DNA from: Marasmius tenuissimus
Taxonomy: Eukaryota > Basidiomycota > Agaricomycetes > Agaricales > Marasmiaceae
Reading direction: 5' to 3'
Assembly (NCBI GenBank): GCA_029532415.1
Contig: JAQOTA010000050.1
Coordinates: forward strand, 6,696,001-6,760,000
DNA length: 64,000 bases
This document shows, in pieces, positions 1 through 64,000 of this stretch; position 1 is the first letter of the stretch, and each line of letters starts with the position of its first letter. Made by a program: the position numbers and the translations under genes. Under the pieces are notes generated by a model. That model was given only the letters and a program-made list of their open reading frames with translations. It was not told the origin of the DNA and searched no databases.

Positions 1-318
1 CGTGAATTTAGCATGCCCCGTTGAATCAGAGTACATGAGTATGCCAATTGAACTCTCTTGGCTCCATGGGCTCCATCCAGGACTGTGCTTTTAACTTCAG
101 GGTATGAATGGCTATAGAATACGTCTATGTTTAGCTCGATAATTGACGAGAAGATAAAGAAAGGGTACTTCTGTCATCCCGTCGCATCAAGAAGTTTGCA
201 AAACACGGCTATACTACTGCTCCGTGCATCCGCAGACAATTTGGAGCCGAGTGGGGCGTTTTCCGATCTACTGTCCCTACCCTCTAAGCAAAAAAATTTA
301 GAGAGGCCTCACAAACGG

Positions 319-325
319 TATAAAA
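319..325 (+). promoter_or_regulatory. TATA box of family-1 gene A
   Basis: TATAAAA lies 85 bp before the ATG at 404. The same element stands 60-91 bp before the other family-1 starts, and the upstream sequence is itself conserved between copies, so the promoter was duplicated with the gene. Confidence 0.6.
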
Positions 326-403
326 CCTTTCCAAAGTGATGTCAAAACCCCAGTATCCGAACCAAACCCACTGCTAAAGTCACAACTACTCTGAACACAC
401 ACA

Positions 404-744
404 ATGTTTTTTAGAACTACAGCCATCGTTTCTGCCGTCGCCGTCCTCTTCGCCGGTCAGGCTATGGGCGCTGCTTTGATCGCCACCGACCCAGGTACGG
501 ATTCACTCTGACCTCGAAGAGTATCCTACTGACCTCTCGAACGATTAGTCTCTGCTTGTGGCCCACCTAACAACAGCGATCACCACGCTGGAAGTAGCTG
601 CAAGTACTACGCTGGTCCCTCGGACTCTTCCCAAGTCATCTCTGGCAGTAAGCTTTAGAGCTTGGTGTTGATTGAACAAAGACTGACTTCCGACATTTTT
701 TAGCATGTGTCGACCAGGGTGGCAAGTTGACCTGCGTCGGTTGA
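404..744 (+). CDS. Small secreted four-cysteine protein, family 1, copy A
   Basis: Exons 404-494, 549-647 and 704-744 (91, 99 and 41 nt) encode 76 aa. Residues 1 to about 23 (MFFRTTAIVSAVAVLFAGQA) are a signal peptide. The mature part contains VSACGPPNNSDHHAGSSCKY, the middle motif GPSDSSQVISG, and ends CVDQGGKLTCVG, giving four cysteines that could form two disulfides. Both introns are short GT-AG introns whose positions are identical in all five intact copies of this window (404, 12091, 14058, 55226, 58908). I do not recognise a named family. An extracellular role, possibly at the host interface, is inferred only from the signal peptide, size and cysteines. The ATG was chosen because the signal peptide starts there and a TATA box lies 85 bp upstream. 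Confidence 0.82.
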
Positions 745-1650
745 ACAAACTACCTCAGCTGGGGGGCAGAGGAAATGAAAGAAGTTGATCTCAATATCGC
801 TACCACACAATATCGCTACCACTTCGATCCTATAATCTTGATTTAACTATTTGAACGGAGCTTCATTCAATACAAACCCGCTAGGATGTTTAATTGAGAT
901 TTGAATGAAGCTCAGATGACCTCATTTCCCTGACAGTGCATCTAGCTAGTCGTCTGAAGCCATGGATGTTACTACATCCGGCGCTCCCAACCGAATTACT
1001 ACATAATGAAGCCAGATTGTTATAAATGCATCGTTATGCTCGCTCGGTCGACGAAGCGTTGAAGGTGTGGAGAGAACGATGTCTGAGCTAGGCAACTCAA
1101 AACTGAAGTTGTGGTGCTGTCCGAAGGCGTAGTTTCGGACATTCAACTGGCCTTCCCACTGGCAACTTCGACCGGAACTCAGAAGAAGGTAGTCTATGAA
1201 TCATATCTGGCCGGGGTCGTATTGACACCGACCTCAACTCGGGAATAATCGACAGTAACAAAAGAACGAAATTTGCGTGAGGTGAGGCTTGCGAGCGCTC
1301 GAACAAACTCCCTAGCGAGCCTTAGAAACCAAATCCTACTGATGTGCATTCCTTGACTTGACGTTTTTTTAAGCCCTATCACGCGTCTGTGCAGCGTTCA
1401 AACTGTTACCGCCGGTTAGCCTCTGAAGGGTACGTGTAGGAAGAAGCCTTATTGTTCGGATATTCATCGATGTGTCCATACCCCATCTTGTCCCTCGGAA
1501 GTGTCTCATGTTCCGAATCTCAAGTGTCAGGTGCGAACTTTTCGGCTACTACATGATTGATTTTCAACATGCCAACGAGCACCATTGTCTCTATAAGTAT
1601 ATTACATTCAATCTGCGCTTCAGCAATGGATTTATTCAGGCCGGGAATGC

Positions 1651-1971
1651 TCAGCCGACACAAGTCAACTTGCCACCCTGGTCGACGCAGGCTTAAGAAG
1701 AAGTATTCGTTACCAGTGATTCATTTGAGGATTGCTGAGGAGTGACTTACTGCCAGAAACAACCTGTGAGCTATCGGAGGGCCCTGCATAGTATTTGCAG
1801 CTACTCCCGGCGTGGTGGTCGCTGTTGTTGGGTGGTCCACAGGCGGAGACTAAATTTGAACGTGATTTTTTCGGCGCTGAAAGTGCTCATGAATGATTCT
1901 TCTTACCTGGGTCGGTAGCGATTTGAACTGCTCCTAAAGCCTGCCCAGGAAATAGTGGCCCGGAAAAACAT
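1651..1971 (-). pseudogene. Family-1 secreted protein pseudogene (frameshifted signal peptide)
   Basis: On the minus strand the three exons of family 1 are recognisable: 1907-1971, 1751-1849 and 1651-1691. Exons 2 and 3 have the normal 99 and 41 nt and keep all four cysteines. Exon 1 is 65 nt instead of 91, so 26 nt of signal-peptide coding sequence are missing and the frame is lost; splicing then runs into a stop in exon 2. The remaining exon 1 sequence is closest to the copy at 58908 (it shares the GQALGAAQIATDP-coding stretch), so it probably derives from that lineage. Splice sites are intact, pointing to a recent inactivation. Confidence 0.8.
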
Positions 1972-2520
1972 TGTCATCGTTGAGTGGTTGGGTTCTGTGG
2001 TTTTTGGGCTCAAGTGAGGGGTCCTTGGATACCCACTTTTCCTCTTCCTGATATTCATTTGTAGAGGTCTATTTGTCAGTTTGAGTGACCCAGGTGTCCT
2101 GATAGGTTCGGTGCAAGCGCCCTCCTTCCTTTTCGGTGTGTTTGGTAAATATTTGGCACGAGCCAAATAAACCGACGAAGGAGGGGCTTGTATCAAAGTC
2201 CGCGTTTCGTTACCCACCATTCACGACCTACCGCTCGACGCCACTCCTTTCTCCCTCTCATTATACAACATGTATCCATAGTATCGAAGCACACAAATAC
2301 ACTCTCGCTTAATTGATCACAAAATCCGCGCTCGTTCTCCCGCAACTCTAGTCGCAATATCACCCTCAGCCAACCAGCCGCCGGTTTGGAAAGGAAAAAT
2401 CATAAAATATTTAGAGCCTTCGGTATGTCAACTCAAACTCTTGAAACATGCAATAGGGTATATTGACTCGGTTTTAGCTGATTTCTGTGTACCAGATCGT
2501 CACCATTCCGAACCAATGTC

Positions 2521-5146
2521 ATGTCCATTCCTCATGCCCAGCCAGGTTCCCCCACGCGCCAGATTGTGCCCCCCGAAACTCCCGTTCAAACTCCCTCCAC
2601 GCCCTCAAGAAGAACCACAAATGCCTCACAAGTCCCAGCAACACCTCGTACACGTAAAACTCCCGGGAACAACCGCCTGGAAGGTGTAAAAACACACCTA
2701 CCCGCCAATCTCTCCCCTGACCAGATCCGTGCCCGTATCAAGCACGCGTTCAAACTCAACTACGACCCCGATGACTGGCAGGTCCATACAATCCGACGGA
2801 TTTTACTCGGATACGACGTGTTCTTCTGTGCTGGAACCGGATATGGAAAGAGTTTGGTCTTCGAGTCTCTTGCATACCTGGGAGCCAGTCAGAAGAAAGT
2901 GGTAATCGTTATATGTCCTCTCAAAGCCCTCGAAAATGATCAGGTGAGCTTTATTGTGGTTAAGAAGTAGCTTGTTACTTATATTTTTCAGTCAATTCAA
3001 GCCCGCGCGAAGGGAATTGATGCGTATGCCATCAACGAGGACACAACGAAGACGGCCCATTTATGGGCGAAACTTCGTAAGTCGGCATCGATGGTGTACA
3101 TGTCCCCCGAGATGGCAAAATCTCCGTCATTCCAGAAGCTTTGGCAGGATTCTGCATTCCGCGCTCGCCTCTCTGCTGTCGTTGTTGATGAAGCCCACTG
3201 TATTGGGGACTGGGGAGAGGATGATTTCCGACCGACGTATCGCCAGCTCGACTCTTTGAGAGTCTACACTGGTACTGAGGTACCCTTCGTTGCATGTACT
3301 GCGACCCCCGATTCCGCAACCTTTGACATCGTCTGGCGGACACTCGCCTTTGGAAACCGTCCCTTTGCTGGCATTGATGTCGGTGTCGACCGCCCGAACC
3401 TTTTCTATCATGTTCGTGAACTCGCCAACCCTGATCTTCCCCTCATCGACATACTCAACCTCTTTCCCTCTACAATTTCCGAGGAGACTGCCGCTGCCGA
3501 TATTGACAAGATGCTGATATATTTCGACTCGGAGTCTGCCTGCCGCTCGGCGGCCTATTCCATACGCATGACCCTTCCTCCACATCTCCGTGGTTGTGTG
3601 CAGCCATTCTCCTCTGATCTTTCGGAGACATGCAAACAACACCTATGGGCAGAATTCCAAGCTGGAAGAATTCATGTTCTTTGTGCTACAGATGCTGCTG
3701 GGATGGGCTGTAATATCGGAGACGTGAAGTATTGCATTGTAGTACGATGTCCAAAGTCTCTTGCTGCGGTGTTGCAGCGCTGGGGGCGTGCTGGCCGTGA
3801 CCGTAGCATGGACGGGGTGTGCATACTCTTGGTACAGCCACATGCATTCTACCCAACCCAGCCGGCTCAAGTTGTGCTCTCGCTGAACCGGCGAGGTGGC
3901 CCTCGCAAAGAGCCGAAGGACCATGTTCTATTCCGAGAGAACATGAACCCTGACCTTCGCAAGTTTATCAACCTTCGCTCTTCTGCTGATAACAGTAAGC
4001 ATGATTTGTCTCTTTCAAATACAATTGACCAATCTACCTGCAGAGTGCTTGCATGCATATGCCCGAAAGGTCTTCTCGCCAGAGACCAACCTCGACGTCT
4101 GCCTTCAATTCACCAGCGACATTGTTGCCTTCCGTGGCTCTCGCTCGATTCATTCACCGTACGAGCTGACCTGGACCCGGGTTGACCTTCAGCGCACGCC
4201 ACCTCGCGAACGCTGCTGCGGCAACTGTAATGGAGGTCTAGCTCAACGTCTGGCCCCAGCTTCTCGCGACGACCCTTGACTCTCCAGGTTTTCTGCCGAT
4301 TTCCTCTTTCCCCTTGGGCGACCAACTCCAGGCTCCCGTACATCTTCGCCGATGCCAGGCTCTCCCGTTAGTCTCAATCACCCTTCATTTATACCAGTGT
4401 CGAGGAACTACAAGGTGACCCGAGAGGAAGTTGATGGCTTGAGGGATGCTCTCATGCAGTGGCGCCATACCCAATGGCTGGCCACAGGGTCGTCCTGGTT
4501 CTGGTCAGAACATATGATCCTTCCACCAAAGCAACTTGAGGCTCTTGCTTCATCATGCGGCCGATTTTTGGAGCAGGTATCCATCACTGTACGGACTGTT
4601 CAACGGGTTCTTCCACTGGACATGATTGATAATGCCACACTTGAGAGTCTCGTCAAAGTCATCCTGACCTGGCGCAAAAAGTGGCACCATGTACCAACAC
4701 CTCGCACTGACCGACAGCGGCCACGCCTGGATGGGGAAGCCATAACTATGTCTCCCCTCGACTTCGGCCCGTCTCAAATGGCAATTGACGACGACGACGT
4801 TTTTGGTTCTCACACACCGTCCACTCCCCACCGATACTCTAACCCTACTCATGCCATTGCTGGATCACCATACTACAGGGAAACCACACTAGACTCATCA
4901 CCATCTCGACGTGCAGATACCTCGCAGTCTCCTACATCATACTATCGGAGCCGTCATTCCCCAACACCACGTGCAACCCAGCAAGATCATGCCCCCAGAT
5001 CAGCCCCCATATTATCACTGCAGGCCGTATGCCCTGTATCCCGGATACCACAGCCAGTCTCAACGCCGCGCCCGCTGCCATCACCTATGAGGGTGATCCC
5101 TCCCACACCACCAGAAAATGTGTCCACAGTTTATGATTGTTTGTGA
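2521..5146 (+). CDS. RecQ-like ATP-dependent DNA helicase (probable mobile-element or subtelomeric type)
   Basis: Exons 2521-2943, 2992-3994, 4044-4235 and 4332-5146 give 810 aa. Superfamily-2 motifs are complete. Walker A is GTGYGKS at about residues 105-111, followed by a CPLKALENDQ motif Ia. The Walker B box is VVDEAHCIGDWGEDDFRPTY at about 205-224, with the aromatic-rich loop typical of RecQ. Motif III is ACTATPDSATF, and motifs V and VI are CATDAAGMGCN and QRWGRAGRDR at about 400-410. A CCGNCN cluster near residue 535 may be a reduced zinc site. The C-terminal ~250 aa are Pro/Ser-rich and unrecognised. RecQ enzymes unwind DNA 3'-5'; Agaricomycetes carry many such divergent copies, often subtelomeric or element-linked. 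It converges on the DUF6589 gene at 7102-10187. The start follows the longest open first exon; the junction at 4235/4332 is the least certain. Confidence 0.88.
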
Positions 5147-5149
5147 GTG

Positions 5150-5400
5150 TTTACAGTGTTAGTAATGGTATATGAGCAAGTGAAATGAATATGAGCATTC
5201 ATGAACATCCAGCCTGTATATGAGTGCTCATGAGCAGCTGTGAGGCTCAGGCTGGTTCATAAACACTCACAAGCGGCTGTGAGTCTCACAGTCACCTCAT
5301 GAGTCGTCAAGAGCTACCTTGAACATCACGGTTGCTTCAAAGTCCACAGCCTATTTACGGGCCCAGTGTGAGTCTTACAGGTGGGATGTAATGCCCGGCG
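5150..5400. repeat. Cluster of CTCATGAGC-like palindromes (left)
   Basis: Directly after the helicase stop, copies of ATGAGC, GCTCATGAGC, GTGAGTCTCAC and CTCATGAG recur on both strands over about 250 bp. A second cluster with the same words lies at 6636-6835, before the 3' end of the DUF6589 gene. Repeated short palindromes at the ends of a gene or element resemble subterminal transposase-binding sites, but no binding protein can be named from sequence. Confidence 0.5.
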
Positions 5401-6636
5401 CTTGATATTTTTTGGGCGTTAGATGAAATGGACATCGCGTGGAACATGTCATGGCCACGCGGACTACACAGCCACCTTATCCCAACGTTGAACTGCAACT
5501 TCCACCATCTGTATCTTGCCACTGCCATTGACCAACGCAGCAGATCTCACTGTACTCTTAAAATCACATCGAAGAAGCACCCATCCATGTATGCTATAAG
5601 GTGTAGAATCCATGAGTTGCAGAGATAATTGGTGCAGTTCATAGCACTGATATGTCATCGTAACCCACCAGCATAATTCTCGCCATTCCCACCAAGAACA
5701 AGCTATCTTGCCATCCTGACCATGAAGAGACATCAAGCAATTCAAGACAATCGAGCCTTGTTAATCTGAGTGGCGGCTGAAGTCAAGGGTCCTGGTACGT
5801 CACTATCAAAACCTTTTGTTTGCGAGTGCCGAGGCTGAACGTTGAATAATTGGAGGCTATTACTTCCAGGCCACCTAGAGAGCTCTTCAGAAATACCCTC
5901 CAATAATAACATTATATACATAACAAGTTCGCCAGTTGACCAGAATCTCACATCACCGGCAAGGAAGAATAGGCGGTTTTACGGAGGGATTTTGAAGGCA
6001 AATTGACTTTATCGAGGGAAAGGGTATGTAAACCCTCTATTACCTTGGAATTATTTATTAGCTGGTGTGTTTCGACCAGGGTCACCTAGAGTAACGTCAA
6101 ACAACAGGGCGCGCACCTCACGAGAGCGTGATAAAGGTCCGTGCACCATTGACGTCGTCGACGTCATGATGAGCACGGTAGGTTGAGATTACTGGTTATA
6201 GGCAAGGGAAAGAGGGCGCACGGACCACCCTCGAAACGTATAAATACCCGGTCGTCTCCCAAGTATATTTCCCCATCCCCATCTCCTCCAGTCCCCTCCT
6301 CGGGCCTTTTCACACCAGACGTCAGTAACACAACACTATGTCCGAGGTATGTCTTAGTCACTCCCTCTTTTTGACGAATTACTGACAACGGTGACCATAT
6401 CTGCGCATAGCGACGCCATTGGCCGACAATGCCAGCCGAAGTAGTAGCGTAGTGAACGCCGAGCCGTGGTGACGGAGTCAGGACTCTGGATCGAGAATTG
6501 GGTACGTTGAGTAGATTGTACGATTTTTAGACTGTATGTATCTGTAGGTAGTTCTAGTCGAAACTAGTGATAGTTTATGTCCTGACTAGTGCATGGTATG
6601 AACGAATATTACTTTTTTTTCTTCTTTGTTTCGTGG
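5400..6636. other. Spacer between helicase and DUF6589 genes with a promoter-like segment
   Basis: No protein gene is supported in this stretch. It holds a candidate promoter: TATAAAT at 6239-6245, an ATG at 6338 followed after nine bases by a GTATGT donor, and a CATAG acceptor at 6410. Splicing gives a 16-codon reading frame (6338-6346 plus 6411-6452) ending in TAG. It looks like the 5' end of a gene whose body is missing. Confidence 0.35.
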
Positions 6637-6835
6637 TGTGCTCATGAGCGGATATGAGAACAACTAAACTCATGGAGACTCAGGAGTGCTGAGTTGTTCA
6701 TGAGCGCTGTGAGAGTCACAGTGCTCACGAGCACACACAAAAAAAAAGGTGTCCCGTATGCGCTTGTGAGCAGCCCCGAGGCTCACGGTGCTCATGACCG
6801 CTCACGAGCGATTTTGGCGCTCATGAGCGGTCAGA
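6636..6835. repeat. Cluster of CTCATGAGC-like palindromes (right)
   Basis: GCTCATGAGCGG, TTCATGAGCGC, GTGAGAGTCACAG, GCTCACGAGCAC and GCTCATGAGCGGTCAG are crowded into 200 bp, matching the words of the cluster at 5150-5400. The two clusters sit on the helicase side and the DUF6589 side of the same intergenic region. Confidence 0.5.
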
Positions 6836-7101
6836 AACAGCTGACATTTGTTCTGGTGACGACAATGTCCTTTACCCACACCCGCATCTACGCCTGGGAT
6901 AGTACCTTTACCACCTACTGCCATGGGTTCAACGCCCACTGCTCCTACAAGGGATGGGTCTATGCTCGCTACACCGCCATATTCACCCCTTCCTGGAAAC
7001 CCGTACTCAGCTCTCATGAACTGGACTTCACAATACTCTCGCATTCCACTATATAATCAACGATATGTACCACGCAATAGCAGTAGCTTAGGTCGAAAAA
7101 C

Positions 7102-10100
7102 CTAGATTGGATCACCAGTATCGTACCGTCCTCCACCTCCCACTCCACCATAGCCTTTGCCATCTAGATCATCACCATGTGTATCTTCGTACGCTTCAAT
7201 TTCAATGGGATTTTCCTCAGTATCATCAAAAGGCGTGTCAGTGTTGAGGCGTTCTTCATCAGGATCCGCAGTTGTCTCTCCGGCGGCAGAAAAACCATTG
7301 ACTGCAGGATCATATGTGGTGGACTTGATGAATTCCTTGAACTTGCCACTGTGCCACACACTTGCGCCAGCTACCAATATGTCGAAGATAGCAGATGTAA
7401 TGGGAGTATTTGATTTCTTCGCATTCTTCCGTTTTGAGGGTGGTGCGGCAACGAAATGAGGTGTTGCCTCGAACTCTGGCTTATGTAATCCAATCTTCTC
7501 CATGTCTTGAACCAACGCCTCGATGTCCTTCATGAACTTCATCTCTTTTGACCGTCTCAACCTATCTCTGTTACCAAAAAATCGGGATATTCTCCGGCTG
7601 ATATCACGAAAAGCCTCCACACACGCAGACCCCTTGCTTATGATGTACTGGACAGTCACACCATTTCCAAATGCAAGATAGACGCGCTGGGGCCATTGGG
7701 GGTAGAAAGCAAGTATGGTGAGTTGCCTGACCACAGTAAGAAAGAAATGAATAAAACTCACTTTGATCCAGTAGTTCAGTTGCTCAATGTAGAGGTCCAT
7801 TGCAATCCATCTACCTGGTAGTCCCCACCGGTTATAGAACCATGACCTTTCCAAGGCCGCGCGCAGTGCTGGAGGGAGCTCGTACTTCCATTTGATGAGG
7901 ATCTCAGCACACTCTCGGCCATAGTTATGCTGCCCACACCCTCGAAAGAAGAAGGTCCAATATTTCAGAACACTCAGTACCCTGCCTGCATCCGCGTAGC
8001 TGACAGCCTGCTCGAAAGTCAGGAACATGAGTGCATCACGGATGAAGTAACGGTCATGGGCCGCCCAATCATTCTTCAGTTCCTTTGACTTTTCCGCTGC
8101 TTTTGTAGATGCAAAATCCTCGCAGATAACTTTCGCCAAATCATGCAGGTCCTCAAATGACTCGGGTTCCCATTCCGCCAGCTTCGACCACCGACGTATG
8201 CTCTTTTTAACCCTGTGATATATTTGAGTACTGCGCCGTCATCAGGTTGGAAAAGCAATACGCACATGACAATATGAAGTATACGGGCTATCAGAGAATG
8301 GCGAACGAGAGCTTTTGCACCAGTATAATTGGGCTTAGCTGCATCCCAAGTCCTGCCGAGTAGACCCTTGTGTTTCGCAAGCGACGTCGGGTCTGAGATG
8401 GCATTGCCAAAATGCGCCCGCATCATGCCATGTGAAGCATTGAGGGCGAAGTGGAATAGTTGGCTGAGCTCGGCGACATTCTCAACGCGATCCATCACAG
8501 TAAGGTCTTCGAAACGGTCCTTTCTTGCTAGCCGGAACAGGTTTGCGGTGAGCCAGTCTCCACCGACAATTCTCGTCTCAGCTTCCCACTGTTCCTGTGA
8601 AACAGTTGACCTTTCCTGAATCTCCTTCATTACTTTCACTACTCCCTTCTTCGACCCTTCATTGACATCGAAAACTCCCATAGGCCGTGCATCTGACTTC
8701 TGTACTGGCAAAGGTCGGTCGTGAGGTATCATTTCCTGGACCTTCCGACGATATTCAGCACGTCTTTCCCACTTTGATGCACCTGGTGAGTGCATGATCA
8801 TGATTTCGAGAATGAGCTGAATAAATGAAGCAGACAGATGGACATGGTCGTCGTTGGTAGGGAATATGTCACTGGGTTTCGCGTTTGCCCGCTGTCCACG
8901 AAGCTCTAGATATGCCTTGAGGTTTTTTGCCTCTGCCACGTCAATACCCGAATCGTCCAGCCCCACAGCTGCAACATTGGTAATATTCAGCATCTCGTTT
9001 TGGTTCGTAACCCGCTGCTGATGCTTCCTCAGGAACAGATTGATATTGTCGAAGAAGATGGCAACTAGCCGTGGAAAATCTCGCATAAGGGCAATAGCAA
9101 ATGCCACTGCGTCCTTGGAGATGACTTCTTTGAGACGTTCCACGGTTTGTGTAGATACGCAGATCCCAACGTTGCTCAACATCGCCATGACTCGTGAGCC
9201 AGTGCCTTCAATCCGAAAGAACAGACCAAGTAGCAGGGGAAGAAGGTTCGTCCTCGAATTCCGCACGAACTGCAGCATACTGATAACCAAGACTATGGCC
9301 TGTAGCATTGAAGTCTGTTAGTCTGGTTGCTATCCTCGTATATTCAGACGGTGACATACAAGATATGGGTTCCGCATGAATCCTGGTGGCTTTGGGACCA
9401 TCTCCACTTCTTCAGTGTCGCCCTCGAGGATCTGCGATGTCTCTGAGGTGACACTCGATGTCTCTGACCGGTTGTCGGAACCATCTGTTTCCTCCCCTGA
9501 GTCTGAACTGGAGTCATTACCAGCCGACACCCCGAGCGCGACTGCATGAGCTTTTCTTTTCCTGCGGTATTCATTTCGTGCGGTTGTGAATGCATGCAAG
9601 ATGTACCAGAACCGGGGTGCCTTGTCTTGGTACTTCTTTATCAGCTGTGCAGGCTGAAGAAGCCGTCGGATGGTCTCGAGGGTGAGTTTCTTCTTGTCTA
9701 CTCGCAAGTCGCTGTCCTTCATCAACCGATTACTCTCCTTCAGCACAATTTTCTCCACCCGAGGCATGACAACATTCTCATCGAGCGCCTCTCTGGATTT
9801 TCGACCCTTGGACCAGAGACGAAAGAGAGTCCCGGGCCAGAACTGTGCATTGGGGTTGGTGGCGTTGGGTGTGGTTTTTAGAAAGCGGTTGGCACGGCCC
9901 TCTATGGCCTTGATAGAGCTGGTGAATATGAAGAGGAGAAATTGCCCGAGTGGAACATCCAGGTATACAAGAAGTGAGAAGAGAAGGTGGAATCGGCGAG
10001 TGATTGACAGTTTTTGCGAGCCTTCCCCAATCTTTTCCTTCCAGAAATCATTGGTATAGGCCAACTCATTTTCAGGAAGAATGTCGGGCATTGTCGACGT

Positions 10101-10187
10101 CGTAGGTGAGCCAGAAAATTTACTCCTTTGCTCGATTGAGCCTCTCCTATCTTTCTTCCGCCAGTGAAATGATTCCGCGCCGCTCAT
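7102..10187 (-). CDS. DUF6589 domain protein
   Basis: Exons (in transcript order) 9360-10187, 8266-9314, 7762-8212 and 7102-7686 give 970 aa. The central and C-terminal parts match the basidiomycete DUF6589 family as I know it: GGDWLTANLFRLARKDRF, LFHFALNASHGMM, then VKKSIRRWSKLAEWE, NYGRECAEILIKWKYELPPA, RWGLPGRWIAMDLYIEQLNYW and YIISKGSACVEAFRDI. Each junction falls where the conserved frame continues, and total length is a multiple of three. The N-terminal 200 aa are basic and variable, followed by an acidic Ser/Asp/Glu-rich linker (about residues 225-265). DUF6589 proteins are found in many dispersed copies in Agaricomycetes and are suspected to belong to mobile elements, but no catalytic residues are established that I could point to. 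Its 3' end faces the RecQ-like gene. Confidence 0.87.
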
Positions 10188-11580
10188 GGGGCTCAGTGTT
10201 CAGTCTATCGGCATGATATGCCACAAAACCCGCAGACAAAACTTCAGGATACTCTTGATAGATAATATATGGTTATCTGGGCCTTTACGAGTCATTCTCT
10301 CTCACCGAAGACTTTGCAATTGATACGTACTGCCAGTGTACTTCACGAAATTGGCTCGCGCCATATCTTCCTTAAATCACAATTTTAGAATTCGGAAAAA
10401 ATATCTATGTATCATACAACACCTCAGTAACCTATCTAAGATATAAAAGCCGGGAGATTATTATTTTGCTGAGATGCGAATGGAGGTCGAAGGTGGGTAT
10501 TGAGGCGCGGGACTTTGGCACAAGCCCCTTCTAGCGAAGGTGCCCGCGGGCGGGCCGGAGCAGGGGCTTGCTCCGAACCTAGTGTCCTGACATCATCTCA
10601 AACACGTCGGGATTCCACTTCAAATTGGCTCCAGCCGACATCAGATAGGAAGTATTTAGCTCAACTCCGTATACGACGATACTGGTGTACACTCGCTGAT
10701 ATCACCACAAAGAAGGTCTTTGGAGTTATTTTTGTTACTTGAACAGCCTGGAGGAGAGCTACTCCGAGATTCGTAATCATTCTGTCCTGAGCGTGATATC
10801 ATTCGCTGAGGTCCCTCACTGCCTTATCATCATCATCACGCGTCCGCTTCCTATAGCACACAAATCACGAGAGATTTGGACTTACTGGGAGCCACCGCAC
10901 TGTCAACAGATCAAACCCAGCTGGTGTCCAGCAAACTTCTGGTTTTGAGAAAGCCCACACGTGACTTTCGTGCTCAATTCACTCGTGGAACCAGTATCTG
11001 AGCGAAAGACGACATGTTAGTGTTTGAGGAAGGCCACCTACATCACGATAAATTCAACTCAAAGCGATGTTAACTCTGTCGGCCACCTCGGAGAATATCC
11101 GGCACATCCCGCACTTGGAGCTCAGAGATAAACAATCAATTAATTCTGGTGCTGTCCTAGCGTTGGATACTTCACCACGCATCACGTTCTTGAGCCATTG
11201 GGTTGAGGAGCATTTCATGTAACGATCGGAGGCCTTGAATTTGTACATTGCGGGAGTCGGCTAAAGCAAGATCAGGTTTCAGGTCAAACCCCCGCCCTAC
11301 TACCTCATGAAACGAATTGAGTCGGCGATGATCACACAATTATTGGAGCTCCTGATGAATACAGAGCGACAGAGTCTTGCCGAAGGGACGCGGGCGTTGC
11401 TTTGTTGATGGCGGGATTTGACTAGGGAGCTCCTGCCACAGGAATGACACATCGGGAGATTGGCGCTCAGTGACAGCCACCGAATACGAAAGTATAAGCT
11501 TTGACTGAGTCCCGGACCGGAAGGTAGCGCCACATTGGGCAACATTTGGAGAAACTATCATCAATAGAGTCCCGGGAATA
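10188..11580. other. Gene-poor stretch
   Basis: No supported gene. A 64-codon minus-strand frame (11054-11248) has a coding-like composition (KASDRYMKCSSTQWLKNVM) but no recognisable domain, no intron context and no second copy, so it is left as a possible gene scrap. No terminal repeat of a RecQ/DUF6589 element could be found here by eye. Confidence 0.4.
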
Positions 11581-11999
11581 TGATTGAAAGCCAGTCTCCA
11601 ACCGATGTTTCACGGAACCTTCAAAGGACGTAACTGAGGTATGCTGCGTAGGTCAATGGTAGATTCTTGTTTGCTTACTCGAGATGGCACTTGGAGTATC
11701 ACGAACAGACAGCCAATACGCGATTGTACTCCCTTGCAAGGCTCCAAAGTACTGCATTTGTTACTTTGGTTGTATGAATGGCTATCGGATACGTCTATAG
11801 TTAGCACAATAATTGATGAGAAGCTGGGGGAAGGGTACTTTTCTCATCCTTCGAATCAAGCAATTCGCATAACAATTCGCATAACACGGTTGTACTACTC
11901 ATTCGTATATCCACAGACAATGTGGAGTCAAGTGGGGCGATTTCCGAAGTTTATTCCTATTTCCCGAGCAAATAGCCTCAAAGTGAACTTCACAAACGG

Positions 12000-12006
12000 T
12001 TTAAAA
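12000..12006 (+). promoter_or_regulatory. Degenerate TATA box (TTTAAAA) of family-1 gene B
   Basis: The position equivalent to the TATAAAA of copies A, C, D and E reads TTTAAAA here, 91 bp before the ATG. The single change may weaken this promoter. Confidence 0.5.
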
Positions 12007-12090
12007 GCCTTTCTAAAGCAATCTAAAAAAACCAGTATCCAAACCAACCAACTCAACTTATAAAGTCAACTACTACTCTCACAAACCACG

Positions 12091-12437
12091 ATGTTCTTCA
12101 GAACCGCTACTATCATCTCTGCCATCACCGTTCTCTTCGTCGGTCAAGCTATGGGCGCTGCTTTGATCGCCACTGACCCTGGTACGGACTTGGCCTTAGT
12201 AGCTCAGCGAGTAATGTACTGAACTTTCGAACGTACAATCAGTTTCTGCTTGCGGGCCACCCAACAACAGTGACCACCACGCTGGAAGTAGCTGCAAATA
12301 CTACGCAGGACCCTCGGACTCTTCCCAAGTCATCTCTGGCAGTGAGTCTTCGAGCATACCATTGAGAAACGAAAACTCACATTCAATGCTTTCTAGCCTG
12401 TGTCGACCAGGGTGGCAAGTTGACCTGCGTCGGCTGA
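12091..12437 (+). CDS. Small secreted four-cysteine protein, family 1, copy B
   Basis: Exons 12091-12181, 12243-12341 and 12397-12437 (91, 99 and 41 nt) encode 76 aa with signal peptide MFFRTATIISAITVLFVGQA and the same four-cysteine mature part ending CVDQGGKLTCVG. About 500 bp upstream and about 170 bp downstream are also homologous to the other copies. This gene and copy C, 1.97 kb away in the same orientation, form a tandem pair; a related block containing copy D lies inverted at 54.9-56.4 kb. A G homopolymer of nine bases follows the stop codon. Function unknown; secretion is inferred from the signal peptide. Confidence 0.82.
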
Positions 12438-13968
12438 TTGAACGGTTCAAGCTGGGGGGGGGGGGGCGCGAAAGGAATGACAGAAGTTTATCTCGATAAT
12501 GTATCGTTATGCCGACTACATGATCTATATTTAACCGTTCCAACGAAGCTTCATTTGAGTCAAACCAGACTGGCCGATTTTTTGGATTGAGCTTTGAATG
12601 ACCCTCAAATCACCGCCATTTTTCCGACTAAACATCCAAAGCTGTGGGCGCTACATCGGACACTCTCACTCTCACTAATAAAGCGACACTACGTAGAGAC
12701 CAAGACTCCTCTCCCCAATTTATTCTTCACAGTAGACTGGTCGTGAGAGTCTTTGTGTTCTGGTGAGGTATACCCCTCGTTGATTTTGAGGAGGCACTTC
12801 GTGGCTGAGCTAGTGGATAACCTACCCTCCACCCTGCCGACTCAGCTCAGAAACAACCAAATCGAATCCGCCAATTTTGTCGGGGGTCTCGGGGACGATG
12901 TGGAATAGAAAAATGCGATTACGCACCCTCTGGTGCTCTTGCTGACTACCGGTCACCAGACCGGCAGAGACTTGTAAGATACATGACGCGAGCTGTGGCT
13001 TCTCATCGGGAGTTCGAAGTTGAATTTTAGCGTTCTTGAATCTGAGGTCCTTCGGCCCCACCACCTCAGGATCTCAATCGAGGCGTCGATGATTATGATA
13101 CACATCTTGGAGTCATCACCCGGCAGGAGCCCGCGGGAAGTGAAAGATGAAAGGTATAGCCACCAATATTGCCGAAGTAGCATCATTGCCTTCCCCAAGG
13201 TTGTTGTGATCATACAATCAAGCACAGGATAAGCGGGAACGCCGAACGTAACTACCTGATGGCTGCGGTCGAAAATCTTCCCTGAAAATGAACTCTAGAA
13301 CTGGCGCATCGAGTCGTTCCTACATGTCATGTATATGACATTGACCTGATGAGTCCACGACTGCCCCATGCAGGGATCTTTTTTTACAGCTCACGATCCA
13401 TCTCCCGGACTGTTTTGCGATCAATTGGCCGTCAATGTAGTGGATTCGCTTACAAACTCAGTTAGTCCTAGTCTCCAAGCCGTGTTTCGTGGAACTCCAG
13501 GACATGAAACTGGGTAACGCTCGCGTAGGCTAATGAAGGATTTCTACTTGCTCACTTAAGATGAAACTAGGGTACCTCCCCGTACCTTGTAAGTGAATGA
13601 CAGCTTCTTGTTTGCCCGCTTGAGAAGGCATTGATGTAACACGGCCCGCGTTCAATGACAATCACTGAATCATGATATGTACGTGTATATGTACGATGCA
13701 GAAGTCAATTTGCTAGGCTCCAAAGGACTGTGCCCGTTCAACGGGGTGTTTGAATTTACTATAGAAAACGTCTATAGTTAGTTCGAAAACAAGGCCAAGC
13801 TCAACAAGGGTCCCTTTGTCATCCCGCCGACTCAAACAGTCTTCAAGACACCGCTGTATTACTACTACCATCCCGTTTACTCCCAGGCAATTTGGAGTCG
13901 GTTGGAGCTGTTTCCGTTGTACTCCCTCTTGACTCACGCCAATAGCCTCAAAGAGTGTTCATGAACAG
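12438..13968. other. Spacer between tandem family-1 genes, duplicated in inverted form elsewhere
   Basis: No gene is supported. The segment 12820-13250 has a diverged inverted counterpart at about 55920-56400: both carry the words GACTTGTAAGATACATGACG / CGTCATGTATTTTACAAATC and the same flanks. The part from 13460 repeats, in diverged form, the sequence upstream of copy B from 11580. Confidence 0.55.
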
Positions 13969-13976
13969 TATAAAAA
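13969..13976 (+). promoter_or_regulatory. TATA box of family-1 gene C
   Basis: TATAAAAA lies 89 bp before the ATG at 14058, in the position conserved in the family. Confidence 0.6.
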
Positions 13977-14057
13977 CCCTTCTAAATCAACCTCTGAAAA
14001 CCAGAACCCATCCAACCAACACAACCTCCAACACCGACTACTACTCTCATCACCATA

Positions 14058-14414
14058 ATGTTCTTCCGAGCTGCAACCATCGTCTCTGCCCTTACGCTCC
14101 TCTTCGCCGGACAGGCTATGGGCGCCGCCTTGATCGCCACTGACCCGGGTAAGGACTCTTTAACCTGAGCTCACAAGAGTAGTGTACTCACCGCACCACC
14201 TCTTTCTGTCAGTTTCGGCTTGTGGCCCACCCAACAACAGCGACCATCACGCAGGGAGCAGCTGCAAGTACTACGCTGGTCCCTCGGACTCTTCCCAAGT
14301 TATCTCGGGCAGTGAGTCAACCCCTCGACAATCTCTAAGTTCGGCGTCGAGCTAAAAATCTTGCGATTTCTAGCTTGTGTCGACCAGGGTGGCAAATTGA
14401 CCTGTGTCGGCTAA
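14058..14414 (+). CDS. Small secreted four-cysteine protein, family 1, copy C
   Basis: Exons 14058-14148, 14213-14311 and 14374-14414 encode 76 aa. The signal peptide (MFFRAATIVSALTLLFAGQA) is nearly identical to that of copy D at 55226, so C and D are probably the most recently separated pair although they lie 41 kb apart and in opposite orientation. Mature part, cysteine spacing and intron positions match the family. The stop is TAA as in copy E, whereas A, B and D use TGA. Function unknown. Confidence 0.82.
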
Positions 14415-15400
14415 AGATGTACGGCAAAATCGTACTGAACTAAATTAATATTCCGACTATGTACACTGAATGATAAATGCATTTCTGAAATTTTAAACGA
14501 TCGCAATGTTGATATGGTTTCTTCATCAAGGTCGCGGTGTATAATTTTATTACGATGCAACTTCAGCCCTTCGCTATCCTCTCATGCATCTTTAACCAGC
14601 CTGGAAAGACGCGTAGATCCATCCGACCGGCAGAACGAGTTGTTAAAAGACTTGCAAAATCTCACGGGTAGTTACGAGCCAGGGTGCTGTTGCCGATTTT
14701 TAATCGTTTCTCGATATCGTTGTGGGGTGCATCGGGAGAGGCTTTGTAAACCTCTTCATGGTTAATAAGGTAAACAGGCGACAACACAACAAATTGATTT
14801 TGGTCAAAAAAGGACACGTTCACATACATGATGCTACCTACCTGACCAGGAGTCCAGCAACGGGCAATGAGCCATCGGCGCCAACAGGGTCGGGATGGTC
14901 AGCCGGATTTTTGTTGGAATGGGCGGCGTCAGGTACGCGTATCATATCGGCCTCCCTTTTTCGTCATCTAATGTGATTCTTAAATGTGCGTGATAGCCCT
15001 AAGGCCACCGAAGAAAGAACCTCCAAGCCTTACCGTAACGTCGAAATGAACATTTGAGGAGGCATAGCTAGGAAATTGAGACGAGAAACAATGAAGAATG
15101 GATCTGTTGCCGTCAACGAGTGCGTTCCAGCCGTCACTTTCTCCCGATGTTCTTAGTTTTACATCTGGTCCTATCCCACCGGTTTTACGCCCGTATTCGA
15201 CTTCGAGTGACCTCAGACCCACTATCCCATACTGCCCTCTCGTAGTTCCTTGTATTGCATGCATCCGACAAATCCATGTCGGTTTCTGGAACCACGACAC
15301 CGTAATCCTTCGATCTGTGGATCGTGTTGAGAAAAATGCGGACGATTGGGACTTAAAAGGTTTGACAGATAACTCGATCTAAAATACCTTCTCCGTGTTG
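14415..15400. other. Non-coding stretch with diverged repeat
   Basis: No gene is supported. A 107-codon minus-strand frame (14980-15300) overlaps a diverged repeat: 15099-15210 resembles 17845-17955 (shared words CCATCACTTTCTC, GGCCCTACCCA-like). A short match to the fragment described at 46985-47100 lies near 14860-14900. Confidence 0.4.
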
Positions 15401-15908
15401 GTTTCCGTGCTGTGCTCATTCTCTTCGGTCCGGATATCTGTCAGTGTCTCTCCTTGGTTTTGCGTTGCTTGTTGGGTCCTGATTCTCCATGAGATCACGT
15501 CGACATAGCTCTTAGTTATCTTTAACGTCTCATCCTGGTGATGGTTTGGAACGGCTCCGGGCGTTTGCCCTCCCTCCCCTTCATAACGCTATACGTACAT
15601 GGTAGTGGCGGCGGCGACACACTTCGCTGGAGGCTAGCCAACGTTCATCATAGATCTTGAGTTTCCGCATTCTCTGATTATCCACTTTGGCCGCCGCTAT
15701 TCAGTCTGAGATTGACGGATCGGTCAGCGTACCAATGTTTCGATTCATGCCTCAACCGTCTATTTAGGTCCCTTTCCCTTGCATGATAGACAGGATTATA
15801 ATTTGAACATTTTCAACATGCCCAGGGACATGGAGAACAGCCCCCCCCCCGTATTGTTCATTGCCCTTCCTATCCTAATGTGTGTGTAGGCCCTGGTTGT
15901 AGTATGCG

Positions 15909-15915
15909 TATAAAA
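15909..15915 (+). promoter_or_regulatory. TATA box of family-2 gene F1
   Basis: TATAAAA lies 44 bp before the ATG at 15953. Similar GTATAAAAG words precede the copies at 26377, 29057 and 33889 by a like distance, so the core promoter travels with the signal-peptide exon. Confidence 0.55.
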
Positions 15916-15952
15916 GCCGATAACCACACCCTTCAATCCTCTCATCATTACA

Positions 15953-16266
15953 ATGCACCTCGAACGCTTCACTGTTCTCGCGTTCATCCTTCCCGCTGTC
16001 TTAGCCGGTGTTATACCCCACAGTACTGTGGGTGGCGATGAAAGTTTGAATGTTCGCGCTATCAAGTCGATCTTCCCGCTCACTAGATTCGACTATACTG
16101 ACGCTGACACGTTGATGTTTTGTAGTCCAAGTAACACCAAACATATATACCTAACACCTCTATCTCCTATTCTCGAGGTTAATCACGGCCCCCTCACCTA
16201 GGCTTATTTGATGGGCGACTCAACGGACTCTGTGACCACGTGCCTGGTTGCGAGCCAACTAGGTAA
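15953..16266 (+). CDS. Small secreted protein, family 2, copy F1
   Basis: Exons 15953-16065, a 5-nt exon 16126-16130, and 16202-16266 encode 60 aa in frame. Exon 1 gives the family signal peptide MHLERFTVLAFILPAVLAGV followed by IPHSTVGGDE. The last exon encodes a tail with two cysteines (SLFDGRLNGLCDHVPGCEPT) that has no similarity to tails of other copies. The first donor is GTCGAT rather than the usual GTAAGT/GTAGGT of its relatives, so the model is less certain. Upstream about 500 bp are shared with copies at 23654, 26377, 29057 and 32797. Role unknown; secretion is inferred. Confidence 0.55.
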
Positions 16267-18548
16267 AATTGTTTAATTCTTCATCTTTGTCTACTTACGC
16301 GGGACACTAATATATATATCCCATTGTAGACGAAGCGACAAACAAGGTACATATGCTTGTTATCTCTATTTGCTGTCGCATTGACCATAAAGAAGAAGTA
16401 AAGTAGAGGTGGAGGTAAGTCAGAAAGGGAGCGGGAAAGGCGGAGGGAGAAGGATAGGGGCTAAAGTGAAAGGGAAAGGGCTGGGAAGAGGAAAGAGCGA
16501 GGATTGATGTCGAGTGTAAATGAGCACCAAGCAGTAGATTCAGTAAACTTGCTTGAGAGTGGGATTGTACCGGCTTCGGCCAGAGAGAGATCAGTAGCTC
16601 AGTATATTGAGGAATCTGAATAAAGTCGCACCATTGTTTATCCGGTATTGCATGAACTTCCCAAACAGACGAATATTGCGACCTTTGGATAGCTAGGCCG
16701 ATAGCACTAGCGGAGCGCCCAGTCCAAAGCTGTGCTTTCCTTGCACTCACCCCAAATCATGGCTTTGGCAGATCTGGAGTTTACGCTGAGGGTAAGCTAC
16801 TCATGACTATCACAACACGAAACTCGAATACAGACATTCACGAATCACAGGATGGAAAACTACTGTCAATCGAGGCCAGGGGATGACGAAAAGGGGAAAA
16901 GAATATGGGAGGGAGAAAGAGTATGAAGATTCGGATGGTAAACGCATAAAATTGAGGTCTCGCTGACCGGGCCTGACTCAACCGCCGGCGCACCACTCCC
17001 GACGCTGTGCTTGGTGCCTGACCTTAGCTATGGTCCATGGGTTAGGGTTTGACACGCTCTGACCATGACCTCCATGATCATTTCTTCTTCCCAAGGGGGT
17101 GGCAAGAATGGAATTTCCGGTCTGAGGTAGGGGGGGGGGAGGGGCCAAAGGCCCTTAAAAAATTTTTGTACCCATCAAAATTTCAGCTCCCGAGGGGTGC
17201 TGGAGGCACTCTTGAGAGGTCCTTGTGCTAGTCGTTATCTACATGTATTGTAGTCAGTTGGTCGTTGTATGCCACAGCGAAACCAAAAACAGTGATGGGA
17301 AAGCTCACCAGGAGCCTCCGAGGTCCGATATGTCCGAGAAGGATGGTGGTAAGCGAAAATAATAGTTATTTCGCACGTGAGGCATGTGAGCTTACCATAT
17401 ATGGTAGGGGAGGGGGGGAGGGGGGTGTCCGACCACGGCTTAAAAAAAAAATCGACCTCGTACGAAAATTAAAGAATTGCCACCCCCTTGCTTCTTCCTT
17501 TCGTTGTCTTAACTTTCGCCCGATTCTACAGCTTTTAAGGATACTGAGAGTACGTTGGATGTCATAACTTGGTGTCTATACTAAATGCCAAAACTAACAG
17601 GCCTTCTTGCAGCAACTCTTATTTTGGGAGACAACTGAAACACTGAAGTACTGAAGACTCGGATGAGGAAACTAGGAATTTTCCTTGGAGTGGTCGCCGG
17701 CAGGTGCGCCAGATTGGCTTTTGTGATGTGAATCTCAGATGTCTGTTGTAACCCTTGCCAGGACGCCGAAAGAAGAACAAACAAGCTTCGCCGAAATATC
17801 CAGGTTGACAATGCGTAGCTGGGGAGTCAAAATGCAATGATGGATGAGTCTATCACCGCTGAGTGGTGCGTGCCAACCATCACTTTCTCTCAATGTTCCT
17901 AGCTAACTTTGATTCTGGCCCTACCCAGCTGGTTTTATGTCCATCTTTGGGTGAATTCAAACCTAGTCAATATTCTAGGTATGGCAACTTCGGCCTAGCT
18001 AACCATTGCGCCTACCTGACCCTACACATTGTATGATATCATTGCCCTTGGACCTACATTACTCATATACTCCTCCGTACTCCATAACCCTTTGCCTTAC
18101 TGATCGTACTTACTCCTATGTACATCATGCACAGTTGGACCTACATCATGCACAGTACATTCTACTCCATTCTACTATATTCTAGCTATCTTGTACTCTC
18201 GTATATAAGCTAGCTAGGAATACCATACTACCTCAGCAGTTTCTACACCACTGCATGAGGCATTCTGCCTACTGTCTTTTCTCTCCTGCTGCCTGCAGTA
18301 TTGCAACTAACCTACTATACCAACCTTCACCAAGTCAACCATGAGCACATTAACAGGCCGACCACGCCCATCAGGACCAAGAAGACCTGCAGAGGAAGAT
18401 GGGAACACCGACCCCAACGTTGAGATGGCATGATGCCCTTTGTGCTCATACCTGCCGTCATGAGCTCTGCATGAGATTCTACGATATGATTCCGGAGTTT
18501 GGTCTACCCATGGTGTTGTATAACTCTGACCCTTGGCCTTCAGGATCA
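16267..18548. other. Gene-poor stretch with low-complexity and dispersed repeats
   Basis: No gene is supported. It contains purine-rich and G-rich low-complexity DNA (16400-16500, 17100-17200, 17400-17450). It also holds a copy of a dispersed repeat (16977-17090, recurring in diverged form near 37020-37080, 45290-45350, 52430-52540 and 61390-61480). AT-rich DNA at 18000-18340 has a TATATAAG word and could be an LTR or promoter remnant, though I found no matching ends. Confidence 0.4.
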
Positions 18549-18875
18549 TCGACGTGTGGAAGGCCGGACGGTCGCGCTTTTCTAAACTGATAGCCGCGGA
18601 CATATTGACTATTTTAGCTGTCTGGGATCAAAGGACCCCGGAAACCCAACGACCAGGAACTTCCGAACTTCGAGCTATATCCGGATATCCAGTCCCAGCT
18701 ACTGAGAATGTTTTTCCTATTGCTCATGTTCGTATCAGACTATAAACAATACAGCAAAAGTTTATATCTTACATGAAAGCATAGAACTTGTGAGGTCCCG
18801 GAGTTTTTGAGAACAAGAGTGTAATACTTTTCGCGTCCACACAAAAGCCGGCACTTCCGGCAATCAGCACAAAAC

Positions 18876-20269
18876 ATGTGGACCATGGTGCATGTGACTG
18901 ACGCGTCTTGTTTGTTGACCACGACCACGACCGTGTCAGTCTTGCCTCTCATAGGAGCTGCAGATGTTTGGTGTGTGGACCAGCATGATAAGTGGAAGAA
19001 GTATGGCCTTGGTTTGCATACTGGAGTCGACCCATTCATTGGCCAGATAAAGTGGTTGAAAGTCTGGTGGACAAACAGGAACCCGCAACTTATTTTCTGA
19101 TACTACCTTGACACGATCAGGCAGTTGGGATGTGAGTGATGTGTACTATCCAGCAGCAAATTGTCCTCTCCTTACCTCAGTTTGCCAGATACTAGCCTCG
19201 TTATCCAAAGTGATCCAGGATCCGAGAACTTCTGTCTTGCAAAAGGACATACTTATATCCGGTGTGCACTTGATCTGGATCTTGAAGGCACAATCCAGCA
19301 TCGATGGAAGCGCAAAAAGAAGAACATTCCACCAGAAACTCTGTGGTCAAACCTTCGCCGATGATTTACCCCAGGATTTGAAGATATACTTGACGCACCA
19401 CTGCGTCATCCTCAGCTTTGATATGACCGATCAGATCCCCTCCAATAGTAAGCTCTTTTCTTCAAGAAGATATTGAGTTGAAGAATTGAATGAGTCGGGT
19501 AATATAGCAATGTTTTCAAGTGGGTGTTTATACCTTGGATTCAAGCAGAGTTGGACGGGTGGGCCAATAACTACAACAACACCCGCAAGCGCCACCAAAA
19601 AGACAAAGTTTTACCTCAGGGGGGTTCTCCAAATGATATGGAGGAATACCCAGATGAGTACGGGTTTGTGAACTTCAAGGTGAGTGGTATCCTCCCTGTT
19701 TCTGGTTCAGTACACATGTCCGATTTCTGGTCCAGATCAATATAGATCCCCATGCTACCTACCTTGCTGAAGCTGAACGGCTCTGGGTGCCCCCTGACCA
19801 TGAAGTCTTTGAGCTTGTCCCAAAGGACTTTGCCGTGCTGATTCAGTACATTTATGACAGCCTCGGAGCACCACCTGTAACAAGGGAGAATGTCTGGTCT
19901 GTATACATGGACTTATTAGAGCGGTTGGAACAAGATGATTTGGGAGGGCTTCCACTGTCTGGCTATAACGAGGACGAGGAAAACTACTCTGTCGGAGAAA
20001 GGGACATTGACATGATGGCACAGCTGGCTAAAGATTTGGAGAACCTACAGCCATTGATAGATGATGTGGGGGATGCTTATATGGGTGGAGTAAATGGAGG
20101 ACTCAGGGCTGAAGGAGATGTATGGGATGAAAATGTCCTCGATGCCTATGTCCAGTTCTCATCAGATGAAGAGGACAACGATGCCTATGATGGTAGAGTG
20201 TTGTCTGACAATGAATTAGATGCAAACAAAGTACAAGCACAGGCGTTGGCTTTCAGTGATGACGAGTAG
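18876..20269 (+). pseudogene. Integrase-core (rve-like DDE) transposase pseudogene
   Basis: Exons about 18876-19447, 19508-19679 and 19736-20269 reconstruct the basidiomycete 'integrase core domain' family. Visible are WCVDQHDKWKKYGL (first Asp), HTGVDPF, KVWWTNRNPQL, VIQSDPGSENF (second Asp), EGTIQHRWKRKKKNIPPE (candidate Glu 41 residues after the second Asp), FKWVFIPWIQAELD, KDKVLPQG, and PPDHEVFELVPKDF. An acidic tail closes the protein. Three in-frame TGA stops interrupt it: after the IF of NPQLIF (where WYYL is expected), in NLRR-FTPGF, and before YDRSDPLQ. The N-terminal region before 18876 is not recognisable. Introns are still spliceable. It lies inside the inverted repeats 18555-22310, beside the JmjC gene. 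Confidence 0.82.
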
Positions 20270-20330
20270 AATTAGAACATACAAACACAATAGATATAGA
20301 TATATTTGCAGAGTAGTCTAGAACTGGAAA

Positions 20331-21858
20331 TCATTTCTGAATTCGGGATAATGACGCTTGTGTATCACGAATAGTCTTCAACATCCTCTCAATCCACTCC
20401 AACTCTTTTCCACCACGACCATCACGCTTCGAAAACACAGAACGCCACTGTAAAAGTTCCTTCTGTGAGACTGTCATGAAGTCCTCAAGAGTCCCCTGTG
20501 TATCATCACATACAGTTGAAAACCGTTGCTGGCACTCACTCAAGTAGAACTTGATTGTCCATTGGGCAGTCGAAAAGCCACGAGGGGACCAGAATGCGAC
20601 ACCAAGATGTCCAGAGAAGCTAAAACCAAGACATGCGTGAATAGTGCAGGGCGGAAGCTCCCATGCACAAGGAGCACTGAAGAACACCAACTGGAGACCT
20701 TTCAGCCGCGTGATTGCTTCAGTGATCGTGATTGTTGGGCCATTATTGGGGGACTTGTGCTTCCAGTTGTACAATGTCTCGAGATTCTCCGGTGTACCGG
20801 GCCACAGGAACCACAGCTTCTCTCCACTGACATGGTACATCATCTCTGCTGCACCATACCAATCAATGTGTGGCCCAGTAATTGAGCCAGGAGGCGTGAA
20901 TGCACTGCTCCAATCAGGGGACTTTGACAGGGGTTTCCGATCGTAAACACCGTCAAAGTCATCAGGAAAAGGTGATTGGAGTTGACAGAGTCCCATCCCA
21001 TTTGGGGTGAATGGAACCTTGAGGATAGAATAGAGAGCGGCCTCATTTTCATCGTGTGAGGGTGAGGAATGTGTCGTCGCAGTGAGGAATGTGTACACTA
21101 TATCTCGGACAGTGGGAATGTCAGTGAGATGTCCAAGGATGGCGTGAGATACAATAATGTCCTCTGGTTCTGAGGCAAGAATATCCCCCAAAATTAGAGA
21201 GGGGTGTGGATGTATGATGGAGGATGGACGCTCATGGAATTGGATGAGACATTCGGGTGGTTGATCATCGAGAGTCGCCTGAAAGAAGGGAATATGGAAT
21301 GATGTGGTAGCGATGCAGTCGAGAATGCCCTCAACTGTAGTTGAAGAATTGATGGACACTGTGAAGGGGTTGTTCCACTGGGAGAGTAGATCAGTAACCC
21401 AGCCATTGACTAATTTTTTCCCCTTTAGCATCAATCGCACGGAAAAGAACTGTGTGCATACCTGCAGGGCTACATAGTGTTTTAGTCCGCTTGAGCGGCC
21501 GAGGCTGTTCAGCAATACTATCAGTATTGGGAGATGATATAGCACTGGGCTTTGATGAAGCGTTACGCCACGAAAGTATCCCCCGGTACGGTCGGTACTT
21601 GGCAAAGTTTTTCTTATCGTCTCGCTTCAAGGAGGCAGGAGGTTCGAGTGGGAACTTGACATTCAAAGTGTCATTGCTGAGAACTTGCCAGTGGTCCACA
21701 GATACCTTCAAGTATATAACATCAGGAGAACCCTTTTGGCTCCAAAAATCACCAGGAGCGCCCTCGTCAGGCCGTGGTGAACGTGCGGCAGAATGGCGGG
21801 AATATTCAAACTCCTGGCCAGCTTTGAAGCGGCCTTTAGTCACAGTATAGGAATCCAT
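20331..21858 (-). CDS. JmjC-domain protein (cupin Fe(II)/2-oxoglutarate oxygenase-like), element-borne
   Basis: Exons 21462-21858 and 20331-21409 give 491 aa. The 52-bp intron has donor GTATGC and acceptor ATTAG, the only acceptor nearby that restores the long frame. The JmjC core is seen at about residues 300-400: GSITGPHIDWYGAAEMMYHV holds the HxD metal pair (His313, Asp315), then SGEKLWFLWPGTPEN, and PPCTIHACLGFSFSGHLGVA carries the distal His near 390. Such enzymes hydroxylate or demethylate proteins; substrate cannot be predicted. The N-terminus contains SASRSPRPDEGAPGD-like sequence (ARSPRPDEGAPGDFW) and YRPYRGILSW. An upstream exon (to 22152) ending at a GTAATA donor could splice in frame ahead of the ATG, adding about 80 aa. 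It shares the TIR-bounded unit with a dead integrase gene but is itself open. Confidence 0.82.
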
Positions 21859-22316
21859 ACCCCTAAGTAAATATGTGAGTACATGAAAAAAATAATATTG
21901 ATTGGACTATTACCTTCTGAAGTGAAAGGAGAAATCGGGACGTGGTGGTGGGGTAAAAAGGAGAGTAAGAGTAATTTTTACCCCTTCACTTTCCCATGGG
22001 GTAAATTTTACCCCAACATCCGGGCGCGCGGCAGTTGAATCACATGGTCTAAATCCTTTATACCTACCAGATAGGGACATGTATGGATCATAGCAGGGAA
22101 ACAGAATGCATGAAGGGTAGCTAAACTTGTGAATAGTATCACAGAGTAGCATGCTAATCTAATAAATCAATATGTCCTATACAATTATAATCCTACAAGA
22201 AAATGCTGCTCGGATATCCCTATGAGGGGTATCCGGGGTCCCTGATGGATCCTTGATGGTCCCTGATGGAAGCCTGATACGCGAAAAGCGCGACCGTCCG
22301 GCCTTCCACATCGACG

Positions 22317-23600
22317 TCGTTTTAGATCGGAGGGATCAAGAGGATGAAAAACCACAGGCTCTCCGAGAACGTCAGACATCTATTCTTCGGAGATGTTCTG
22401 GCTCGCACTGATTCTTTCCTTAGCTGGCTATCATTTTTAGTCGTCTACCGCTACATTTTTTTAAAGGAGAGACATCGTACATCTGACATGCCGCCTGGTG
22501 TTGCAGTTTAGGACGTTCCGTTAACGAAGGGGATCGATCTGAATCTTCGGGTAAAGAAAAGGATCCCGGTTGGTTTGCACATTGGGGGTTGGTCTTCGTG
22601 TCGCTTTTCGGCTTTGGCTTTGCTCGATGTTGCGTTCTGCTCATCACCCTACTATCCATTCGCATCCTTCGCTCTTGCTTCCGCTTTCTTTGACGTTTTG
22701 CTAACTCATGCTCTTTCCTGTGCACAGCGTTTTTCTCCGCTCACATCGTCCCGAACAGCGACCCCTTTGAAATTTGTCTGTATGCATTCACCTCCATTCT
22801 CTCTACTTCCCTTTCTTGTTCCTTGTATTACAATCTGAAATGAGCATATATCACGATCTACTATCCCCTCTCTGTCTCGGCTCTCATGTTGTGTCCATTT
22901 TCCTGGATTCTGACCTCTGTCTACCTTTCGCCCTGGGCTAATCATCAGTCCCATACCAATCACGCCGATCTAGCTCTCGATTGCCTACGTTTTGGTCTCT
23001 ATTTACGATTCTGGGCTTAAGTAGGGTAGGGTTCTTTTGTACCTACTTACTACCTTCCCCGCCTTCCTAAATGTGACCTCATTGTCATTCACTCAATGTT
23101 ACAACACCCGAGTTCTTCCTTCTTCCGATACTCGACCCCGGTAACTGCACTTTTGCAAATATCTCATTGGTACTACACCTCAAGACTATCTGCCCGAACA
23201 AACCGCAATCGAAAGCTTAGTACATACTTGGGAGGTGACTAGAATGGTTTGGGACGGCTGCGGTGGATGTTAGTTTGCCCTCCTTTTTCGACGCTCATGA
23301 TAATGTTAACCGGTTATGGACTTTGACGTTGTTCGGACTGAAAATGACGGATCGGTTAGCATACCCAGGCTCCGATGTATGCCTCAACCACCCATTGGGC
23401 TTGTTCTTTTCCTTTTGCGCGATCGATCGAATGCTGATCAGAACCTGTTTAACATATTTAGCGACACGGAGCAAACACGGAGAGCTGATATAATATGCAG
23501 CTGACAGTCGATACAGCCCCCATACATTCTCTCAAACCACTTCCCAGTTTCTCTTTTTGTATTATACCATATAATGTTACTGTAATGACGGGAGGTGTGG
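22317..23600. repeat. Family-2 duplication unit U2, upstream part
   Basis: No independent gene is supported. From about 22600 the sequence is the upstream part of a unit repeated, with divergence, before F3 (from about 25260), F4 (from about 28140) and F5 (from about 31740). A shared landmark is CTCATG.TCTTTCCTGT.CACAG followed by TTTCTCCGCTCACA. A second landmark block near 23290-23420 recurs at 15600-15730, 25930-26100, 27540-27720, 28620-28800, 32350-32520 and 47100-47240. Confidence 0.6.
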
Positions 23601-23653
23601 GATGTATATAAAGATCGTTAACCCATACCCTTCAAACTCTCATCATCACCACA

Positions 23654-23961
23654 ATGCACCTCAAGCACTTGACGCTTCTCGCATACATTCTTCCCGCCGT
23701 CTTAGCCGGCGTTATACCCCGTACTATCGATGCGGGCGTTCATGCTGAGGGAACAGTGTAGGTCTTCCCGTTCCCTAGCTTTGAATATCCTCACACTCAC
23801 ACATCGATGTTTTGTAGCTCCGCCAATCGTGGTATACATCCGATCCGATCTCTATTTCCTTTTCTCGAGATTGATTGCGGTCTCTTCCCGTAGACCACGA
23901 CAACGATGGTACTATCTTCGATCTCGTGGCCGGTGTGGCTAACGACGTTGTAGGGGGTTAG
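23654..23961 (+). CDS. Small secreted protein, family 2, copy F2
   Basis: Exons 23654-23757, 23818-23831 and 23894-23961 encode 61 aa. Exon 1 is the family signal peptide MHLKHLTLLAYILPAVLAGV with IPRTIDAGVHAEGT after it. The 14-nt middle exon and the last exon give the tail DHDNDGTIFDLVAGVANDVV-GG, acidic and cysteine-free, unlike F1. All junctions are GT-AG and keep the frame. Function unknown; secretion inferred. Confidence 0.62.
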
Positions 23962-25250
23962 TCGTGTCATTCCAGTCTCCCCCAAGCTACAGCTACGCTA
24001 ACACTTGATCCATTGTAGCCATTTTCGGTGCTTAGGTACATACTTGGAACCTCCAACGTCTGCCATCCCGAGTCTGACCATGATTGTACCTGATAGAGAT
24101 ACCCCTGGATCGTCGCTAGGAAAGAACGGGTATTGGGAAATTATAGAGGGATATCGGCTCTCTCATGGTGAGCCGATCCGTTCAGTGAGTTTCGAGCGAG
24201 ATGCAGCGGTTTAGGGAGGGTATGGATATTTTGAGTTGATAAATCAGATGATTTTCCGCTACCCATCAGTAGATCCTTGAAACCTATTTGAGAAGGGCCG
24301 TACCACCACCACCAATCGTAGTAAGTGGGTTTCTCGGAAAGTAAAGGCATCCCGTTGAATTCGTCAGGCACGAGCAACATTCAGGATAAAGTAGAGGCCC
24401 ATATAATAATCAATAATTAGAGCACATTAATTAGCACATTAATTGTCTTGACATCCACACCATCGGAAGCGATGGGTACGTGTACAAGCAGGAACAGAAG
24501 GAAGACTGATCTTGCCACTCCTCTCCCCGGGGACATCGGGAGCGGTGTACACTTTCTTTCCGAGCTATGGGCAGTTTGACACATCCTCTCCGGTTCGGAT
24601 ATTCCCGACAAACAGGTTCCAGTATTCCATGCTACACCGATGGAACGAGAATATACGAGTCAAGGCCGCCATGAGAGAGAGGAAATCGCGAAGTCAATAT
24701 ACCTAGCCATGATCCAAGGACATCAAAACTCGGTCGGTGTCGTCGTGGTCAAAAGCGAATCTCCACATTTTCGGTTCCGAAGACACCAAGATCTGATGAT
24801 CAAATTTATCCCCGCAATCTCCGAATATGCGACTTATGATTTCCAGCTAACAATGAAACCCTAGCATAATTCGCACGGCCCCCACCTTCACTGATCTGTT
24901 CAGTTCCAAACAACCGCACATGGCCAAAATACAAGTACCTACGCACCATACATGCCTCTCGCAGTCAGGAATACTGAGATAATGTTGCTCTATAGCTTCA
25001 GGATGGATTTGCAGCCTTTTGGTCGCGATGGTTGTGGTTGAATGTCGTTGGGACATCATAAGTTCATTGTACGTCGCAGAAGTCGCCACGCGATTACCAT
25101 TGAGTTAGCCACGCGTCTCTGTTTGGTTACAAACAGATCAGCAAAGGTGGGGGTCGTGCGAATTATGCTAGGGTTTCATTGTTAGCTGTCAACGACCCCT
25201 AGCTCATCGTTGATGCCATCATCGAGATGACTATGACTCGTTGGCCCATC
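23962..25250. other. Intergenic region with a MITE insertion
   Basis: No gene is supported. A 74-codon plus-strand frame (24640-24864) runs through a repeat that recurs near 31510-31650 and 36690-36990 (shared words CCACATTTTCGG and GAAGACACC). It may be a remnant of an unidentified gene. A MITE occupies 24844-25188. Confidence 0.45.
24844..25188. mobile_element. MITE-like inverted-repeat element (345 bp)
   Basis: The ends are long imperfect inverted repeats of about 55 bp, starting CAGCTAACAATGAAACCCTA. The flanks share a TC dinucleotide. No coding capacity. The paralogous sequence near 31635-31655 lacks the insert, which supports insertion. Confidence 0.7.
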
Positions 25251-26376
25251 AAGAGTGAGTTTTCGCGTCGTCTAGTTTTAGCTCCTTTTTTCCATCCCTG
25301 CTGCTCCTGTTTTCTCGCCCTATCCCTCTTTGGCAATCTACCAACTCATGTTCTTTCCTGTTCACAGCGCCTTTCTCCGCTCACACCAACCCAAACGGCC
25401 ACCCCTTCGATATGTAATTAGATTTACCTGCCGCCCCCACGCTGTATATCTCGATCTACTATGTCAGCTCCTTCTCGGATTTTGAGCTGTGTTTACTCTC
25501 TTTGATTCGGATTTCTGTCATCTTCCCCCTTGTGTTACTCATTGCATCAGTCCTCAGGCCTCAGGTTCTACTGTTCCACGCCAATCACCTAGGCCTAGCT
25601 CTCGGTTGCCTATGCTTTCGTCTCCTCTTTTGGTTCTGGACCCTCCAGGGTACTTTTGTACCCTCTCCATATTCCTCAATGCGATCTCATTTAACATTGC
25701 CATTTGCTCTGTGTCAGAACATCCTACTTTCTCTGATCTCGCAAAACTCGAACCAGGTGACTACACACTCACAACATGTATCCTCTCAATAATACTATGC
25801 CTTCAAAGCTGTCTGCCCAAATAAACCGCGATTGAAAACATATTACCTAGGAAGTACTTCACTAAGACGGTCTGGGACAGCTGCGGTGGTTAGCCCTCCC
25901 TTCTCAACACTCGTGATAATGTTTCGTGTATTCAGATGGTGGGAGTGGCGGAGGCGTCGAGATATTTCGGTTTGGAGGTGACTCGATGGTCAGCCATCTT
26001 CAATTCTGCATTCTCTGTTTATGGACTTTGAACGTTGTTCGGTCACAGACTCCCGGATCGGGTAGCACTCCGAGTCGGATACATGCCTTGATTCACCCAT
26101 TGAGTCTCTTCCTTGTTTCTTACTGATAGATGAAATGCTGATTGAACTCTTTCAATACACCCAGTGACATTGAAAAGCGGACTATTTCGCGGCCAACAGT
26201 CGATCGATTCCTCCCGTGTACCCTCGTATCGTTCCATTTTCCTAAATGTACTTAACCAAATCAAAGTATTACCGGAATCCGGGGCGGAACTAGGCCTCGG
26301 ATGTTGTATAAAAGTCGCCGCCTATACCTTACAGTTCTCATTATCCCACCAGGATATAGCTTTCTCGCGAATCACA

Positions 26377-26834
26377 ATGCACCTCGAGTACTTTGTTCTT
26401 CTCGCACTCATTGTTCCCGCCGTGGTGGCCAGGGTTATACCCCGTGCTGGTACTGTAGGTGTCAATGGGGACTCGAACATTCCCGCTATTATAGAGGAGT
26501 AGGTCTTTCCGTTTCCTAGTTTGGACAATGATGGTGCTGATTTATCAATTTCTTTGGGTCTCGATGGAAGCTTTAAAGCCTTCATGGAAATGGCCGATTC
26601 GTAAGTCTTCTCGTTTCGCGGTTTCGACTATAATGAGGCTGACTCGTCGTTGCTTTGTAGTTTGTGTGATCTCCTAAGTGAGGACAACCCCCTAAATCAA
26701 CCATGTAATATGATAATGCGTATATACCTGACATTTCTATCTCCTATCCTAGAAGTTACTCATGTTCTCCCCTCATAGAATTCGTAAACAAATTCAAGGA
26801 AGATGCCGGGCCTTTGCTTGACATGATAAACTGA
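26377..26834 (+). CDS. Small secreted protein, family 2, copy F3
   Basis: Exons 26377-26498, 26661-26719 and 26779-26834 give 78 aa. The signal peptide is MHLEYFVLLALIVPAVVARV. The middle exon is longer than in its relatives (59 nt) and encodes LCDLLSEDNPLNQPCNMIM with two cysteines; the last exon encodes FVNKFKEDAGPLLDMIN. The intron between exons 1 and 2 is 162 bp, with a second open stretch inside, so an alternative exon is possible. Upstream sequence from about 25260 is a repeat of the family unit. Confidence 0.52.
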
Positions 26835-28130
26835 TTCATCGGCCCCGCTGAGGCGAGAGTGAGTCGTGATAATGCAGCTTTCTCAGAGCTTCAGCCACGC
26901 TGACACGTTTATTTATTGTACAAGAAAAGCGACACTAACCCTCGTGCTCTCGCCACGGAAGGAGTATGAATAGATAACCATATTGAGCCGATAGTTTATC
27001 ATATCTTTCGCTTAAGCAGAAGAGAGCCAAGCCGTCGTGATTATGGATGTCGTAAATCGATAAATCAGATAGTTTTCCCTAAATTTACTAGAAGATTCTC
27101 GGAGCTCCCTTGAGAGGGATGGTACCACCGCGACAGTGCAAGGATTGAAGTTATCCCGTCGGATCCATCAAGCACGAGAAACAGTTGGGATAGGATAGAA
27201 ACGCATAGATTAATCAATCCTTGAAGCCCATTGGTCGTCTTGACATCAACGCTATCCGGAGCAATGAGTACATGTACGAATCGGGGCGAGAGAGCGACTA
27301 ATATCACTACCTCTCGCCTTCGGGGAATCAGAAACGATTTACACCTTTGGAACTGCGAATGACCTCAACCACTCTCCGGTTCTGACCTTTGTCCTGCTTC
27401 AATTTTCCATTGCCTATTGGGTTCTGATCGTCTGTGTTGATCACGTCAGCCCAATTCTGGGTTGGCCTTAGCACCTCATACTAATGACAGTTTTGGTTAG
27501 CCTCGGTGGTGAGCCCTCCGTCTTCAACGCTCATGATAATGATATATGTACTCACACGGTGGTGGTAGTGGCGGAGGCAGCGATGGATTCGACTGTGGGG
27601 GCTACTCAACGCGGAACGGTCAGCCACCTTGGTTTCCGCATTCTCCAAGTAACGGACCTTAGGCTGAGTATGATGCACGAATCAAGCCCGTTGCTTTCCC
27701 TTTGCGTGACAGATCAAATGCTGACTTGAACTTGCATTCGGTATATCATCGACATCAAGAACCAGACTGCTATGCAGCCGGCCGTCTCATCTCGAACAAC
27801 ATTCAGAGCCATGACTGGAGAATGCAGAAATGAAAATGGCTGACCATCGAGTCACCTCCGAAGCAAAATATGGCGCCGCCTCCGCCACGACCACATTCTG
27901 AAATACGAAGCATTATCATGAGTGTCAAGGAGGGAGAACCAACCACCGCAGTGTCCCAAACATCCTTAGTGAAGTACCTCTCATGTACTTTGCTTTTGAT
28001 CGCAATGTATTCGGGCAGAGGCTTAGTATTATGAAGCGATACATGTTACGAGCATACAGTCACGGTTCACCTGGAGAGGTAGAAAAACTCTGATACTCTA
28101 ATATAGCAAAGCCAATTATCACGATTTCAC
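26835..28130. other. Intergenic region of repeated family-2 flanks
   Basis: No gene is supported. The block 27540-27720 is a copy of the sequence normally about 300 bp before a family-2 gene, but no signal-peptide exon follows it; the next stretch (27790-28080) contains the same landmark in reverse orientation. This looks like a collapsed inverted duplication. Confidence 0.4.
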
Positions 28131-29056
28131 TAGTCACTCCTTCCTTCTCTCCATCCGTAGCCTTCATTTTCGTTTCTATTGTCTCACGTTACGCCATATT
28201 GGCATTCTGCCAACCCATGTTCTTTCCTGTTCAAACTTTGCAGTACGTTTCTCCGCTCACATCTATTCAAACGGCCACCCTTTTGATATTTGTCTGGATT
28301 TACTTACCGGGCCCTCCGCGTATATTTCAATTCACTACTATGCCTGCTCCTCCCTCGGTTTTCGCACTATGTCCACTTTCTTTGATTCGGAACCATATAC
28401 AGGCTTCTCCCTTGCATTACTCATCAGTTTCCAATTCAATCTCTCGAAACTCAACTCAGCTCGGTGCACATTTGCGAAATATATCACCCCGGTGATACTA
28501 TCTCTTCCAAGCTATCTACTCGAGTAAAGCACGATTAAACCCATAGTATGTAGAAGGTACTTGACTGGGTTTATTCGGGGCGGCTGCGTGGTTAGTGCTT
28601 CCTCCTCAACACTCGTGACATTATTGTTTGTATTCACAAGGTGGTGGTGGCGGAGGCGGCAACATATCTTGCTTTGGATAGTCAGCCATCCTTGTTTCTG
28701 CATTCTCCGGTTATGGACTTTAAATGTGGCTCGGACAAAGACTCTCGGATGGGTCAGCATTCCAAGACGGATACATGTCTTCTTTCACCCATTAGGGTCT
28801 CTTCCTTGTCTTTCACTGATAGATGGAATTCTGGTTGAACTCTTTCAATACCTCCAGTGACATCGAAAACTGGACTAATGCGCAGCCGACAGTCGATCCA
28901 ACCCCCCATAAACCTTAGAATAGCTCTAATTTCCTATATGTGGACAACCAATTCGAAGTTAACGGAAGTCACGGCATGGTTGTGGTATAAAACTCGCTGA
29001 CTATACCCTACACATCTCCTCATCCCCTCCAGGATATCTTGTTCACGTGAATCACA

Positions 29057-29339
29057 ATGTATCTCAAGCACTTTGTTTTTCTCGCATCCATTCTTCCCGC
29101 CGTGGTGGCCGGTGTTATCCCATGCGCTGATGCTGCCGGTAACAATGGGAGTGTTGGGGTTAACATTCAGGAGTAAGTCTTCCCATTTCCTGGTTGGTTT
29201 ATCCTGGTGCTGACTCTCAGCAAACAGTATCAAGCGGATGTATATGACATCTCTACCTCCTGATACCTATCCCCGAAGTTAACTGTTGTATACAATTTCG
29301 CCTTGCTGGGTGCCCTAATAGATGCGCTTAATTGAGTGA
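29057..29339 (+). CDS. Small secreted protein, family 2, copy F4 (short)
   Basis: Exons 29057-29172, 29221-29239 and 29322-29339 encode 50 aa. Signal peptide MYLKHFVFLASILPAVVAGV is followed by IPCADAAGNNGS. The tail is only a few residues (DKQYQADMRLIE). The usual donor of the middle exon is lost relative to F5 and the next GT (GTATAT) is used in this model. The gene may be decaying. A MITE begins 49 bp after the stop. Confidence 0.45.
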
Positions 29340-29387
29340 TAGGCAACATAGAGCAAGGTCTACCCGCGCCCCCAGGAAATGTATATA

Positions 29388-30045
29388 CAGTCAACTACCT
29401 TATAATGCATTAGCTCATAATGCATAAATCTCATAATGCATTGGCTTTGGGTGTCCACCAAGTTGGGAGGCGGAGAAATATGCAAAATCTTGATATCACA
29501 TATTGCATAGGATTTCCGGGGAAAATTCATGAATTGCCACCCATAAAAGCTAAGTTTTCAGTGGGAAATTGGTAGATAATGCATATTTTCCCCCCACCTC
29601 TCACCCAAAAAAGGCGGTCAATACACTCATGAATCAAACTGGCCTTATTATACCTTGAGGGCCAGTGCACTTTGGATTTAATTGCAAGATAATTGAAGGT
29701 GCAGGCATGTGTGAGCCCTACACGGCGGGATTTTTGATGTCAACTCGCGCTTTGTAGTGTGATGTCAACACGGTTGTCAACTCATTGCCCACTTGATTTT
29801 TGGTGAGGTTTACCCTGGTCCCATTCAATTTCCGAGTGGAGAACGAGTTGACAACCATGTTGACATCACAGTACAAAGCACGAGTTGACATTGAAAATCC
29901 CGCCGTGCTAATGTGACAGAATTACTATTTATTACCATTGTTGTCACACAGTGTCACACATGTGACAGAACCTCAAGTTGCATATTCCTCATAATGCATA
30001 AGAATTGGTGTCCACTAACTCTATGCAATATGAGATAGTTTACTG
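29388..30045. mobile_element. Mariner/pogo-like MITE (658 bp) with nested insertion
   Basis: Inverted ends read CAGTCAACTACCTTATAATG and, at the other side, CAGTAAACTATCTCATATTG in reverse complement. TA (within TATA) flanks both ends. TA duplication and CAGT ends are typical of Tc1/mariner-pogo relatives. No transposase is encoded. The related unit at about 33139-33155 has an undisturbed TGTATATATTCACGACC, the empty site. A second element sits inside at 29721-29907. Confidence 0.78.
29721..29907. mobile_element. Nested MITE (187 bp) inside the larger MITE
   Basis: Inverted repeats of about 62 bp with few mismatches start CACGGCGGGATTTT at each end. CTA is duplicated on both flanks (29718-29720, 29908-29910), fitting the 3-bp duplications of PIF/Harbinger-type elements. 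No coding capacity. Confidence 0.72.
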
Positions 30046-30333
30046 TATATTTATGACCTCTTTTTGTTGCCACACGCTGATCATATCATACATCTAACCG
30101 CTAGCCTCCAGGCAACAATTGAACGGGCCTCTCACCATCTTGGAAACCTGCTATTGGGGGAGGAGTCGTAACAACCTCGAGATTTCAGCCCCCTGTACTT
30201 ACATATCGTAGGAATTGAAAGAAAGTTGCACCGTTGTCCATTCACCGTCTACCGTTTGCATTCTCAACTACACTAGCTAGCCCTTTCACGCGTTCTCGTT
30301 GGCAACGAGCATCGATCGACAACTGGAAGTGGA

Positions 30334-30654
30334 TGTTGAATCTGTGGACTATTATTAGATCCCGGTATATCCGAAGTCCTGGTTCATACTTCCCGCCATT
30401 GTATTATGCGGGACAATGCATTCGCTATTGTTCTGTTCTTCATTGTTTATTATGCTCATATGTACAATTTCTATTGTCATCTCTATATGGTAACTCTATT
30501 GTATCTTCATGTATATAAGCTCGTAGTTCTCTACCTGAATCTACAGTGTGCTTGAGCTTCTACGTCTCGCCTCTACCTCTCTAAACTCCTCTCTGGTAAG
30601 TAGTAGTGTAGCCATGTTGTAGCCCTCTGTGCTAGGCGTCATGCCGGCTCATCA
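30334..30654. mobile_element. Solo LTR (321 bp)
   Basis: The segment starts TGTTGAATCTGTGGAC and ends GGCTCATCA, so it has the TG...CA ends of an LTR. It is flanked by the 5-bp duplication GTGGA (30329-30333 and 30655-30659) and contains a TATATAAG promoter word. The paralogous site near 33424-33445 lacks it. No internal retrotransposon sequence remains. Confidence 0.75.
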
Positions 30655-30679
30655 GTGGAAAGCTCGTAGGGCTCTCATA

Positions 30680-31083
30680 CCTTCATATAAACATCCAAAT
30701 ACCGCTTATGATCACCCTAAAATGTCCTGGTACTACTCAGCCAACTCTTCTTCAATGCCAACACACCCTCCACCTCATCCTCATCCCAAACCCTCACCCT
30801 CCTCCCACATTAGTTAACTCCTTCCTACTCGTCGTATCCAACAAAACAGGCACGTCCGAAGAAAGGAACGGTCGTGCTCTCCGGTTTCGTCGGGATAGCT
30901 CCAGGGAAGGGGGTGATGACGATCGCCCCCGTCTCGGTTTACCAGAAGGTATTGACGATAAAACATCCACCCGACCGACGTGTTCGTTATAATAATTCCG
31001 GGCTCAGGGGTTGATAGGTTCCCCAACCGAACTGAGGATGGGGAAGGAAGTTAGGTCGCGGTTTTTGATGTCTTGGTGGGGCG
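30680..31083 (-). pseudogene. Acetyl-CoA synthetase gene fragment (exon 4 part)
   Basis: Reverse-complement sequence matches the middle of the intact ACS exon 4 at 49233-49650, including the stretch coding for a [15 protein letters not shown] and a [15 protein letters not shown] segment. Many substitutions and small indels remove the frame. It lies just after family-2 copy F4, the same order as at the intact locus. Confidence 0.75.
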
Positions 31084-32790
31084 CCTACGAGTAAGAGTCA
31101 GTGGGGGCCCGGGGGTGAGGGAGCACGAGATGAAAGGAGGGAAATGAGCCAGGAGGTGGCAGAAATGAAATTTCCGGTCCGAGGTACCCGAGTACGCAAC
31201 TGGTACTCGAAGGTCACAGCGGGTTTTTCACAGTCGTAAAGGTCAACAGCCTGGTCAGCTACCAATCCGCGGCTCAAGGGATACAGAGAGGTTGAGAGGA
31301 GGAATGGTAGGTCCAAACTTGTGCAGTCGTTGCCCAAAGTGGTAGATGAGAGCTAATAGGGTAGTAGAGTCGTAGAAACGAGGACCCCGACATCCTACCT
31401 CCACTATTTGCTTGATCAGAGCCACCAAATATCAAACCAGAGCAATAACCTCTAAGACAGGAGCAAACGAGCCAAGGTAAATGTAGGGGAGGGAATTGTG
31501 ATGGTAGTATATACCTAGCCATGATCCAAGGACATGAAAACTTGGTGTCGTCGTGGTCAACAGTGAAGCCCCACATTTTCGGCTCCGAAGACACCGAGAT
31601 CCAGTGATCAAAACTTATCTCCGCAATCTCCGAATAGGCGACCTGATCTCAACATTGTTCATTGACGATTCCTTTTCGGCTTTGAGCCATGTTCGTGTCT
31701 CTTTCAAAGCAAATTCACCCCTTTAATCTAACCTGCGTAGCCTTCATTCTTGTTCCTGTTTTCTCGCATTACCCCGTTGTCGCGTTCCGCCAACTCATAT
31801 TCTTTTCTGTTCACAGCACTTTTCTCCACTCACATCGTCTCGAACGCTTGTAGTATTCGTCTGGATTTACCTTTCGCCCCCCTCGGCGTATATTTCGATC
31901 TACTATGCCTGCTCCTTCTCCATTCTCACGCTATATCCACTTTCTTTGATTCGGATTTCTGTCAATCTCCCCCCGTGCGTTACTCATGAGGTTCTACTGT
32001 TTTATATCAATCACCTGGACCTAGCTCTCGGTTGCGTGTGCCTTTGTCTCCTCCTTTGACTTTAGGTCCTTCAGGGCATTTTTGTATTCTCTCCATCTTT
32101 CTCAATATTATCTCGTACAGCGGTTTCATTTACTTTGTGCTAAACGTTGGAGTTCCTCAATGTCTCAAAGCTCGACCCAGCTCACTGCCCACTCGCAATG
32201 AATATCACATCATTGATACCATACCTCTGAAGCTATCTGCCCGAACAAACCGCGATCGAAAGCACAATATGTAGAAGGTACTTTACTAAGACTGTTTGGG
32301 ACAGCTGCGGTGGTCAGTTTTTTCTCCTCAGTACTCGTGATAATGTTTTGTGTATTCAGGTGGTAGTGGTGGCGGCGGAGGCGGCGACATATTTCGTTTA
32401 GAGGTCACTCGATCGTCAGCCATCCTCCTTTCTGCATTCTCCGGTTATGGACTTTGAACATTTTTCGGGCACAGACTCCCGGATCCCGCAGCATTACGAG
32501 ACGGATACATGCCTTGATTCACCCATTTGGGTCTCTTCCCTATCTTGTACTGATGGATGGAATGCTGGTTGAACTCTTTCAATACATAACCAAGAACGGA
32601 CTATTACGGGGCCGACAGTCGATCCAATCCCCCCATGAATCCTCGAATTGCTCCAGTTTCCTAATGGGGCCCAACCAATCCAAAATGTTACCGGAAATTA
32701 CGGCAGAAGTAGAACATCGGTGTGTTATAAAGATCCCCGCCCATACTCTACACATCCCATCATCCTGTCCAGGATATCTCCTTCTCGTGG
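31084..32790. repeat. Family-2 duplication unit U5 and shared flanks
   Basis: No gene is supported. The part 31180-31500 resembles 36240-36560 after the other ACS pseudogene. The part 31510-31650 is the empty-site relative of 24710-24850. From 31740 the sequence is the unit that precedes F2, F3 and F4. Confidence 0.5.
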
Positions 32791-32796
32791 ATTACA

Positions 32797-33109
32797 ATGC
32801 ACTTCAAGCAGTTTGCTCTTCTCGCATCCATCCTTCCCGCCGTCGTGGCCGGTGTTATTCCCCGCGCTGGTACTGCCGGTGACGATGGGAGTGCTGGCAG
32901 TAACGATCTAGAGTAGGTCTCCCCGTTTGCTGGTCCGGCTTTTGCTGGTGCTGACCCTTAGCTTGAACAGCATTATTAGTATGTAAATGACATCTCTATC
33001 GCCTATCCTCAGATTTCATTGTCCCCCTTCAGTCGTGGTGGATCCCAAGTTGCCACCGCAGGAAGAGTTCAAAGAGTTGATAACACCCCTGTTGCCAACT
33101 CTTAAATAA
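32797..33109 (+). CDS. Small secreted protein, family 2, copy F5
   Basis: Exons 32797-32912, 32962-32978 (17 nt) and 33033-33109 encode 69 aa. Signal peptide MHFKQFALLASILPAVVAGV, then IPRAGTAGDDGSAGSNDL. The tail DPKLPPQEEFKELITPLLPT is proline-rich, cysteine-free and has no match in other copies. This is the best-supported model of the family because all three junctions are canonical and the stop falls where the homology block ends. Confidence 0.66.
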
Positions 33110-33601
33110 TGACCTGAAAATTTCCGGTAAAGGGTACTTGTATATATTCACGACCTCTGCCTGCTGTCACGCGCTGACCACATCATACGTCCAACTACTA
33201 GCCTCTAGGCAACCATCGAATGGGTCTCTCACAGATCATGGAAACCTGCTATTGGGGGAAGAGTCGTAACAACATCGAAACTTTAGCGTCTCTGTACTTA
33301 TGTTATAGGGATCGAAAGAAAGTCGCGCCGTTGTCCATCTACTATCTACCGTTTGCGTTCTTAACTACCCTAGTCTTCTCACGCGTTCTAGTTGGTGACG
33401 AGCATCGATCGACGACTCAAAGTGAAAGGTTCATAAGGTTCTCATACCTCGCCTGAACATATGTGATTTCTTCTTCCCCTCTTGAGTTGGCCTCTTCCTC
33501 GTTCCGTGAAATAATGAACAACAGAGGTACTACATTCCGTGACTCGTGTTCTTTCCATCGCATACCTCAGGATACGTAAGTTACACAAACTCAGCCCGAA
33601 A

Positions 33602-33745
33602 ACAAGTATACCACCTTACTTGCCCTCCGCAACCTTCTTCTTGTTGATCACAACAACCATACCAAATCACCAAGCTAGTCACCTTCACCTGCGACAATTT
33701 TTAGCATGATTCAGCGCATGATCTACAAGACGGAGTGAGCGCCGA
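33602..33745 (-). pseudogene. Acetyl-CoA synthetase gene fragment (last exon)
   Basis: The sequence matches the last exon of the intact ACS gene (48543-48665) and its 3' flank, including the CCCTCCGCAACCTTCTTCTT region coding for the C-terminus. Substitutions and indels break the frame. It follows family-2 copy F5. Confidence 0.75.
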
Positions 33746-33888
33746 TATTACAGGACGAGGATGACCGATCCGTCCCGAGTACATTCTTCCGAATTGCTTC
33801 ACAGTCGCCCTTTTCGTATCGTAGTGGGGTGGGCCGTGGGATGCGTATAAAAGTCGTTGACTATACCCTTCAACATATCATCATCACA

Positions 33889-33963
33889 ATGCATCTCAAA
33901 TACTTCACTCGTCTGGCACTTATCCTTCCCACTGTCTTGACTGGTCCTCCGCAGTACCGTGAG
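33889..33963 (+). pseudogene. Family-2 secreted protein pseudogene (F6)
   Basis: Exon 1 begins normally (MHLKYFTRLALILPTVLTG) behind a GTATAAAAG promoter word, but a few bases are missing straight after the signal peptide and the frame ends in TGA seven codons later. The following bases still align to F1. It sits just before the ACS pseudogene at 34427-36060. Confidence 0.65.
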
Positions 33964-34426
33964 TGACGATGAGAACTGAAATGTCCACACTACCAAATCA
34001 GTCATCCCGTTACCTCTTTGAGTATGCTGACGCTGACACGTCGATGTCTCACATTCTAAGAAACACCAAACATAAATAGCTACGAGTGAAGATGAGGATG
34101 TCCTGCTCGCCCACCGAGGGTAAGTTCTCGCGTCGTCTTTGGGCTTGGAGCTGTGTAGGCGCTCCTTTTACCACAGTTTCGCTCTTTCTGTCTATCCATT
34201 CGTTGCCTTCGCTCTTGCTCCTGTTTTCTTGTGTTACCTCGCTTTCTTAGAGCCGTCAAACCTCGCCCGAACGTATTTAGGTCCCTCCCCCTTACGTAGG
34301 CCTTTTTCTCGTTCCATGAAGTAAAGAACAAATAGGTAATACATTCGATATTCGAGTTTTTTCCATCACATACCCCCGAGATACATAACTTACACAAAAA
34401 GAAACTCAACCCGAAAACGAGAAACT

Positions 34427-36060
34427 TTACTTCCCACTCCTCGTCTTCGGCAAATCAGGAACGATATGAATCTTTTTCGGAGCCGCAAACGGTCCCATCG
34501 TCTTTCGAACCTGAGTAACCAGCTTTTTAACCAACGCTTCTTCGTTCGAAGGGTCGTATTTGAATCCCTTACCCACACCAATCCGCCGGTGAAGTAGTAG
34601 CCTGGGTATGGCTGCAATTACAAAGGAGGGGAGAGGGAGAGTCAACGATCTCGAACAAGGGAATAAGAGAGGAGAACAAACCTCCATATAAACATTCAAA
34701 TACCTCTTATGATCACCCCAAATCGTCCTCGCAATACTCGGCCAACTCTTCTTCAACATCAACACACCCTCCATCTCTTCCTAACCACCTTTATACCCTT
34801 GCCCTCCCTCCCCACCAGCACTGGTAACCTCCTTCCCACTCGTCGCATCTAAAAGCAGAGGTAAATGCCCAAAGAATAGAACAGTCACGCTACCCGGTTT
34901 ACTGTACCATTTCGAGTTGTTCGTCAGGGGGTGTGACCTGTGACCAAAATTTCCACTTTTTGGTTTCGACAGGAAGGTCGGTCCGGTGTGACCGACCGGA
35001 AATTTTTGCGAATTTCACCCTTTTCGGAGCATTTTTGGACCAAATTGTGACCTGAACCGCCGAAATTTTTCGACACTCGAGCCTGGGACGCGTGACAGGG
35101 CGTGACATTTCAGCAAAAGTGGGTCCCCTGTGACGCGTGACCTGACGAACAACTCGAAATGGTACAGTAGTCGGGATTGCTCCAGGGAAGGGTGTGACGA
35201 CAGTCGACCCGGTTTCGGTTTGCCAGAAGGTATCGACGATGGAACATTCCTTACGAGCGACGCGTTCGTTATGTCAGTTCCAAGCATTGGGATTGACAGG
35301 TTTGCCTACGGAGCCGAGGATGCCGAGGGAGGATAGGTCGTAGCTTTCGACGTGTTGGTGGGCTATGAGCAAAAAATGGTGAAAGAGAGAGAGAGAGAGA
35401 AGGGGAGTGTTCAAACGTCTCACCACCCGAATTGTAGTGGTTGTGGAGTAGAACTGGGTAAGTCTAAGTTCTTGGACGGTTTCCCAGCAACGGGAGGGGG
35501 TTGGGTAGACGATACATACCTTTCGAAGACAGCGGTGAACACGCTGTTGGTGAGGGGACCATAGACGATGTACCTAGAGATTTACAATGGGCAAAACAAA
35601 CGAAATGAGCAGAAAGCGGACATACTTATGCCCGGTGATCCAACGTTTTTGGCGGTCAGTGCTGCGCTGAAGAGATATCCACCAGTCGTATAGTTGTCAT
35701 CTTTTGGGCTTGCCGGTTGATCCGGAGGTCTACCATACGTCAGTCAGCACGAAAGTAGACTGAAGAGCAAGGGTGATGCACATAGAAAATAAACAACGGA
35801 TCCTCACAATTCATCGTCTCAGGGGTTGGGAGAGTTATAGGAGGCATTGAGTTGATCTTCGGGGAATCAGAGGATGTTGCCTTCTTCGAAGGTACCGTGT
35901 TGAATGGTTTAGAAGCTACAGAACCAGTGAAGGGTTTCACGGGCGGTCTCATAAGAATAGTAAAGGTTAGTATAGACGACTGAGAGCGAGATGAAGCGGA
36001 ATGGCGCGCCTCGACTCACCATTCTTCACTAGCATCGCCTTAAGTCTGCTTGTACACTTT
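34427..36060 (-). pseudogene. Acetyl-CoA synthetase pseudogene with internal deletions and a MITE
   Basis: Segments in the order of the intact ACS gene are present: the RSGK end of exon 6 ([20 protein letters not shown]), a remnant of exon 5 reduced to PYPGYYFTG, exon 4 parts, and sequence up to the end of exon 1 near 36050. Most of exons 5 and 2 and the last exon are deleted, frames are broken, and a MITE sits at 34902-35167 in exon 4. A further exon-4 scrap follows at about 36060-36240. Confidence 0.85.
34902..35167. mobile_element. TA-flanked MITE (266 bp) inside the ACS pseudogene
   Basis: Perfect 27-bp inverted repeats begin CTGTACCATTTCGAGTTGTT at both ends. TA flanks each side (34900-34901, 35168-35169). 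The intact ACS exon 4 near 49450 gives the uninterrupted sequence. The interior has several GTGAC words and no open gene. Confidence 0.85.
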
Positions 36061-36714
36061 CCCTTACGCCTCTCTGTCAGTTCCAACCACTCGGCCAAAT
36101 CCTTTTCACGACCAACACACCCTCAGCCTCTTATTCCCCACTACGATAACTCGCATTACCACTGATGGGAGAAGCCTCCTTCTCACTAGTCCTATCCAAC
36201 AACAGGGGAATGGCCAAAGATTAGAATAGTCGCAACGACGATAGACCTAGTTGCCGAGAACCGAGTATATATTTGAGTGGAAAGGAAATAGCGTGTACTG
36301 ATAAGACAAATGGAGGGCGGCAGATGATCGATAAACTGGTAATGGAAGGTCATAGCCAGGATAAAATGTACGTGAAAGCCTATTGCTCGCGGTCTTGATT
36401 AGCTCCAAAGGTTTCGACAGTCCCGGGACTTCCGTAGTCATAAAGGTCGACACTGATCCGCGGCTCGAAGAGTACTCAGAGGTTGATAGAAGGACAGTGG
36501 GTCCAAATGTACGTGGTCGGTGGCAGATGGCAATTGACAGCAGAGAGCTTCCTAGCTCAAGAGTGGAGAATGAGAAGGGAAATGGGAGCAGGACTACGAC
36601 ATCGTACCTTCAAGCTCACGATCCATCCGATGAGAACCATCAATATCAAAGATAGACGTCCAGACCTCAAGCCAGCCAGATAAGTATGGAGGGTGTCATC
36701 GTGGTCAAAAGTGA
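36060..36714. other. ACS scrap and shared flank
   Basis: 36060-36240 is a decayed ACS exon-4 fragment. 36240-36560 resembles 31180-31500. No intact gene is supported. Confidence 0.45.
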
Positions 36715-36955
36715 CAGCTGTCCCAATAATTGTAGAAAGTTTTGCGGTTTTTCGTGCTCAGGATTTTTGTTTAGTGAACAAACAGAATATGACCTGATTT
36801 GGTATGGTCGCGGTACTAGAGGATGTTAGGCCCCACCAGCACCCATGGAGCTCATTCAGTTTGCATTTAGTAGGGAATCACATTGTGTTTGTACACTAAA
36901 CAAAGATTCTGAACACGAAAAAACGCAAAACTTTCCACAATTATTGGGACAGCTG
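36715..36955. mobile_element. MITE-like inverted-repeat element (241 bp)
   Basis: Ends are inverted repeats of about 60 bp beginning CAGCTGTCCCAATAATTGT. It interrupts the repeat whose undisturbed form is seen at 24735-24790 (GTGGTCAAAAG...CCACATTTTCGG). The flanks share GA, but the duplication length is not certain. Confidence 0.75.
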
Positions 36956-37288
36956 GAAGCTGCACATTTTCGGCTCCGAACACCAAGATGTAATCTTGCC
37001 GGGCCGTCATCATCACCGGCGCCCGAGCCCAATTTAGTTATGCTTTGACACGCTCTGACCACAACCTCCATCATTCTTTTTTGCGTTCTGTAGACGCCCA
37101 GTCCAAATGCTGACAGTAAGCTCCTCGTGAAAATCACTCTTCAGACATAGGACCACACTGGCAAGGATGCGTGGGGACCGGCCCCCGTTCCAAGCACAGC
37201 GGTACCTCCCATTCTTGGAGTTAGTCGTAGAGTGATGATACCAAAACCACCGCAGGTGCTCAAGGGCGTGAACAAGTTGATTTAAACC

Positions 37289-37730
37289 ATGGGTTTGAAT
37301 TCATTGGATGGGGTGAGAATCAATGTAGGTCCTACTAATTCAAAATCTTGAGACTTTACTGACTTGTCACTCAGGAACGTATGAAGGAGCTCGTTGTAAA
37401 ACACCTCAATACCAAACTCTGCTCCCAGGAACAAGACAACGCCGCTAAGACTCATGTGTACGACCAGGTAAGGCTCTAACAGCGTTCAAGGCTCTAACAG
37501 CATTCAAGGCTCTAACAGCGTTCTCATTTACTCTCCGCTCAGTAGTTCTACAGATCGTGGAAGAATTTGCGAGGCTCAGCTGGTACGAGGGCAGGTGGCC
37601 TATTACACAGTTTGTGCAGTTTGCATCGAAAAAGACCCCGGAACAGTACAGAGAAGCACGCTTGGAGGGTCGCAGGGAAATGACCAGCGACCCAAGCGGC
37701 CGTGCCATACATCCACTCAACGTTCTTTAG
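37289..37730 (+). CDS. Conserved hypothetical protein, possibly 5'-truncated
   Basis: Exons 37289-37312, 37375-37467 and 37554-37730 give 97 aa: ERMKELVVKHLNTKLCSQEQ, AAKTHVYDQ, then EEFARLSWYEGRWPITQFVQ, FASKKTPEQYREARLEGRRE and an NVL end. The amphipathic, charged composition and clean splice sites suggest a genuine coding sequence, but I recognise no domain. The short first exon makes the start doubtful; upstream exons may have been lost. The second intron holds three 18-bp tandem repeats (37470-37523). Confidence 0.45.
37470..37523. repeat. Three tandem 18-bp repeats
   Basis: AAGGCTCTAACAGCGTTC occurs three times in a row (the middle copy has A for G at position 15). It lies inside the second intron of the 97-aa gene, beginning at its donor. 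Confidence 0.75.
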
Positions 37731-38080
37731 TCTGGGGCTCGGTGTCATTTCAGCTTGCGCTCAGCGGGTACTGGGTCTTTCGAGTGTGGGAAGATGAGCT
37801 TTTTGAATATTATTAAGACGTATTCAAGAGCCTTGAGTTTTTAAGGCCGTGTTTAAGTCCCCCAATGTCATTCCGAATTGTACGATGCGTGTTTGAGTGG
37901 TATAAACATAACCAAATATGTGATAGGAAGTTCTTTCTTTTCTTGATACATGCTCACCGTTCAAAAGTTTTGGGTGCCAGATACAGTCTTAGGATCAAGT
38001 TAGAATAAATGTTTGGCCTATTTTACAACAAACGGCACCCACACAAGCCCAAATACCCCGTATTAGGGGTCCACCCGTTA

Positions 38081-39357
38081 CTAACTTGTATACCTAGGTG
38101 GAGGCGTATCAACCACCTCCTGCCCTGCCTGCTGTTGATGAGTCGGAGGCATTCTCGTCCGTGTCTGCAACTCCCTAATGTGTTCCATCAGCTCCGCCAT
38201 CTCACCCTCCATACCCGTCAATCCACTTCGAATTGTACCAGTATTAGATTGCGGGGCGTGCGAGTGGCCCCCTCGAGATGACTCCAAAGTCATCAGCTCT
38301 TCTCTCATCCGGTCAAGCTGTTGTTGACGTTGCATCAACGACGCCTTGTCGGTCGTACTGTGTGCCGGGTACATTTGGAGGTGAGCATCAGTGGGGATGC
38401 CGCTGGAGCGGGAGCCTAAGGCGATATAGGAGTTGAACTCGCCTCCATGTTGAGGTTGCACTTGTACCATGTACGGGGTAACGTGTATGTTGTGGCCATC
38501 TTGTTTGACTTTGGCATTGTTTCGTCCTCGACACAGTAAAGACGCTGCGAGAACGCCTCCGATGAAGGCGAGCCCACCAATCACGCCTCCAACAATGGCA
38601 CCCGTTGGTGAACTCGATTTCGAATCTGACTCGGAGTCGAACGGTGACGCTGTAGTCGTTCCGTTACGGTTGTCAGTATCTCCATCTGGTTCTTCCACTC
38701 TGTGTCTCTTGAGAATAGGGAAAAAGAAAAACGAGGTAGCATGAAGAAACTCACGTGTACGTCGCATAGTCAAACGCAATAAAAACCTGGTAATTCTCCC
38801 TCGTATCTATTTTCAATGTATGTGCCTGATCCTGTAATCCCTCTTTCTTAAACACCTCAACATTGTATTGTGGCCCTCTGCCCTTGACCGTCTCATGATA
38901 GTATGGCTTCTCGACTACTTCATTGAGGATAAAATTACACTTTGTAAGCGTCGTAGTACTGGGGAGATAGCCGTCGTTTGCGAGGATAAAATACACCGCT
39001 ATACTCGTTCCTACAAGAACCAGAACATTCAGCACTTGTCGCTTACAGAAGACTCAGATACGCACCGCGGAAATTCAAAGTGATCCCCATGCTATCCATC
39101 CTTGTCTGATATGTCGCAGCAGTATACGTCCCGTTATACGACAAGTTTGTATCCAGTACGATACGACATCCTTGTGCAGTCCCACAACTTTGGTCTTGCC
39201 ATATCGTATTTCCTGATGGGTAGTAGGAGGGTTTCATCCCAGTTACCAGGTCGCCATAGGTATCGTCGATATATCGTGTAACGGTTTTTGCGTGTGAGGA
39301 TTGTAGGGATAAGGGGGAGAGTGCAAAGGTGAATAAGAGAAGTCGAAGGAATGACAT
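38081..39357 (-). CDS. Single-pass membrane protein with IDDTYGD-type ectodomain, copy G1
   Basis: Exons 39066-39357, 38755-39010 and 38081-38699 give 388 aa. A signal peptide (MSFLRLLLFTFALSPLSLQS) precedes an extracellular domain starting TRYIDDTYGDLVTGMKPSYY, a start common to a large Agaricomycete family. Then come WQDQSCGTAQGC, YFILANDGYLPSTTTLTKCN and FIAFDYATYT. A Ser/Thr-rich stalk leads to the transmembrane helix (AIVGGVIGGLAFIGGVLAAS, about residues 217-240) and a basic stop-transfer. The cytoplasmic tail contains coiled-coil-like stretches (QRQQQLDRMREELMTLES; GEMAELMEHIRELQTR) and a Pro-rich end. Function is unknown; a surface sensor or adhesion role is only inference. A duplicate lies at 43254-44332. 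Confidence 0.86.
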
Positions 39358-39536
39358 TGGGTGGGGGGGTTGAACGTGGCAGCCGCATCTAGATATACTG
39401 CACGAAAAGGGATCCTGTGTTTCGCCCAGTTGCTGCCAAGGCCTCGTGAGGAGGCCCCCGGATGTTGATTTGATGGTACATAATCATGATCTCTCAGAAT
39501 TCTGCTGCAGTGCTACTACTGAGTCAATTCATACTA

Positions 39537-40165
39537 TTTGATCTGGTGCCGGGTCTGGTATGACTATGACTCATACCATACCAGTCAATACCTGTATCAA
39601 TGTATGAATCACCCTCGAGAACCCCGCGTATGAAACTGGTAAGAGACTCACAATCATCCAAATAATGACCTCCCACCACCCACTACACAGAGATACACTT
39701 GAACGAGGCTGGACGCACTACTCTCTGCAACTTTTGAAAGCCATTTTCTGTGTGGCCGGTTCCCAGTCTTTTCCCAGATTAGGAAGGATGGGAGGATCTT
39801 CGGACACCAAAGCCGCGAAAAATCATCTTGCTATTCGTTTGCGGTGGTCTCACGCTGTTAGATACATTCATTCCGCTCACACCGGAGGCAAGACCTCGGG
39901 CGGTAGGTGACATATCGCCTGAGAGGCGATATATATGGCGGTAGCAATGGTTGAGGCATGGCTTGCCAATCCCGGGCTAAAAAACCTCAGATATTACTTG
40001 CCATGCGTATCGCTATACATATCGCCTCTCAGGTGATAGGTCAACCTACCGCCTGAGGTCTCGCCTCCGGTGTCATACGGCACGTCGACTGGCACAATCC
40101 ATACCATACATACCAAGTTTATACCGACTCTCGAGTCGGGACTCATACCGGCACCAATTCAGTCC
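39537..40165. mobile_element. Non-coding inverted-repeat region with a 195-bp hairpin element
   Basis: 39879-40073 has imperfect inverted ends starting ACACCGGAGGC(A/G)AGACCTC and GGCGGTAGGT; its arms hold CGCCTGAGAGGCGATAT. Outside it, GGTGCCGG and GTATGA words at 39545-39570 recur inverted at 40125-40155, suggesting an outer element. The left edge coincides with the end of the G1/G2 duplication. No gene. Confidence 0.5.
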
Positions 40166-40583
40166 CATCGATGTGTTATTGGCCTTCTTCTCAAATTCCC
40201 GCCGTAGTTTCAATTTCACCGCCGCGCCAGGCCATACACGAGCCATGATCTATTTCTCCGATCATCAGCAGCTCTCAACTCACATCCCGGGCTGCCGCCA
40301 AGAGAACCGAAGCTGATGGTAGATGCTGATGGGCCGCTTAGGCCGCGCCAGTTGAACTGATGAGGAGGAGGAGGAGTGTATTACACGGCATGGTCCACGT
40401 ACTGAACACCGGGTCCGGGGCTTATCCTAGCATACACGCAGCTAACTACACCTTCGACCCCGGGACGGTTCCCACACTGTCTGGACGAGCTCACGGCACA
40501 CGCAGTCCGCGGTAGATCCAAACCGTGAGGGTCCGCCTTTTGACCTGCCTACACCCACTTTCTAGCCCATCCTCTAACATACT

Positions 40584-41891
40584 CTAGCTACGAGATTGGT
40601 TTGTCCGCTGATACGCCGGGGGAATATGTAGCGGTGATCGGTTGAAGATTTGCAGAACTTCATAAATATATTTTGCCGTAAGTGAGTACGCAGGTTTCCA
40701 AGACATAATGGCAGCTAGAATTGCTGTTAGGTTTCGCTTCATTGTGAACTCATGGACTGCTGTTGGATGTATACTACTGAATGCCAGTAGGAATACTTTT
40801 TGCAATACTATGATTGAGTTATCCTTACACTTTAGGAGTGCATGCTCTGGTGTTTCTACTCCCTGACGGCATAATCGACATATTCTTTCTTCATACGGCA
40901 CTTTTGTTCTGTGATTGTCAACCCAGCGAAGCCGCTCGACAGCGAGCGGGTGATCACCACACCAAATCTTTGAGAAGACTTTTCGATGCCGGGGATTCTG
41001 AATGTCAATCAGGTATGCCCTCATATGCATCGTTCGGTACTGGTATCTCACATTGTTCCCCTGTGCTCGTGGTTCCAGCCTATCTCTAAGCAAGTACGTT
41101 TTTCGGTACGTCCTTCGCAGTTCACTCTCAGCCCATGAAAGTCTGGACTTCTTCACAAGGTCCTGGAATTCATCCAGCATGTCCTTGTTCAGAATGTCAT
41201 CAGGGCCGGGAACAAATTGCATTGTGTCGGGCATGTTACGCTCCAGAACTTTCAATAAGTCTGTATACCATCCTTTTCTGTGTTCTTTGTGCATTTTGAT
41301 ACTTTCCCTGACTGCAGCATTAACATAAGTATCAGATGGCCGTTGGAGCGCATATGCCAAGTACCGGAGGGCTAGTTCTGTTCTTCGGAATAATATGGGT
41401 GCAAGGTTGGTCTCTGTGAATAAGGCTACAGTTGATACGTGCTTTGTGAGTCCTAATAATCGTTTAATGAAGTCGTTTTGGATCTTTCTGATTGGTTCTG
41501 CTAGTCTCTCATTTGTATCTAGGCTGATCTCGCATCCATAGATTAGATGTGGGTCTACACAGTCCATATACAGAATGCGGCCCTCATTTGGTGGTAGGGA
41601 ACCAATCATTGACTCAATATGAAGGACTGCATGAGCAACTTTCCGTGCCTTTGCTGCTTTGTTGGTATAGTGAGGGGCCATCACTGTGGCAAATGACCGG
41701 TGGTTCCCGGATTTGTAGGTAGTTCCAACATATGTATATTCGGCAACAATTTTGACTATATTACCTGCAAAGGTAAATACTGGCAATGAGGATGAGAGAG
41801 GTGGAGCTGGAAGAACAGTCCACACGTAAAGGGTGTAAACTAGAATAAAACGGGACGGGCGGGCGGCAGACAGCAATTTCTTTATTGACAC
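40584..41891 (-). mobile_element. 5'-truncated non-LTR retrotransposon (C-terminal reverse-transcriptase ORF)
   Basis: An uninterrupted 435-aa frame matches the region after the polymerase core in fungal Tad-like LINEs: EYTYVGTTYKSGNHRSFATV, then a long helical domain, and a C-terminal zinc-binding motif CRLCRQGVETPEHALLKC (C-x2-C-x8-H-x4-C). The YxDD polymerase motifs and the endonuclease are missing, as expected for 5' truncation during target-primed reverse transcription. The frame is still open, so the insertion is young. It lies between the G1 and G2 duplicates. Confidence 0.82.
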
Positions 41892-41899
41892 CTCAAACC

Positions 41900-43180
41900 A
41901 GAGTTGAGGGAGGTTGAGGGTTAAACGTCGATGAGTGCCAACCTCTATGCGAATAGTCTCTGGCGATACTTTGGCTCGTCATCGAGATGATAAGAACCAG
42001 CATCCACAAGTGCTCAGGCTACCCCGCGTCTGGAGTAGGCTCCTGCTGAAATGATATATTGCTCGGGAACATGAAATCATTTGCTGAGCATTGTCGATGG
42101 ACTTACGTTGGCGCCAATCCCTGGTAAGTTCAACATAAGTACAAAGATTTAAATGGTCTAGCTCGGATGCACATACATCAGGCACCCGCTGACATCAAGG
42201 TCGTGATAGGTCAATTTCAACTCGGACAGTCCAGAGCCTTGTGGATCTAGTATGAGAGGTAAGACTCTCGAGGCTATCACGGTGGCTGGATGCAACAGCC
42301 CTGATTCGAGTCTACAGGAAATTGTCAGTATTGAACGTGTTTCTCAGATAGAGAGTACATACACGGCAGCAACAATAGCTCTATATTTGGCATGTGTCTG
42401 TCTCCTCATGCACTGTCTTGCGTCTCTACTGATCCGCCATATTTTTCCAGCTATAAACAAATGATCGAGGTCATGAAAAAATCATACTGAAGCAGTAGGT
42501 AGGGGAGTCACCTGTCAACAAAGTCAAGAGGCCATTGAACATCGCAGGAGTCGGGGAGTTCACTTTATCAATCACCAGAGCCTTGAGGAATATATCTCTA
42601 TTGGCTGAGTTGCCCTTGAGCATCGCGAGAGCCATCAAATCCACATTATCAATGGTTCGAGCCATGAGAAATACATATCCACCGGCTGGGCTGCTGAGCT
42701 CGGTGGTTCCCATAATGGAAGTCGCAAAAGCTACACCCGGTTCGGTGTATCGTGTAGATATTATCAACATGTATTCAAGAACCTCAAGTTCCTAAAGCCG
42801 TGTTTAGGCCCCCCAATTTCATTCCGAATAGTTAAATTTCAACCACCTTGGTATGATGCGTGTTTGGATGGTATTAACGTAATCAGATTTGGGATAGGAT
42901 TCAAAAGTATAAGGCATTGGAAGTTCTTTCTTTTCTTGATACAAGCTCACCACTCACAAATTTAGGTGCCAGATAGTGTTAGGATCAATCAAGTTGGGAT
43001 GAATGTTTAGCCTATTTTACAGCAAACGGCACCTATCGAAGCCCAAATATCCCATATCAAGAGTCCACCCGCACTTGTATACCTAGGTGGAGGCATATCA
43101 ACCACCTCCTACCCTTCCTGCTGTTGACGAGTCGGATGCGTTCTCATCTATGCTTGCCACTTTGAACTATTTCAGTATCA
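41900..43180. other. Intergenic region with direct repeats
   Basis: 41965-42245 recurs, diverged, at 45505-45830 (shared words GGCTCGTCATCGAGAT and CATTTGCTGAGCA). 42780-43080 repeats the sequence downstream of G1 (37810-38080), marking the G1/G2 duplication. A 99-codon minus frame (42471-42770) has no recognisable domain. Confidence 0.5.
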
Positions 43181-43253
43181 GATTGCGGGGCCCCGGACGT
43201 GCGAGCGGCCCCTTCGAGACGACTCCAAAGTTATCAGCTCCTCTCTCATCCGG

Positions 43254-44332
43254 TCAAGTTGTCGTTGACGTTGCATCAACGACACTTTTTCCAGATGAAC
43301 GATAGGAATCGGAGAGGTAAGAGGCCAACGTGGTTCTGCTGTGTGCCGAGTACGTTTGGAAGTGAGCATAAGTGGGGATGCCGCTGGAGCGGGAACCTGG
43401 GCCGTTGTGTGGGTTGAACTCGCTTCCATATTGGGGTTGCACTTGCACCATGTACGGGGCAAGGTGTATATTTTTGCCATCTTGTTTGACTTTGGCATTC
43501 CGTCGTCTTCGACAAAGGAAAAATGCTGCAAGAGCGCCTCCGATGAAGAGGAGCCCACCAATCACACCACCAACAATGACACCCGTCGGCGAACTCGATT
43601 TTGAAACTGACTTGGAGTCGGAAGGTGACGCTGTAGTTGTTCCGTTACGGTTGTCAGTATCTTCATCTGGTTCTTCCGCTCTGCGTCTATTTAGCATAGA
43701 GAAAAACGAGGTAGGATGAAGAAACTCACGTATACGTTGCATAGTCAAACGCAATAAAAACCGGGTAATTCCCCCTCGTGTCTATAATCAACGTATGTGT
43801 CTGATCCTGCAATCCCTCTTTCTTAAACACCTCAACATTGTATTCTGGCCCTCTGCCCTTGACTGGCTCATGATAGTATGGCTTCTCGACTACTTCATTG
43901 AGGATGAAATTACACCTTGTAAGCGTCGTAGTACTGGGGAGATAGCCGTCGTTTGCGAGGATAAAATACACCGCTATACTCGTTCCTACAAGAACCAGAA
44001 CATTCAGCACTTGTCGCTTACAGAAGACTCAGATACGCACCGCGGAAATTCAAAGTGATCCCCATGCTATCCATCCTTGTCTGATATGTCGCAGCAGTAT
44101 ACGTCCCGTTATACGACAAGTTTGTATCCAGTACGATACGACATCCTTGTGCAGTCCCACAACTTTGGTCTTGCCATATCGTATTTCCTGATGGGTAGTA
44201 GGAGGGTTTCATCCCAGTTACCAGGTCGCCATAGGTATCGTCGATATATCGTGTAACGGTTTTTGCGTGTGAGGATTGTAGGGATAAGGGGGAGAGTGCA
44301 AAGGTGAATAAGAGAAGTCGAAGCAATGACAT
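43254..44332 (-). CDS. Single-pass membrane protein with IDDTYGD-type ectodomain, copy G2 (C-terminally shortened)
   Basis: Exons 44041-44332, 43730-43985 and 43254-43680 give 324 aa. The ectodomain and transmembrane helix (IVGGVIGGLLFIGGALAAFF) follow copy G1 closely; exon 1 is almost identical in DNA. About 35 codons after TYSAHSRT an inserted stretch shifts the frame, and the protein ends DATSTTT. The G1-like coiled-coil sequence (SLMQRQRQLDRMREELITLE) survives in the next frame but is not translated. The start is taken as MSLLRLLLF by analogy to G1; a one-base shorter G run upstream puts another ATG in frame 10 codons earlier (44360-44362). Confidence 0.76.
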
Positions 44333-44511
44333 TGGGTGGGGGGTTGAACGTGGCAGCCGCATCTAGATATACTGCACGAAAAGGGATCCTGTGTTTCGCC
44401 CAGTTGCTGCCAAGGCCTCGTGAGGAGGCCCCCGGACAATAATTTGATGGTACATAATGATGATCTCTCAAAACTCTGCTGCGGTGCTACTACTAAGTCA
44501 ATTCGTACTAT

Positions 44512-46231
44512 TGGGCCCTGTTGATGTAAGTTATTAGAAAGTTTGCGCACGGGCCATCAGAGCCATCAATGGCAAGTTTTTGCTGTGCTGAGCCATCCGG
44601 GTCATTTGCTCAAATTTGCCTCATTCTACAACCTGTGGTAGATGAAGCTCCCATATGCTTTCTAAGTCCAATATCCATTCTACTTTGATTTGCGCACTCT
44701 GCATGTACTTGAAGATGAAAAAATACGTGATAATTGATAAATGATAATATTGGCTGACTACGCTACAACTTCGGGCAACGAAGGGGAGGCGCGGCCAAAA
44801 GCCGGACACAGCTGGGCGTGAAAATTATTTTTACACGGAAATAGGCTAGAAAAATATGACGCCTCACAGCTCAACACATATTCGAGCTGGAAATAGTCGA
44901 AATTGAATTGTACTCAGCATATTTGGCAGCAAAAATACTCACCGGAAAGTGAGGCGTCATATTTCTGCTTCGTATTCCGCAACAAAATGAGTTTTTGTCC
45001 CAGCTGTGGGAGTAACCAGTATGTGGTCAACGTGACGTGCGGGTGGCAGTTGGCTATTGACTGGCCTTACACCAAAGTTGCCTGAACCAAAGTTTAAGTG
45101 AGGGTCAAACGGTTGCGAGTGCCAGGCTCTCACGGTTTCACAATCGCAATTGATACGATTGCGAATTGAACAGCGACTCTATGTACCACGATTCCGAAAA
45201 CCTTACAACTCTGTGTATGAGTACGAGAATGCCGTACTAGTCGACTTGCCCGAAACGGAGAATACGCACAGCAAGATGCATATGGCTTGCTGTGACGCGC
45301 TTTGACTCAAATCTTGGGCACAATCTCCTCCCCCCCCTCTCTCATTCTTTCTTGCGGCAAAAGAAAAAAACAATATGGAAGGGAAAAGCGTAAAAAGTAT
45401 GAAATAATTGAGGACTCGCTGACGGTTCTAGCAAACTGAATTATCTGGCTCTCGCGCATTTTTCTCACAGGTTTCCCTTCCTTGCTCTATGCATCAGTGA
45501 TACCCTGGCTCGTCATCGAGATAATGAGAACCAGCATCCCCAAGCCCTCGAGCTAACCTTGTGTCTGGACTGGACTCCTGCTAAAATTATTGCTCAGGAA
45601 CATGGATTGAGATCATTTGCTGAGCACTGTTGACGGAATTCCTGTACACAACCTGTACAATGATTAATATTGGCGCAAATCCCTGGTAATTTCATCATAA
45701 GTATCAAGATTTGAATGGTCTAGCTCGGGTGCATATACATTAGGCACCTACCGACATCAAGGTCGCAATAGGACCAATTTTAACTGGTACAGTACCGGAG
45801 CCTCGGAGAGGTTTTGACCGATTATAATGCATGGAGCCTTGTGGCCACTCAAAAGATCAGACTATACGACCGGAGAATCTCAACAATATCCACCGCCTCG
45901 TTGCCTCGACGCGCTTCCGACTAATCAGATCATGTTGATGATTTTTGAGCAACGCAAGTGAATGCTCACCTATATAATGCTCAAGACAGGCTTTCAAGCT
46001 AGGGGAACCCGGATCCAAGCGTTCGCCATCGCCTTCGAGCTTCACTCCCTCCGACTGAACGGCAGGAACAAATAAACGTTGTTCCCGGACTACCGTATTT
46101 GACGGATCGTAATATAAGTACTACTAGGGTCAGGATTGATCGAAGCCGGGTGGCTAGCTAAGATTCCGCCCGGTTCGAGCGACCAACGAGCTGAGGAGAA
46201 AGAAAAAAATTCCAAGTTGGCCTGACATTAT
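44512..46231. other. Gene-poor stretch with a small inverted-repeat element
   Basis: 44854-44962 is bounded by 14-bp inverted repeats ATATGACGCCTCAC and could be a tiny MITE. 45505-45830 is the second copy of the repeat at 41965-42245. A 62-codon minus frame (45857-46045) is coding-like but unidentifiable. No gene is supported. Confidence 0.4.
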
Positions 46232-46328
46232 CTCCCTGGCTGGGAGTCGAACCCAGCTTTCGCGCGAAGACGTCACAATGTTTGCATTTGATGACAGGCG
46301 CGTGTACTAACCGATATACTACCAGGGA
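46232..46328 (-). tRNA. tRNA-Asp(GTC) with a 25-nt intron
   Basis: Exons 46292-46328 and 46232-46266 form a 72-nt cloverleaf. The acceptor stem is TCCCTGG/CCAGGGA, discriminator G, anticodon loop CTGTCAC with anticodon GTC, and T-arm CTGGGTTCGACTCCCAG. The intron (46267-46291) follows position 37, the standard place. The other two copies have introns of 23 and 27 nt with different sequence. Confidence 0.93.
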
Positions 46329-46984
46329 GTTCCTACCTATTATCATAGAGATACTCTATTCATCTATCGATAATCTAGTTTGGAAGCAAGACGGAACAAA
46401 TTGTAAGTATCCCACCTTTACAGTAGCAAAGGTTGAAGTACTTTGGCTCTCTGTATCACAGGTGCGGTGCTTCCAGAAGCTCAGTAACCCGGAGTCTGGG
46501 TTGAAGAAGAAGTCATTTTTCGTTCACAATTTCTCTCGTTGTACCCACGCCGACGGCAACATCCATAGCACTTTAGTATCTCCGCTCGGAAGCTCTCAGA
46601 ATTCAGACATCGTGAGTTCAGAATAGAAGTAAGGAGAAGAGCAGGCATTGGTGCATGCCAGTCGAACTTTGTGAGTTCAATCGTACCGACTTCGGGATTG
46701 GCATATTTAACCTCACAAGTTGGTTATTATCTGTCTCTGTTCCACGAGGAAGTGGAACCCCTTAATGAGTAATATGGGAGTAAGGTTTAGGAGGGTTTCA
46801 GAAATAAGTAGCCCTACTGGGTTTGTTCTCTTCCAGGAAGCCCTGGTTGGGGTGTGAAGACGGGATTTTTAGTCTTGTGCATTGCATAACCAATGACGGA
46901 TTTAACGACCTATAGAAGAGAAAACCTTCCCTCGACATCTCTCCCAATGGAAAGACGATCTTCGCGTCCAAGATGGGCTTAACA

Positions 46985-47110
46985 GGTCACCTTTCAATGC
47001 GTTTCCCCGCATCATTCAAAACGGCCAATACAATTTCATAGCTCCTGCCCATTGCCCAGCGAATAGAACCCTCGGCGCCAACAACGACGGGATGGTCAGC
47101 TAAAAAACGC
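46985..47110 (-). other. Dispersed coding-like fragment
   Basis: The minus strand encodes ADHPVVVGAEGSIRWAMGRS followed by YEIVLAVLNDAGKRIER and a stop. The same fragment occurs on the plus strand at 51897-52015 and, more diverged, near 60804-60900. It appears to be an exon remnant of an unidentified gene carried in duplicated blocks. Confidence 0.5.
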
Positions 47111-47335
47111 AAAGTTAGTTCAGTTTGGAGGCGTCGGCACATGTCGCTGTAGAGGCTACTCGAACGCTCAAATTCAAACCTTGGTTCCTGCATTCCTCTT
47201 GTGTTCACTGTTCTCCTTTTCGCGTAATGGATCGAAATGCTGATATGAACCTGTTCAGCCCCATACGATCCGGCCCCAGTACATTCTTGTAAATCACTTC
47301 TGTTTTCACAATATACAATGTTACCGTAATGGTAG

Positions 47336-48010
47336 ATGTCAGATGCACATAAAGCAGACTCTTTTCCCTCCTCCGAGTCTCTTATCATCCTTACGATACA
47401 CCTCAAACGCTTCGCTCTTCTCGCATCCCTCCTTCCCGCTGCCCTAGCCGGTGTCATACATCGCACTGATACTTCAGGTGGCGATGGGAAATTCGGTGTT
47501 GACGCTACCAAGTCGGCGTACTAGGTCTTCCCCGTCCCTCCCGTTTTGACTATGCTGACTCGATGTCTTTGTGAAACAAAAGCAACAAAGATGGTATATG
47601 CACCTGACGTTTCTAGCTCCTATCCTCAAGATTGACTACGTCCTTCTCCCGTAGGCTCGCTCGGAGGAGACGTGTTTGGCGGCGGAGACTTGTTGGGTGG
47701 TTTATTGGGCGGAGACTTGCCAGGTGGATTGCTGGGCGGGGACTTGGTGGGTGGTTTGCTCGGCCCTGAGGGAGAGCTCGGCACCTTGCTAGTAGGCGGA
47801 AAGTAAGTCGTGATTTTTCTGTTTTCCCCAACCTCCAACTACGCTGGTACTGATACGTTCATTCATTGTAGACAAGAAAACAATAAAGATATATACTTGG
47901 AAACCTTTATCTGTCATCACGGAAGATTAACTGTAGATTCCCCTCACGTAGGAAGCCTGGCACCTCGGAAAACCCAGGCCGGGGACTTCCTTGGTATCGA
48001 CCCTTTGTAA
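47336..48010 (+). CDS. Family-2-related secreted protein with Gly-Leu repeats, atypical start (F7)
   Basis: The signal-peptide exon is present (HLKRFALLASLLPAALAGV) but the usual ATG reads ATA at 47396, and the TATA word is altered. An in-frame ATG at 47336 would add 20 residues before the hydrophobic core. Exons 47336-47511, 47583-47593, 47655-47802 and 47872-48010 stay in frame. Exon 3 encodes a repeat-rich segment (GGDLLGGLLGGDLPGGLLGG and DLVGGLLG). The last exon reads through what is an intron in relatives. It lies next to the intact ACS gene. It may be a working variant or a gene that lost its start; the sequence cannot decide. Confidence 0.42.
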
Positions 48011-48542
48011 AACTAGCCTTTTGTGGGCAGCTTGCTTGGTTTTGGGTAGTGACAAAGAAGGTATATATCTCTTACAATCTCCAAGTATCTGCTATCACAC
48101 GCTGACCATACCTTAGATTTGACCGCTACTCTTTAGGCACCGATTTGCCTGCTTTTGAGGGGGAGGAGAGAGTCGTACCAACCCCAATTATGGAGTAGTA
48201 AGTTTGTACAATATACTGTATATAGGAAGCGAAAGAAAGAAAGTTGCACTTGTGGTCTGTCTACCGGCTGAGCGGATAATCTACATCTGCCCTAGCGTTC
48301 TCCTTCAGGCCTGGAGGCGGACATCATCGACTAACAACTCGAACTGGAGACCTCTGACTCTTACAATCCTCAATCATCGCCCGCACCTACGTATTGTCCC
48401 CCTGAGTAGTCGTGCTTTCCCTCGTTTCGTGTGAAGTGAGTAACAAAGAAACAAAGTAATACAATCTTTCCATCGGATACCCCCAAGATATATAACTTAC
48501 AAACTCAGCCCGAATTCGAAACGAGACCGAAACGAGAATACC
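48011..48542. other. Region downstream of ACS
   Basis: No gene. Most of this stretch is also found, diverged, before the ACS fragments at 33110-33600 and 34080-34420, so it belongs to the duplicated family-2/ACS block. Confidence 0.5.
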
Positions 48543-50950
48543 CTACTTCCCCTCCGCAACCTTCTTCTTAATCACATCAACTACACCAGGCTCTGCAACA
48601 GTCGACAGATCACCGAGCTGGTCACCTTCACCTGCTACGATCTTGCGCATGATTCGGCGCATAATCTAGACGGGGGGAGAAAACGATCAATATACACGCA
48701 CGGGTATAAGACAGAAACGAGCGACGACCGACCTTTCCACTCCTCGTCTTCGGAAGATCAGGAACGATATAAATCTTCTTCGGAGCTGCAAACGGTCCGA
48801 TCGTCTTTCGAACTTGGATCACAAGCTCCTTAACCAACGCTTCTTCATTCGAAGGGTCGTATTTGAATTCCCTACCGACACCAATCATTGTCAGTTTATC
48901 CCACCCTCAACCACAACGAAAGTAGAGGAAGAGGAACTCACGGTTTCATCGTAACGAACCCAACAACAGCCTGCCCCGTCAACTCATCGTTCACACCGAT
49001 CACAGCCGTCTCCGCAACCCCCTTGTGCATGATCAACGCGCTCTCAATCTCAGCTGTCGACATCCGGTGTCCCGAAACGTTGATAACATCGTCTACACGA
49101 CCTTTGATCCAGATGTATCCGTCCTTGTCGATAGCGGCGCCATCGCCAGTGAAGTAGTAGCCTGGGTAGGGCTACAAAGGGAGGTGAGTAAATCGAAAAG
49201 AGGAGAAGGGAGGGAAAGAGAGGAGGACGAACCTTCATATAAACATCCAAATACCTCTTATGATCACCCCAAATCGTCCTCGCAATACTCGGCCAACTCT
49301 TCTTCAACACCAACACACCCTCCACCTCTTCCTCCCCACCTCTATACCCATTCCCCGCACTCCCCCCAACGCTCGCGACCTCCTTCCCACTCGTCGCATC
49401 CAAAAGCACAGGTAGGTGTCCAAAGAACGGTACAGTGGCGCTTCCTGGTTTGGTTGGGATGGCTCCGGGGAAGGGAGTGATGACGATAGACCCGGTTTCG
49501 GTTTGCCAGAAGGTGTCGACGATGGAACATTCCTTACGACCGACGTGTTCGTTATACCAGTTCCAGGCTTCGGGGTTGATAGGTTCGCCTACGGAACCGA
49601 GGATTCGGAGGGAGGATAGATCGTGGTTCTCGACGTGTTGGTGGCCGAGACGTCTCAACAACCGAATCGCAGTCGGGGCGGAGTAGAATTGAGTGAGTTT
49701 GTGTTTTTGAACGGTTTCCCAGTAACGAGAGGGGGTTGGGTAGACGGGTGTGCTTTCGAAGACGGTGGTGGTTACGCCGTTGGCGAGGGGACCGTAGACG
49801 ATGTACCTAGAGGGTTAACGATGAGTAAAGACGATTTAGGAAAGGAGAAAAGAGAACGTACGTGTGTCCAGTGATCCAACCGATATCGGCCATACAGGCG
49901 AACTTGTCGTCGGGGTGAACATCGAACACGTTTTTGACGGTCAAGGCTGCGCAGAGAAGATATCCAGCCGTCGTGTGAACGACACCTTTGGGCTTGCCAG
50001 TCGATCCAGATGTCTGGACAATAACCAAAAATGTCAGCAAGGTACTTGAAGAGAAATAAGATGGTAACGCACGTAGAGAATAAACAATGGATCTTCAGAG
50101 TTCATCGTTTCAGGTGGACAATACGCCGAAACCTTCGCAGTCTCCTCATGCCACCAGAGATCCCTCCCCTCCACGAAATTGACCTGATTCCCGGTTCTCT
50201 TCAACATGACCACCTTCTCCACAATTCCTTTACACTCTTGACTATCCAACGCAACGTCCACGATCGCCTTGGTCGCAATGCTCTTCCCACCACGTTTCCC
50301 TTCGTCCGAAGTGATGAGAACTCTGGATTTACAGTCGACGATCCGATCTCGTAGCGATTCGGAGGAGAACCCAGCAAAGACAACGGAGTGGATAGCACCG
50401 ATACGTGCGCAAGCCAGGAACGCAGCTACAGCGTACCACGTCATAGGAAGGTACACCGAAACCGTATCCCCTTTCTTCACACCGAACCCCTTGAGCACGT
50501 TGGCGATCTTGCAAGTCTCGTCGAGGAGTTTAGCGTAGGAAATGTACTCGTGTTGATTCGGTTCGTCTGCTTCGTAGATGATAGCTGTTTTTTCGGGGTG
50601 TTTGAAGGCCCAGCGGTCGAGACAGTTGTAGGAGGCGTTGAGTTGACCTTCGGGGAACCAGGTGATGTTGCCTTCTTCAAAGGTACCGTGTTGGACGGTT
50701 TGGAAATCGCGGAACCAGTGTAGAGTTTCACGGGCGGTCTAATACAATGAGAAGGAAAGTTAGTTTAGATGACGAGGATGAGATGAAAGGGAAAATGGCG
50801 CACCTTGGCCCACCATTCGTCGCTAGCGTCGCCTACAGTCTGCTTGTGCGCATTCTCATAAGCCTCTCTGTCAGGTCCAACGTGGGGCTTCTTGTCTCCT
50901 TTAGCAACGCGAGGGCCCACTGGGTGAGTTGGAATAGCTTCTTCAGACAT
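48543..50950 (-). CDS. Acetyl-CoA synthetase (AMP-forming)
   Basis: Seven exons, in transcript order 50804-50950, 50073-50738, 49862-50013, 49233-49806, 48942-49171, 48733-48871 and 48543-48665, total 2,031 nt and encode 676 aa, the normal length for fungal ACS. It makes acetyl-CoA from acetate, ATP and CoA via acetyl-AMP, in the cytosol and nucleus. Visible landmarks: [36 protein letters not shown], the P-loop [30 protein letters not shown] (motif for the acyl-adenylate site), YYFTGDGA and [13 protein letters not shown] (hinge and CoA site), and [15 protein letters not shown] with the acylatable catalytic lysine. All junctions are canonical GT-AG. Decayed copies lie at 30680-36060. The gene appears functional. 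Confidence 0.97.
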
Positions 50951-51890
50951 CGCGGGTAAAGGGGGAAAAGAGAGGAAAGGGCGTTATCGATTGAAATTAG
51001 ATTGGGACACCGGCTTATATATACGAATTGTGGGGTAAAATGAGATCAAGTGATCAGTTGACCACCTAACTCCGATCTAAGAGGGACGGAAATTAAATTC
51101 AAATCAAATATCACAAATGTCACTTGGCGCTTTTCCTTCGACATTGGCCAACGGTAAGTAATTGTAACGAATCGAATAGTGTTCATTTGAGAGGAGAGTA
51201 GTAAAACGGATATAAATTAAAATGCTCGACAAGGTGGACATTGAGCGGAAGAACGAACACGAACACGAATACGCGAGACAGGCTACCCACTTCCACCTCC
51301 ACACCGTCACCAGACTGGAGGATTTGGGGGACCAGACCCACCGAGACCAAGTGGATCTTTGCCATTGGAGAAACGGCGTCACATTTTAGCCCAGAAAAAC
51401 ACCAATAAATTCCCCACATACCATTTGCGGATCGTTAGGGCGTTTTAGATTGATGGCTTTCCCGAGATGCCAAGCCGAACCGTCCCTAGGCACACGGAAT
51501 TCAATGTCCGGAAAGCCGCCCCTCCCTTCCCCACATACATACTAGCGGCTCGGCATTGCTCGCGTGAACATTCTACAGGGTTTAGGAGAACGACATACTC
51601 GGATACGAGATGAAGAGAGGAGGAAAGGAGGAGTTGCGGGGTTCCGAACAGTAGACGAATTGTGGGTGCCAAATACAAATCTTGCCAGTGAATTACGCCA
51701 TTCAGATTTATTACAAGCCGTGTGAGACTTTTTCTTCGGCGGCCCCAGGGGTTACAACAAAATCCTGAACAAGATTCGCGCCATCAGATACAACCGTCAC
51801 CAAGACCGAGACATACAAAAAACACCGACCTATCCACCTGACCTCCTTGACGCACGCCGCCCATACTCCAAACTAAACTAACTTTTGCGT
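50951..51890. other. Region upstream of ACS
   Basis: No second gene is supported. TATATATA-like DNA at 51014-51023, about 65 bp before the ACS ATG, is a plausible core promoter. Several short frames (51104-51678) have no family resemblance. Confidence 0.4.
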
Positions 51891-52830
51891 TCTCCAGCTG
51901 ACCATCCCGTCGTTGTTGGCGCCGAGGGTTCTATTCGCTGGGCAACGGGCAGGAGCTATGAAATTGTATTGGCATTTTGAATGGTGCGGAGAAACGCATT
52001 GAAAGGTGACCTGCAAGCTCATCTTGGAGGCGAAGATCATCTTTCCATTGGGAGAGATGTCGAGGGAAGGTTTTTCTCTTCTATAGGTCGTGATACCCGT
52101 CAGCACAAGACTAAAAATCCCGTCTTCACACCCCAACCAGGGTCCGATTCTGACGGGCGTGGAACAAGGACGGATCAGATACGGTATGAGAGCAAGTATC
52201 CGGTGTGAAGGACGCACGAGACGTAGACAAAAATCATGTCCGTCCAATTTTCTTTACTATCTGTCGCCTATGCTCCCACTCCTAGCTCGTCTCCATTGAC
52301 GTGCTAACGCGGCTGCAAAATGTCGTTGAAGTGTAAGATTGAATATAGATACCGAGGGCTTACCTTCAGCATAGCCTCAGGATCCGTAAAAACCACGACT
52401 TGGGTCGTCAGTCAAGATAACGCGAAGGACATGGAGGTCTAGGTAAGAGCGCGTCAAACCCTAACCCACTGACTCAGGCACAAGTATAGCTTCGGGATTG
52501 GCGCTCCGCTGGTGTTGTCGGCCCGCCGGTCCCCTAATGAGCGCCTTCATTTTCAACGTCTGGGCTCTCATTGGACTCCGCAAAGCTAAACACAAATCCC
52601 TTCAGATATGCGTATTTCCGATGGGTTTTCCCTCCACCCACCTGCGGCCTTCCGTTGCGTGACTTCGGGCTATGGATATCCGAGAGTGCCGCTGTCGGCG
52701 TACAAAATTATACATAGAGAGAACTTGTATCCGACGGCGAACGGCAATAGCTTCTCAGTGGCACTGGCAAATCGTTTTATCCTAGACTCCCGAGGATCTG
52801 GGCCTTCAAGTTTGGAAGCCTAGCCCCAAA
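51891..52830. repeat. Diverged block repeated at 60.8-61.8 kb and, inverted, at 46.0-47.1 kb
   Basis: The block carries the ADHPVVVGAEGSIRW fragment (51897-52015), a CATGGAGGTC...GCGCGTCAAACCCTAACCCA repeat (52430-52540) and a later segment (52660-52800). The same three occur in order near 60804, 61390 and 61690. On the other side, fragment plus tRNA-Asp recur inverted at 47100-46232. Confidence 0.5.
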
Positions 52831-52943
52831 CGTCGATGATTTTTGATCTTACATACCCACACGGCGCAGGGGGAAACTCACAAAGCACCTCTAAGCTCAA
52901 TGGATGATATGGATATGGTTCCTATCAAGACGAGGTAATCAAC

Positions 52944-53038
52944 TCCCTGGTAGTATATCGGTTAGTACACGCGCCTGTCATTGTAAATAATGCGCAACGT
53001 CTTCGCGCGAAAGCTGGGTTCGACTCCCAGCCAGGGAG
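52944..53038 (+). tRNA. tRNA-Asp(GTC) with a 23-nt intron
   Basis: Exons 52944-52980 and 53004-53038, 72 nt spliced, identical to the copy at 46232-46328 in the mature part: acceptor TCCCTGG/CCAGGGA, anticodon GTC, and TTCGACT T-loop. Intron 52981-53003 follows position 37. Confidence 0.93.
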
Positions 53039-53860
53039 ATGTGTATAGGTGTGATGGAGGTTTTTTTTTCATGATTGAGGGGTGGTCCATAGTTAACAGT
53101 TCCAAAGGATAATCATTACTTTTTGATGAGTCTTTCTGCCGCTCGGATTCTGCGTTTTGTATGTAGTAGGTAGCCGAACGACGCTTGAGGTGCATTGTAT
53201 GGATTTGGAAGTCCCCGATGACCATGAATCGAGGACTCTGGGTTCCTGAATAAAACTCTGCATTGTCATATCCGTACCCTACGTTCTTCTTATCTCTGGT
53301 GAGTAGAACCCATTCATGCTAGTGCGTATTTCCGATCCTTGTTAACCCGACTCCTAATCTATTGCTACTTACTACGGAGTTCCATTTGCTTGCGGAACGG
53401 CGACTCGCGAGGAATGTTCTTACTCCCGAAGCCCAAGTTTGTGATCTTGAAACCCGGATCTCCTGGGTTGAAGTATGTAGCTTGCCGTCGGCGTACAACG
53501 AGAGAAAGTACATTCGACGGCAAACAGTGAATATGGAATAGACCATTCAGGTTAGCGTGTTTCGGAATCTTCTTTACCCCCATAAAACTCGCTGCAGGAT
53601 TCTGTTTTTGTGTGAAACGGAGAATCGCTTGTAGGGTTCTGCGGGTTATGGATATCTTGCCAGTCGCCGAAGTTCGGCACACGACAATGCCTTCTCTTCT
53701 CCTTATAACCTCACCTTCCGAGGTTTAGACCTTTTACACTTCTCGGGAGTTCTTCGGGATGAGGTATGTGCTGGCTTCGATTCTGTTGCTTTTCCATGGG
53801 GCGGACTCACAAACCTCGAAAGATGCCGATATCAACTTTGCTGGGTTCCTACCACATAAC

Positions 53861-53959
53861 TCCCTGGTAGTATATCGGTTAGTACACGCGCCTGTCATTA
53901 AAGAAGTATTCGCATGTCAATCTGCGCGCGAAAGCTGGGTTCGACTCCCAGCCAGGGAG
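53861..53959 (+). tRNA. tRNA-Asp(GTC) with a 27-nt intron
   Basis: Exons 53861-53897 and 53925-53959 give the same 72-nt tRNA. The intron 53898-53924 differs in length and sequence from the other copies apart from a few end bases. It lies 0.9 kb after the previous copy in the same orientation. Confidence 0.93.
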
Positions 53960-54483
53960 GTTAAAGAGCCGATTCTGAAATTTTTGACTCTCCCTAGCTC
54001 CCTAGTCGTTCCAACCCTGCCGCGTGGAATCGGAGCCACCGGTTCTACCTATCTTCTTATCTTTAATGAATCTCGACTCCGCATTGCGTTCAGTCAAATG
54101 CAGCCCGGGGAATTACTTTGATTCTGCCGTAGAGTCAGAGCGTGAAAGATAATTGCGAGCATCGGGAACCTGGTTCCGCTAGCTTGAGAGATTGTCTTGA
54201 GGTTGTATTTGTGAGCGATTCATGGAAGGAGATGTAGAAGTCACTTGCGCTGTTCGAATATCATTGACGTGAAGGTCTGATTATTCAGATGCGCAACAAT
54301 GGCATTTTTACGACTCAGTCCGTGTCCGGACACCCGACAAGGTTGTTGTTCAATAGCCAATGTGTGTTCTGGTTTTTAGCTGAATTAATGTGGAATATAG
54401 TTTCTTACAAGGCTCCCTTGCCAAGTACTTCCCCCAGAGCAATGAGGTCGGGATCTGTACTCTCCGGGGGCAACAAAACAAAC

Positions 54484-54580
54484 TCCCTGGGAGTCCGTCG
54501 ATTAGTACACACTTGTTTTATGGCCTGGAGTATCTTCGATTTGAATGCGCGAAAGTTGAGTTCGACTCCCAGCCGGGGAG
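54484..54580 (+). pseudogene. tRNA-Asp pseudogene
   Basis: Acceptor start TCCCTGG and the TTCGACTCCCAGC T-arm survive, but the D arm (GAGTCCGTCGATTAG), anticodon stem and anticodon region are altered so that the GTC anticodon is gone. It is the third copy in the local tandem series. Confidence 0.75.
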
Positions 54581-54881
54581 ATATAGTAGGGCATATATTT
54601 TACTACCGCCTCACAATTTTTATGATATCCTTTCGTGTTCGAGTATACTCACTTCGACTACTTGAAAAATTGGATACACTGTCAAAGAAAAGATACTGAG
54701 ATTCGCTAGGTTTCGGGACAAGTCGATTGGTATGATGCCTCATCGTTCATCGTGGCAGAAAGCGCTTTCCGACATTGCACACCCGAAATATTTAGAAGCG
54801 CACAATTATATGGCATTATTACACAGTCGGAATAACGATAGATATCAAGATTTATTTCATTCCTTCTACTCCCCAGCTCGT

Positions 54882-55226
54882 TCAGCCGACGCAGGTCAAC
54901 TTGCCACCCTGGTCGACACAGGCTGAAAAGCATTCAAAGTCAACATTTTTGCGATCGACACTAAATTCGAAGACCTACTGCCAGAAATGACTTGGGAGGA
55001 GTCTGAGGGTCCTGCGTAGTACTTGCAGCTACTTCCGGCATGATGGTCGCTGTTGTTGGGCGGGCCACAAGCAGAGACTGAAAGAAAGAGGTGGTACGGT
55101 GAGTAATTGGTGAATTCGGATCGAAAATTCCTTACCCGGGTCAGTGGCGATCAAGGCAGCTCCCATGGCCTGACCGGCGAAGAGGAGGGTAAGGGCAGAG
55201 ACGATGGTTGCAGTTCGGAAGAACAT
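54882..55226 (-). CDS. Small secreted four-cysteine protein, family 1, copy D
   Basis: Exons 55136-55226, 54979-55077 and 54882-54922 (91, 99 and 41 nt) encode 76 aa. The signal peptide is MFFRTATIVSALTLLFAGQA; mature part as in the family, ending CVDQGGKLTCVG. The second donor is GTAGGT. TTTTATA at 55309-55315 is its TATA box on the minus strand, 83-89 bp before the ATG. The flanking block is an inverted, diverged relative of 11.6-14.4 kb. Function unknown. Confidence 0.82.
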
Positions 55227-55308
55227 TATGGTGATGAGAGTAGTGGTCGGTGTTGGAGGTTGTGTTGATTGGATGGATTCTGGTTTTCAGAGGTTGACTC
55301 AAAGGGGC

Positions 55309-55315
55309 TTTTATA
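55309..55315 (-). promoter_or_regulatory. TATA box of family-1 gene D
   Basis: Minus-strand TATAAAA, in the position conserved among family-1 promoters. Confidence 0.6.
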
Positions 55316-56853
55316 CTGTACATGAACACTCTTTGACATTATTTGTATGAGTCAAGGGGGGTACAACGGAAACAACTCCAACGGACTCCAAATTGCTTGG
55401 GGTAAACAGAGAAGTAGTGAGTACAGCCGTGTTCTGCAAACTGTTTGAGTACACGGGATGACGGAGGGACCCTTTCTCAAGTTTGTCGCCAGTTGTCGTA
55501 TTAACTATGAACTTATTCTATAATTGGTTCAAACAACTCAAGTTACAAGCGTAATAGTCCTTTGGAGCTTACCGAACTGAATTGCGCACTGTACATGTAC
55601 GTGTACATATCTTGATTCAGTGATTGCCATCCAACATCCGTATTACTCCAATCCCATCGAAAGCGAGCAAAGAAGAAGCTACCATTGAATCACGCGAACC
55701 CCCGTTTCATGAGAGTTACGTGAATCACGGTTTGAAAATTAGGTGAGTAAGTGAATCTGACTTTGACCGCGATTGGTCGGACAACGCCCCGAGAGAAGTA
55801 TCATGAGCTATAAAAAAACGATACCTGCATGGCGGAATAGTGAAACTCTCATCAAGTCAACATCATATACGTGACATGACTCGATGCGCCAGCTCTAGAG
55901 TTCGTTGTCAGGGAAGATTTCCCGCAGCCATCAGGTAATTGCGTTCGGCCTCACCGCTCATCCCGTGCTGGATTGTACGATCCCAGCAATTTTGGGGAAG
56001 GCAATGACCTTGCTACTTCGGCAATATCGTTGGCTATACCTTCATCTTTCACTCCCTGTGGGGCGTCGCCGGGTGATGACTCCAAAGTGTGTGTAATCAT
56101 TATCTCTTCAATCGAGATCCTGAGGTGGTGGGGCCAAAAAATCTCAGACTCAAGAAAGCTGAAATTCAACCTTGGAACTCCCGTCAGGCCACAGCCCGCG
56201 TCATGTATTTTACAAATCTGTGCCGGCCTGGTAATTGGTACTCAACTCAACACCCAACGTTTATAATACATTACTGTTCATTACTGTTCGGTGTCAAGCG
56301 CCGCAAGAGCACCAGCGGTCGCGATTTCTCTAATCTACATTGTCCCCGAGACCCCCGACAAGACTATTCATCCCGTGGCGGATCTAATTTGGTCGGTTTT
56401 GGAGCCGAATCAGTAAGGGGGATAGGTTATCCACTAAGCTGTGCCGCGAAAGACCTCCTCAAAAATCAACAAGGGGTATACCTCGCCAGGTCATGGTATT
56501 GTTTATTGTTACGCCAGAACTCAAAGATTTTCACGACCAATGCATTTACTGTGAATAATAGGTTGGGGAGTCTTGATCTCAGTACGTGATGTCGCTTTGT
56601 TGGTTCGGGTGAGAGCGTTGAATGTAGCGCCGACAGCTTCGAATGCTCAGTCGGATTCGCTTTAGCGTTTCGGAGAAATGGCGCTGATCCAAGGTTCATT
56701 GAAATTTCATCTCATTAAATTGGCTAGTGGAGTTTGACTTGAATGAAGCTCCGTTGGAGCAGTTAATTGAATACGAATTACAGAGTCGGAATAACAGTAC
56801 TGTATCGAGATAAACTTCTTTCATTCCTTCCGTCCCCTAGGTTACATAGTTAG
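55316..56853. other. Upstream region of gene D with inverted relative
   Basis: No gene. 55920-56400 is an inverted, diverged relative of 12820-13250. Frames such as 56089-56589 lie across this repeat and have no recognisable domain. The end, 56700-56853, matches the 3' flank of copies A and B. Confidence 0.5.
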
Positions 56854-57125
56854 TTCAGCCGACGCAGGTCAACTTTCCGCCCTGGTCGACACAGGCTAAA
56901 AGCATCGGAAGTCAGTATTGTTCGATCAACGTTTAGCTTGGAGGCTCACTGCCAGAAATGACTTGGGATGAGTCCGAGGGATAGTACATAGGAAACCGCC
57001 CCACTTGACTCCAAATGCCTGCGGATGTACCGAAGTTGAAACGGCCGTGCGTTGCGAGTTACTTGAGTCGACGGGATGAGAGCAGGACCCTTCGTCAATT
57101 CCTGAGCTAACTATAGACGTACTCT
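56854..57125 (-). pseudogene. Family-1 pseudogene with promoter fused to exon 2 remnant
   Basis: Exon 3 (56854-56894, 41 nt) is complete and would read CVDQGGKLTCVG. Only the last ~32 nt of exon 2 (56950 to about 56981) remain. Directly beyond lies sequence typical of the family promoter region (CCAAATGCC...GTCGACGGGATGA...AATTCCTGAGCTAACTATAG). One deletion therefore removed the TATA region, exon 1, intron 1 and two thirds of exon 2. Confidence 0.75.
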
Positions 57126-57767
57126 ACAGCCATCCATACATTCGGAGTAATAAGATTAGTTCCATGGAGCCCCAGGGAAGAGTCCAACTGTCCAATCAGG
57201 CTTTACGCACTCATGTATATTCGTTGGACGGCTATCTGATCGTGTTACTCCAGGCAAACAGAAATCAATCATTGACTTATGCAAACATTACCTAGTTTCA
57301 TCTTATGACTCTCCCAAGCTGCAAGTTGATGTGGCGAGGCCTTCGAGGTTTGTGGAAAAAACGTCCGACTCCACTATCTTCAAATAAGGGAACAAACACA
57401 CCGAGAACTCTTTGAAGGACTATTAGACCACTGTGACACCTAGTTTAACGGCACTCGGTCAAAGCTCATAACCCCTTTAGATGGCTGGGTGGCTGTAACT
57501 GAGCGCGCCAATCTCCCGAAGCTGCCTAGCCGAATCCCGCCATCAAACGCCCGTGCGAATTCGGCAGGGCTCTCCCGCTTTGCGGTGTATACAACGATGA
57601 GCTCCAAGGATTGTATGATCATCGTTGACCTAATCCGACTGGGTGGTAGGTGGGGTTTGACCTGAAACTGAAACTTGATTTAACCGACTTCCGTGATATT
57701 CTCAATTCCTCTTTCTCAACCGAACAACGCATGTATGCGATATCCCGAAAATTTTCGGAGTACAATA
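57126..57767. other. Gene-free stretch
   Basis: No gene, RNA or element is visible. A 60-codon minus frame (57440-57622) has no family resemblance or splice context. Confidence 0.4.
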
Positions 57768-58225
57768 GGGTGTATTTGCCAGGTTTGAAACTACCTGCCG
57801 TAACGAAATTTTAGGAAGTTGTAACTGGAATTTTGAGCCGTCAAAAGTTGTGTAAATTTCGGCCCCACAATCCCAAAATTTCAGGAAAATTATGTGTGGG
57901 GCCTGCACCTATCTGTTGGCGACTGCATGAACTACCAGAATCACTCATCATCAAGCACGCTGGCCTCTCAAAAAGCAGCGGCCATGGTAATGCCAGCTTC
58001 CTTGACTTGATATATCCAAGGCGCATCCAAATCTGCCTGGGGAATGACCCGCAGGGAACAAGCTAAGGGCGCTTGGTGACGAGACTGTTTGCGTGAATTT
58101 GGGAGAAATTTTGTACGTACGAGTTTTGTGTTTTGTATTTATCGAGGCGGGGCGGCTCCGCTCACGAAATTTCGGATTTTGAAACTAAACAAAAAATTTT
58201 AGTTTCAAACCTGGCAAATACACCC
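57768..58225. mobile_element. TA-flanked MITE (458 bp)
   Basis: Inverted repeats of about 26 bp start GGGTGTATTTGCCAGGTTTG at both ends; TA flanks each side (57766-57767, 58226-58227). The interior contains repeated AAATTTCGG-like words and no gene. TA duplication points to a Tc1/mariner-type source of transposase. Confidence 0.82.
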
Positions 58226-58847
58226 TAATGAGCACCAACAAACGTTTGATCGTCATTTTTCAACTCCACGTGCGGGATTTGCTGAATCTTCTCGGCTATT
58301 CTTCAAGGAATCATTGTTCGCGTTGAGTCGGGTAAAGCGAGGTGTGGGTGATTTGTCTGAAGGGTTCTCTATCTCTTTGTCCTCGGCTCAAATCAACACA
58401 ATGGATCATCGGCAGATCTTCTCTGAACCGTCAAGTAGCCCATGAGCTGGCCGTCATATTGTGAGGCTCGTCAATATCACAAGCACTCCGACTCAACTTG
58501 ACTTCAAATTGCTCGTAACCCGTGCACTGTCACTATGGCAAGCTGGTGAATACGGGATCTCATCTTGATGGAGCCGCATTAGCTGTGCGTAGAGGTAGCC
58601 CGCCTCTAAACGTGAAAGTTCCGAAAATCAATCTAAATGGTCTGTTGCGGATGATATCAGGGAGTGGGTATACACCAACCACTGCTGTAGACGGAGCTCT
58701 AAAAACTTGGGTGTATAGAGTCGGCTGGAGTCAATTTGGAGTCGAATCCCGACGTGTTTGAGTTGTTTACGATGAAGCCTACGGGCCAGGTTTCTTGGAC
58801 TGACACATCGACCCACAAACATACGGCGTCATCAAAGGCAAAGATGG

Positions 58848-58854
58848 TATAAAA
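58848..58854 (+). promoter_or_regulatory. TATA box of family-1 gene E
   Basis: TATAAAA 60 bp before the ATG at 58908; the spacing is about 25 bp shorter than in copies A to D. Confidence 0.6.
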
Positions 58855-58907
58855 GGTCTCCCCTACTTGAGCTCAAACAACTCAGAACCTAACCACTCAT
58901 CGATAAC

Positions 58908-59256
58908 ATGTTTTTCCGAACCACTGCCATCATCTCTGCCATCGCTCTCATCTTCACCGGACAGGCCTTAGGAGCAGCTCAAATTGCTACCGACCCAGGT
59001 AAGAAGAACCACTCTTGCGCAGGTTCAACGCCGTGCAACTCACTTTGGGATTTAGTATCCGCCTGTGGACCACCCAACAACAGCGACCATCACGCCGGAA
59101 GCAGCTGTAAATATTATGCAGGTCCCTCTGATAGCTCACAAGTAATCTCTGGCAGTAAGTCATCCCTCAGCGATCCTCGAGCAAATGAACGAATTAACCG
59201 ATGCTTCCTCCAAAGCGTGCGTCGACCAGGGTGGCAGGCTAACCTGTATTGGCTAA
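58908..59256 (+). CDS. Small secreted four-cysteine protein, family 1, copy E
   Basis: Exons 58908-58998, 59056-59154 and 59216-59256 encode 76 aa. This is the most diverged intact copy: signal peptide MFFRTTAIISAIALIFTGQA, then LGAAQIATDP, and a tail CVDQGGRLTCIG. Cysteine positions, exon lengths and intron phases are unchanged, so the structure is under constraint. Many third-position changes separate it from A to D. The pseudogene at 1651-1971 is its nearest relative. Confidence 0.82.
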
Positions 59257-62143
59257 GCGGTTCTGACGAGAATAAACCCCTGAAAAAGCGTGGATTGCGT
59301 GTATTGATATATAAAGACAAAAGTGCTTGTTGGCGGATTGGAATCAAAGATTCAGTAGCGAGCTTAGAACCCTGATCATGAGACATGTCGCCGAAGCGGG
59401 TATCTGCCACAGTGAGGCTTCTGATATGCTCTTGAGCTTGTCGGTACATGTTAGCTCTATGCAGGAGCATAATACATCGAGGACAACACGACACACCGGC
59501 AGGACTTGGATGGTCTGGGGCGAATTTACGAATGACAAGTAGGCGAGTGGAGATGAGAGCAAGAAGCATTCCCCTGCCTTACTACCGGCCTTCACTAACT
59601 CGGCTTCGGATCCGAAATGCCGATGTTGAGAAAGGCGTGGTGTTGACCCGGGTGCTTCGCCTCTCTTGACCTCCTTAATATGTATAGTTGATATTGGTCA
59701 AATCATCGAAAAAACATGCGTTTCTTTCTCTCCTGATCTTGTTTCTGCCCATCGGTCTATAGTCCTCTTGGCGTAACTACGACAGTTTTCGAGGAGCGTT
59801 AAACTGAGTTGTTCATTCAATTGAATGGGACGAGTTCTTCCCTGAAATGGTGAACACTAAAAAATTACCACACTCGCTATTGATCAACTATATGTAGCCA
59901 TGGTTCTCTCCGGGGCCTGTTAGCAAGAACAACACAGCACAGGCTCTCTAGCTCTTGCCGGAATCTAGGTCTCAGTGGCGTGCAATGTAACCAGGGGGTT
60001 TGAGGCGTCCATCAGCTAAGTAGTGATAATTGACGAGAGACTGATGGTCACCGTATTTGTCCAGAATTGAACGGGAATCTACCCGGATTCTATACGCAGG
60101 CAGCCCGTGAAAACACCGTCTGCAAGGTTGACTCACCGACATAATTGCTTTAACTCGCTAAAGACAAGCAGGTTAATTGAGTGGAAATAGACATTTACTC
60201 CCCAAAAAGGCACGGAAGCTGGAAGAAAGAGGTTTCTCCTACTTGGCGATAGAAGGCAAACATTCGGATCTGAGATGCCAATGGTATAAGAGCTGGCGTG
60301 GGCGCGTTTTCTTCGACCATTATGTAACCACCTTCTGAAGGTTTTGAGAGTAAAAGTCCTTGATCAAAACCCCAAGGCCTAGGACGGCAGTGAGTACAAA
60401 CGCCATCAAGCTCTTCCGATCGACGGCAGTTTAGCATGTATCTAAGATTTACTTGACTCGAGCTGTGAATGTCGAGAGCTCCAACATACCTTTAGGATCT
60501 GAGAAAGCCGTAATTCGAGTTGAGTGGCGAACAAGACCGTATGACGAGGGTTGTGGTTGGAGCGCGTCTAGCATAACTTCAGGCTCGGCGTTCCGTAGAC
60601 TGCTAGTGAGCATCGATTCACCTAATAACCGTCTCGAGATTCGACTATCTGAGCCCGCGTCTGAACAACCTCGTTTCTCATCTTGTCTTCGTGGGCCGGG
60701 GGCGGCAGTTAGGTCAACACGATCAGAATGAAGTATCAGATTTTTAGATACTTATGTTATACGTACCTGACGCCGCCCACTCAACTGAAAATGCAAATTA
60801 CAGCTGACCATCCCGAGTTTTTGGCGCCGTTTCTATTTGTTGAGCGGAAGCAATGTCACTGTGTTGCAACTGTGTGGGCATCGTGAATGATGAGAATGAA
60901 CTGGGACCAGGAAGCTTGTTGGAGACGCAGAGAGTGTCTTTCAATGGCATTGACAGCATTTGAGTGTCAAGGATATCTCTTTCTTTGCGATATGTCTTTC
61001 TTTGCGATAGGTCGCGATTTCGTCATTGAACGTTAGCAATTTGCGGTGCCTGCAGGCCTAAAATCCCCGTCTATTAAACAAGTATCTGGTGCAACGCACA
61101 AGAAGTTGATCCTTTCTACATCGGGATTTAGAGGCCCTATCCATCCTTCAGCAGGGCGTGCGACTTCTCTCCATTCCCCTCCCAAGTGCCCACTGCTGTT
61201 CGAGTACTTATTGGAGTCTTCGGGGTTTCCAGCGTGCGGTTGTCATTGATGTGCTAGTACGAATAAAGGTTGCTGGAAAGAAACCATTTCACTGTCATTT
61301 ATTAGCCAGGTGGCGTGAGGCTCCCCTCATACCATAGCCATAGAGGCACAAAGACGGGAGGAATTCTGAAAGAAGGATATGAGTACGAAGAAGGGATCAT
61401 GGAGGTCGCGGTCAGAGCGCTTTAACCCTAACCCATCAAGTCAGGCACAAGCACAGCTCCGGGTTCTCATGATATCGGCCCGATGGTCCACCAGACTAAG
61501 TAGTCAACACTAACGGGAATCTGCTCTACAATCTCCGCATCGTTAATCCCGTGTATTGCACCACAACAAATACCCTTCTCTTATCACATTCTTCATGCGT
61601 ATCTCCTTTACCCTACTCACCACTAATCAGCACTGCACTTTATTTGTTCGCTGAACAGCGAGTAACGTACTTTACCTTTGAGACCTGAGGCCTGTGATCT
61701 TTCGAGTTAAAGATTGACACTGCGAGTGTCGCCGTAGGGACTCGGCGTCTCTAACGAGAAAACCTCCATCCGATGGCAAACGGCAGCAGCTCCTTCTGTC
61801 GAGATTCTGGGATTCTCCAGGCAGCTTCATCTGTGACCTGGGTACAGAATGCAAGACGCTACTTTAACCCCGCCCCGGATTCAGACTCGGAATCAGACAA
61901 CGACAGCGTTCATGAAAACCATGGAATTCCCAAACAAACAGACTGGCATTCACAAGGCAACGTATATGATGACGGTGCCACGGTGGTAGTGCAGTGCTCA
62001 CGGACAGTCCCTCAGGACCACCAGGGTTGCTGCTGAAGCTTTTAGCAAAAGGCGTAGGAGTCAACGCAAGGAGTGAATTTCAAGATAGTTACACTTAGTA
62101 CAGCAGACATGACTACATAAACTAATCTTAGTCAATCAAGCCC
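59257..62143. other. Long gene-poor stretch
   Basis: No gene is supported over about 2.9 kb. From 60800 to about 61800 it carries the diverged block also seen at 51891-52830. Frames at 60453-60731 and 61773-62036 show no domain. No tRNA or terminal-repeat element was found. Confidence 0.4.
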
Positions 62144-63542
62144 TTAGAAGGTCAAGGTCTGGCCAGCGCTGGCAGTGACCGAAGACTCGACACTGCCGAC
62201 GGCGATCAAGCTGTAGGAGTAAGGCGCAGTGTTGAAGTCTCCAACGGGAGCCGTGTTTTCTCCTCCACCGAAGTCGTTTCCTTTGGCTACAGCAAAGCCA
62301 CCGTCAGTATCATAGAGGGGCTTCTTGGCACCTATTAAATAATGATTAAGGAGGTTTCTGGGAAGCCCAGAGGTATTGATACTCACCGACCCAGACGTTG
62401 TTTTCGACGAGAAGCTGAGCACCGTCACGGGTGTTGATACCGTCGTTGTTGTTCTCAAAGTAGTTGTTGAAGATGTGACCGTGACCTGTAGTTTAGGTGC
62501 ATTAGCCAAATTCTTGTCAATGCCCTACTCATATCCGGAAGCCTCTCACCGAATCGGAAGGAAGGTGTGCGAGAGTTGAGGTTGCTCCAGTAGTTGCCAA
62601 CAAAAGTAACGGTCATGGGGGTATCCTCGGCACCGTTGCTGTCGGAGTGACCAACTAGGGAGGCCTGTTGAACCGTGCGGTCAGATTCAACTTTCTGAGA
62701 TAATTGGCGAGTATTTTACCTTCCAGTGGTCGTAGAGCTTGCTGTTGGAGACAGTAATTCCAGTAACACCGTGGGTGATGTCGAGAAGACCGTCGTAACT
62801 ATTGTAATGAATCAGTACCGACAAGTCTTCGTAGAGTAGGTTGTCTTCTTACAAGTCCTGAGAAAGGATGAATCAGGTCAACAAAAGCGTGAAATATTCA
62901 GTGAGGCAAACCTTGTCGTGGTCTCTGTCACTGGAGAGGTCGACGTGGTCAACCCAGACCTGGTGAGCATTTTGAACGCCAATAGCATCACCGGCTTCTG
63001 CGAGAACCTTGGAGATCTTGACATTTCGGATGATAACATTGGAAACATCAAGGACACGGAGGCCAACGCCGACAAGCGAGGATCCTGCAGCACCTAGAAC
63101 GGAGGTGTTGGCTCCCACCTTCACGACGGTGTTTCCCGTGATTGTGCCTAGTAAATCCTCGCTCAGTCCACGTTATTCGATAGTTGACACCTACCCACCA
63201 GAGATGATGACGACCTTCTTGCCATCGCCCGACACTGCACTTGTGAGGGCAGACAAGCTGGTAACAGTTGTTACGGTACCACCAGAGCCACCTGATGTTC
63301 TGTAGAGCGATTAGTTGGGTAATGCAAAGAAATGCCGAGAGAAATAGCGATATTTACCCTCCGTTCATGGTGGCGTACCCGATGTTAGCAACATCGTTCG
63401 TGCTTGCGCGCTTCTCGACAGGAGAGGCCTGTAAAAGAATACATAAGTCGCATTCTGGGTGAGCCGGAACAATATGCAAGTCGCGACGTACGACGGTAGC
63501 TTGAACGGCGATGAAAGCAACGATGGAGGCGAGCCACTTCAT
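62144..63542 (-). CDS. Secreted pectate lyase (polysaccharide lyase family 1)
   Basis: Nine exons, in transcript order 63492-63542, 63358-63428, 63199-63299, 62912-63147, 62853-62857, 62720-62798, 62550-62664, 62387-62485 and 62144-62331, total 945 nt and encode 314 aa, the usual length. It cleaves polygalacturonate by Ca-dependent beta-elimination outside the cell. The signal peptide MKWLASIVAFIAVQA is followed by a short pro-region ending in KR (ASPVEKR). Landmarks: IGYATMNGGTSGGSGGTVTT, VVIISGTITGN, VRNVKISKV-like NVIIRNVKISKV, the VWVDHVDLSSDRDHDKDFYDGLLDI core (in parts VWVDHVDLSS and DGLLDITHG with Ca-binding Asp residues), WKASLVGHSDSN, and the catalytic-Arg region NLNSRTPSFRFGHGHIFNNY. 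A 5-nt exon (62853-62857) is needed to keep the frame. Intact. Confidence 0.95.
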
Positions 63543-64000
63543 TGTAAAATGAGATTCAAAGACTAAGAGAACCAAGACCGATGAACAAGTCTGGGTCTTC
63601 CCCGCCAAAATATGCCCCCCTTATATATCTCTTCTGAGACGACATTGAAGATTACTGTACGAGCTATTTCCAGGGTCACTGGCCTCGGTAGAGACTCGGT
63701 CGGCAGTCCAAAAATTCATTCATGAATCCTTTGGCCGCTCCTTCAACAGCGATCCGGCGGTCCGTTTTCTGCCAAACACACGACTGTGTAAGGCTGATTC
63801 TCGGAAGATTAACGAATATGAGCGCTGTATGTATGACGTGAAGCGCGAAGGGCCGTGGAATCAGGAACCATGCGGAAGCAGTAGTTCTTGGGATCGAGGT
63901 TGCCACTGAAGGTGATGATCACTCGGACCTCGGTGGAGAAGCATCTCCTCCTCCCTCATCTTGTCGATGCACACGTCTCGGATACAAATTAGGAAAGAGG
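63543..64000. other. Region upstream of pectate lyase
   Basis: TATATA at about 63621-63626, some 80 bp before the ATG on the minus strand, is the likely core promoter. A 76-codon minus frame (63676-63906) is not supported by any domain. Nothing else is visible to the window edge. Confidence 0.45.

Follow-up and report, generated by a model that had tools for sequence, protein, structure and literature searches.

A JmjC-type oxygenase gene carried by a probable IS3EU transposon of the mushroom Marasmius tenuissimus

We describe an element in a contig of Marasmius tenuissimus that is probably a non-autonomous IS3EU transposon carrying a JmjC gene as anti-silencing cargo. The element spans positions 18555-22310 (3,756 bp) of the window, by which we mean the whole 64,000-nucleotide stretch of DNA that was analysed. 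The anti-silencing role of the cargo, taken by itself, we put at roughly even chances. The transposon kind is already known, and what is new is the JmjC cargo: an IS3EU element with a TET/JBP dioxygenase has been published (PMC12730594), and the words "JmjC", "jumonji" and Marasmius do not occur in the main text of that paper. None of the matches listed by our literature search, which covered abstract openings and few subscription journals, names a JmjC-carrying transposon, and an earlier report is possible. Plant transposons with captured jumonji genes may have been reported. For fungi, the published case of transposons bearing an enzyme against DNA methylation is that of TET/JBP; finding JmjC in the same superfamily would, if our reading is true, extend this arms race to histone marks and give IS3EU a second oxygenase route against host silencing, independent of TET/JBP. 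On the histone side, such a cargo would correspond to the TET/JBP cargo found in IS3EU and other fungal transposons, and the two diverged families, present in a single mushroom genome where open copies sit beside broken ones, would offer a natural test case.

The window element is bounded by perfect 28-bp terminal inverted repeats, beginning TGTGG at 18555-18582 (plus strand) and ending CCACA at 22283-22310 (minus strand), whose arms are complementary at 28/28 positions. The hexamer TCGACG abuts both ends directly, at 18549-18554 and 22311-22316, and other copies carry different 6-mers in its place. The repeats and the TCGACG direct repeat had been noticed in a first-pass annotation of this DNA, and both were borne out. 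When the window was scanned for perfect arms of at least 12 bp with an identical 6-mer outside them, four such pairs were found, whereas 40 order-1 Markov resamplings of the window contained no such pair. In the other three cases the flanks are palindromic, which makes these pairs no more than longer inverted repeats; TCGACG, unlike those flanks, is non-palindromic. Between the ends lie a left subterminal block (18555-18953, plus strand), the 3' part of a decayed rve/DDE transposase gene of IS3EU type (18954-20269, plus strand), a JmjC-type oxygenase gene (20331-21858, minus strand) and a right subterminal block (21781-22310). That these two genes, arranged tail to tail, are the only ones inside had also been claimed earlier and holds. 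Taken together, the anatomy of the window element is well supported.

The transposase gene of the window copy lacks its N-terminal part and contains in-frame stops, and with a gene so truncated the copy is not self-sufficient. The catalytic triad (D, D and E) can still be read in the remnant when it is aligned with nine public homologues. Among 15 aligned relatives of the transposase, 13 match Pfam PF24764 and five match HTH_21 (E 0.01), which we take to be linked to IS3 transposases; a profile built from 15 transposases found no integrase match in the PDB.

Searching the genome (71 Mb, 70 contigs) uncovered two further copies that share the ends of the window element, C63:790010-796962 with the duplication GGTGTA and C10:6645098-6648581 with the duplication AATGAC. 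Both match the window element over about 399 bp at the left end and 530 bp at the right (97.0-98.9% identity). The left block is 98.7% identical on C63 and 97.0% on C10; the right block is 98.9% identical on C10 and on C63 lies inside a 1,814-bp match of 96.6% identity. The interiors of the three copies differ. The window copy holds the integrase 3' part and the JmjC gene, the C63 copy holds gene A (of no assigned function), an alpha-kinase gene and a JmjC gene that has lost its end and has a stop within, and the short C10 copy holds gene A only. Internal deletions of one progenitor would account for all three.

How regularly these elements duplicate 6 bp can be judged from 11 copies with both ends located, comprising eight with window-type ends, the close variant on C3 and a distant 11.1-kb pair on C10 and C5. 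Six of the 11 have a perfect 6-bp duplication and three agree at five of six bases; the C5 element has a 7-bp repeat, and the C70 copy has none. Left out of this count were the one-ended copies (L012, L015, L017, L018, L052, L053 and the C7/C30 pair). The ends are TGTGG..CCACA in the window, C63, short C10 and C30 copies; TATGG stands at both ends of the C3, C23, C33 and C70 copies and of the C10/C5 11.1-kb elements, and the C41 copy has TATAG and CCATA. A degenerate 15-mer of the element end has 81 matches in the genome, 28 of them exact. Because this total about equals the 78 of the control, the 53 one-mismatch matches were not counted as ends; two of them, on C41 and C70, pair with the other end of copies that were included in the duplication count.

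These searches also bear on whether the genes belong to the element at all. The first-pass annotation had named copies of the repeat unrelated to both genes as an observation that would count against it, and taken literally such copies exist: shorter copies have the same ends, and neither gene was found in them. Gene-less short copies are typical non-autonomous members of transposon families, and we therefore do not count them against the element. The same end copies and the 28 exact 15-mer matches are what one could cite for an ordinary host JmjC gene enclosed by chance, or for inverted repeats that have nothing to do with the genes, which we regard as the least probable of the alternatives considered here. 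The close JmjC matches, three in the genome, occupy different loci with different flanks, each inside ends and a perfect 6-bp duplication, and on the strength of these three independently enclosed copies a chance-caught host gene was rejected.

The fullest picture of the family comes from a 9,151-bp element at C3:4154227-4163377, with ends TATGGAAAGCCGGACTGCC and the duplication CCCCAC. It contains an alpha-kinase gene on the minus strand (Pfam PF02816, E 3.6e-8), an integrase gene on the plus strand and a JmjC gene on the minus strand. The rve transposase is represented by open, exon-like stretches that bear D, D and E, short of a full gene model; its piece scores 13.6 bits against Pfam PF24764, below the cut-off of 26. 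The JmjC gene stands tail to tail with the transposase, in the same place as in the window, and is 57% identical to the window JmjC. Over the transposase and JmjC parts, the DNA of the two elements is about 68% identical; the C3 element is an older relative of the window element, and so low an identity means that transposase and JmjC were already paired before a deep split.

From these elements we infer the following history. A larger progenitor, ending in TATGG or TGTGG, would have contained the JmjC gene together with an alpha-kinase and an rve/IS3-like transposase, and its insertion would have duplicated 6 bp of the target. Deletion would then have stripped the left genes and the front of the transposase from what is now the window copy, whose movement presumably depended on transposase supplied in trans by another copy. 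The JmjC gene would be inherited cargo, retained under purifying selection.

The earlier description of a cut-and-paste-type element with 6-bp duplications carrying a JmjC gene thus gained two more duplicated copies and a full-length relative; its further statement that the element is of an unnamed type was too strong, as the features match the published IS3EU superfamily. The IS3EU assignment, which is part of the reading that we hold to be probable, rests on the perfect ends, the duplications, the C3 gene set and the published TET/JBP parallel, and was made from published descriptions of features. In the accessible text of PMC12730594, fungal IS3EU elements have 6-bp duplications and TAYGG..CCRTA ends; the accessible text of PMC10045372 gives IS3EU TA..TA ends and usually 6-bp duplications. 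For the IS3EU of Pucciniales, terminal inverted repeats of more than 30 bp have been stated. The Marasmius family shares the 6-bp duplications and the rve/IS3-like DDE transposase and, in the relatives of the window copy, TATGG..CCATA ends. The window copy itself differs in having TGTGG..CCACA ends; its perfect arms measure 28 bp. In the published TET/JBP-bearing IS3EU elements, as far as that account is accessible, transposase and alpha-kinase are opposed and TET/JBP lies between them (Kojima 2025, PMC12730594). The C3 relative likewise has an alpha-kinase opposed to the transposase, which the deleted window copy lacks, and likewise carries a 2-oxoglutarate oxygenase as cargo; in C3, however, the cargo is JmjC and lies beyond the transposase 3' end rather than between transposase and kinase.

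A more distant type of element in the same genome departs further from this layout. It is represented on C10 and C5 by 11.1-kb elements with ends TATGGCAACTGCG, of which the C10 element has 38-bp arms with one mismatch and the duplication TGTAGG, and on C7 by an element of which the left end was located and the right end was not. All three carry a transposase, an alpha-kinase and, as a different cargo, a gene whose product has an HxD motif. In the C10 and C7 elements kinase and transposase share one reading direction, which differs from the published IS3EU orientation. A Pfam search with the C10 transposase piece gave no PF24764 match. Because the PDB yielded no match to the HxD protein encoded by the 11.1-kb elements, we withhold the name TET/JBP from it. 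JmjC was not found in the related-transposase elements on C10, C5, C7 and L012, and is therefore dispensable for transposition in general.

Other groups share some of these features. GingerRoot, the sister of IS3EU, also makes 6-bp duplications, and its occasional TG..CA ends resemble those of the window copy; it was described from clubmoss, with animal relatives supposed, and the accessible text describes no JmjC cargo for it (PMC10045372). Kyakuja, Zisupton and Plavaka elements with TET/JBP are, like the present family, DNA transposons of mushrooms whose oxygenase cargo has been proposed to act against silencing, but they belong to other transposase superfamilies and their oxygenase is DNA-modifying, not histone-type (accessible text of PMC12730594). 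A Ginger element or a Polinton fragment in place of IS3EU seems to us very improbable. The integrase is of rve type in either case, and Ginger1 and Ginger2/Tdd have TGTNR termini in the accessible description (PMC2836005), as the window copy does; the same description gives them 4-bp (Tdd 5-bp) duplications, and Ginger was rejected on the 6 bp of the window family. Polintons also make 6-bp duplications. The complete C3 element, however, is 9.15 kb long with no open frame above 366 aa (introns could hide a gene), its identified genes are integrase, alpha-kinase and JmjC, and its ends are TATGG, and Polintons, which are marked by a protein-primed DNA polymerase and capsid genes, were rejected on this size, these frames, the identified genes and the ends.

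The cargo gene of the putative IS3EU element in the window consists of two exons, 21462-21858 and 20331-21409, and is annotated in the public record as the 491-aa protein P0001; a GT-AG intron at 21410-21461 was placed by visual inspection of the sequence and of P0001. Its JmjC label, given in the first-pass annotation, stands on conserved residues and on the match of a profile to JmjC demethylases of solved structure, and not on Pfam. P0001 has no Pfam match and no further domain in that search, none of P0001-P0004 reaches a Pfam JmjC match, and the window frames are likewise without one; among three distant host paralogues, Pfam JmjC matches two below the cut-off and the third not at all. 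Residues H313, D315, K330 and H390 are invariant in all seven aligned proteins (P0001, three close homologues and the three distant paralogues), and the alignment, KDM2A included, preserves in P0001 the iron triad H-x-D ... H and the 2-oxoglutarate lysine. Compared with the PDB, the JmjC profile matches KDM2A best (E 2.6e-4), then PHF8 and a KDM7 homologue. The KDM2A alignments cover the HxD, K and H residues with the surrounding motif, in a match that spans fewer than 90 profile positions. P0001 differs from these KDM2/KDM7 enzymes in having no further Pfam domain. An AlphaFold2 model of the JmjC protein made with three homologues had a pLDDT of 31, too low to read the double-stranded beta-helix fold of JmjC oxygenases from it.

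Of ten JmjC matches in the genome, three are close (at least 56% identity) and all three lie inside such elements; the remaining seven, host JmjC-like matches, are distant (21-30% identity). Public protein searches returned four JmjC proteins, all from M. tenuissimus, and no relatives from outside it, in searches that need shared 5-residue words and that distant relatives may escape. P0003, from another strain, resembles the C63 copy, and a twin of P0001 from AAF712 is absent among the matches listed; this pattern hints at presence and absence between strains and proves nothing.

We then asked how the gene has been maintained. Comparison of the window and C3 JmjC genes gave a dN/dS of 0.178 (dS 1.9, with synonymous sites near saturation), and that of the window and C63 genes gave 0.376, with a synonymous excess (Fisher p 0.004 on rounded counts). 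At about 0.18, the ratio shows a pattern of purifying selection on the JmjC gene. The competing view is that the gene is a passive passenger, a captured JmjC-like host gene that brings the element no benefit, which we consider unlikely while granting it some weight. It would agree with the truncation of the JmjC gene in the C63 copy, with the short copies examined, which show no JmjC, and with the gene A exon, whose 15 genome matches, the C63 and C10 copies included, indicate that the elements share sequence with other loci. A useless gene should decay, however, and the window JmjC is open though the transposase beside it is broken; further, its place and orientation next to the transposase have been kept across about 32% nucleotide divergence, at the low dN/dS given above.

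The product of the cargo gene is most likely a KDM2/KDM7-like Fe/2-oxoglutarate demethylase of histone methylation. Fewer repressive histone marks, and hence less DNA methylation, would leave the family less silenced. That the JmjC protein strips repressive histone methylation at family copies, also limiting their DNA methylation, is a specific form of this idea that we advance tentatively, at somewhat less than even chances. The JmjC clade includes hydroxylases, and the protein might instead act on a non-histone target, such as the transposase of the element itself, as a protein or RNA hydroxylase or as a transposition cofactor. JMJD6 appears among the weak PDB profile matches (E about 0.1), whereas the ten best are all KDM2A, PHF8, the KDM7 homologue or JmjC histone demethylation protein 1A, and we think a non-histone target quite improbable.

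Host silencing of the family, which a demethylase cargo would counter, may have left traces in the copies. In the three copies with shared ends, CpG transitions make up 14 of 31 assignable substitutions (9/16 in C63, 3/10 in C10 and 2/5 in the window copy), and only 7-9% of positions lie in CpG, an excess with a binomial p of <1e-7. The observed/expected CpG ratio is 0.60 in the window element and 0.64 in the C63 copy, compared with 0.88 for the whole window. Because an excess of CpG transitions together with CpG depletion is the mark of methylated DNA, the family is probably a target of host methylation. This decay fits an anti-silencing cargo and does not prove such a role. The C10 (0.80) and C3 (0.76) copies are less depleted, and copies decay despite the cargo, as the CpG pattern also shows.

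Contig C10 of the host genome carries an 11.1-kb element (C10:5221239-5232318; loci L029, L041 and L042) that has a 98.6% twin on contig C5 (L028, L040 and L043), and a related element lies on contig C7 (L027 and L050). The ends of the 11.1-kb elements are TATGGCAACTGCG, and the copy on C10 is flanked by the target-site duplication TGTAGG. These elements contain both a transposase and an alpha-kinase, together with a ~770-800-aa frame on the minus strand. They also encode a protein, split over two frames, with an HxD...H pattern; this protein may be another oxygenase. Searching solved structures (PDB) gave no match for it.

Gene A (L009 2447-4899; also L010) is carried by the C63 and C10 copies that share the ends of the window's IS3EU-type element. 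Counting these two copies, one gene A exon is matched at 15 places across the genome; one of the 15 falls within L012, where it adjoins an IS3EU-like transposase.

Four copies of a single repeat, 78-99.9% alike, occur on C10 and C30 (L036, L037, L038 and L039) and encode a JmjC-like protein; in each copy where the HxD positions were read (L036, L037 and L039), these residues are missing. In L036 and L037, the JmjC-like gene is followed by a frame that by eye resembles a Ulp1-type protease. The repeat may be a further transposon whose JmjC-like gene is dead. Close to the end of contig C19, two further JmjC-like genes (L034 and L035) lie 12 kb apart, the former followed by a frame resembling, again by eye, the end of an SNF2-type helicase.

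The window holds other inverted repeats. One pairs 47020-47100 with 51900-51990, its arms nearly 5 kb apart; it includes a 22-bp perfect stretch at 47080/51917 and apparently extends beyond this on both sides. Another, of 17 bp, spans 715-1680 and has the palindromic flank GTCGAC.
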